Positions 1 through 38,363 of a stretch of DNA of 38,363 nucleotides are shown piece by piece. Source of the DNA: Anaerolineae bacterium (lineage in GTDB: Bacteria; Chloroflexota; Anaerolineae; Promineifilales; Promineifilaceae). Both the position numbers and the translations under genes were made by a program. The DNA is taken from contig WFSA01000168.1 of the NCBI GenBank assembly GCA_015486215.1, positions 1 through 38,363 of the forward strand, given 5' to 3'. Each line of letters opens with the position of its first letter. Position 1 is the first letter of the stretch. The notes beneath the pieces were generated by a model, which saw nothing but the letters and a program-made list of their open reading frames with translations, did not search any database and was not told the DNA's origin.

Positions 1-330
1 GATTTTACCCCTGAGGAAAAAGTGACACCCTATGGCATTTTGCTTCCTGACCATGGGCGGGTTTACATCTATTTGACTACAAGTCACGTTACGAGCGACT
101 TCATCGCAGATCGTTTTGAGGATTGCTGGCAACAAATAGAAAATGAGTTTCCAGATGTTCAAAAGCTAATCATTCATCAAGACAATGGGCCGGAAAACCA
201 TAGTCGGCGCACGCAGTTTATGGCGCGTATGGCGCGGTGGGCAGATCAATCTCAATTGACCGTCTATTTAGCATATTACCCCCCTTATCACAGCAAGTAC
301 AACCGAATCGAACAGGTTGCGAACGTATAG
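1..330 (+). pseudogene. Truncated ISAzo13-like (DDE) transposase fragment
   Basis: The frame is open from the first base of the window and stops at 330, so the N-terminus lies outside. The visible part matches the C-terminal half of ISAzo13/Rhodopirellula-type DDE transposases: a TPYGIL start of the domain, a TSDFI segment, the catalytic block HQDNGPENHSRR and the YYPPYHSKYN block. Right after YNRIEQ the frame runs into VANV and a stop, whereas family members continue with a W-rich helix and the final acidic residue region. The gene is therefore 3'-truncated and presumed inactive. It marks the edge of an accessory island (two toxin-antitoxin pairs and a restriction system follow). No terminal inverted repeat was identified at the break. 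Confidence 0.75.
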
Positions 331-349
331 TTATTTTTCACAGATGGCC

Positions 350-525
350 TTAGACAAAATGCAACGCACCTTTGAGGTGCGTCGCACTTGGGGCGACCAC
401 CTCCACATCCATCTCAAAAACGGCCGTTTATCCCCATCATCCACCTTTTCCACAGGCGCGTAATACGGCCGTGTGTGGGCGTTGATGATGAGGGCGGGCT
501 GTTAAAAACGGCCGTTTGTTGTTTA
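350..525 (-). pseudogene. Decayed 3'-end copy of the alanine-rich gene at 1329-2129
   Basis: Read on the minus strand this stretch is nearly identical to the last ~115 bp of the gene ending at 1329, including the stop codon (TTA at 350-352 on the plus strand). It encodes the same YYAP-EKVDDGD block but has lost one base just before the ACGGCCGT site, which shifts the frame. Beyond the shared part (about 465-525) it continues with sequence also present at 3145-3205. It holds a small hairpin, GCAACGCACC / GGTGCGTCGC (one mismatch) at 361-383. It is a remnant, not a gene. It lies just downstream of the BrnT/BrnA pair. Confidence 0.7.
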
Positions 526-577
526 AGCTAATCTATGAGGGATGAGATTGAGAGATTAAAATAATGGTAATACTGTG

Positions 578-850
578 TTATCTTGCCAACTCAATTGCTT
601 TTTCTGTCAGCCATACATTAACGAGTGTTTCCAATGAAATACCACGCACTTGAGCAAACGATGTAAGCATTTCACTCAATTCGGGGATGATATTGACTGC
701 TTTTTTTTGAGGGGCGATTTGAATATCAAATTGAACTTCATGCGTTAGCTCATCATAATCGGCCGTGCTGTGTTCATCCCAAAAATCTGCAATTTCTGCC
801 AATGTCTCAAATTCGGGGATTGGTTCTCGAATAACATCATTTTCTGCCAT
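578..850 (-). CDS. BrnA/CopG-like antitoxin
   Basis: A 90-residue acidic protein predicted to neutralise the toxin encoded just upstream. The start is placed at ATG 848-850 because AAGGAG sits about 10 nt before it; an upstream in-frame start would add 12 residues lying inside the toxin gene. The N-terminal half (PEFETLAEIADFWDEHSTADY) is the conserved head of CopG-type antitoxins paired with BrnT-like toxins. The C-terminal half looks like a short ribbon-helix-helix-type segment (EMLTSFAQVRGISLETLVNVWL). The toxin stop (837-839) overlaps this start by 14 nt, implying translational coupling. Such antitoxins usually repress their own promoter; no operator was identified. The toxin-first gene order is typical of BrnTA. 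Confidence 0.8.
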   Translation of the reverse strand: MAENDVIREPIPEFETLAEIADFWDEHSTADYDELTHEVQFDIQIAPQKKAVNIIPELSEMLTSFAQVRGISLETLVNVWLTEKAIELAR

Positions 851-1124
851 AGCGTTTTCGCTCCTTATTATCCATATCACGCGCACTGATAATCAACGCA
901 AAATTTCCTTTTTTGTAGATAAAAAACACAGACAAATATCGACTATCTTCAGTTTGTCCATAAGCTGCGTAGACATTCTCATCCCTTGACTTTCGCCCTT
1001 TGGAAATAAAACGGATATGCGGTGTATTAACAAACAGTTGCTCAACTTCATCTTGTAAAACACCGTGTTTAACAGCTAATTTTTCTACAAATTCATCAAG
1101 CCAAATAAAATCTATAATTTGCAT
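837..1124 (-). CDS. brnT: BrnT-family toxin (RelE-like ribonuclease fold)
   Basis: 95 residues. The family signature is at the C-terminus, residues 79-94 (ISARDMDNKERKRYGR), preceded by YLSVFFIYKKGNFALI. BrnT toxins are small RelE-fold ribonucleases that inhibit translation when free of antitoxin; that activity is inferred from the family. No clear Shine-Dalgarno sequence precedes ATG 1122-1124, so the toxin may be weakly translated relative to the antitoxin, whose site is good. The genes overlap by 14 nt. The pair lies between two copies of the 3' end of the alanine-rich gene, suggesting insertion as a cassette. No ACGGCCGT site occurs in the toxin gene. Confidence 0.8.
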   Translation of the reverse strand: MQIIDFIWLDEFVEKLAVKHGVLQDEVEQLFVNTPHIRFISKGRKSRDENVYAAYGQTEDSRYLSVFFIYKKGNFALIISARDMDNKERKRYGRK

Positions 1125-1147
1125 CGTATGGTATCCATCTTGTCATT

Positions 1148-1275
1148 AGTAAGCGGTCGCTCCCCCACTTGTTGCGGGAATCGGAATTCCCGCAACGGTC
1201 TGGCAGGTTCGGGAATTCCGATTCCCGAACCAAACACTGGACCAAACACTGGACGGGGGGAGTGACCGATTACTG
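1148..1275. repeat. Twin-hairpin palindromic element, copy 1
   Basis: Two perfect hairpins stand side by side. Hairpin 1 (1171-1196) has arms GTTGCGGGAAT / ATTCCCGCAAC and loop CGGA. Hairpin 2 (1206-1231) has arms GGTTCGGGAAT / ATTCCCGAACC and loop TCCG. The loops are complementary to each other, and the inner 18 bp of the two hairpins are reverse complements, so the pair could fold separately or as one long stem. A 12-bp direct repeat (CCAAACACTGGA, twice, 1230-1253) follows. The whole is bracketed by a 19-bp outer inverted repeat with 17 matches (1148-1166 and 1256-1274). A second copy is at 38261-38326. Confidence 0.85.
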
Positions 1276-1328
1276 TCATTATAACAAAATTTGGGAAAAA
1301 CGGCCGTTTTTTCTCCAAACCAGTCCAT

Positions 1329-2129
1329 TTAGACAAAGTGCAACGCACCTTTTAGGTGCGTCGCACTTGGGGCGACCACCTCCGCACCCACCTCAAAAAC
1401 GGCCGTTTCATCCCCATCATCCACCTTTTCAGCAGGCGCGTAATAGTATTCCGACCCGTAATTTCGCAACACCCGCCGTTGGCTGGGCGCGTCCATTTCA
1501 TACGTCGCGTACAGGATGGCCGCCCGCACCGCCTTGATCAATTTATCCGCTTGCGGACGCAGGGCGGCGACGGCCGCTTGCGCCTCATCATACGCCTTGT
1601 CCGCCGCTGGCAAATCGCCCGCTTGCGCCATGGCCGCATCGTAGACGACTTGCAATTCGGCGGCCGAGGGGCCAACGATGGGCGCGTATCCAGCGGCGAC
1701 CGCTTCGGCATCCCCAGCGATCAACGCTTCGGCTGCCAGCAAGCGTTCGCGCCGACTGTTGAACGTGGGTTGTGTGCCATCGCTGTTTAGACCGTAAAAG
1801 TCGAATATACGGGCGGGCTGCTCTTCACGCAGGGCGCGATGACGAACGGCCGTTCGTAGATGGCTGCTATACATTTTCAGCTTGTTCATCGCCGCCACGC
1901 TTTCGGCCGTTTCCGCTTTGCGGTTGCCCAACGCGGTTTTGACCGCGCTGCTGGCCGCTTTGAAAGCGTTGTAATGGGCGGTTAGATCGGCCAGCAATGC
2001 GGGGTTCAGCATGGTTGTGCCGCCGCCAGTTGCCGCGACAGCAGCCGCTTCATCGGTAGCCGTTTGCACAGCTTTTGCCATAAATGTTGAACGGGAAATA
2101 TCGGTACGGGGTGTTACATATTTGGGCAT
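1329..2129 (-). CDS. Alanine-rich hypothetical protein, repeated in this locus
   Basis: I do not recognise this family. The start is placed at ATG 2127-2129 (MPKYV) because AAGGAGAGG lies just before it; the frame stays open slightly further upstream. The 266-residue product is strongly helical and alanine-rich through about residue 215 (for example ALRPQADKLIKAVRAAI), with no signal peptide or membrane segment. The C-terminus changes character: YYYAPAEKVDDGDETAVFEV, then a tail encoded by a hairpin-containing sequence. Decayed copies of exactly this 3' end occur at 350-525 and 3101-3205, one on the far side of each neighbouring toxin-antitoxin pair. The gene contains several CGGCCG-core palindromes, unlike the toxin and restriction genes, so it looks resident. 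Confidence 0.6.
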   Translation of the reverse strand: MPKYVTPRTDISRSTFMAKAVQTATDEAAAVAATGGGTTMLNPALLADLTAHYNAFKAASSAVKTALGNRKAETAESVAAMNKLKMYSSHLRTAVRHRALREEQPARIFDFYGLNSDGTQPTFNSRRERLLAAEALIAGDAEAVAAGYAPIVGPSAAELQVVYDAAMAQAGDLPAADKAYDEAQAAVAALRPQADKLIKAVRAAILYATYEMDAPSQRRVLRNYGSEYYYAPAEKVDDGDETAVFEVGAEVVAPSATHLKGALHFV

Positions 2130-2246
2130 GAGCCTCTCCTTATGCGGTTGCATACAAATAAAACGATAGTGAATAGAGAGAGTATAGCAGGGGGAATTGC
2201 AACATCAAAATGGGCTGGCGGCACTGTTTCATGCTGAAATTCCATC

Positions 2247-2354
2247 GGTATCAGCGGGTCGATGGGGGCTACCTTGTAGAAATGAAGAGGTATCAGCGGG
2301 CTGATGGGGGCTAAATTCTGAAAATGAAAGGGTATCAGCGGGGTGATACCCTTT
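2247..2354. repeat. 42-bp tandem repeat, three units, each with a small palindrome
   Basis: Units start at 2247, 2289 and 2331, exactly 42 bp apart, each with GGTATCAGCGGG followed by a variable pair and GAT. The first two share GATGGGGGCTA and an AAATGAA-like end. The second unit contains ATCAGC GG GCTGAT; the third forms a longer hairpin (see 2327-2354). The array lies between the higA stop and the start of the alanine-rich gene, both on the minus strand, so it could be an operator region for the latter or spacer DNA. Confidence 0.75.
2327..2354 (-). terminator. Possible transcription terminator after higBA
   Basis: Perfect 11-bp stem AAAGGGTATCA / TGATACCCTTT with a 6-nt loop. On the minus strand, downstream of higA, the stem is followed by a T-rich run (CATTTTC), giving a weak intrinsic-terminator shape. 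It is also the third unit of the 42-bp repeat, so the terminator role is an inference. Confidence 0.45.
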
Positions 2355-2427
2355 CGTTTGGGGTTATTCTGAGCGGGAAACGGCCGTTTACATTCTCAAA
2401 TGATGCCACCGTTGACAAGTTGTGACA

Positions 2428-2742
2428 TCACGCAGGGACAAGCGGTGTGATATGAACCGCTTTATTTTGAATTGTTTGTGCGGCAACCCGTAAATCCACT
2501 GCCCGTTGTGCATTTAACCAAAACTCTGGCGAGTTACCAAATAGTCGTGCCAGCCTAAGTGCCATTTCTGGCGTAACCCGCCGACGTTCGCGTAACAACT
2601 CATTGATTGATTGGCGTGAAACGCCTATCGCTTTTGCCAGACTGGAAACAGTAAGATTATATTCTGGCAGGAAATCCTCACGCAACATCTCTCCCGGATG
2701 AGTAGGGTTGCGTTGCATACGAATTATGTTTGGAATACTCAT
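2428..2742 (-). CDS. higA: HigA-family antitoxin, XRE-type helix-turn-helix
   Basis: 104 residues. The N-terminal NPTHPGEMLREDFL block (residues 12-25) is the HigA/VapI hallmark. A helix-turn-helix follows at about residues 31-56 (VSSLAKAIGVSRQSINELLR), then MALRLARLFGNSPEFWLNAQ. It should bind and neutralise HigB and repress the operon. It is encoded 15 nt downstream of the toxin, the usual higBA order. The last ~15 residues (NKAVHITPLVPA) are less conserved. A hairpin at 2327-2354 may end the transcript. Confidence 0.92.
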   Translation of the reverse strand: MSIPNIIRMQRNPTHPGEMLREDFLPEYNLTVSSLAKAIGVSRQSINELLRERRRVTPEMALRLARLFGNSPEFWLNAQRAVDLRVAAQTIQNKAVHITPLVPA

Positions 2743-2757
2743 AGTTCACACCTTATT

Positions 2758-3039
2758 TTAATGATAGTCGCATACGTCAACATCGTAGGCATCCCCATCA
2801 ACAAACTGGAAGCAAATACGCCACTGGTCATTGATAGAGATTGAATACTGCCCTTTTCGATTCCCTTTGAGCGCATGAAGCCGATTGCCGGGAGGAACTT
2901 TCAAATCATCCACCCTTGCAGCCAGGTCAACATATTCAAGTTTACGGGCGGCTCGTTTGGCAACGTCGGGCGGGAATCTTTTTGCTTTACCTGTGACATA
3001 CAATGCCTGTGTGCGTCGATTTGCGAAAGATTTGATCAT
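2758..3039 (-). CDS. higB: HigB-family toxin (RelE superfamily)
   Basis: 93 residues, full length for the family. Recognisable blocks are the N-terminal IKSFANRRTQALYVTGK, the middle PPGNRLHALKGNRKGQYSI and the C-terminal INDQWRICF followed by DVDVCDYH. HigB toxins are ribosome-dependent mRNA endonucleases; activity is inferred from the family. It is the first gene of a two-gene operon with higA. The upstream region (3040-3205) holds a decayed copy of the alanine-rich gene's 3' end. The gene carries no ACGGCCGT site. Confidence 0.92.
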   Translation of the reverse strand: MIKSFANRRTQALYVTGKAKRFPPDVAKRAARKLEYVDLAARVDDLKVPPGNRLHALKGNRKGQYSISINDQWRICFQFVDGDAYDVDVCDYH

Positions 3040-3100
3040 ATACCAAATTGTAATCAGTCACGTTACACTTGTCAATGTGTATGTGGACTTTTTTGAAGGA

Positions 3101-3205
3101 GAAACGGCCGTTTATCCCCATCATCCACCTTTTTCACAGGCGCGTAATACGTCCATGTGTGGGCGTTGATGGTGAGGGCGGGGATTTGGGCAAACGGCCG
3201 TTTTA
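3101..3205 (-). pseudogene. Second decayed 3'-end copy of the alanine-rich gene
   Basis: On the minus strand this matches the copy at 421-525 across its length and the alanine-rich gene's end over the YYAP-EKVDDGD coding block. The hairpin and stop-codon part is missing. It ends exactly where the specificity subunit gene of the restriction system begins (stop at 3206-3208), so it may mark the insertion edge of that system. Confidence 0.65.
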
Positions 3206-4261
3206 TTATTTATTCATTTTGACCGCTAAGTATTTTTTTAACTTAGCTAATTCTAATTTCTTCATGTAATTTTCCATAAAATCATAATCAGGTTCGTTTT
3301 TTGCATTGATCGGAAGTGATATTTTTTCTCTTTTCATTCTTGTATCACTTATCTCTCTGTTAAAACTATATTTTTCTTTTAATCTTGTTGTAATCGTTGC
3401 AAGAAATAACAAAATATATTTATTAAATTTTTTATTTTCCAATTTCGTAACATGATCGCTTGCTACAAACTCGTAAGGTTGATAAAAACAAGCACCTACA
3501 CTTCCACTATTTGCAATGCTGAGACAATTAGAGAAGATACGAACATTCTCCTTGTTGCTAATAAAATTATCAACGCCATTATTGGTTGCTGTAGAAGAAA
3601 TATACGGCATTTCCCCAGCCCTATGGTCTCCTTTTTTTAGCCTTCTACCTCTTTGAATATTAGTAAAAATATCACTCAAAAAAAATTCTCGCCACTCTTT
3701 TCCTGCTAACGATACCACTTGTTCACTTTTTTCTAGCTCTGCTGTCCGATTAGAAATATAGTTTTTATACACTTCCATTATCTCAGCCTTTTGCTCCCGC
3801 ATATAGGCTTCCATAAATAAATAATCGGGTTCTCCTTTTAACGTTACAGGAAGTAGTAGTATTTGTTTTTTGAGACGAGTTGAATTAATAGTAAAAGAGT
3901 ATGAATACTTACTTTTATGCATACGTAAAGATCGTGTGATAAACAACAAAGTATTTTCAGATAGTTTTAACTTAGGTATCAAAATATTTACCTTTGTTCC
4001 TGTAAAAAATGGGAAATTTTGAACAAATGGTTCGGCAGTTTCATTCCCTATGGTTATAACTGGCCGATCAATATTAAGGTATTCTTCATCAAAATCTATA
4101 AAACCATCAAGGCCATTATTACTTTCTTTTCGCGTAATGTAAGCAGTTTTGCCAATATTTTTATCTACTTTATTTCCATCAATACTTTTACCAATTTTTG
4201 AATTAAACATATCCGCAATAACAAACTCTTTCCATTCTCTATTTTTTAATGTCGTTTTCAT
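3206..4261 (-). CDS. Restriction-modification specificity subunit (BcgI B-like)
   Basis: 351 residues in two similar halves. Each begins with an EW-EF block (residues 9-18, REWKEFVIAD; about 189-198, KEWREFFLSD), runs through a target-recognition domain, and ends in PDY-FME-YM followed by a helix. That is the layout of a type I-like S subunit with two target-recognition domains reading a bipartite site. It starts 2 nt after the stop of the methyltransferase-nuclease gene, so the two are co-translated. The 351-residue length is close to the B subunit of BcgI (about 340, from memory). The gene is strikingly AT-rich compared with its neighbours and has no CGGCCG core, both signs of recent transfer. 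The recognition sequence cannot be predicted. Confidence 0.85.
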   Translation of the reverse strand: MKTTLKNREWKEFVIADMFNSKIGKSIDGNKVDKNIGKTAYITRKESNNGLDGFIDFDEEYLNIDRPVITIGNETAEPFVQNFPFFTGTKVNILIPKLKLSENTLLFITRSLRMHKSKYSYSFTINSTRLKKQILLLPVTLKGEPDYLFMEAYMREQKAEIMEVYKNYISNRTAELEKSEQVVSLAGKEWREFFLSDIFTNIQRGRRLKKGDHRAGEMPYISSTATNNGVDNFISNKENVRIFSNCLSIANSGSVGACFYQPYEFVASDHVTKLENKKFNKYILLFLATITTRLKEKYSFNREISDTRMKREKISLPINAKNEPDYDFMENYMKKLELAKLKKYLAVKMNK

Positions 4262-4263
4262 AA

Positions 4264-6156
4264 TTACTCCGCATTCTCAAATAGATATCCCTTGTTCTGT
4301 ATTACCATATTAAATTCAAAAGAAAGATAGTTGATCATGGTTTCTTCAAAATCATCTTCTTTCGGTAATTCATCGTTAAAATAATAAAACGAATGTAACC
4401 ACTCATCTTTATCTGATATGGTAGTTTTTACCATGAACTTACTTTCTGCTGGAGCATCATGCAACCAACAATTAAGCAAATGGGATTTTCTCTCTTTTCC
4501 TCTTTCTGTTTCTACTAATCCAATGTGCTTATGAATTTCAAAACCATCGTCCTCGAAGTTTATAAATTTGCAATGCTTCTTTTTCGCATGGGGTTTGTGA
4601 GCTGTGAAAATAGCGATACAGGGGTTTGTTCCAATTCCGTAAAAAGTATCTTTATTTAGTGTGATTACACCTTCAAGTGTATGACTTTCTAAAATAGTTG
4701 TTTTTACTTGCCTGTCTTCCTTTGTCTTACCAACCATGGTAGATTGCGGCACAATCACAACACACCTTCCCCCGTCAGCCAAACCATCCAACAAATGTTT
4801 AATAAAACTAATCTCAGATAAATGAGCAGCATCTTTCCCTTTTCCTTGTGAATAAGGAGGATTCATAAAACCAACTGAATAATTACCCTCTCGTAGTTTC
4901 TCTGTAGGTTGTTTTAAAAAATCATTTTTTATAAGATTACTTTTTCCATCACCCCTTAAAATCATATTTGTTGTGGCAATAGCAAACATATTTTCTCTAA
5001 TTTCAAATCCATGTATTTTGTCTGCTTTTATGACTTTTCTTTCACTTGGCTTTGCTTGCTCAAGCATCTTGTTCATTGCGGTAATTAAAAAACCACCTGT
5101 TCCGCAACAAGGATCAAACACATTGTCCGTTGGTTTTATATCTGCTAAATCGCAAAATAGTTCAGTAATATGGCTTGGTGTTAAAACAACCCCCAAAGTT
5201 TGTCCATCTCCACCGCTATAACGAATGAATTCACCATAAAAACGGCCTAAAACATCTTCGGGTGAATTTTCTGTAATGCTTGAGTAAACATTCTTTTGTA
5301 GATATTCTGCAAAATATTTCAAAGGAGTTTTAGCTAATCGATCATCTACTTGATTCAATGAGGTTCGATCTTTAACAATAGTAAATTGACTTAAAACCTG
5401 CTCTTTTTTGGTCTCTGGTTTTACTTTTACTCTTGCCATATGCGTTGAGAGAGCGTCATATATCTTTTGTCCGTCAGTTTTTAAATCATCACCCGTAAGC
5501 GAACTCAAACTAAATGATTGTTCTTTCAAGGCCAGTAAAATTGCGGAAACAACAAGTGGCTTTTCGCTATCGCCAAGTTGACCGTAGTTTCTCAGATATT
5601 CATGTAGCTCGGATGACTTTTTTAGTATATCTTCAAGTTCAAGTACTTCCGTTGGTGTCTCATTCAATACCTGTTCACGATAGTATTTTTCAATATTGTT
5701 TGTTGAGAAATTTTCAAAATTTTCGACAGGTTGCAATAACGTATAACCATTCTCGTCAACAAAAACAGGTCTGATTATGTGATGTTTTTCGCTTCCAGAA
5801 CAACCAAAGGCAAAAACCTTCCTATACGAGCTTTTTTTAATGATCTCGTTGGCATAATGCACTGCGCCATTTTCTGCATAGCCTACTATCGACTTTGTAC
5901 TAGTCGATAATTCGGTTTTTTCATCGTCTTTATAATTTGCTTGTTGTTCAATATCGGCTTTATCTTCAATTACAATAATAAAACCTTTGGATATGGCCGT
6001 AAATTCTGGAAAACCAGTTTTTCCTGTTCCTTTTTTGGATGCAGTTTTTAGAGCGTCTTGAACTTCTTTAATATCACTTCCATTTGGCGTAAATTTAATT
6101 TGTGCTAAATTAAGCAATTTGCCTATAAAAAAATCTGTCTTTTTTTCGTTTCCCAT
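4264..6156 (-). CDS. Fused nuclease-adenine methyltransferase (BcgI A-like)
   Basis: 630 residues. The N-terminal domain has a PD-(D/E)xK-like nuclease motif: PE at residues 50-51, then E64-D65-K66 within IVIEDKAD. The C-terminal two thirds is an N6-adenine methyltransferase: motif I DPCCGTGGF (348-356) and catalytic NPPY (432-435), preceded by the type I HsdM-like LTPSHITELFCDL. Nuclease and methylase in one chain with a separate S subunit is the BcgI type IIB/IIG arrangement, and the length is close to BcgI A (about 637, from memory). Such enzymes methylate half-modified sites and cut unmodified ones on both sides. AGAGGT precedes the start by about 10 nt. The gene is AT-rich and free of the ACGGCCGT palindrome. 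Confidence 0.85.
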   Translation of the reverse strand: MGNEKKTDFFIGKLLNLAQIKFTPNGSDIKEVQDALKTASKKGTGKTGFPEFTAISKGFIIVIEDKADIEQQANYKDDEKTELSTSTKSIVGYAENGAVHYANEIIKKSSYRKVFAFGCSGSEKHHIIRPVFVDENGYTLLQPVENFENFSTNNIEKYYREQVLNETPTEVLELEDILKKSSELHEYLRNYGQLGDSEKPLVVSAILLALKEQSFSLSSLTGDDLKTDGQKIYDALSTHMARVKVKPETKKEQVLSQFTIVKDRTSLNQVDDRLAKTPLKYFAEYLQKNVYSSITENSPEDVLGRFYGEFIRYSGGDGQTLGVVLTPSHITELFCDLADIKPTDNVFDPCCGTGGFLITAMNKMLEQAKPSERKVIKADKIHGFEIRENMFAIATTNMILRGDGKSNLIKNDFLKQPTEKLREGNYSVGFMNPPYSQGKGKDAAHLSEISFIKHLLDGLADGGRCVVIVPQSTMVGKTKEDRQVKTTILESHTLEGVITLNKDTFYGIGTNPCIAIFTAHKPHAKKKHCKFINFEDDGFEIHKHIGLVETERGKERKSHLLNCWLHDAPAESKFMVKTTISDKDEWLHSFYYFNDELPKEDDFEETMINYLSFEFNMVIQNKGYLFENAE

Positions 6157-6202
6157 TTTCAGATTACCTCTTGTTGATTTTCGTTGTTCCCGATCTTTCC
6201 AC

Positions 6203-6226
6203 CTTTTTATAGTACCATATAAAAAG
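6203..6226. promoter_or_regulatory. AT-rich inverted repeat upstream of the restriction operon
   Basis: Arms CTTTTTATA and TATAAAAAG are separated by 6 nt, about 50 bp upstream of the methyltransferase-nuclease start (minus strand) and about 60 bp past the menB stop. Position and symmetry suit an operator or promoter element for the restriction operon. No controller protein gene is visible next to it, so this is only a candidate. Confidence 0.35.
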
Positions 6227-6283
6227 ATTCGGGGGTGGTAACTCGATGTCCATTCACATTTTGTCTGATGCTAACCTATCCGC

Positions 6284-7120
6284 TTACGACAACCACTTAA
6301 CATCCGAAAAATCAGGCTTCCGCTTCTCAAGGAACGCATTGCGCCCCTCCTTCGCCTCATCCGTCATATACGCCAAGCGCGTCGCCTCGCCCGCGAAGAT
6401 TTGCTGCCCCACCATCCCATCATCCGTCAGGTTCATCGCAAATTTGAGCATTTTGATCGACGTAGGCGACTTCGCCAGAATTTCCTGCGCCCATTGGTAC
6501 GCCGTCTCTTCCAACTCATCATGCGGAACGGCCGCATTGACCATCCCCATCGCCACCGCTTCATCCGCCGAGTAGTTACGCCCCAAGAAGAAAATTTCGC
6601 GGGCGCGTTTCTGCCCAATCATCTTCGCCAGATACGCCGAGCCGTAACCGCCGTCAAAGCTGGTCACGTCCGCGTCCGTCTGTTTGAAGATGGCGTGTTC
6701 CTTGCTGGCAAGCGTCAAATCGCAGACCACATGCAGGCTGTGGCCGCCGCCGACCGCCCATCCCGGCACCACCGCAATCACCACTTTAGGCATAAAGCGA
6801 ATCAGCCGTTGCACTTCCAAAATGTTCAGGCGCGGCACGCCGTCCTCATCGACATACCCTTGATGGCCGCGATTGCGTTGGTCGCCGCCGCTGCAAAAGG
6901 CGTAACCGCCGTCTTTGGGCGATGGCCCCTCGCCGCTGAACAGCACCACACCGATGCTGTTGTCTTCTCGTGCGTCCAAAAACGCATCGTATAGCTCGCC
7001 CACCGTTTTAGGGCGAAAGGCGTTCCGCACTTCGGGGCGATTGAACGCAATCCGCGCCACGCCGTTCGCTTTTTTATAGGTGATGTCGGTGTACTCTTTT
7101 GCAGTTGTCCAGTTGATCAT
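6284..7120 (-). CDS. menB: 1,4-dihydroxy-2-naphthoyl-CoA synthase
   Basis: 278 residues of the enoyl-CoA hydratase/crotonase fold. MenB closes the second ring of o-succinylbenzoyl-CoA in menaquinone synthesis. Family blocks are clear: NRPEVRNAFRPKTVGELYDAF near the N-terminus, FCSGGDQRNRG (oxyanion-hole region with the MenB-type GGDQ), VPGWAVGGGHSLHVVCDL, DVTSFDGGYGSAYLA and the C-terminal GRNAFLEKRKPDFS. AAAGGAGAA lies 5 nt before the ATG. It is the downstream partner of menD on the same strand. The 83-bp gap between them holds a long inverted repeat. The GC-rich codon use contrasts sharply with the adjoining restriction genes. Confidence 0.97.
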   Translation of the reverse strand: MINWTTAKEYTDITYKKANGVARIAFNRPEVRNAFRPKTVGELYDAFLDAREDNSIGVVLFSGEGPSPKDGGYAFCSGGDQRNRGHQGYVDEDGVPRLNILEVQRLIRFMPKVVIAVVPGWAVGGGHSLHVVCDLTLASKEHAIFKQTDADVTSFDGGYGSAYLAKMIGQKRAREIFFLGRNYSADEAVAMGMVNAAVPHDELEETAYQWAQEILAKSPTSIKMLKFAMNLTDDGMVGQQIFAGEATRLAYMTDEAKEGRNAFLEKRKPDFSDVKWLS

Positions 7121-7139
7121 GGTTCTCCTTTACTTCGGA

Positions 7140-7202
7140 AGTGCCAGGCACGGGGCGCATAATTTAGGGTAAATCAAGATCATTCGCCCCGTGCCAGGCA
7201 CT
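7140..7202. repeat. Inverted repeat between menD and menB
   Basis: Arms at 7140-7157 and 7185-7202 (AGTGCCAGGCACGGGGCG and CGCCCCGTGCCAGGCACT) match at 17 of 18 positions, with a 27-nt AT-rich spacer. Each arm itself contains the small palindrome GTGCCAGGCAC. The arm ends one base before the menD stop codon. It may act as an intercistronic RNA structure or be a mobile palindrome. Confidence 0.8.
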
Positions 7203-7203
7203 T

Positions 7204-8880
7204 TTACAATTCGTTCAATTCCTGCCACCGCTCATAATCCAAACGGCCGTTTGTTTTCACTTCAATTATACGGGCGATGGGGCTGTTTTGACGAAACGCC
7301 GCCCGGAATTCGTCGCGCCCTGTCGCCAACGTATACGCCAATCCGTAAAGCTGTGCCGCATGGCTGAAATCCAGCCCGTGCGGGGTGGTGAACAGATCCG
7401 TGAATGGCGGTTCGACTGCGCTGATGGGCAGCCGCCGAAAAATGCCGCCGCCGTCGTTATTGATCAGCACGATGGTCAAATTGGGGGCGTGTTTCGCCAT
7501 GATGAGACCGTTCATATCATGGAAAAAGGTCACATCGCCGATGATTAACGTGACGGGATCGTCCGTCGCGGCGGCGATCCCCAGCGCGGTCGAAATGTTG
7601 CCGTCAATCCCGCTCGCGCCGCGATTGGCGTAGGCGCGGATCGCTTTGTCGCTGGCACGGCCAAATTGGTCAAGATGGCGCACGGGCAAGCTGTTGCCCA
7701 TCACAACTACCGATTGCGCGGCGACCATCGCCACCACTTCAGCGACGACTGCGCCATCAAACCATGCGCCATCGCGCAGGGCGGGGGTGAGGGTGTTCCA
7801 GTGGGTTGCGTCTTGGGTGTAAACGGCCGTTTCCCACCCCCGATCCTCTCGCTCCTGCACCCGCGCCATCAACAAACGGCACGTTTCCGCCTCATCCGCC
7901 TGCAAAAAAGCCGTCGTGCGATGGCTCTCATCGGCCCACACCCCATTCGCCCGCACATGCACCCGCTGCACGGGCGTGATGCGGTTGAGATAGTCATTCA
8001 ACCATTTGGAAAGCGGCACTGCGCCAAAGCGAATAATCACCTGCGGCTCATCCCAATCAGGGTCACGGCGCAAATATGTTTCATAACCAGAAAGCGGATT
8101 GCCACCAACGCCCCATCGCACCCCAGAAAGAGGATCGGCGAGGATGGGGTAGCCGATTTTATGGGAAAGGGTGGAAACGGCCGTTTCAAACCCATCACGC
8201 GGACAGCGCGGCCCGCAAACAATCAACCCACGCGGATACCGCGCCACCATCGCCGCCAACTCGTCAATCTGCCCCGATGTTGGCAACAACCGACCTTTCT
8301 TAATTGATAATTGATAATTGATAATTGATAATGCTTCCCCGTTCCCCTGTAATGGTTTTCGGAACGGAAAATTTAAGTGGACTGCGCCTTTCGTGATGCC
8401 GTTGGCGGTGGCGTAGGCGCGATGGGCGGTGGCGGCGAGATTGCGAACGGCCGTTTCCGATGGATTTTCCTCTGGCAGCGGCATGTCCACGCTCCACAAC
8501 ACCTGATCGCCGTAGATTTTGACCTGATCGATGGTTTGGTTTGCGCCGCTGTGGCGCAGTTCGGGCGGTCGGTCGGCGGTGAGGATGAGTAGCGGGGCGT
8601 GGCTCATTTTCGCTTCGATGATGGCGGGCAGATAGTTGGCAACGGCCGTTCCTGATGAACACAATAATGCCACCGGCGCGTCCAATTCCAACGCCATCCC
8701 CAGCGCAAAAAAGCCCGCACTGCGCTCGTCCATATGCAGATGCACGCTGATGTCGGGGTGAGCATGGAAGGCCAGCACCAACGGCGTGGAGCGGGAGCCG
8801 GGGGAGAGTACAATATCCGTCAATCCTGCCGAAGCGAAGGCGTGGACGACGGTATGGGCGGTACGACGGTTTGGATTCAT
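7204..8880 (-). CDS. menD: SEPHCHC synthase (menaquinone biosynthesis)
   Basis: A thiamine-diphosphate enzyme that joins isochorismate and 2-oxoglutarate. The start is placed at ATG 8878-8880 (MNPNRR). The N-terminal domain shows LSPGSRSTPLVLAF, the MDERSAGFFALGMA block with the catalytic Glu, and SSGTAVANYLPAIIEA; the C-terminal cofactor domain shows GDVTFFHDMNGL and NNDGGGIFRRLP. Length (about 558) is normal. The linker after the first domain includes ALSIINYQLSIKK, encoded by four units of a 7-bp tandem repeat (8303-8330), a low-complexity insert that could slip out of frame. Several ACGGCCGT sites are translated as TAV or NGR. It forms an operon with menB. Confidence 0.96.
   Translation of the reverse strand: MNPNRRTAHTVVHAFASAGLTDIVLSPGSRSTPLVLAFHAHPDISVHLHMDERSAGFFALGMALELDAPVALLCSSGTAVANYLPAIIEAKMSHAPLLILTADRPPELRHSGANQTIDQVKIYGDQVLWSVDMPLPEENPSETAVRNLAATAHRAYATANGITKGAVHLNFPFRKPLQGNGEALSIINYQLSIKKGRLLPTSGQIDELAAMVARYPRGLIVCGPRCPRDGFETAVSTLSHKIGYPILADPLSGVRWGVGGNPLSGYETYLRRDPDWDEPQVIIRFGAVPLSKWLNDYLNRITPVQRVHVRANGVWADESHRTTAFLQADEAETCRLLMARVQEREDRGWETAVYTQDATHWNTLTPALRDGAWFDGAVVAEVVAMVAAQSVVVMGNSLPVRHLDQFGRASDKAIRAYANRGASGIDGNISTALGIAAATDDPVTLIIGDVTFFHDMNGLIMAKHAPNLTIVLINNDGGGIFRRLPISAVEPPFTDLFTTPHGLDFSHAAQLYGLAYTLATGRDEFRAAFRQNSPIARIIEVKTNGRLDYERWQELNEL
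8303..8330. repeat. 7-bp microsatellite (ATTGATA x4) inside menD
   Basis: Four exact tandem units of ATTGATA lie in the coding sequence of menD. Because 7 is not a multiple of 3, gain or loss of one unit would shift the reading frame; three units (21 bp) restore it. It encodes a low-complexity linker segment not expected in MenD. Confidence 0.9.
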
Positions 8881-9028
8881 AATACCCAATTGTCAAGTGC
8901 CGATGGCAAATTGTCAATGTATCACAGCATAGATCGTCCAAGAGAAGCAATTTTCAGGGCGGAGAAAGCGGAATTAGGGTTAAATCGCCTGCCCAGCAAT
9001 CCTTTACGCGGATTGTAGATACCTTTTG

Positions 9029-9120
9029 GTATCTTCTCAATAAATCGTGGACAAGACTTGACAAATTTCATCAGCACTTTATTTTACACGAGTATCATTA
9101 GGAAAATTTGTCAAGTCTCC
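9029..9120 (+). mobile_element. MITE-like element A1 (right end lost)
   Basis: Starts with the family terminus GTATCTTCTCAATA and carries the inner inverted repeat AGACTTGACAAATTT / AAATTTGTCAAGTCT, but the right terminus (CTGAGAAGATAC) is missing; it stops at GTCAAGTCTCC before unrelated sequence. Full-length relatives are at 24596-24707 and 33251-33362. It is non-coding. Confidence 0.8.
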
Positions 9121-9126
9121 AAAAAT

Positions 9127-9186
9127 GGTGACAGGCACTTGGCAAGTGCCTGTCACCTTGGCCACAGTTATTTACGAGTTTTCCCT
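9127..9186. repeat. 60-bp repeat with a 31-bp palindrome, copy 1
   Basis: A palindrome with 15-bp arms (GGTGACAGGCACTTG / CAAGTGCCTGTCACC) around a single central base is followed by TTGGCCACAGTTATTTACGA and TTTTCCCT. An identical 60-bp copy lies at 26109-26168, 17 kb away, in an unrelated intergenic space. The arm shares GGCAC elements with the menD-menB repeat. Confidence 0.9.
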
Positions 9187-9303
9187 TAACATTAACAGTA
9201 TCCCATTTTAATGTACGCATCGGTGAGGTGTTGTTATGATCCATACTCTCGCTTTAATGGAAGTTGTCCGCTTGCACAAAACAAATAAAAGGAATGCAAC
9301 CCA

Positions 9304-10071
9304 ATGAAAAAAAGTAAACCCTTGTACGAAACGGCCGTTATGCAAACCCTCAATCAGCACGTCTCCGTCCGTTCGTTCAAAGATAAACCTGTATCCGACG
9401 AAATGCTGAACGCCGCCCTAAACGCCGCCCGCCGCTCCCCCACCAGCAGCAATATGCAGACATACAGCATCATCGTCGTACGCGATCAAGAGATGAAGAA
9501 AAAATTGTCAGTGCTGGCTGGAGGTCAAAGGCATGTGGCTGATTGTCCCGTATTTATCGGCTTTTTAGCGGATACCAATCGTGTGAGCGTGGCGTGCCAA
9601 ATGCACGATCAAACATTGACAGATTCGCTGGAAATGACTTTGGTCTCGACAGTGGATGCCACTTTGGTCGGGATGTCGGTGCAAACGGCCGTTGAGTCGT
9701 TCGGTCTCGGCGCGGTGATGGTCGGCGGAATGAGAAACAAGCCGCAAGCAGTCGCCGATCTACTCCAATTTCCCTCTGGTGTGTATATGGTCTTTGGTAT
9801 GAGTCTCGGCTGGCCGACCGAAGATGCGGTATCGGGTGCATTAAAGCCGCGCTTGCCAGAGCCGCTCGTCATCCATCGTGAACTATACAGCCAAGACGAT
9901 CCCCGCCCGCTCATCAAAGAGCATGACGCTGAATTAGCTGTTCATTACGGCAATCAAAACCGTAATCAGCACCCAGCCGCGTGGAGCGGTTTCATCGCCA
10001 AAAGTTTAAGCTCGCCCAGCCGCTCCGATCTGCGCCCAACATTAGAGGGGATGGGCTTCCGATTTGATTAA
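9304..10071 (+). CDS. NAD(P)H-dependent flavin nitroreductase (NfsA-like)
   Basis: 255 residues. The nitroreductase fold binds FMN and reduces nitro compounds, quinones or flavins with NADPH. Visible blocks are HVSVRSFKDKPVSDEML and AARRSPTSSNMQTYSI (FMN-binding N-terminus), VDATLVGMSVQTAVESFGLGAVMVGGMRN in the middle, VFGMSLGWP, and a C-terminal extension with RDLRPTLEGMGF-like sequence typical of NfsA/Frp proteins. The start is supported by AAAGGA upstream. The gene stands alone between repeats. Two ACGGCCGT sites are read as TAV. Physiological substrate unknown. Confidence 0.9.
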   Translation: MKKSKPLYETAVMQTLNQHVSVRSFKDKPVSDEMLNAALNAARRSPTSSNMQTYSIIVVRDQEMKKKLSVLAGGQRHVADCPVFIGFLADTNRVSVACQMHDQTLTDSLEMTLVSTVDATLVGMSVQTAVESFGLGAVMVGGMRNKPQAVADLLQFPSGVYMVFGMSLGWPTEDAVSGALKPRLPEPLVIHRELYSQDDPRPLIKEHDAELAVHYGNQNRNQHPAAWSGFIAKSLSSPSRSDLRPTLEGMGFRFD

Positions 10072-10096
10072 GGCCATTTATGAAAAATAATTATAC

Positions 10097-10154
10097 GTTT
10101 GTCACTCCCGCCCCCGTCCTCACGAAGGTGGGGATGGGGGCGGGAATGACAAAC
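10097..10154. repeat. Short D-type inverted repeat (GTTTGTCAYTCCC termini)
   Basis: Arms GTTTGTCACTCCCGCCCCC (10097-10115) and its near-perfect complement (10136-10154), 18 of 19 matching, enclose 20 bp. The termini and the preceding TGAAAAATAATTATACG also occur before the longer D copy at 24910, so this is a shortened relative. It follows the nitroreductase stop and could act as a terminator, though no T-run follows. Confidence 0.7.
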
Positions 10155-10175
10155 AAAATTTTGGGTGATTTAAAT

Positions 10176-10402
10176 GTAACTACTCAGCCTATCAATTATT
10201 TCACCACAAAGAAGCAAAGATTACAAAGAAAATCTCAAAAAACTTCGTATTCTTCGTGTCTTTGTGGTTAATTTGGACAATGACTGAGTATCTTCTCAAT
10301 AAATCGTGGACAAGAGTTGACAAATTTCATCAGCACTTTATTTTTAGGAAAATTTGTCAAGTCTCCCCAGAATACTGAGAAGATACATGGCTGAGTAGTT
10401 AC
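10176..10402 (+). mobile_element. MITE-like element E1, interrupted by A2
   Basis: Termini GTAACTACTCAGCC (left) and GGCTGAGTAGTTAC (right). It is flanked by a perfect 8-bp duplication ATTTAAAT at 10168-10175 and 10403-10410. The interior is the CACCACAAAGA / TCTTTGTGGTTAA inverted repeat also seen in E2. Element A2 sits in its right end. Without A2 and its duplication E1 is about 120 bp. No ORF. Confidence 0.88.
10288..10386 (+). mobile_element. MITE-like element A2, inserted in E1
   Basis: Family A termini GTATCTTCTCAATA and TACTGAGAAGATAC, 99 bp (13 bp of the middle deleted relative to full-length A). It is flanked by ATGACTGA (10280-10287) and ATGGCTGA (10387-10394), an 8-bp duplication with one change. 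Joining E1 across it restores an end like that of E2. Confidence 0.9.
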
Positions 10403-10503
10403 ATTTAAATTTAGAAATGACCTAAAGCAGATTGTTAGTTTTTTGAACCATGTCAAAATCTGCGTCCATCCCGATAATCTGCGTCCTATTCATACAGTGC
10501 GCG

Positions 10504-12849
10504 TTACTCTTTATATTTCAGCATACGCATCCCGTTCAGTGATACCAAAACAGTGCCGCCTTCATGCCCCAGCACGGCCAGCGGCAGTGACAAACCAATT
10601 GTTAGGATCGCCGCAATCATTAGGACAATCATAAACATCGCAAAACCGATATTGAGAATCAACGTCTTGCGTGTTTGACGGCTCAGGCCAATGAGATAGG
10701 AGATATTGTGCAAATCGTCAGACATTAGGACGATATCGGCCGTTTCCAAAGCGACATCAGAACCGGCAGCTCCCATCGCAATGCCAATATCGGCCGTTGC
10801 CAGCGCGGGCGCGTCGTTTACACCATCACCGACCATTGCCGTGGGTCCAAAGCGGGCTTGCACATCTTTGATCGCTTTCACCTTATCTTCGGGCAGAAGA
10901 TCGGCGTACACGGTGGAAAGACCAATCTGTGCCGCGATGCTCTTGGCGACCGTTTCATTGTCCCCTGTGAGCATGACGACATGCTCAATGCCCGCTTTTC
11001 GCAAATTGGCGATGATCTCAGTCGCATCTGGGCGTACCTGATCGGCAAAGGCGATAACGCCGAGCAGGTGGGCGGTGTCGCCAATAATTTCAGCCGCGAT
11101 GACGCTGGTTTTGCCTTCGGCTTGTAATTTTTCTACGGTGATCGAGGCCGCATCCAGCACGTCACCCCCATGTTCGGCAAAGTAGCGCAGGTTGCCGACG
11201 TGAATGAAACGGCCGTCCACATCTCCCCATACCCCTTTGCCTGTAACCGCCTGGAAAGCGGCCGTTTCCAATATCGTCAACCCTTTCTCTTCAGCCGCAC
11301 GAACGGCCGCATACGCCAACGGATGTTCTGATTTGGCTTCGACAGCCGCCGCCAATTGCAGCACCGTGTCCGCGCCCTCCTCCGCCAATGGCACAATATC
11401 CGTCACCTCTGGCTCGCCAATCGTCAGCGTCCCCGTCTTATCAAAAGCGACCACCTTGACCATCGCCGCATTCTCAACATACGCCCCCCCTTTGAACAAA
11501 ATGCCCCGTTTTGCGCCATTGCCAATCGCCGACAAAACCGTTGCCGGCGTGCTGATGACCAGCGCACAAGGCGAAGCGGCTACGAGCAGTGTCATCGCCC
11601 GATAGAAGGAGGTCGCAAACGCCTCCGTACCTATAAATTGGGGGACGGCTACTGCCAAAATCGTGAAGATGATGACCCCCAGTGCGTAATACTGCTCAAA
11701 ATCGTCGATGAACCGTTGCGTCTCCGCTTTTTCGCTATGCGCCTCTTCTACCATTTGGATAAGGCGGGCGATAGTTGAATCCTTCGCCAATTTGCTGACA
11801 TTGATTTCTAAATGCCCTGTCGTATTGATTGTTCCTGCGTATACATCATCCCCTGCGCCTTTGTTGACGGGCATGGATTCGCCAGTGATGGAGGCTTGAT
11901 CAATCGCGCTGTTCCCGACGATGACAACGCCGTCCAGCCCGACACGCTCTCCCGGCTTGACGACGATTATGTCGCCAATGCCGATTTGCTCAATGGGCAA
12001 GGTGACGATGCGGTTGCCCCGTTTGACATTCGCCTCATTAGGGCGTAACTCCATCAAGGCGCGAATCGCGTTGCGGGTGCGATCCATCGCGTACGCTTGC
12101 AGCACATTGGAAAGGGAGAAGAGGAAGAGTAACATCGCCCCCTCAAACGGGTGCCCGATGAACGCCGCGCCGAGTGCGGCCAAAATCATCAGCAGATCGA
12201 TGTCTACTGTTTTGTGCATCAGCGATTCAACTCCCGCTTTGAGGCCAAATGCGCCGCCAGCAACGAAGGCGATGACATAGGCGACGATGCTCGCTATCCC
12301 CATCTCCTGCCATTCGGCAAATAGGCCGATAAACATGGAAACAAAGGTGATGACGGTAAAAATCAGCTCTACACGGTCGTTGTCATACCATTTTACGGCT
12401 TCTTCTATATCATCTGGGTGGGGGATGCGGGTGGCGGATGGTTCGACGGGGATGCCCGTTTTTTCAACTTCGGCGGTGATGGCATCAGGGGTGATGCGGT
12501 CGCTGTCATATTCAACGCGCAGTACGCCGCCGAGATAGCTGGCGGTGGCGCGATGGATGCCGGGCAATTTATGTAGTTGGTTTTCTAGGTTGAGGGCGCA
12601 GCTTTCGCAGGCACGGCCGCCATGTTTGCCCAATCGCATGGTGCAGGTTTCCCAACTCCCTTCTATCACGGGGGCGATGGTCTGGGCAACGGCTGTTATC
12701 TCTTCTTCCCCAATTTTTTCAGGGTCATAATCAATAATAACCTGCTGTCCGTCAGCGTGTATGTCTACGCTGACGATGCCATTTTTACCTTCAATGGCAT
12801 CGTGTAATGCATCAATACAATTGTCCTCTTGTGTAGGTGTGTTCATCAT
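10504..12849 (-). CDS. P1B-type heavy-metal ATPase, P1B-4-like (SPC / HEGGT)
   Basis: About 781 residues from ATG 12847-12849 (GAAGGA upstream); an in-frame TTG would add 18 residues. It exports transition metals across the inner membrane using ATP. P-type signatures: DKTGTLT (phosphorylated Asp), HPLA, MLTGDNETVA and GDGVNDAPALA. The metal-site helix carries SPC (AASPCALVIS), not CPC, and the last membrane segment has HEGGT, together the pattern of P1B-4 pumps (Co/Zn/Fe/Ni-type, CoaT/CtpD group). Unlike many P1B-4 members it has about 150 residues before the first membrane helix, with two HMA-like halves, the second containing CESC. Metal specificity is uncertain. It stands alone. Confidence 0.9.
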   Translation of the reverse strand: MMNTPTQEDNCIDALHDAIEGKNGIVSVDIHADGQQVIIDYDPEKIGEEEITAVAQTIAPVIEGSWETCTMRLGKHGGRACESCALNLENQLHKLPGIHRATASYLGGVLRVEYDSDRITPDAITAEVEKTGIPVEPSATRIPHPDDIEEAVKWYDNDRVELIFTVITFVSMFIGLFAEWQEMGIASIVAYVIAFVAGGAFGLKAGVESLMHKTVDIDLLMILAALGAAFIGHPFEGAMLLFLFSLSNVLQAYAMDRTRNAIRALMELRPNEANVKRGNRIVTLPIEQIGIGDIIVVKPGERVGLDGVVIVGNSAIDQASITGESMPVNKGAGDDVYAGTINTTGHLEINVSKLAKDSTIARLIQMVEEAHSEKAETQRFIDDFEQYYALGVIIFTILAVAVPQFIGTEAFATSFYRAMTLLVAASPCALVISTPATVLSAIGNGAKRGILFKGGAYVENAAMVKVVAFDKTGTLTIGEPEVTDIVPLAEEGADTVLQLAAAVEAKSEHPLAYAAVRAAEEKGLTILETAAFQAVTGKGVWGDVDGRFIHVGNLRYFAEHGGDVLDAASITVEKLQAEGKTSVIAAEIIGDTAHLLGVIAFADQVRPDATEIIANLRKAGIEHVVMLTGDNETVAKSIAAQIGLSTVYADLLPEDKVKAIKDVQARFGPTAMVGDGVNDAPALATADIGIAMGAAGSDVALETADIVLMSDDLHNISYLIGLSRQTRKTLILNIGFAMFMIVLMIAAILTIGLSLPLAVLGHEGGTVLVSLNGMRMLKYKE

Positions 12850-12990
12850 ATATTTCGTGTATCCTTCTTTTTCAGTAATCCTTATTTGGTGATTTTTAGA
12901 CAACCCGCTGGGTCGTCTACAGTATACTTCTTGGGGATCGTCTTTAAGGTGTACTTCTTAGGAACGAGGGTTTATTTAACTACCAAAGTT

Positions 12991-13257
12991 GTCATTCCCG
13001 CCCCCATCTTCGTGAGGGTAAACTCTTTTAGGCAGGAATCGTATCCTCTCAAAAAAGCGGGGAAATGATTTTGTTTTTAGTATGACTACAGCGGATTATG
13101 AAAATGAACGGATATTTTCTCGACTGCACCATCCGTTTATTTCTTTCATCCGTTGTAGTCACCTCGAAATATTGAGAAGTTACCGGGAATCCATGATTTC
13201 CCAGACTGTGGATTCCTGCCTTTGCAGAGCCTGCCCTCATGAAGATGGGGGAATGAC
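12991..13257 (+). repeat. D repeat copy D1, interrupted by B1
   Basis: Termini GTCATTCCCGCCCCCATC and GATGGGGGAATGAC. With B1 and one 8-bp duplication removed it aligns end to end with the uninterrupted copy D2 at 24910-25021 (shared GTGAGGGTAAACTCTTTTAG and CTCATGAAGATGGGGGAATG), so D2 is a natural empty site for the B1 insertion. Confidence 0.9.
13041..13183 (+). mobile_element. MITE-like element B1 (143 bp), inserted in D1
   Basis: Begins GTATCCTCTCAAAAAAGCGG, ends CGAAATATTGAGAAGTTAC. Flanks CAGGAATC (13033-13040) and CGGGAATC (13184-13191) are an 8-bp duplication with one change; the empty site in D2 reads CGGGAATC. The interior has TGACTACAGCGGAT and ATCCGTTGTAGTCA in inverted orientation. 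Same length, 143 bp, as B2, B3 and B4. Confidence 0.92.
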
Positions 13258-13345
13258 AAATAGATGATTGTTTTTCAGAAACTGCTTTAGACGACCCTCT
13301 GGGGCATCTCTACTATAATTCTTTGCAGTTATAGAGGATAATCGC

Positions 13346-14185
13346 TTAATTCATCAATCCCGCTTCCTCTAATAAATCATGCACTAGCAGGAAAGTGTCG
13401 GCATCAGATTGGGTCAAATCGCCTGCTGTAACCAGTTCGGGCAGGGTGTCGGTCATCATGCCGCCCATGCCCCCGCCATTGCCTCGTTTATCCATCATGG
13501 CGGCATCGACTATTTTGTGTGCGCTGGCAAAAACGGCCGCTTGATCTTCGGTAATGATAGTTGCAGCAACGGCCGTTGCCAACATCTCTTCTTGTTGCTG
13601 TGCCATCTCCTCTTCATCAAATGCTGCACCGCCAGCATTGTGCGCGGGCATTGTTTGACCATTGCCCAACGCTTGCACATAGTTTAATACATCCCAACGC
13701 TGATCTTCTGTCAAAATGCCGCCCCACGGGATCATACCCGTATTAAAAGGATCGTCCAATCCCCCTTCGCTGACGCGCCAGAACAGGTAATCGTCTCCCA
13801 TCATTTGGCTGGTATGGGCGATGGCGGCCGGTGAGGGGTCGAGTGATGCGCCGCTCGGCCCGTCTCCCATGCCGCCATCTCCATGACAGGTGGCGCAATG
13901 GGTGGCGTATGTCTCGCCGCCTCGGGCGATGGATTCTTCGTCGGCAGGGATGGGGTTTGTTAATCCTGCGTACGCTTCAGGGATGGGAGCGTGATGGAAT
14001 TTTCCCATGCCGCGCCCGCGTCCTTGTCCCATCTGCCCCATGCCGACGGGGTCGGTGGTGGATGAGGTGGTAGAAACGGCCGTTTCTATTTCCATCGCCC
14101 CATTATCATTCACAGGGGCTTCTGGGGCGCAAGCAGTCATTGTCCATAAAAGTAACAAAAGCATAAGTGTACTTATTTTTTTCAT
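13346..14185 (-). CDS. Lipoprotein cytochrome c (class I) with Met/Gly-rich tail
   Basis: 279 residues. The N-terminus is a lipoprotein signal with cleavage before Cys19 (MTAC), so the protein should be membrane-anchored on the outside of the cell. A single c-type haem motif CATCH lies at residues 97-101, with Met151 (GMIPWGG) as likely sixth ligand and a typical class I C-terminal helix (RWDVLNYVQALGNG). A linker rich in Gly, Met and His precedes it (about 48-65). The C-terminal ~80 residues (QQQEEML onward, with MDKRGNGGGMGGMM) are not cytochrome and resemble small helical metal-associated extensions. It probably accepts electrons from a membrane dehydrogenase or photosystem/oxidase chain; partners are not in the window. 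Confidence 0.9.
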   Translation of the reverse strand: MKKISTLMLLLLLWTMTACAPEAPVNDNGAMEIETAVSTTSSTTDPVGMGQMGQGRGRGMGKFHHAPIPEAYAGLTNPIPADEESIARGGETYATHCATCHGDGGMGDGPSGASLDPSPAAIAHTSQMMGDDYLFWRVSEGGLDDPFNTGMIPWGGILTEDQRWDVLNYVQALGNGQTMPAHNAGGAAFDEEEMAQQQEEMLATAVAATIITEDQAAVFASAHKIVDAAMMDKRGNGGGMGGMMTDTLPELVTAGDLTQSDADTFLLVHDLLEEAGLMN

Positions 14186-14461
14186 TTTTCATATCCCCAT
14201 TAACAATATAATCTGCATGTAGTATACGCGATAATGATGAAGATTTTATGAAGAATTCGATTGACAGTCACCTCTCCCGACCATATGGAAGCCAATTGGT
14301 TGACGAATCACGCAACGGGAGAGATGATCACATTACGCACGGCCTCGACGGGATACCGGTTTGGGCACAATAGATAGAGACGGGAGATAGAGAGAGTTAG
14401 GGTTGCAACAGACTCTTGGTTAAACAGAGCCCCTCTCTATCTCTATCTCTACACTCTATCT
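14186..14461. other. Intergenic region with imperfect inverted repeats
   Basis: Holds CTCTCCCG / CGGGAGAG arms (14272-14279, 14319-14326) and a purine-rich run around GAGATAGAGAGAG (about 14384-14396) facing CTCTCTATCTCTATCTCT (about 14433-14450). The second arm abuts the point where the response regulator gene has lost its first ~25 codons. No gene. Confidence 0.5.
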
Positions 14462-15076
14462 TTGCAGGATGAGGGGTTTATGGTGGTGACAGCGGCAAAC
14501 GGCCGTGAAACATTGTTCGTCGCCCGTGAACAGAAACCTGACCTCATCATTCTCGATTTGATGATGCCCGAAATGAACGGCTGGGAATTTATGCGCCTGC
14601 ATCGTGCCAAACAGAATACGCCGATCATCATGTTGAGCGCCCGCGTGGAAGATATGAATATGGTGGCCGGGCTGGAGATGGGGGCGGATGATTACATCAC
14701 CAAACCGTTCAGCCTGCGTGAATTGGTAGCGCGGGTGCGGGCGGGTATTGCGTCGGACAGAAACGGCCGTTTCCCCCACAAAAACAGTCCGCTTCGACGA
14801 TCTCGAACTGAACAACGATTCGCGCACCGTTAAAGTGAATGGTAATTATGTTGAACTCACTAAGATGGAGTTCGACCTGCTGGCGACGCTGACAAGCGGC
14901 CCCGGCCGCGCCTTCAATCGGCTTGATTTGCGGAGTCAATTAGCGCGATCTTACGCTCAGATGGGTAATTGGAACGGAGCCGAGCAGATTTTGATCGCTG
15001 CACGGCCGGGTCGGGGACAGGGTGGCGGCGGGTTGGTTCTGCTGGATGTGGATGGGAATGAGGTCGCGGCAGCCGG
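14462..15076 (+). pseudogene. Decayed response regulator (OmpR-type) joined to sensor-kinase remnant
   Basis: The receiver domain is recognisable from residue ~26 of a normal protein (EGFMVVTAANGRE, phosphoacceptor region LIILDLMMPEMNG, PIIMLSA, GADDYITKPF) but lacks the start and the first acidic pair. Around 14755-14770, next to an ACGGCCGT site, the frame shifts; the winged-helix domain (VRFDDLELNNDSRTVKVNG, ELTKMEFDLLATL) continues in another frame to about 14925. It is then cut short and joined to a fragment that looks like the extracytoplasmic sensor of a kinase (NWNGAEQIL, LVLLDVDGNEVAAAG). The gene has at least an N-terminal truncation, one frameshift and one deletion, so it is not functional as a regulator. 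Confidence 0.75.
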
Positions 15077-15811
15077 ATGGGCGAATTGGCGGCCAATTTC
15101 AATAGCATGTCGCTCGCCCTTGCCAACGCCGAACAGCAGCGACAGCAGATGTTGGCCGATGTTGCCCACGAATTACGAACACCGATCAGCATCATACGCG
15201 GCCATTTGGAAACGATGCTGGACGGCGTTCTTGAAACCTCATCGGGCAATTTGGCTTTGATCCATGAAGAGACATTGCTGCTGGGGCGACTGGTAGAAGA
15301 TTTACGCACGCTTTCGCTGGCGGAGGCGGGATCATTGTCACTAAATTTGAAAATGGTTGACGCGGCCGAGTTGACAGCGCAGGCTGTGTCCGCTTTTGAG
15401 CCGCTGGCGGAAGTTGAAGGGATTGAATTAACGGCCGTCATCCCCTCTCATCCCATCATCCTCAACACCGATGCCAATCGGCTGCGCCAAGTGTTAGGCA
15501 ATCTACTTTCCAACGCTTTGCGCCATGTTGTGATAGGAACGGCCGTTCCCCATACCGTCACCCTGACCACCAACAACGAGCAAGTCAAGCTATCCATCGC
15601 CGATAATGGCTTAGGGCTGTCTGCCGAAGCGCAAGCACATGTCTTCGACCATTTTTGGCGTGCCGACAGATCTCGCACCCGTGATCAGGGCGGCTCTGGG
15701 TTAGGGCTACCCATCTCTAAGGCGATTATTAATGCGCTAGACGGCCGTCTCTCTCTAAAAAGTAAGCCGCAAGAAGGAGCCGCCTTTATTATTACTCTGT
15801 CTCAGAAGTAA
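15077..15811 (+). pseudogene. Truncated sensor histidine kinase core
   Basis: 244 residues covering the end of a HAMP-like segment (ELAANFNSMSLALANAE), the dimerisation helix with phosphoacceptor His (DVAHELRTPISI), the N box (NRLRQVLGNLLSNALRH), G1 (DNGLGLS) and G2 (GGSGLGLPISKAI). The sensor and membrane segments are missing; remnants lie just upstream in another frame. The catalytic core is intact and could in principle still be made as a soluble protein. The stop codon TAA (15809-15811) belongs to mobile element E2, inserted exactly at the 3' end; without E2 the frame would run six codons past the shared Gln. Part of a decaying two-component pair. Confidence 0.75.
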
Positions 15812-15919
15812 CTACTCAGCCCTGCAATTATTTCACCACAAAGAGGCAAAAGACACAAAGAAAATCTTAAAAAACTTCGTGTTCTTTGTGGTTAATTTTC
15901 ATAATGGCTAAGTAGTTAC
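15808..15919 (+). mobile_element. MITE-like element E2 (112 bp)
   Basis: Termini GTAACTACTCAGCC and GGCTAAGTAGTTAC. Flanked by a perfect 8-bp duplication TCTCAGAA (15800-15807 and 15920-15927). The interior carries TTTCACCACAAAGA and TCTTTGTGGTTAA in inverted orientation, as in E1. Its first bases GTAA provide the terminal codon base and stop codon of the histidine kinase. Confidence 0.93.
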
Positions 15920-16015
15920 TCTCAGAATAACATACTGTCAAAATAGAACGCAGATACTCCGCCTCCATCCGCGTTATATAATTTTCTCTGTACCCGCATC
16001 CGCATTATTGCCCGC

Positions 16016-18454
16016 CTACTCTTCCTCTTCAACTCTATCGAGCAACGCCGCCTCTAACACCTCGTCCACATGCTTAACCAGCACAAAATCAATATCTTTT
16101 CGCAATCTTTTAGGAATATCAGCTAACTCTGGCGCGTTTTTCTCGGGCATGATGAATGTTTTGATGCCCACACGCCGCGCCGCCAACGCCTTTTCGCGCA
16201 AGCCGCCAATAGGCAGCACCCGCCCGCGTAACGTAATCTCACCCGTCATACTGACCGTGCGGCTGACTGGACGGTGGGTGAAGGCAGAAACCAACGCGGT
16301 CACCAATGTCACCCCCGCCGAGGGGCCGTCTTTCGGCACTGCCCCTTCAGGAATATGGATATGAATATCGTTTTTCTCGAACCATTCATCCTCTATACCT
16401 AAATTTCTGGCTTGGCTGCGGGTGTAGGTAAGGGCGGCTTGTGCGCTTTCACGCATCACTTCGCCCAATTGCCCCGTCAACGTCATCCCCCCTTTACCGG
16501 GCATGATATTGAGTTCAATAAACATGATCGTGCCGCCATTTGGTGTCCATGCGGCACCTGTTACCACCCCAATCTCATCTTTTTCCTGCAATTCGTCCCG
16601 CGTAAAGCGGGGGGTGCCAAGCAGTTTTTGGATGCGGACGGCCGTTATCTTCTTCCCCACCCGCTTGCCCTCAGCAACTTGCCGCGCAATTTTGCGGCAA
16701 ACAGAGCCAATCTCCCGATCAAGGTTACGGACACCCGCCTCATACGTATATTTGTATATCAGCGTGCGTAATCCATCCGCGTCAAATTGTAGCCCAATCT
16801 TGTCCAGCCCGTGCTGCTCCAATTGGCGCGGGATGAGAAAACGATTGGCGATCTCCATTTTTTCCTCCTCCAAATAGCCCGGAAATTCAATCACTTCCAT
16901 CCGATCTTGCAAGGCGGGGGGGATGGAATACAGCACATTAGCAGTCGTGATGAACATCACTTTGGATAGATCGTAATCAAGATCGAGATAATGATCGACA
17001 AAGGCACTGTTTTGTTCAGGGTCTAACACCTCAAGCAGAGCGGAGGCAGGATCGCCGCGAAAATCATGGCCGAGTTTATCAATTTCGTCGAGCATAAAGA
17101 GCGGATTGCTCGTGCCGGCCCGCCGCATCGCTTGGATGACACGACCGGGCAGCGCGCCAATATAGGTGCGCCGATGGCCGCGTATTTCTGCCTCATCACG
17201 CATACCGCCGAGACTGATTCGCACGAATTCGCGCCCCATCGCTTCGGCGATAGAGCGTCCCATCGACGTTTTCCCCGTTCCCGGAGGGCCGACAAAGCAT
17301 AAAATCGGCGTTTTCATGCTCTCTGGAGCAATTTTCTTGACTGCTATCGTCTCCAAAATACGATCCTTGACTTTGGGCAAGCCGTAATGATCGGCATCGA
17401 GAACGGCCGATGCCCCCGCCACATCCAGCACATCCTTCGACATCATTTCCCATGGCAAATCCAATATCCAATCAATATAGGTGCGGATAATGCCCACTTC
17501 GGGCGACATCGGCGGCATCGCTTCCAGCCGTGACATCTCCTTTTCTACTTTGACGCGAGCAGCATCAGGTAACACTTTATCGGTGATGGTTTGCCGTAAA
17601 TCGTCCAACTCTTGCTTGAACACATTCTTTTCGCCCAACTCCTCTTGAATAATGCGTACTTGCTCACGCAAGAAATGTTCACGGTTGGCACTGTCCACCT
17701 CTTCCTGCACTTGAGAGTGGATTTTTTCTTCCGCCTCTAACAAATCGATCTCTTTTGCCAAAATGATACTCACTTTTTGCAAGCGCATGACGGGATCGAT
17801 GGTTTCCAAAATATCTTGCTGTGTCTCGACAGATTGGTCTAATGTGGTGACGACAAAATCGGCCAGCCAGCCCGGCTCATCAATGTTGAGGGCGAAGGTA
17901 TACGCCTCTTCTGGCAAATTATTGCGAAAGTGGACGATGCGTTCAAACAAAGTCTGCACCACGCGTATGAGCGGCTCAACAAGCTCGGCATCCACTTTAT
18001 CCACTTCAATGTCGGGAATGATGCGGGCGCGTACACGGATATACGGCTCCCATTGCAAAAATTCGACGATTTCGGCACGATGTTGCCCTTGCGCCAAGAT
18101 GCTACTGCTTTCGTCAGGCATCCGTAGCAGTTTGCCGATATGTGTCTCTGTGCCGACATCGTATAAATCATCCTTGCTGGGGGTGTCAAGCTCTGGCTTG
18201 CGCTGGGCGATGGTGATGATACTTTCGCCATTATCTATCGCTGCATTAATAGCCAGCAGAGAACTTTTGCGCGAAATAAAAAGGGGCATAACCATCTGCG
18301 GATACAACACAATGTCGCGCAATGGCAACAGGGGGCAGGTGATGAATTTCTTTTCTTCGGTCAGATTGGTTGGATCGGATAGATTAGAGTCGTTGATAAA
18401 ATCGCGCATGTCGGCGATGAGGTTTGGAATTTGTGATAAATCTCTATTTTGCAT
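16016..18454 (-). CDS. lon: ATP-dependent Lon protease
   Basis: 812 residues from ATG 18452-18454 (MQNRDLSQ). The frame extends 44 codons further, but that part is encoded by a repeat-like GGGCGTACCC sequence and is not Lon-like. Lon is a cytosolic hexameric AAA+ protease that degrades misfolded and regulatory proteins. The N-terminal substrate domain starts at CPLLPLRDIVLYP; Walker A is GPPGTGKTS, Walker B LFMLDEIDK; the catalytic Ser is in PKDGPSAG and the Lys in LREKALAA. Length and order are normal. No CIRCE-type heat-shock operator was seen upstream. The gene stands alone. Confidence 0.97.
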   Translation of the reverse strand: MQNRDLSQIPNLIADMRDFINDSNLSDPTNLTEEKKFITCPLLPLRDIVLYPQMVMPLFISRKSSLLAINAAIDNGESIITIAQRKPELDTPSKDDLYDVGTETHIGKLLRMPDESSSILAQGQHRAEIVEFLQWEPYIRVRARIIPDIEVDKVDAELVEPLIRVVQTLFERIVHFRNNLPEEAYTFALNIDEPGWLADFVVTTLDQSVETQQDILETIDPVMRLQKVSIILAKEIDLLEAEEKIHSQVQEEVDSANREHFLREQVRIIQEELGEKNVFKQELDDLRQTITDKVLPDAARVKVEKEMSRLEAMPPMSPEVGIIRTYIDWILDLPWEMMSKDVLDVAGASAVLDADHYGLPKVKDRILETIAVKKIAPESMKTPILCFVGPPGTGKTSMGRSIAEAMGREFVRISLGGMRDEAEIRGHRRTYIGALPGRVIQAMRRAGTSNPLFMLDEIDKLGHDFRGDPASALLEVLDPEQNSAFVDHYLDLDYDLSKVMFITTANVLYSIPPALQDRMEVIEFPGYLEEEKMEIANRFLIPRQLEQHGLDKIGLQFDADGLRTLIYKYTYEAGVRNLDREIGSVCRKIARQVAEGKRVGKKITAVRIQKLLGTPRFTRDELQEKDEIGVVTGAAWTPNGGTIMFIELNIMPGKGGMTLTGQLGEVMRESAQAALTYTRSQARNLGIEDEWFEKNDIHIHIPEGAVPKDGPSAGVTLVTALVSAFTHRPVSRTVSMTGEITLRGRVLPIGGLREKALAARRVGIKTFIMPEKNAPELADIPKRLRKDIDFVLVKHVDEVLEAALLDRVEEEE

Positions 18455-18963
18455 AAATTTTTTTGGCGGGCTGTCGAAGACAGTTTCACGCCTTAACGAA
18501 TATCTTAACTGATTCTGCGGCAACTCCCGTGATTGTGCGCTGTGAGGGCGGGCATAAGGGTACGCCCCTACGTATGATGATTTCACGAGAAAACCTGAAG
18601 AACCATCTTAACTCTCGCATTGTCTTTTTTAGATAGCTTGCCTGTATTTTCTTAACTTCTTCGTACACCCGCAACCAAACGCTGGACAATCCTAATTTAT
18701 AAATTAGAATACCCTAAGTTTTATGTTTACTTCATCTGGAAGGGATGAAATTATAACGCAAGCATACAAGGAATAAAAGAAAATATCGGCATGGTTCAAA
18801 ACAGGTCAAATCATCGTTGCAGTTTTGTAAAATAATGGGACGCGGATGGGGCGAATTTAACGGGTAAGTGCGGATTTTTCTTGTTTATCCGCGTTCGTCC
18901 GCTAAATCCGCGTGCGGAGCATCCTTGTTTTGTTTTTTATATTAAGTTGCGTAGTAATATTTC

Positions 18964-19229
18964 GTATCTTCTCAATAAATCGTGGACAAGGCTTGACAAA
19001 TTTCATCAGCACTTTATTTTACATGAGTATCATGTATCTTCTCAAAAAAGCGGGGACATTATTTTGTTTTTAGTATGACTACAGCGGATCATGAAAATGA
19101 ACGGATGCTTTCTCGACTGCTCTATCCGTTTATTTCTTTCATCCGTTGTAGTCACCCCGAAATATTGAGAAGTTACAGTATCATTAGGAAAATTTGTCAA
19201 GTCTTGCCCCCAACTTTTTGAGAAGTTAT
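18964..19229 (+). mobile_element. MITE-like element A3, interrupted by B2, with C-type right end
   Basis: The left half (18964-19033) is family A from GTATCTTCTCAATA to GAGTATCAT; the right part resumes after B2 with AGTATCATTAGG and GAAAATTTGTCAAGTCTTG, then switches to GCCCCCAACTTTTTGAGAAG, which is the left end of family C read in reverse. A3 is therefore a chimera of A and C ends. No target duplication was found around the whole. Confidence 0.85.
19034..19176 (+). mobile_element. MITE-like element B2 (143 bp), inserted in A3
   Basis: Begins GTATCTTCTCAAAAAAGCGG, ends ATATTGAGAAGTTAC. The perfect 8-bp duplication AGTATCAT at 19026-19033 and 19177-19184 splits a site that is intact (once) in A1 and A6. 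This is direct evidence of transposition into an A element. Confidence 0.95.
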
Positions 19230-19259
19230 CTGTAAGGCAAATTCTGTGATTTTTGAACC

Positions 19260-20600
19260 ATGTCAAAATATCGAAGCCAAAAACGGCCGTTAACTCACAA
19301 ACGTACCCACCGTATGAGCAGTATACAAAGTAGATCCCCATACCTTGTTGAAACCATCCCCGCCGATCTGGGATGGCAGCCAGAGCACAGCACAGCAACA
19401 ACTTTGTTGCGATTACTCTACCAGACGAAAAAAACAGTAGACGTATCTGCCATATATTGGTCGCTACTGCCTGAATCAGCGGCGGAAGATATAGACGGAT
19501 TGAGTTTAGAACAGTTAAGAGAGTTCGGAGCGGAGCACGGCCGTAATCTCTACCACGCCCTTGAGAGTGCCCTGCAGCGCGGCGTGCATCTCCGCGTTTT
19601 GCAAAATAGCGATTTTGTGTTCAGTGATAATGAAGAGATTGAATATTTGCAAAATCGCTATGCGAATTTAGTCACCATCACCCCCGTTTCGCCCCGTGCG
19701 TGGTATAACGGCGGCATTATGCACCAAAAGGTATGGGTTTTTGACGGCCGTTCCATCTATATCGGATCGGCAAATATGGATTGGCGGGCATTATCACAGA
19801 TAAAAGAGTTGGGCGTGGTCGTCGAGAACGATCCGATTATAGGAGCGCAGGTGACGGCGCATTTGTCTGCGTGGCATCGTTTTGCAAAAATGGGGGTAAC
19901 GGCCGTTTCCGTCTTTGATCCTGTCAGCCGCGCAACCCATCCCGTCCCCGCATGGTCTCGTCTTGCCCCCGACCCGCTGCCCAACCCGTTCCCCGCCATC
20001 GAACCGTTGGACGAGCCGATCATCACCACCTCGCCGCCAGAATTATGTGAAAGCGGCCGTATGGCCGACAGCGACATCATTTTGCAAACGATCAATAATG
20101 CCCAAGTGCAGATCAGCATCGAAGTGATGAGTTTCTCACCGATAACACACGGGCAAAAATGGCAGCCGATCATCGCCGATGCCTTGCTCCGGGCTGTCTT
20201 TGAGCGCAATGTGCATGTGCGGTTGCTTGTCAGCCAATGGGCGTACACATATCCGCCCACCACCCCCCATTTGCACGCCTTGCAAGCGACTGCTGACGCG
20301 CTTTTTGTTGGTCATGACGAACTGCACGGCTCAGATAAGCCACACGGCTTATTAGAGATTCGCCGTTTCATCATGCCCGGCTGGGATCGCACACAGGGCA
20401 AAGAGCGGCTCTATCCTGATCACAGTCGTGTCAACCACGCCAAATTCATCGTCACCGAAAAACGAGCCAATATCGGCACCTCCAATTTTAGCTGGGATTA
20501 TTTTACAAAGACGGGCGGATGCAGTTTCAATAGCGGCAACGGCCGTTTAATCGCCCAATTACAGGCTGTGTTTGAACGCGACTGGCGGAGTGCGGAGTAA
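19260..20600 (+). CDS. Phospholipase D superfamily protein (PLD3/PLD4/K4-like)
   Basis: 446 residues with two HKD motifs. The first is at about residues 153-173: HQKVWVFD followed by IGSANMDWRAL. The second, near 401-421, is HAKFIVTE followed by IGTSNFSWDYF, with Glu in place of the usual Asp. The GTSN-S-DYF ending is characteristic of the PLD3/PLD4/poxvirus K4 group, whose members act as phosphodiesterases or 5' exonucleases rather than classical phospholipases. Function here is unknown. No signal peptide is visible. The first ATG has no good ribosome site; ATG 19314 (MSSIQS) is an alternative start. Five ACGGCCGT sites fall in the gene. Monocistronic. Confidence 0.88.
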   Translation: MSKYRSQKRPLTHKRTHRMSSIQSRSPYLVETIPADLGWQPEHSTATTLLRLLYQTKKTVDVSAIYWSLLPESAAEDIDGLSLEQLREFGAEHGRNLYHALESALQRGVHLRVLQNSDFVFSDNEEIEYLQNRYANLVTITPVSPRAWYNGGIMHQKVWVFDGRSIYIGSANMDWRALSQIKELGVVVENDPIIGAQVTAHLSAWHRFAKMGVTAVSVFDPVSRATHPVPAWSRLAPDPLPNPFPAIEPLDEPIITTSPPELCESGRMADSDIILQTINNAQVQISIEVMSFSPITHGQKWQPIIADALLRAVFERNVHVRLLVSQWAYTYPPTTPHLHALQATADALFVGHDELHGSDKPHGLLEIRRFIMPGWDRTQGKERLYPDHSRVNHAKFIVTEKRANIGTSNFSWDYFTKTGGCSFNSGNGRLIAQLQAVFERDWRSAE

Positions 20601-20786
20601 GCAAGCAAGCAAGTGCGAACTGCACAGCCTTATCTCCGATAATGCCCATCCCAATACCCAGTACACCTACCGCTTGCCACCTGCCGCTTGCTCCCCCGCA
20701 AACCTGCCCGCTTGCAAACTTTACAATATAATCAGCAGAATATATTGAAGCACGGCCGTTTTCGGTCGCAATAATAGGAGATACTT

Positions 20787-21128
20787 ATGATGAAAAATCC
20801 AAAATTTCAGATATTCGCTGGCAAAAATGAGAAGTTTTATTTTCGTCTCAACGCCCGTAACGGACAGCAAATTTTATCCAGTCAGGGATTCCCTGAAAAA
20901 AGTGGCTGCGAGAACGAAATCGCAACGGTGAAGGCAAATGCTGCTGACAACGGCCGTTTTCTCAAAAAAACCGCCAAAAACGGCAAATTCTACTTCTCCC
21001 TCACTACCCCTGATGGCGACATCATCGGCAGTAGCCAAATGTATAAATCAGAAAGCGGCCGTAACAACGGCATCGCCGCAGTCCAACGCATTGCCGCCGA
21101 TGCGCCCGTTGAGGATATAACGGAATAA
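20787..21128 (+). CDS. YegP/DUF1508-family protein (two tandem repeats)
   Basis: 113 residues made of two DUF1508 units: residues ~5-50 (FQIFAGKNEKFYFRLNARNG then ILSSQGF) and ~58-105 (GKFYFSLTTPDGDIIGSSQMY). The length matches YegP. AGGAGA lies 8 nt before the start. Structures of this family are small beta-sheet proteins of unclear role, often linked to stress or signalling; I infer no specific function. One ACGGCCGT site falls at the junction between units (NGRF). Confidence 0.92.
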   Translation: MMKNPKFQIFAGKNEKFYFRLNARNGQQILSSQGFPEKSGCENEIATVKANAADNGRFLKKTAKNGKFYFSLTTPDGDIIGSSQMYKSESGRNNGIAAVQRIAADAPVEDITE

Positions 21129-21452
21129 TCGGCACGGTTCAAAATGGAACGCAGATTAGGCGAATGACGCGGATAAACACGAATTCACTCTCTTTGATCC
21201 GTGTTTATCCACGCCATCCACGCCATCCGCGTCCCATGATGAGTACTTAGGAATGAGCCTTAAATAACTTACCCATTTAACTTTGGAGTTTACCCTCACC
21301 CCAACCCTCTCCCGAAGGGAGAGGGAGCAAGTTCCCTCCCCCTTCGGGGGAGGTTTAGGGTGGGGGACGACAAAACTCAAATATCGGTAAAACGGGTAAG
21401 TTAATAAAGTCTTATTCCTTACCCATTCCCACCATCCATTATTTAACACTTC
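21129..21452. other. Intergenic region with CCCTCTCCC-type hairpin element
   Basis: 21138-21240 is rich in ATCCGCG / CGCGGAT words (the diffuse repeat also at 18835, 22424, 15940 and 10443). 21265-21403 is an element with termini TAACTTACCC and GGGTAAGTTA enclosing two hairpins: CCCTCTCCC GAAG GGGAGAGGG and CCTCCCCC TTCG GGGGGAGG. No gene. Confidence 0.7.
21265..21403. repeat. Terminal-repeat element with two GC-rich hairpins
   Basis: Termini TAACTTACCC / GGGTAAGTTA (10 bp, perfect). Inside are CTCACCCCAACCCTCTCCC-type hairpins with tetraloop-like GAAG and TTCG, a widespread bacterial extragenic palindrome type. No target duplication was identified. Confidence 0.65.
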
Positions 21453-22427
21453 ATGCTGAGACCGTTTGATCTACGCGACATCCCCCTTATTCGCCGACTG
21501 AGCGAACATGGTGTTTCCATGCACAGCAAAGCCGCGCTGGCAGACGGTATCCACCCTCTGCGCGACGCGCTGCTTCACATCGTCACTGGCGAATTTCCCA
21601 CATTTATTTGCAAATCAAACGAAAGCGGTCTGGATGGATTTATCCAACTGCATCATCAGCAGAAAGAGAACAAAACCCACGCCCGTTTGCGCTATATCAG
21701 CCCTGTTGACGAGAGCAAAGCGGTCGAATCGCTCTGGTTTTCGCTACTTGACCATACGATGCAGGAGGCAGGGCAGCAGGGCATCCATACCGTCATCGCT
21801 GAAGTGGAAGAGACGGCCGTCACCCTCCCCATTCTGCGGCAGGCTGGCTTTGCCATCTACACCCGTCAAGACATTTACCAGCTAAAATCCCTGCCCGATC
21901 CCCCCAATTCACCGCTACCTGCCTTAAGTATGCGGCAAGAGTCAGACGATTGGGATGTGCAATTGCTCTATGCCAATATCGTCCCCAGAATGGTGCAGAT
22001 GCTCACCCCTAATCCGCCCGCGTCGCGCAATGGGGGGTGGATATTACGCGAAGGGGGCAAGCTGGCGGCATATATTCATCTGCACACCGGCTCGACAGCG
22101 ACATGGATACGTCTATTTATTCATCCAGATGTCATTTCGTCGATGGATGCGTTATTAACGGCCGTTCTCCAACTCGTCCCCGGCAAAACAACCCACCCCG
22201 TCTATGTCGGCGTGCGCCGCTATCAAGGATGGCAGAAAACAGCGTTAGAACGATCTGGATTTGAACATGTGCAAAGCCAAGCGGTGATGGCACGCCACAC
22301 AACACGCCAAACAAAACATCGCCCGCCCAGCTTGCAAAAAACAAGCGACAGCCAAAGAGTCCCGTCTATGAACAGCAGCAAACAGAGCGCGAAGGGCGTT
22401 GACATTGCCCAACACAGAATAGAATAG
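21453..22427 (+). CDS. GNAT-like acetyltransferase (weak match)
   Basis: 324 residues. The N-terminal half resembles a GNAT domain: LRPFDLRDIPLIRRLSEHG, a middle strand GFIQLHHQ, ARLRYISP, then a helix and LPILRQAGFAIYTRQDIYQL. The second half shows similar but weaker elements (WILREGGKLAAYIHLH; ALERSGFEHVQSQAVM), suggesting two tandem GNAT folds. The C-terminal ~45 residues are polar and low-complexity. The substrate cannot be inferred. No good ribosome site was seen before the ATG. It carries two ACGGCCGT sites. Confidence 0.6.
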   Translation: MLRPFDLRDIPLIRRLSEHGVSMHSKAALADGIHPLRDALLHIVTGEFPTFICKSNESGLDGFIQLHHQQKENKTHARLRYISPVDESKAVESLWFSLLDHTMQEAGQQGIHTVIAEVEETAVTLPILRQAGFAIYTRQDIYQLKSLPDPPNSPLPALSMRQESDDWDVQLLYANIVPRMVQMLTPNPPASRNGGWILREGGKLAAYIHLHTGSTATWIRLFIHPDVISSMDALLTAVLQLVPGKTTHPVYVGVRRYQGWQKTALERSGFEHVQSQAVMARHTTRQTKHRPPSLQKTSDSQRVPSMNSSKQSAKGVDIAQHRIE

Positions 22428-22793
22428 GACGCAGATTAAATTAGATAAATCCGCGTCATCTGCGTCATCTGCGGATCATTATTTTTACAACATGGTTCAA
22501 ATTAAGGTGAATCATCTTTACAGTTATTGCGTGATTGGGCGACCATAAAAAGGGCGTGGCCTTGTGCCCGCCCGCAAAGTGCAAAGATCATCTTACATAA
22601 AACGAACCATGTCATTTTTACAAATTTAACCTGCATCGTATCTTCTCAAAAAAGCGGGGAAATTATTTTGTTTTTAGTATGAATACAGCGAATTATGAAA
22701 ATGAACGGATGTTTTTTCGACTGCACCATCCGTTTATTTCTTCCATCCGTTGTAGTCACCCCGCAATATTGAGCAATTACCCTGCATCTCTCT
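22428..22793. other. Intergenic region containing element B3
   Basis: 22424-22490 is a copy of the diffuse GCAGATTAAA / CTGCGTCATCTGCGGAT repeat. 22500-22629 shows nothing recognisable except an AACCATGTCA word also present near 10448 and 19256. 22638-22780 is B3, which ends 13 bp before the next start codon. Confidence 0.7.
22638..22780 (+). mobile_element. MITE-like element B3 (143 bp), just upstream of a gene start
   Basis: Begins GTATCTTCTCAAAAAAGCGG, ends AATATTGAGCAATTAC. The perfect 8-bp duplication CCTGCATC lies at 22630-22637 and 22781-22788. The ATG of the next gene is at 22794, so the element has replaced or become its leader and promoter region. Confidence 0.94.
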
Positions 22794-24434
22794 ATGAACC
22801 AAGAAAACAGCCAAGATTTACAAGCCCTGCTCGACTTGCTCCCCTCCCGTTTACAAGAACAGCTGATTGCCAACGGCGATACCGACACTTTATTGGAAAT
22901 TGTGATGGATTTAGGCCGACGGCCGTCAGCCCGTTACGTCAGCGGCGAACAGATATTATCCACCAGCGAAATCACGCAGGAGGAGATCAATTCAGTGGTC
23001 AACAATATCGGCCGTTTTGATGATGATAATCGCGCCGGCATCACCCGCACGCTGCACCGCATCGCCGCCATTCGCAATCGGCGCGGGCAGATTGTAGGAT
23101 TAACCTGCCGCGTCGGCCGCGCCGTCTACGGCACGGTAGACATCATCGCCGATGTGGTAAAAAAGGGGAAAAGCGTCTTGCTGCTAGGACGGCCGGGCGT
23201 AGGCAAAACGACAATGCTGCGCGAAATCGCCCGCCTGCTGGCCGAAGAGAAACGGGTCATCATCGTGGATACCTCTAACGAAATTGGCGGCGATGGGGAT
23301 ATACCCCATGCGGCCATTGGCAAAGCCCGCCGTATGCAAGTTCCCAATCCCGCCCATCAGCACGAAACGATGATCGAAGCGGTCGAAAATCATAACCCCG
23401 AAGTGATTATCATTGACGAGATCGGGCGCGAACAGGAAACGACAGCCGCCCGCACCATCAACGAGCGCGGCGTACAGCTCATCGGCACGGCACACGGCAA
23501 CACCTTAGAAAACCTGCTGCTCAATCCCACCCTCTCCGATTTGGTCGGCGGCATCGAAAGCGTCACCCTCTCCGATGATGAGGCCAAGCGGCGCGGCACA
23601 AAGAAGACGGTGCTGGAACGCCGTTCCCCGCCCACCTTTTCTGTGCTGGTAGAGATTCAGGAGCGGCAAAAGTTACTGCTGCATATGGATGTAACCGCTT
23701 CTATTGACGCGATGCTGCGCGGGTTCACCTTTGATATTGAGACGCGCTGGCGGGATGAGGCGGGCGCGTTGCATCAGGAATTGGAAGAGGTGCTGCTCGT
23801 CTCGGCCGCTGTCACCGGCAAACGGGATGAGAATGAGACGGAGAGCGGGCGACGTTCTGAGCGGCGCAAGGGAAAAAGGGAGAGTACTAGCAAAAAGGTG
23901 AGTGAGGCGGCAACTGAGGCATCAACCATCCCTTCCATAAAAGCGGATGAAGGCGAGCCGCGCAGTATGGATGTGTACGCCTATGGAGTGTCGCGCAATC
24001 GGCTGAGGCAGACGGCGCGGCAGATGGGCGTGCAGATCAATCTGGTAGACCATCTCGACCAAGCGGATTTATTGGTGACGCTGAAAAAGCATTATCGCAA
24101 ACAACGCCGCCTGCTCACGGAGGCAGAACGGATCCGTGTTCCTGTCCACATTTTACGGGCAAATACAACGGCGCAGATGGAAAATTTTGTGCAGCAGGTG
24201 TTTGGGAAAACGGCCGTCACCTCCCCCAATACCGATCCTTTCGCGGTAGCGATAACGGAAACAGAACAGGCCATCGCTGCGGTGCAAAATGGAAAGCCTG
24301 GCGTGGATTTATCCCCCGCCACAGCCGCTATCCGCCGCTATCAACATCAACTCGCCGCCCATGCCGATCTCATCTCGCACAGCTACGGTAAAGGGGAAAA
24401 ACGGTATGTGCGAATCTTTAATGCACGGAAATAG
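22794..24434 (+). CDS. Ycf45-like AAA+ ATPase with R3H domain
   Basis: 546 residues. The N-terminal ~110 residues are helical; then an AAA ATPase: Walker A GRPGVGKTT (132-140), VIIVDTSNEIGGDGDIPH, Walker B region VIIIDEIGR, and TAHGNTLENLLLNPTL. The middle insert (about 345-385) is charged and low in complexity. The C-terminus has an R3H nucleic-acid-binding motif (IRRYQHQLAAHADLISHSYG). This architecture is that of Ycf45/SpoIIIAA-like ATPases of cyanobacteria, plastids and other bacteria, thought to bind single-stranded nucleic acid; the exact role is unknown. There is no Shine-Dalgarno sequence because a MITE ends 13 bp upstream of the ATG; translation may be leaderless or start from an element-borne promoter. 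Confidence 0.9.
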   Translation: MNQENSQDLQALLDLLPSRLQEQLIANGDTDTLLEIVMDLGRRPSARYVSGEQILSTSEITQEEINSVVNNIGRFDDDNRAGITRTLHRIAAIRNRRGQIVGLTCRVGRAVYGTVDIIADVVKKGKSVLLLGRPGVGKTTMLREIARLLAEEKRVIIVDTSNEIGGDGDIPHAAIGKARRMQVPNPAHQHETMIEAVENHNPEVIIIDEIGREQETTAARTINERGVQLIGTAHGNTLENLLLNPTLSDLVGGIESVTLSDDEAKRRGTKKTVLERRSPPTFSVLVEIQERQKLLLHMDVTASIDAMLRGFTFDIETRWRDEAGALHQELEEVLLVSAAVTGKRDENETESGRRSERRKGKRESTSKKVSEAATEASTIPSIKADEGEPRSMDVYAYGVSRNRLRQTARQMGVQINLVDHLDQADLLVTLKKHYRKQRRLLTEAERIRVPVHILRANTTAQMENFVQQVFGKTAVTSPNTDPFAVAITETEQAIAAVQNGKPGVDLSPATAAIRRYQHQLAAHADLISHSYGKGEKRYVRIFNARK

Positions 24435-24475
24435 CGTTCGCCCGTTTGCTCTCGCGTTCTGCGTCAAATTAAAAG

Positions 24476-24716
24476 GTAACTTCTCAAAAAGTTGGGGGCA
24501 TGATTGTAGCTAATTAGGAAAGGAACGAATTTACTCGACTCGTAATTTGTCCCTTTCTTAATTGGGTATAATCACCCCGAAATACTGAGAAGATGGTATC
24601 TTCTCAGTATTCTGGGGAGACTTGACAAATTTTCCTGATGATACTCGTGTAAAATAAAGTGCTGATGAAATTTGTCAAGTCTTGTCCACGATTTATTGAG
24701 AAGATACAGAAGGTAC
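24476..24716 (+). mobile_element. MITE-like element C, interrupted at its right end by A4
   Basis: Begins GTAACTTCTCAAAAAGTTGG and reads to CACCCCGAAATACTGAGAAG; the last base of its right terminus lies beyond A4 (24716). Flanks ATTAAAAG (24468-24475) and ATCAAAAG (24717-24724) form an 8-bp duplication with one change. The inner inverted repeat is AATTAGGAAAGGAACGAATT / AATTTGTCCCTTTCTTAATT. Length without A4 is about 121 bp. Confidence 0.85.
24596..24707 (-). mobile_element. MITE-like element A4 (112 bp), inserted in C
   Basis: Full-length family A in reverse orientation: GTATCTTCTCAGTATTCTGG to TTTATTGAGAAGATAC. Flanks AGAAGATG (24588-24595) and AGAAGGTA (24708-24715) match at 6 of 8, consistent with an aged duplication of C's terminal AGAAGRTA. 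Confidence 0.85.
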
Positions 24717-24731
24717 ATCAAAAGGTTTGCT

Positions 24732-24846
24732 TTACAATTCGTGAAAAAATCTGGGGAGACTTGACAAATTTTCCTGATGGTACTCGTGTAAAATAAAGTG
24801 CTGATGAAATTTGTCAAGTCTTGTCCATTACAATTCGTGAAAAAAT
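24732..24846 (-). mobile_element. A5: family A core between 19-bp direct repeats
   Basis: The core 24751-24827 (CTGGGGAGACTTGACAAA to AAGTCTTGTCCA) equals the inside of A4 without the GTATCTTCTCA termini. It is flanked by identical TTACAATTCGTGAAAAAAT at 24732-24750 and 24828-24846. A 19-bp repeat and missing termini differ from all other copies, implying a different origin (recombination or a second mobilisation route). Confidence 0.85.
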
Positions 24847-24909
24847 AGAATGCAGGATAAACGTAGATTTCTTTGTTTTAGGCCATTCATGAAAAATAAT
24901 TACACGTTT

Positions 24910-25021
24910 GTCATTCCCCCACCTTCGTGAGGGTAAACTCTTTTAGGCGGGAATCTATGATTTTCCAGACTGTGTATTCCTGCCTTCGCGGAGCCTGCAC
25001 TCATGAAGATGGGGGAATGAC
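24910..25021 (+). repeat. D repeat copy D2 (uninterrupted)
   Basis: Termini GTCATTCCCCCACCTTC and GAAGATGGGGGAATGAC. The middle GGCGGGAATCTATGATTTTC corresponds to the B1 insertion point in D1. The preceding CATGAAAAATAATTACACG also precedes the short D copy at 10097. Confidence 0.85.
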
Positions 25022-25158
25022 AGATGAAAGTTTCGGGTTTTATTTAATCCTCATTCCTAAAGATACTTATCTCTACTTTGAAGTGTGCCAAAAAACCTAT
25101 CCCAAAATCTGTAGCAATCTGCAAAATCTGCAAAAAACTTTCTTGACAAAGAGCCGCC

Positions 25159-26064
25159 TTACGCCTCAAACAATCCATCCACAAATTGATCCGCGTCGAA
25201 CGGAGCCAAATCCTCAATCTTTTCGCCCGTGCCGATGAAGCGGACGGGCAATCCTAATTCACGATAAATAGCAAAAACCATCCCGCCCTTCGCCGTACCG
25301 TCCAGTTTTGTCAGGATAACGCCTGTTACATCGACAACTTCCTTGAATTTTTTCGCCTGTATAAGCGCGTTTTGCCCCGTTGGTGCGTCCAGCACGATCA
25401 GCACCTCATGGGGGGCTTCGTGGACACTTTTGGCGCAAGTGCTGCGTATCTTTTCCAACTCGCGCATCAAATTAAACTTGTTATGGAGTCGTCCGGCCGT
25501 GTCTACGAAGAGTAAATCGAAACCGCGCCCTCGCGCTGCCCGAATGCCGTCATAAGTGGTGGCCGCAGGATCGCCGCCGGGTTGCCCTGAGATAATCGGT
25601 ACATCAGCCCGATCTGCCCACACTTTTAGCTGATCTATCGCCGCCGCACGGAAGGTGTCCCCCGCCGCCAGCAAGACGCTGCGCCCCTCATTTTTGTAAT
25701 GATGCGCCAATTTGCCGATAGTCGTCGTTTTGCCAGAGCCGTTTACACCGACGACGAGAACGATGGTCAACAGCCGCTTTTTGTTGATGGCAAATGGAGG
25801 ATTTTCAGCCAGCAGATTGCGTAATTCTTCTTTTAATGCTTCGGTAAGTTGGTCGGCGCGGTAGAAGCCCTCTTTTGTGGTGCGCTCGCGTAATGTATCA
25901 ACCAACAGCATCGTCGTCGGCACGCCGACATCGGCTTGCACTAATAAATCTTCTAAATCTTCCCACGTCTCTTCTGTAATATCGCCAGTTCCCAATGCGT
26001 GGGCAATTTGTCCAAAAACGGTGTTGCGGGTACGGGCTAATGAGTCACGAATACTCTTAAACAC
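25159..26064 (-). CDS. ftsY: Signal recognition particle receptor FtsY
   Basis: 301 residues, a short FtsY without the acidic A domain. It is the SRP-family GTPase that docks ribosome-nascent-chain/SRP complexes at the membrane. Features: N domain (residues ~1-85), G1 GVNGSGKTTTIGKLA, G2 DTFRAAA, G3 DTAGRLHNK, G4 TKLDGTAKGG, and the closing GTGEKIEDLAPFDADQFVDGLF. The start is GTG 26062-26064 with AGGAGAA 8 nt upstream. It lies downstream of xseAB on the same strand with a 60-bp palindromic repeat in the gap, so may have its own promoter. Confidence 0.97.
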   Translation of the reverse strand: MFKSIRDSLARTRNTVFGQIAHALGTGDITEETWEDLEDLLVQADVGVPTTMLLVDTLRERTTKEGFYRADQLTEALKEELRNLLAENPPFAINKKRLLTIVLVVGVNGSGKTTTIGKLAHHYKNEGRSVLLAAGDTFRAAAIDQLKVWADRADVPIISGQPGGDPAATTYDGIRAARGRGFDLLFVDTAGRLHNKFNLMRELEKIRSTCAKSVHEAPHEVLIVLDAPTGQNALIQAKKFKEVVDVTGVILTKLDGTAKGGMVFAIYRELGLPVRFIGTGEKIEDLAPFDADQFVDGLFEA

Positions 26065-26108
26065 TATGTTCTCCTAAGGGAAGGTTCGTTTTTAACTTTG
26101 GACTTTCA

Positions 26109-26168
26109 GGTGACAGGCACTTGGCAAGTGCCTGTCACCTTGGCCACAGTTATTTACGAGTTTTCCCT
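26109..26168. repeat. 60-bp repeat with a 31-bp palindrome, copy 2
   Basis: Identical over 60 bp to 9127-9186: 15-bp arms GGTGACAGGCACTTG / CAAGTGCCTGTCACC plus the same 29-bp tail. It lies between xseB and ftsY. Confidence 0.9.
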
Positions 26169-26238
26169 AAATGGCTGGAGGGTGAGCTAGAGGATGCCGT
26201 ATAATCTCTTCTGGGTCTAGCTGACCTTTCCAGTTTCT

Positions 26239-26457
26239 CTAATTTATGGTGATGAGTTCGCCGTCGCTGGTGAGCTGCTCAACGCGCAGGCGGGCTTGTT
26301 CTAGTTGCAAATTGCAGTGATTGGCTAATTTTTGGCCGCTCTCAAATAGAGCCAGCGACTCTGCTAATGGCAAACGGCCGTTTTCTAGTTCGGCAACGAT
26401 ATTGGCTAATTCGGTTAAGGCTGTTTCAAAGGGCATTTCTTTGATTGATTTGCTCAT
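26239..26457 (-). CDS. xseB: Exodeoxyribonuclease VII small subunit
   Basis: 72 residues, the usual length. Helical hairpin family with FETALTELANIVAELENGRLPLAESLALFESGQKLA-type sequence (residues ~8-45), which wraps the coiled coil of XseA. Exonuclease VII degrades single-stranded DNA from both ends in repair. It is encoded 70 bp downstream of xseA on the same strand. The NGR at the heart of the conserved helix is encoded by an ACGGCCGT site. Confidence 0.96.
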   Translation of the reverse strand: MSKSIKEMPFETALTELANIVAELENGRLPLAESLALFESGQKLANHCNLQLEQARLRVEQLTSDGELITIN

Positions 26458-26482
26458 GTTTGTCCGTGTATGTTTGGTTTAG

Positions 26483-26505
26483 GAGCCGCCCCAGCGGGGC
26501 GGCTC
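26483..26505. repeat. GC-rich hairpin between xseA and xseB
   Basis: Perfect 10-bp stem GAGCCGCCCC / GGGGCGGCTC with loop AGC, 26 nt upstream of the xseB start. It belongs to the same style of extragenic palindrome as 32010-32072. It could dampen readthrough from xseA to xseB. Confidence 0.75.
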
Positions 26506-26527
26506 TACGTGTTGTTGGTGGTGGTTG

Positions 26528-27706
26528 TTAATGGGTTGTTGCCCCAAATTTTCCATCTTTTAATTGAATGGTCAAGGGGGCGGCGGGGGTGACGGCGGTG
26601 ACGCTGTGCAGAACACGGCCGTTTTCATCCCGCACTATCGCGTATCCCCGTTCTAAGGTGGCAAGGGGGGAGACGGCCGTTAAGCGTGCCATCATCACCC
26701 CCAGCCGATTCTCCTCGCGCTCCAGACGGCGGGAAACGGCCGTTTCTAACCGCATTAGTAGCCCGTCCACCCGCTGCCTGTCTGTGTCTAACCGCCGCTG
26801 CGGGCTGAGATGGGTTAATTTTTGCGTCAATTCACGCACGCGCCACTCCTGTTTTTCAAGATAGGCAGACATATCCTGCTGTAAGGCGTTGTGCATACCG
26901 TGCAATGCGCCCGCCAATTCTTCAATATCTGGCACAGCTAATTCAGCGGCGGCGGACGGGGTCGGGGCGCGGACATCGGCGACAAAATCGGCGATGGTGA
27001 AGTCGGTCTCATGCCCCACGCCACTGATGACGGGGTGCTGGGCGGCAAAGATGGCACGGGCGACGCGCTCATCGTTGAACGCCCATAAATCCTCAATTGA
27101 GCCGCCGCCGCGCCCGATGATGATCGTGTCGATGTCTGTACGGCCGTCTATCCATTCCAACGCCCGCACAATTTGCGCGGGAGCCATATCCCCCTGCACC
27201 AGCGTCGGGGCGATGAGAACCTGCACCAGCGGATACCGCCGTTGCAAAACGTTCAACATATCTTGCAACGCGGCCGCATTGGCGGAGGTGACGATGCCGA
27301 TTTTGCGCGGAAAATGGGGGAGCGGCTGCTTATGCTCTGGATCGAACAGCCCTTCGTATGTTAATTTTTCTTTCAACGCTTCAAAGGCGAGCGTGAGATC
27401 GCCGCGCCCGGCGGGGATCATGCGTTTGGCATAGAGTTGGTACGCGCCGCTGGCTTCATAGACGGATATACGGCCGTTTATCACCACCGCATCCCCGCTT
27501 TGGGGACCAAATCCCAGCCGCCGCGCATCCGATTTCCACATGGCGCACTTCAACTGCGCTCCCTCATCCTTGAGCGTGAAATATAAATGCCCGGAACGAG
27601 CGCGGACGAAATTCGACAACTCGCCGCTGACTTCAACCTTTTGCAGATGGTCGTCTATTTCAAATAGCTCTTTGATGTATCCAGTTAGTTCGGTAACACT
27701 CCACAT
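26528..27706 (-). CDS. xseA: Exodeoxyribonuclease VII large subunit
   Basis: 392 residues. N-terminal OB fold (VEVSGELSNFVRARSGHLYFTLKDE, residues ~22-50), then the catalytic domain with IGIVTSANAAALQDML, DTIIIGRGGGSIEDLWAFNDE and ISGVGHETDFTIADFVAD, then a coiled coil and a C-terminal strand region (LERGYAIVRDENGRVL). Complete. The start ATG 27704-27706 lacks a clear ribosome site. The gene is divergent from lspA across a 130-bp gap filled by an inverted repeat. It carries five ACGGCCGT sites, the densest of any gene here. Confidence 0.97.
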   Translation of the reverse strand: MWSVTELTGYIKELFEIDDHLQKVEVSGELSNFVRARSGHLYFTLKDEGAQLKCAMWKSDARRLGFGPQSGDAVVINGRISVYEASGAYQLYAKRMIPAGRGDLTLAFEALKEKLTYEGLFDPEHKQPLPHFPRKIGIVTSANAAALQDMLNVLQRRYPLVQVLIAPTLVQGDMAPAQIVRALEWIDGRTDIDTIIIGRGGGSIEDLWAFNDERVARAIFAAQHPVISGVGHETDFTIADFVADVRAPTPSAAAELAVPDIEELAGALHGMHNALQQDMSAYLEKQEWRVRELTQKLTHLSPQRRLDTDRQRVDGLLMRLETAVSRRLEREENRLGVMMARLTAVSPLATLERGYAIVRDENGRVLHSVTAVTPAAPLTIQLKDGKFGATTH

Positions 27707-27715
27707 AATTTTTTA

Positions 27716-27783
27716 TCGTGATCGTAATCGTTCGTCGTGATCGTGATCGAAAAAACGATTACGATAAACGATTACGATCACGA
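27716..27783. repeat. CGTGATCG-type inverted repeat, copy 1 (xseA/lspA gap)
   Basis: Outer arms TCGTGATCGTAATCG (27716-27730) and CGATTACGATCACGA (27769-27783) are perfect, with further GATCGTGATCG / CGATTACGAT words inside. A related repeat with the same word is at 33013-33070. It occupies the divergent promoter region of xseA and lspA. Confidence 0.8.
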
Positions 27784-27838
27784 ATTACGATCATTATCCA
27801 TTTTCAATTATAATCCCCGTCGCAAAACAGGAGAATTT

Positions 27839-28423
27839 ATGACAGAATCACAAACATCTGCTTTAGAGCAGGGAATAGAAGGGGAGGAAACGGCACAAAC
27901 CGTTTCCTTCTTCCAAAACAAACATTTCGCCCTTTTAATCGGCCTCGTCGTCTTGCTTATCGATCAGGCGACGAAATTATGGATTGAGGGGAGGATGGCG
28001 TTGAACACGGCCGTTTCCCCCATCGATGCCCTCGCCCCGTATTTTGAATTTGCCCACATTGCCAACAGAGGCATGGCCTTTGGCCTGTTCCAAAGCAGCA
28101 GTCTCTTTTTTCTTGGCACCGCTCTCGTGATGATCGCGGGTATTTTATATTTTAATTATCAAACCCCCATCATCAGCACCCCGTTCAGGCTGGCAATGGG
28201 ATTGCTTTTGGGCGGCGCAATCGGTAATTTGATTGACCGTATACGCATCGGTCACGTCACCGATTTTATCCATGTTAATCTGCTGCCCCTGATCGGCACC
28301 GAGTACGCCAACCATTTCCTTCTCCGTTATCTTAACTGGTTCGTCTTTAACATCGCCGACCTTGCCGTCGTCACTGGCGTGATCATTTTACTCTATGTCA
28401 GCCTCACCGAAGAAGAACTGTAG
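27839..28423 (+). CDS. lspA: Lipoprotein signal peptidase
   Basis: 194 residues from ATG 27839-27841, preceded by ACAGGAGA at correct spacing; the longer open frame upstream is repeat DNA. LspA is the inner-membrane aspartic protease that removes lipoprotein signal peptides. Four membrane helices; catalytic Asp residues in GNLIDRIRIGHVTDF and FNIADLAVV, plus the conserved NRGMAFG. The N-terminal cytoplasmic extension (about 38 residues) is longer than usual. Substrates in this window include the cytochrome c lipoprotein and the ABC binding protein. Confidence 0.96.
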   Translation: MTESQTSALEQGIEGEETAQTVSFFQNKHFALLIGLVVLLIDQATKLWIEGRMALNTAVSPIDALAPYFEFAHIANRGMAFGLFQSSSLFFLGTALVMIAGILYFNYQTPIISTPFRLAMGLLLGGAIGNLIDRIRIGHVTDFIHVNLLPLIGTEYANHFLLRYLNWFVFNIADLAVVTGVIILLYVSLTEEEL

Positions 28424-28460
28424 AAAATAGTGAGTAATCTTGATTCAGAATTAACCACGT

Positions 28461-30692
28461 TTATTTTTGTAAAACTTGTTTGAACCAAAGAATGGCAACT
28501 TCGCCCTCTTTGCGGGTGATCTCATTTACTCTACGGCTATGACGAATTCCATTACGTAATTCTGCTAATTGTTCAAATTTAAAATTTAATGCGTCTTTAT
28601 TAGCAAAGCGTGGCTCAAAGAGTTTCCACAAAGCCTTGTTCGTAATGGTGTCTTGTATTTCTCTCAAATCAAAATATTCAAGAGTTCCGTCTAGTGTTTG
28701 GTAATCTCCTGCATTGAGAGTCGCATTTTTACGCACAGCTCGTTGAATACGTTCTTTAACTTTTGCTGAAACATGACTAGGAACTCGTGTAGGGTCATTT
28801 TCTAAAGTGCTGGCAACAATTGATCGTAATTCTAACTCGACCCATTCGATTTCTTCATCTAGTTCTCGTAATTTTGGGGTTAAGCCTAGACGTTCTTTAA
28901 CCAGTAAGTAATTGATAGCATCCTGAATAGTACGTTGCCTTTCATTGATAAACAACTCAAAGTCTTCGGACGTAAATGGTTTTCGCATCAGAATTTCTTG
29001 AGCAATGGGCGAGATGAAATGGGATTCAAGAATTGTACGCACATGATCCTCACCATTTTCAGCAATTAGTAGAGGAAGATATTCGTTAGGTAGTTGTGTG
29101 TTAATTACCTTACGATTAGTTTCTTGGGTAAGTGGTGTGCGATTTAGAATCGTATTGATAATGTTACCGTCTAAATGCTCTTTCCCCCATGATTTTGGAA
29201 TGATATGGTGAGCATCAAGGTCATCATGTAAAGGTATATTTCCTGTCATCCAGTCACGCGCACCCTGTATTACTAAAAGATTAAAGATGCCGTTGTATAC
29301 CGATGTACCAAGTCTGGTTTCTTTAGATAAATTTAAGTTACGGAAACGATCTTTAAATTCCTGTAGTAAAGCAGGTCTGGTGTCATCATCATCTATCCAC
29401 GCTGTCATATCAAGAAAATCACGGGCGCTAGTTGACTCAACTGAGCCCGAATACCGATTAGTGAAAACAGATGCCCAATACCAATGACGTACTTTTCGCT
29501 GAGCATTCAACTGTTTATTAGCTGGCAATGCTTTGACATGAGTTTGAATAGATGCGAACACAGGAAGGATTGATACATATGGTAAATATTTTGAGGAAAT
29601 AACACCAAATTCTTGCGGATGGCGGAGCATGTTAATGGCATCTTCTAGTGCATTAACAGCAGTGTCCCATAGTTCTGAAAAAGCACTTGTGGTAGGTACA
29701 AGTACTTCTTTACGACGGGTTCCATCAGGTTCACGAATGGGTTTCTTCTCGCCTGGCAATAAGAAGTAGAGGTATTTGGGCGAACAATAAGCCTGCCGAA
29801 GGATAGACATAACTTGTAGGATGTAGACATTCATCTTTTTCGTTTCGACGAATTCTAATCGTGGGGCAGCTGCTCTCCACATGCTCTTTAATGGCAACCC
29901 TTTTGGTCTAAGTAACGCATTTAATAAATCAAACACATCTAAGCGAACGCCACGACTGTTGATTTGTGTGAATATATCGCAGACCTTATCAATCTCAATA
30001 TCTTTATCTAATTCGATATAAGAGATTTGGTATTGTTCGGTAATTTCTTTGAGATATACGCCAAACGCTTTGGCATTGATACTGTGCTGAGTAGCCTCCT
30101 CCATGACAATGTTATTGCCATTGTTTTTTGCTTCTAATGTTTGTTTTTTCCAGTATTGCTCGTATCCTTGAACCCAATTAGGCAAATCCCATCCGCCAGC
30201 ACCAATTACTGACAGTGGAAAAATATGAGTAGCGTATTGTGCCTCATCATCATCCAAAAGTGCTACCCATCGTTGACTCAACCAATTATAACTAAACGCC
30301 TCGTCGTAATCCTCTGACATGAATTTATCAACATGAATAAAATAGAAGGCTTTACTAGCTCGATTTGGCAGAGGAACATCAGGGGAAAGGAATGCGTAGA
30401 ATATGGCTGTCAGGCGTTGTTGCCCATCGAGTACAATATATTCGGGTGAACCTTTTTCTGCAAAACCGTAGACAGGCTCGCAGGATAATGCTTCAAAATT
30501 CCCTTCCTTTCCTTTCCATAATAGTAAACTACCAATGTAATAATCAAGGAAAATAGAGCGCATTAACTCTTGAATATCCCACGGCTTCCACTCAAATTCG
30601 CGCTGAAAATCTGGAATAACGAAGCGTCCATCACGAAGACGGTGTATGAGTGTGTTGAGGCTGATATGGTCTGGTTTTTGTGCATCTTTCAT
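28461..30692 (-). CDS. DUF262 / HNH nuclease / HEPN-like fusion, candidate defence protein
   Basis: 743 residues. Residues ~1-260 are a DUF262 (GmrS/ParB-like) domain: IPDFQREFEW (26-35), VLDGQQRLTAI (87-97), FTQINSRG (241-248). A DUF1524-type HNH nuclease follows, with DAHHIIPKSW (493-502) and an Asn-rich end. The C-terminus (about 675-743) ends in FEQLAELRNGIRHSR; the R713-x4-H718 spacing fits a HEPN ribonuclease motif. DUF262-HNH proteins include type IV restriction enzymes (GmrSD) and phosphorothioate-linked SspE, so phage defence is likely; the added HEPN-like domain is less usual. GGGAG precedes the start. AT-rich, with no ACGGCCGT site, unlike its neighbours. Confidence 0.8.
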   Translation of the reverse strand: MKDAQKPDHISLNTLIHRLRDGRFVIPDFQREFEWKPWDIQELMRSIFLDYYIGSLLLWKGKEGNFEALSCEPVYGFAEKGSPEYIVLDGQQRLTAIFYAFLSPDVPLPNRASKAFYFIHVDKFMSEDYDEAFSYNWLSQRWVALLDDDEAQYATHIFPLSVIGAGGWDLPNWVQGYEQYWKKQTLEAKNNGNNIVMEEATQHSINAKAFGVYLKEITEQYQISYIELDKDIEIDKVCDIFTQINSRGVRLDVFDLLNALLRPKGLPLKSMWRAAAPRLEFVETKKMNVYILQVMSILRQAYCSPKYLYFLLPGEKKPIREPDGTRRKEVLVPTTSAFSELWDTAVNALEDAINMLRHPQEFGVISSKYLPYVSILPVFASIQTHVKALPANKQLNAQRKVRHWYWASVFTNRYSGSVESTSARDFLDMTAWIDDDDTRPALLQEFKDRFRNLNLSKETRLGTSVYNGIFNLLVIQGARDWMTGNIPLHDDLDAHHIIPKSWGKEHLDGNIINTILNRTPLTQETNRKVINTQLPNEYLPLLIAENGEDHVRTILESHFISPIAQEILMRKPFTSEDFELFINERQRTIQDAINYLLVKERLGLTPKLRELDEEIEWVELELRSIVASTLENDPTRVPSHVSAKVKERIQRAVRKNATLNAGDYQTLDGTLEYFDLREIQDTITNKALWKLFEPRFANKDALNFKFEQLAELRNGIRHSRRVNEITRKEGEVAILWFKQVLQK

Positions 30693-30735
30693 AAGGTGTG
30701 ACTCCCTGTATAGCTAATTTCTTGGATGATATGCT

Positions 30736-30954
30736 TTAATATGACGGTGGAAGAATTCTAAGGTTTGCAATGATACGGTTGATGTAGCTGAAGAAATCGT
30801 CAATCTCTTCATAGTTATCTAATTCGTCCTTCTCAGACGCATTAAGGCCAGTTGCTCTGTTTTTGTGTAATAGAAAAGAAATACGTTCTCGAACGGCCGT
30901 TAACGCACGAAAAACAGGCCGTTCATTATTAACTATTCCCAATTCATTATTCAT
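30736..30954 (-). pseudogene. Small remnant ORF of uncertain identity
   Basis: 72 residues between ruvB and the DUF262 gene. The first ~12 residues come from repeat-like ATTATTAACTATTC DNA. The later part (ISFLLHKNRATGLNASEKDELDNYEEIDDF) resembles the C-terminal tail of small antitoxin-like or hypothetical proteins that end in a T-x-EE-ELD-Y motif. It overlaps the ruvB stop by one base. It is most likely a truncated gene whose N-terminal part is lost. It contains one ACGGCCGT site and a partial second (CAGGCCGTT). Confidence 0.4.
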
Positions 30955-31991
30955 TATTCAAACAACCCCGACTGCTTAATCTCTTTCTCCCCCATCGCCC
31001 GCCCCAAATGGGCGTAGGCGTGCGGCGTGGCGATGCGGCCGCGTGAGGTGCGCTCCAAAAAGCCCAATTGCAGCAAATACGGCTCCACCACATCCATAAT
31101 CGTGTCCGATTCTTCGCTGATGGACGCGCCGATGGTGTCCAGACCGACGGGGCCGCCGCCGAATTTGTCGATGATGGCCGACAGGACGCGCCGATCTAAA
31201 TCATCCAATCCCAGATGGTCAATTTCGAGGAGGTCTAGGGCAGAAACTGCCGTTTTCTCCGTAATCTCCCCCTCTGCCCGCACTTGCGCATAATCGCGCA
31301 CACGACGCAGTAAGCGCAAGCCCACACGTGGCGTACCCCGCGACCGCCGCGCAATTTCTGCCGCGCCAATCGGCTCAATCGGCACGTCTAAAATGCCCGC
31401 CCCGCGCGTCACAATCGCTTCCATCGCCTCTTGATCGTAAAAATCCATGCGATAGAGCGCACCAAAACGCGCCCGTAACGGCGCGGTTAGCAAAGCCAGC
31501 CGCGTTGTCGCCCCGATGACCGTGAATTTGGGCAGTTTGAGCCGCACATTCTTCGCGCCCGGCCCTTTGCCGACGATGATGTCCAGCACAAAATCTTCCA
31601 TTGCGGGATACAAAATCTCCTCAACAGCACGTCCCAAGCGATGGATTTCGTCGATGAACAAGATGTCGCCTGCGCGTAAGTTGGTCAAGATGGCGGCCAA
31701 ATCGCCCGCTCGTTCGATGGCCGGGCCGGCAGTGATGCGGATGTTGACTGTCATCTCGTTGGCGACGATGTGCGCCAGCGTCGTCTTGCCCAAGCCGGGC
31801 GGGCCGTGAAACAACACATGATCCAACGCCTCACCGCGTGCTTGCGCCGCTTCGATCAGAATCTCCAAGTTGGCCTTCAACTTGTCTTGACCGATGTAGG
31901 TAGATAGCCGTTGCGGACGGATGGCGTTATCGAGATTTACGTCCTCTCTCTTTTTTTGTGGGGCGATGTGTCGGTTTGGTTTGTCACTCAT
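30954..31991 (-). CDS. ruvB: Holliday junction branch migration ATPase RuvB
   Basis: 345 residues. Features: [21 protein letters not shown], Walker [18 protein letters not shown], Walker [12 protein letters not shown], sensor 1 [18 protein letters not shown], arginine finger region SRGTPR, and the winged-helix end [21 protein letters not shown]. It drives RuvA-bound junction migration in recombination. ruvA and ruvC are not adjacent. It lies downstream of the esterase gene on the same strand, with a 25-bp-arm inverted repeat between. Confidence 0.98.
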
Positions 31992-32009
31992 AAGGTGGTT
32001 TTGGATGTT

Positions 32010-32072
32010 GGGCGACCCAGCGGGTCGCCCCTACGATTCGCCATCCTGTAGGGGCGACCCGCTGGGTCGCCC
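32010..32072. repeat. Perfect 25-bp inverted repeat of the GGGCGACCC type
   Basis: Arms at 32010-32034 and 32048-32072 are perfect reverse complements separated by 13 nt. Each arm is itself a hairpin: GGGCGACCC AGC GGGTCGCCC. The right arm forms the last codons of the esterase gene. It is a compound palindrome (two small hairpins or one large), like the twin-hairpin element. Confidence 0.92.
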
Positions 32073-32834
32073 GTTGATAATGGATTGCATAAATTTGATG
32101 GTAAGATCGGCGGCAAGGTCTATTTCGTCTTCGACGAGAAGGACATGACCTGAATTTTCCAGCCAATGATGCTCGTAAACGGCCGTTTGCACGCCCGCCC
32201 GTATCAGGTCGCCGCAATCGGCGGCGACCGTTGTGTCATTGCGCCCTTGTATGATCAAGAGGGGCTGCTTGATAGATGGCAATCGGCGGCGAACATCCTT
32301 ATTTAACCGTAATAGCGCACGCACGCCGCTCATCGGCTGCACTTCATACCCTTGCCAATACGCATTATTGTCCGATTCTGGTTTGGGGAAATGGATGCGG
32401 AGCATCGCCCCCAAACTGATTATAGGCGGCATGAAAAAGGGCATTTGTAACTTGAGCGCAGGCGCGTAACAAAGCACCCCCGCAATATCAGGGTAGCGAG
32501 CGGCAAGAGCGAGAGCCAGCACCCCGCCGGTCGACTCGCCGCCGACGAAAACGTGCTCATGAACGGTGGCGAGTTGGTGATAATGGGAAACGGCCGTTTG
32601 CATCCACTCCTCATACCGTATCCCATCCAACGCGGCGGGCATTTTGCCGTGTCCGGGCAACAACGGAGCCGAGATGGCATACCCCGTCTCCGCGTGCATC
32701 CGATCCGCCAACAAACGTACTTCCGTCGTCGTCGCCGTCAATCCGTGCATCAGCAACACACCAACAGAGCCGTCACTCTTCAATTCAAACGCCGTTCCAT
32801 CCAAATGATGGTTTGACATACGGTATTCACTCAT
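32031..32834 (-). CDS. Alpha/beta hydrolase, carboxylesterase/monoacylglycerol lipase-like
   Basis: 267 residues from ATG 32832-32834, chosen because GGGGAG lies 6 nt upstream. Oxyanion region VLLMHGLTATTTE; nucleophile elbow GGESTGG with Ser; acid Asp in IIQGRNDTTV; His in NSGHVLLVE. Closest in layout to Est30/monoglyceride-lipase type carboxylesterases. Soluble. The final ~14 codons ([14 protein letters not shown]) are encoded by the right arm of a palindromic repeat, so the natural end was altered by repeat insertion. Substrate unknown. Confidence 0.9.
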   Translation of the reverse strand: MSEYRMSNHHLDGTAFELKSDGSVGVLLMHGLTATTTEVRLLADRMHAETGYAISAPLLPGHGKMPAALDGIRYEEWMQTAVSHYHQLATVHEHVFVGGESTGGVLALALAARYPDIAGVLCYAPALKLQMPFFMPPIISLGAMLRIHFPKPESDNNAYWQGYEVQPMSGVRALLRLNKDVRRRLPSIKQPLLIIQGRNDTTVAADCGDLIRAGVQTAVYEHHWLENSGHVLLVEDEIDLAADLTIKFMQSIINGRPSGSPLQDGES

Positions 32835-33012
32835 ATCATTCTCCCCATTTTTCTTCATAATCGATCATACGATGAGTATAAATTGTTATTGACATTTTGT
32901 AAAAGCATAACGAAACACAAATTCCCTCACCTAGTACTGCTTGGCCTAAGGTTTTCTGTAGTGCAATTTTGTAAAATTGCACGGTCAATCTTACAAAACA
33001 GCCTCGCCTTAA

Positions 33013-33070
33013 TTCGTGATCGTTTTCGTGATCGAAAATCGAAAAAATCGATCACGAAAACGATCACGAA
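33013..33070. repeat. CGTGATCG-type inverted repeat, copy 2
   Basis: Perfect 22-bp arms at 33013-33034 (TTCGTGATCGTTTTCGTGAT then CG) and 33049-33070, separated by 14 nt. Same word as 27716-27783. Confidence 0.88.
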
Positions 33071-33250
33071 ATACGACAGCGACAACCATAACGCATAAAT
33101 CTCCCCTCAATTCACATGTTATGTCAATTGTCTAGGATTTAACATTGCGATTTGGAGGTTACAATCGCCCTATTCCTCACCTTGAAATTTCATCAAAAAC
33201 AACGTAGAATCTATCGCTTCACAATGGTATGTTAATACATTCTACCGTAA

Positions 33251-33362
33251 GTATCTTCCCAATAAATCGTGGACAAGAGTTGACAAATTTCATCAGCATT
33301 TTATTTTACACGAGTATCATTAGGAAAATTTGTCAAGTCACCCCAGAATACTGAGAAGATAC
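33251..33362 (+). mobile_element. MITE-like element A6 (112 bp), inserted in the end of B4
   Basis: GTATCTTCCCAATAAATCG to AGAATACTGAGAAGATAC. The perfect 8-bp duplication TACCGTAA is at 33243-33250 and 33363-33370; its last four bases are the first four bases (GTAA) of element B4, so A6 entered the left boundary of B4. Confidence 0.95.
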
Positions 33363-33366
33363 TACC

Positions 33367-33509
33367 GTAACTTCTCAATATTTCGGGGTGACTACAACGG
33401 ATGAAAGAAATAAACGGATGGTGCAGTCAAGAAAGCATCCGCTCATTTTCATAATTCGCTGTAGTCATACTAAAAACAAAATAATTTCCCCGCTTTTTTG
33501 AGAAGATAC
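33367..33509 (-). mobile_element. MITE-like element B4 (143 bp), reverse orientation
   Basis: Reads GTAACTTCTCAATATTTCGG to CTTTTTTGAGAAGATAC. Once A6 and one duplication are removed, the flanks are ATTCTACC (left, before the GTAA now at 33247) and GTTCTACC (33510-33517), an 8-bp duplication with one change. B4 is therefore older than A6. Confidence 0.92.
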
Positions 33510-33639
33510 GTTCTACCATATAAACGGCGTTACCCAACGCAAAGGAGCAGCCTGACAACAAACCAAGCCCCACTTTTTATTCCATAGTAACGATAGCACA
33601 ATTTCATGGGCAACCTGCCCACCACATAACAGGAGAAAA

Positions 33640-34674
33640 ATGATCAAAAAACAAAATATCCTTATATTACTTGGTATCCTCATGATGGGAATACTGTTGA
33701 CTTCATGCAAAAAAGAAGAAGAAAGCACCGAACTTAACCTGCTCTGCGTCCCGCAAGAAGAGTGGTGTCAAGGCATGAAAGAAGAATTTGAAAAAGAGTA
33801 CGGCATCACCGTCAACTACGTTCGTATGTCAACTGGTGAAGCATTAGCCCGTTTAGAAGCTGAGAAAGAGAATCCCCAATTTGACATCATGTGGGGCGGC
33901 CCCATTGACACCTACATCTCAGGCTCAAAAGAAGGTATGTTTACTCAATACGAATCTCCCAACGTCAAAAATTTATTAGACAAAGATAAATATCAAGACC
34001 CCAACAATTACTGGTCAGGCATTTACCTAGGTTCCTTAGGATTCGCTACCAACAAAGATTTCCTCGAAGCCCATCCAGGCCTAGAAGCACCCACCTCTTG
34101 GGATGACCTCCTCAAACCCGAATTCAAAGGTCAAGTTTTGGTCGCCCATCCCTCCACTTCTGGTACATCCTACACCGCCATGTCCACCATCTTGCAGTTG
34201 ATGGGCGAAGATGACGGCTGGGTTTATCTTGATAAATATGCTGACCAAATGCTACAATTCACCAAAAGCGGTTCTGCCCCAGCCAAGTTTGTCGGCGCAG
34301 GCGAAGGCGCGGTTGGCGTTGTATTCTCCCATGACATTGTAAAACAGATTGAAGCTGGTTTGCCGCTCGTGTTGAGCTTCCCCGAAGACGGCACTGGATA
34401 TGAGATTGGCGGTATGGCGATTGTGAATGGCGCCAAGCATTTGGATGCGGCTCAAAAATGGTATGATTGGGCGTTGACAGCCGACGCACAAGCACTCGGC
34501 CCCAAGTATAAAGCGTACCAAGCTCCCACCGTCAGCGGCGTGGATTTGGCTTATCCAGAACTATTAGAAGTTAATCTGATCGATTATGATTTCCAATGGG
34601 CGGGCGACAACAAGAAAACATTCGTAGACAAATTCATCAACGAAATTGCGGGTGCTGACGATTTGAAACAATAA
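33640..34674 (+). CDS. ABC transporter substrate-binding lipoprotein (iron/phosphonate type)
   Basis: 344 residues. Lipoprotein signal with Cys23 (LLTSC). AGGAG lies 5 nt before the ATG. The mature part is a type II periplasmic-binding fold: LNLLCVPQEEWCQGM, FDIMWGGPIDTYI, TNKDFLEAHPGLEAPTSWDDLL, GQVLVAHPSTSGTSYTA, and GAVGVVFSHDIV. This belongs to the group that binds ferric iron, phosphonates, thiamine or polyamines; I see no clear paired-Tyr iron motif, so the ligand is open. First gene of an operon with the permease and ATPase. A cluster of hairpins separates it from the permease gene, which fits higher expression of the binding protein. Confidence 0.9.
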   Translation: MIKKQNILILLGILMMGILLTSCKKEEESTELNLLCVPQEEWCQGMKEEFEKEYGITVNYVRMSTGEALARLEAEKENPQFDIMWGGPIDTYISGSKEGMFTQYESPNVKNLLDKDKYQDPNNYWSGIYLGSLGFATNKDFLEAHPGLEAPTSWDDLLKPEFKGQVLVAHPSTSGTSYTAMSTILQLMGEDDGWVYLDKYADQMLQFTKSGSAPAKFVGAGEGAVGVVFSHDIVKQIEAGLPLVLSFPEDGTGYEIGGMAIVNGAKHLDAAQKWYDWALTADAQALGPKYKAYQAPTVSGVDLAYPELLEVNLIDYDFQWAGDNKKTFVDKFINEIAGADDLKQ

Positions 34675-34685
34675 TCAGCATCCTG

Positions 34686-34810
34686 CGTTTGGGGATTTGT
34701 TTTCTCCCCAAACGTATCTACTCAGGCTTTCTACTATTGCCTGAATAGCTTTGGGGAGTATTTATCCCCCAACCCTTAACCTATCATGCCTGCTTTTGCA
34801 GGCATGATAG
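34686..34810 (+). promoter_or_regulatory. Hairpin cluster between binding-protein and permease genes
   Basis: Three stems: CGTTTGGGGA / TCCCCAAACG (34686-34714), CAGGC / GCCTG (about 34724-34744), and the strong CTATCATGCCTGC TTTT GCAGGCATGATAG (34781-34810, 13 bp perfect). The last is followed by TTTCC only, so it is a weak terminator or an mRNA-stabilising structure limiting permease expression. Confidence 0.6.
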
Positions 34811-34862
34811 TTTCCAGAGAGTTTGCGGATTTTGAAAATCTGTCAACTCTGGAGAATATGGT

Positions 34863-37130
34863 ATGACCACACCCATTGCCAAACAATCCTCCATTAAAAC
34901 CAATTTAGCACACCGCTACCGCGAGTTTGCCCTGATCGCCCGCGATCCAGTGCTTTTGGTCGGTTTGCTGCTGGCTGTTTTATTTATCCTCACCTTTGTT
35001 TTCTTCCCCATCGGCAAAGTCATTTTACGCGCCTTTGCCGATGACAATGAAGCTTTCAATATCGAGTATTTTCTTCGTTATTTCGATCCTTATTTCTCAA
35101 GGTATTTATGGCGATCCTTGCTGTCCACGATGACATTAGGCATCGCTACCGCAACGCTGGGGACAACCCTGGGGTTTGTTTTCGCTTATACGGTAGTGCG
35201 CTGTAACCCGCCCGGAAAGCGTTGGGTACATATTTTGGCACTCATTCCCATCGTTTCGCCCCCGTTTGCCATCGCAATGGCGACCATTTTGCTTTTTGGC
35301 CGCAACGGGCTCATCACCGCCAAATTTTTTGGCTGGGAATTTACGCAAGGCATGAACGATATTTACGGGATGGATGGATTGGTTTTTGTACAGACCATCA
35401 CCTTTTTCTCGGTCTCATATTTGATGCTGCGGGCGATGCTGGAACGGCTGAACCCAGCAATGGAAGAGGCCGCCCACAGTTTGGGCGCATCTAAATTTTA
35501 TATTTTCCGCACCATCACTTTGCCTTTATTGATTCCTGGATTAGCCGCCTCCTTTTTGCTGCTTTTTGTTGAATCATTGGCTGATTTGGGTAATCCGCTC
35601 CTAATTTCAGGTAATGTGGATGTGTTGTCGGCACAGATTTTTCTAGCAGTGGCTGGTGAATTTGATTATCAAAAAGCATCTACGCTGGCGATTATGCTAT
35701 TGATCCCAACATTGCTTGTGTTTGTGGTACAACGCTATTATGTCAGCCGCCGTTCGTATGTTTCAGTGACGGGCAAGCCGGCCAGCGGGCAAATTTTGGT
35801 CAAAGAACCAGTCACCCGTTGGACATTTATTGCCATCACTTACGCCGTATTGGCTTTAATTTTGACCTTATATTTATCCATCATCGTCGGATCGTTTAGT
35901 AAGGTGTGGGGGATCGATTACACGCCCACGCTGGAGCATTGGAAAATGATGCTCAATCGCGGCAACGAAGCGATCATGGATACAACGTTTCTGAGCATAA
36001 TGGCGACACCTATCGCCGTGCTGTTGGGGATGATGGTCGCGTTTTTGGTGGTGCGAAAAAATTTCAGCGGCAAAGACGGTCTGGATTTTGGCTCTAATTT
36101 AGGAGCGGCCGTTCCCGGCACTATTTTGGGCATCGGCTTTATTCTCTCCTTTGTGGTATCACCATGGCTGTTGGTGTGGGCGTTATATATCACAATGTCA
36201 CTATTTTTTGTTCGCACGCTGTTTAATACGCCAAAAGAGCAGTTGAGTATACTGTTAGGCGGCTCTGTTCTGGTGGGATTATTTTGGTATTCGCAGGAAT
36301 TTCTGGGCGAAATCGGGACGATGTATCTGTTAGGCGGGTTGTATATGGCGTTGGCGGCGTATTTCTTTTTTATGCGCGGTGATAAACGCAGTGGTAAACT
36401 GCTGGCGGGATTGGGCTTCTATTTAATGATGTCTGATCTCGTTTTGTATATCTCTTATCCTATCGCTAGTTTGAGCCGTCAAATTGACAGTTCGTTTTGG
36501 AGTGATGCGGTATTCCAACTGTCAGATTATATTCAAGTACTCTTCCGCGTCCCGCAAACAATCTTGATGATTCCTTATCTCTTTATGGGGATGGTGGCTT
36601 TGGATAAAGTGCGGGGAAAAGAACGGCCGTTACTCTCTATTCTCTTTCTGGGTATCGGCGGCGCGTTGGCGTTTGTCGGCAACCCGCTGGCGATGGTCGG
36701 CACCGCCTTCATCATCATTTTCGCCTTCACCGTTCGCAGTATGCCCGCTTCTGTACGGGCGGGTGTGGCATCGTTACAACAGATCGATCCCGCCATTGAA
36801 GAGGCATCCAACAGCTTGGGAGCCAATGCAGAGTACACGTTCCGCAAAGTGACATTGCCGTTAATCACCCCCGCATTATTGGCTGGGCTGATTTTCGCCT
36901 TCACGCGGCATATGACCAGTCTTTCGGCCATTATCTTCTTAGTCAGCCCGCGATGGCGGATTGTGACCGCTTCGATTTTGAGCGAATGGGAGCAGGGCGG
37001 GGTCAGTTTGGCGGCCGCCTACGCCTCATCACTCATCCTATTGGTCTTATTGGCGATTGGCTTGATGTATATTGTGACAACTCGAATTTTGAAAGGACGC
37101 AGCGACGCAGATTTGTCGCTGGGAGCGTAA
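34863..37130 (+). CDS. Fused ABC permease (FbpB-like, two permease domains, internal membrane insert)
   Basis: 755 residues. Two binding-protein-dependent permease domains in one chain, each with an EAA loop: EEAAHSLGASKFYIFRTITL in the first and EEASNSLGANAEYTFRKVTL in the second. The second domain is split by an insert of roughly 150-190 residues between GTILGIGFILSF and MVGTAFIIIFAFTVRSMP that contains several extra hydrophobic segments (YLLGGLYMALAAYFFF, LGFYLMMSDLVLYISY). Typical FbpB proteins lack this and are about 200 residues shorter. GGAG lies 9 nt before the ATG. It is followed 4 nt later by the ATPase gene. Confidence 0.9.
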   Translation: MTTPIAKQSSIKTNLAHRYREFALIARDPVLLVGLLLAVLFILTFVFFPIGKVILRAFADDNEAFNIEYFLRYFDPYFSRYLWRSLLSTMTLGIATATLGTTLGFVFAYTVVRCNPPGKRWVHILALIPIVSPPFAIAMATILLFGRNGLITAKFFGWEFTQGMNDIYGMDGLVFVQTITFFSVSYLMLRAMLERLNPAMEEAAHSLGASKFYIFRTITLPLLIPGLAASFLLLFVESLADLGNPLLISGNVDVLSAQIFLAVAGEFDYQKASTLAIMLLIPTLLVFVVQRYYVSRRSYVSVTGKPASGQILVKEPVTRWTFIAITYAVLALILTLYLSIIVGSFSKVWGIDYTPTLEHWKMMLNRGNEAIMDTTFLSIMATPIAVLLGMMVAFLVVRKNFSGKDGLDFGSNLGAAVPGTILGIGFILSFVVSPWLLVWALYITMSLFFVRTLFNTPKEQLSILLGGSVLVGLFWYSQEFLGEIGTMYLLGGLYMALAAYFFFMRGDKRSGKLLAGLGFYLMMSDLVLYISYPIASLSRQIDSSFWSDAVFQLSDYIQVLFRVPQTILMIPYLFMGMVALDKVRGKERPLLSILFLGIGGALAFVGNPLAMVGTAFIIIFAFTVRSMPASVRAGVASLQQIDPAIEEASNSLGANAEYTFRKVTLPLITPALLAGLIFAFTRHMTSLSAIIFLVSPRWRIVTASILSEWEQGGVSLAAAYASSLILLVLLAIGLMYIVTTRILKGRSDADLSLGA

Positions 37131-37134
37131 GATT

Positions 37135-38217
37135 ATGTATTTAACATTAACAGATGTAACGAAAACTTTTCCCGGCCGCAGTGGGGATAATGATGTAACG
37201 GCCGTTGACAAGGTCACCCTGAACATTGCTAAAGGGGAGCTCGTCACGCTGCTCGGCCCCTCAGGCTGCGGCAAAACGACCACATTACGGATGATCGCTG
37301 GCTTTGAATTCCCCTCTGAAGGTGATATTCATCTGGATGGCAAAGAGATCAATAAGCTGCCGCCCCACAAACGGGATATGTCGATGGTTTTCCAGAGTTA
37401 CGCCATCTTTCCCCATTTGACAGTGTATGAAAACGTCGCCTATGGCCTGAAAGTGGCGCGTCTGCCCAAGAAAGAGATCAAAGAACGGGTTGCCAAAACG
37501 CTGGAATTGGTCGAGTTGAGCGGGTATGAAAACCGCGCTCCCAATCAGCTTTCTGGCGGGCAGCAACAGCGGGTCGCCTTGGCACGCGCTCTGATTATGG
37601 AGCCAAAAGTGCTGCTCATGGATGAGCCGCTTTCCAATCTTGATGCCAAGTTGCGCGAGCAGATGCGGAATGAAATTCGGCGCATCCAGCAGATGATTAA
37701 CATTACCAGCGTTTATGTCACCCATGATCAGGTTGAGGCGATGACGATTTCTGATCGTGTGGTGATTATGAATGAGGGGCGGATCGAACAGATCGGCACG
37801 CCCATCGAAATTTATCGCCATCCCAAAAGCCGCTTTGTGGCTGATTTTATTGGCCGTGCTAATTTTATATCGGGCGTGGTGCAGGGGTGGAAAGACGGCC
37901 GTTTAACCGTCACCTTCATGGATCGCCTGCTGGTTGTTGCTGCCGCAGAGGATGAATATAAAACGGGAACGGCCGTTACCATCGTCGTCCGTCCTGAAAT
38001 GATGCAACTCAATCCCGCCGACGGAGCGCATGTAGACGGTATCGTGCGCCGCGCCTCCTATTTGGGCGATGTGGTGGAGTATGATGTGCAAGTTGGCGAG
38101 CAACTGCTCTCCCTCGTCGAATCAGACCCGCGTCATTTAGATATTCATCCTGAAGAAACGGCCGTGCAAATCAAATTTTTAGAAGATTGTCTCTACGCGC
38201 TACCGCCATCAAACTAG
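37135..38217 (+). CDS. ABC transporter ATPase (FbpC/PotA-like)
   Basis: 360 residues. Walker A GPSGCGKTT, Q-loop VFQSYAIFPH, signature LSGGQQQRVALARAL, Walker B VLLMDEPLSNLDA, switch His VTHDQVEA; the C-terminal ~120 residues form a TOBE domain. It energises the upstream permease. Four ACGGCCGT sites lie in this gene, in contrast with none in the binding-protein gene. It starts 4 nt after the permease stop, so is translationally coupled. The twin-hairpin element copy 2 follows the stop. Confidence 0.95.
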   Translation: MYLTLTDVTKTFPGRSGDNDVTAVDKVTLNIAKGELVTLLGPSGCGKTTTLRMIAGFEFPSEGDIHLDGKEINKLPPHKRDMSMVFQSYAIFPHLTVYENVAYGLKVARLPKKEIKERVAKTLELVELSGYENRAPNQLSGGQQQRVALARALIMEPKVLLMDEPLSNLDAKLREQMRNEIRRIQQMINITSVYVTHDQVEAMTISDRVVIMNEGRIEQIGTPIEIYRHPKSRFVADFIGRANFISGVVQGWKDGRLTVTFMDRLLVVAAAEDEYKTGTAVTIVVRPEMMQLNPADGAHVDGIVRRASYLGDVVEYDVQVGEQLLSLVESDPRHLDIHPEETAVQIKFLEDCLYALPPSN

Positions 38218-38260
38218 TACACGCTGGCGGAAGTTCTTCGGGGTTTTCTTGCGATTATTT

Positions 38261-38326
38261 GTTGCGGGAATCGGAATTCCCGCAACCTCATACCAGACAA
38301 GTATCGGGAATTCCGATTCCCGATAC
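38261..38326. repeat. Twin-hairpin palindromic element, copy 2
   Basis: Hairpin 1 (38261-38286) is identical to copy 1 (arms GTTGCGGGAAT / ATTCCCGCAAC, loop CGGA). Hairpin 2 (38301-38326) has arms GTATCGGGAAT / ATTCCCGATAC and loop TCCG: relative to copy 1 the base of the stem changed on both sides, keeping perfect pairing. The spacer is 14 nt (9 in copy 1). Outer AAGTTCTT / AAGAACTT (38231-38238, 38345-38352) may correspond to the outer repeat. It could also end transcription of the ABC operon, but no T-run follows. Confidence 0.88.
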
Positions 38327-38363
38327 AGGCGGCGTATATCATCTAAGAACTTAGGCCAAGTTA

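Follow-up and report, generated by a model that had tools for sequence, protein, structure and literature searches.

The window analysed here, a stretch of 38,363 nucleotides, is one contig of a 4.13-Mb MAG from an uncultured Chloroflexota (341 contigs, 96% complete). Between a hydrolase gene and a solute-binding-protein gene at the start of an ABC transporter operon, it carries two short repeats, A6 and B4, one nested across the boundary of the other (Table 1). Related genomes have in common a promoter-like motif (TTTGAAATCTCATC...GCGTAAAATT) about 100–250 bp upstream of the solute-binding-protein gene; in the window, the A6/B4 pair lies directly downstream of this motif. Both repeats are hairpin-forming (fold z = -4.2 for A6 and -6.65 for B4), and two stacked hairpins now stand between the conserved promoter-like motif and the operon start. 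No ORF of at least 80 amino acids lies wholly inside A6 or B4. The ends of A6 read GTATCTTCCCA.../...TGAGAAGATAC, those of B4 GTAACTTCTCA.../...TGAGAAGATAC.

The closest relatives of the window's solute-binding protein are encoded in MAGs of Chloroflexota, among them one with the label Ardenticatenaceae. Synteny in relatives does not extend to the upstream hydrolase, and the related solute-binding-protein genes lack MITEs. When the flanks of the A6/B4 pair were joined, they aligned, if loosely, with the MITE-free leaders of two loci (L149 and L150). Neither A6 nor B4 was present at the site in homologous leaders of related Chloroflexota, and no relative with B4 only was found among them. Two near-perfect hairpins outside families A–D are located between the hydrolase start and A6/B4 (33010-33073 and 32950-33003; e.g. 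TCGTGATCGTTTTCGTGATCG...CGATCACGAAAACGATCACGA), for which an Rfam search returned sub-threshold miRNA-type matches only. Between lspA and ruvB, the window encodes a protein with a GmrSD-type N-terminal domain (28461-30692; Pfam PF03235), possibly the product of a phage-restriction gene.

Table 1. Nested MITEs in the window and their target-site duplications
Feature	Position	Strand	Evidence
Left TSD of B4, ATTCTACC	33239..33246	.	7/8 identical to 33510-33517 once A6 is removed
Left TSD of A6, TACCGTAA; four outer bases plus bases 1-4 of B4	33243..33250	.	Exact match to 33363-33370
A6, 112-bp MITE, TIR GTATCTTCYCA, hairpin-forming, no ORF	33251..33362	+	96.4% identical to A consensus over 112 bp
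Right TSD of A6, TACCGTAA; last four bases are bases 1-4 of B4 as now joined	33363..33370	.	Sequence
B4, 143-bp family-B MITE, host of A6	33367..33509	+	96.5% identical to B consensus with A6 removed
Right TSD of B4, GTTCTACC	33510..33517	.	Sequence
A element split at AGTATCAT by a B element (19034-19176, minus strand)	18964..19229	+	Right remainder of A chimeric/decayed
A element (10288-10386, internally deleted, 99 bp) in a D-family MITE	10176..10402	+	D host 96.7% over 1-120 with A removed

Order of insertion of A6 and B4

The earlier note on this DNA had described the A6 duplication as spanning the outer flank and the first four bases of B4. Indeed, TACCGTAA borders A6 as an exact 8-bp repeat, and GTAA, bases 1–4 of B4, is contained in both copies (33247-33250 and 33367-33370); the probability that eight bases agree exactly by chance at a given position is about 1.5e-5. 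Excision of A6 together with one copy of its duplication yielded an intact 143-bp B4 that matched the B consensus end to end and was bordered by ATTCTACC and GTTCTACC, which are identical at seven of eight positions. A6 thus landed in the end of B4, as the note had claimed. Since removal of A6 gives back an intact B4 with its own TSD, B4 is the older of the two; the order of insertion, B4 first and then A6, follows from topology alone and is secure.

The reverse order, with A6 present first, B4 inserting beside it and the matching duplication arising by coincidence, is extremely improbable. The flanks of B4 still agree at six of eight positions with A6 kept in place (ATACTACC/GTTCTACC), but agreement rises to 7/8 when A6 is removed; moreover, the exact 8-bp repeat would have to include the first four bases of B4 by chance (about 1/256), and GTAA would be expected to the right of the right-hand repeat of B4, where ATAT is found instead. 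We also considered that A6-B4 might be a single compound unit that moved whole, its adjacency not reflecting local nesting. A second locus (L086/C205) does carry a B element with an A element placed identically at -4/+4 and oriented the same way; D elements, too, bear C at one place and in one orientation at four loci with differing outer duplications. However, the inner duplications of the two A/B loci are unlike (TACCGTAA versus CTGTGTAG), which requires two separate insertions, and other B copies carry A at different offsets. Because the A6-B4 pair lacks a common outer duplication, having TACCGTAA to the left of A6 and GTTCTACC to the right of B4, a compound unit is refuted here, and we regard this reading as very improbable.

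That A6 is the younger element, as proposed in the earlier note, is upheld by the order itself, while the accompanying argument from mismatches in the duplications is weak: the family means are 0.14 (A) and 0.17 (B) mismatches per TSD, so a single mismatch carries little information on age. Divergence from the family consensus, put forward there as a means of dating the two copies, was equal for A6 (4/112, 3.6%) and B4 (5/143, 3.5%) and therefore uninformative. The mean divergence is 2.3% for family A and 4.0% for family B, which fits B being older on average and leaves these two copies undated.

MITE families and nesting across the genome

A6 and B4 are non-autonomous MITEs and belong to a very large set in this genome: at 112 and 143 bp both are short, and they have no transposase gene, are bounded by TIRs, produce a TSD of fixed length and belong to families with many dispersed copies. 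Families A (112 bp), A' (114 bp, related to A), B (143 bp), C (123 bp, B-like) and D (120 bp, with different ends) are all associated with 8-bp duplications, the sequences of which differ from copy to copy. A, A', B and C have the 11-bp ends GTAWCTTCTCA in common, a motif with 22 matches in the window versus 0.79 expected; the corresponding TIR pattern, GTAWCTTCTCARWA, has 1277 exact matches genome-wide versus 0 for a reversed control. The second end type, found on D, has 212 matches genome-wide. Elements were called where a TIR pair was accompanied by an 8-bp duplication identical at seven or more positions. This rule returned 135 elements in the first 0.65 Mb, as opposed to about one at offset control positions, and 207 in the approximately 1.07 Mb sampled in total (26% of the genome). 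Extrapolating from a sample drawn by contig number (0.73 Mb; 129 intact TSD-bearing elements and 246 MITE segments), we estimate about 730 intact TSD-bearing elements and about 1,400 MITE segments in the whole genome, with MITEs accounting for 3.4% of total DNA and approximately 15% of the estimated non-coding DNA. Five of 39 related genomes had matches, and only two of these (G010 and G012) contained copies resembling A or B across most of the element length.

Several other arrangements of repeats were noted. A palindromic repeat, GGTGACAGGCACTTGGCAAGTGCCTGTCACC, occurs twice in the window (9127-9189 and 26109-26171; 98% identical over 63 bp); its copy at 9127 begins directly after a truncated A copy, and 93-bp elements of the GGTGACAGTCACTT type in the relative G010 resemble it. 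At 24596-24850 of the window, two same-strand A copies, the second of them partial, are 139 bp apart. At another locus (L059, 2652-3570), two A copies lie about 800 bp apart, and the 8-bp sequence GATAATTG flanks the pair on either side and also follows the first copy; the pair is either composite-transposon-like or a duplication.

In the 1.07 Mb sampled, 26 TSD-bearing elements were located in or across another MITE. Hosts of family A had received B four times and A' four times, and hosts of family B had received A three times and an A'-bearing A once; in hosts of families C or D, the guest was A, A', B or C in 13 cases and, in one C host, an unclassified element. Guests thus include families A, A', B and C, while D is host but never guest in the 26 nestings, which suggests that D is the oldest family or no longer moved. 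The window's nesting of A within a D-family MITE shows the TSD ATGACTGA/ATGGCTGA; the D host has ends GTAACTACTCAG and the TSD ATTTAAAT.

The earlier note had also pointed to a reciprocal case at 19 kb, in which a B element entered an A element; this element was recovered with AGTATCAT duplicated, and nesting in the two directions recurs at independent loci elsewhere, with A in B at three and B in A at four. The proposal built on it, that the periods of mobility of A and B overlapped, is therefore borne out. The guest in a nested pair is invariably younger than its host, and nested MITEs hence act as a relative clock for an uncultured lineage; a single 4-Mb genome with about a thousand copies contains sufficient nestings for whole families to be placed in order.

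Triple nests were likewise observed: A' in A in B at L068, and A in C in D at L205 (C35) and L206 (C129). At both of the latter loci, D carries C at the same site and in the same orientation, and A then lies on the C boundary, in opposite orientations; L065 and L217 have C in D and no A. The C copies found within D are of a single C subfamily, yet are equally close to some free C copies, so that compound movement and repeated insertion fit the loci with C in D alike.

Target-site preference and insertion at element ends

In the unbiased part of the sample, from which alone the rate was taken because L067-L086 had been chosen for matching an A6-B4 query and A/B nestings are inflated there, 16 of 129 elements (12.4%) were nested. 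As MITEs take up about 15% of the non-coding DNA, this value lies near that expected of random intergenic insertion, and no special attraction is needed to explain the frequency of nesting. One might accordingly ascribe nesting to tolerance only, with insertions into genes being lost and copies accumulating in old ones irrespective of sequence. While tolerance accounts for the overall rate, the positions used are strongly non-random: insertions into A fell at bases 62-63 in eight of eight cases, and at base 63 four guest/orientation combinations were seen (A' and B, each both ways), showing that this site was used repeatedly and does not represent one copied event.

Consistent with a sequence preference, a symmetric target profile trained on 159 non-nested sites only revealed TTT at -7 to -5, AA at -3 and -2 and an AT-rich duplication, mirrored on the right, i.e. 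a palindromic preference of approximately TTTnAAG-N(W)6N-CTTnAAA, centred on the AT-rich 8-bp target. By this profile, the true site in nested cases ranked at a median percentile of 2.7%. After repeats were collapsed to 15 distinct host sites, the profile performed at p = 2.7e-9 and surpassed AT content alone (p = 0.0002). Some nested sites, at base 69 of C and base 105 of D, are not explained by it. As a full explanation, tolerance is thus refuted by the positional data, and nesting by tolerance only is an improbable reading.

On the reconstructed empty site, the target of A6 ranked 5th of 317. A6 is also one of five insertions whose 8-bp target exactly straddles a host end, with four bases on each side, the others being at L086 (CTGT|GTAG), L063, which equals L205 (CAAA|GTGT), L206 (CAAA|GTxx, 6/8) and L071 (CAAT|GTAT); those at L205 and L206 are in opposite orientations. 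The number five is not a rate, as L086, L071 and L206 come from regions picked for query match or unusual spacing. By the profile, A, A', B and C ends joined to their real outer flanks are among the best-scoring 1-3.3% of genome positions, as compared to the top 8-10% only for D ends. The inner end sequence, GTAW-CTT, corresponds to the right-hand half of the target. Because the end junction of B4 fits the ordinary target profile, the position of A6 needs no special mechanism. It is conceivable, though we consider it doubtful, that the target half-site mimics the transposon ends (GTAW-CTT), such that ends would be preferred, MITEs would stack end-on by design and older copies would build up into composites able to move as new units.

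Proposed mobilization in trans and comparison with known elements

A profile derived from A sites alone placed the true sites of B, C and A' at median percentiles of 1.2%, 4.3% and 5.0%, respectively, while prediction was weak for D (15%). From the common 11-bp ends and this cross-predictive target profile, we infer that one transposase acts in trans on A, A', B and C. The course of events is best explained as follows. B4 inserted first, between the promoter-like motif and the start of the solute-binding-protein/ABC transporter operon, and A6 inserted later, on the left end of B4. A single transposase, provided in trans from an autonomous element, would recognise the GTAWCTTCTCA termini that A, A', B and C share; as these ends (GTAW-CTT) resemble half a preferred target, the junctions at old ends would make good landing sites. 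We regard this account as a whole, comprising B4 before A6, a palindromic target preference, a trans-acting transposase and ends as landing sites, as probable. Several transposases with similar preferences might instead move the families, in which case temporal overlap would be uninformative on a shared mobiliser. The different ends and weaker profile match of D would agree with such a plurality, but A, A', B and C are alike in their 11-bp ends, 8-bp duplications and cross-predictive profile, and we consider it unlikely.

A search for the autonomous partner in 26% of this fragmented MAG yielded no TIR- and TSD-bearing element longer than 919 bp, the longest having an A copy at each end. ORFs bounded by MITE ends gave no autonomous parent, and they, as well as isolated ends in the relatives G010, G013 and G014, led to other MITE subfamilies or ordinary genes only. 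Multi-copy insertion sequences are often missing from MAGs, and an autonomous partner with matching ends, though common, is no prerequisite for calling an element a MITE. Transposases of the IS66 (PF03050), ISL3, IS1595, IS256 and DDE_Tnp_1_6 Pfam families are absent from the assembly, and the MITEs are not classed as derivatives of IS66, ISL3, IS1595 or IS256. As to candidates that are present, DDE_Tnp_1 genes in the assembly are without GTAWCTTCTCA ends, and the transposase at L127 (C289) is flanked by 19-bp inverted repeats unrelated to the MITE ends.

IS66-family insertion sequences have 8-bp duplications and ends starting with GTA; no IS66 transposase being encoded in the assembly, we do not claim the MITEs as members of that family. 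A literature search for the MITE end sequence found no published match. The families form a new set of a kind that is already known, with an unusually high copy number and unusually testable nesting. Chunjie and other bacterial MITEs are likewise short, TIR-bounded, intergenic, high-copy and hairpin-forming, and ERIC reaches up to 711 copies in Photorhabdus (reviewed in PMC10969869), compared to an estimate here of 730 intact copies with TSDs and about 1,400 segments, from at least five families, within 4.1 Mb. IS30 of E. coli shows dual targeting, inserting into a palindromic hot spot or beside its own inverted repeats (PMC9333248). It differs in its 2-bp duplications, as opposed to 8 bp, and in targeting IR-IR junctions in one orientation, whereas both orientations occur here and a single profile accounts for end-targeting and ordinary sites alike. 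The small pneumococcal repeats BOX, RUP and SPRITE have been described as inserting into one another, for which shared site preference or tolerance was suggested (Croucher et al. 2011, PMC3049150). Those repeats probably differ in sequence from the present MITEs, the likeness being the mutual nesting. Whether such nesting reflects tolerance or preference was left open for the pneumococcal repeats; the target profile makes the question testable and here allowed shared preference to be separated from tolerance.
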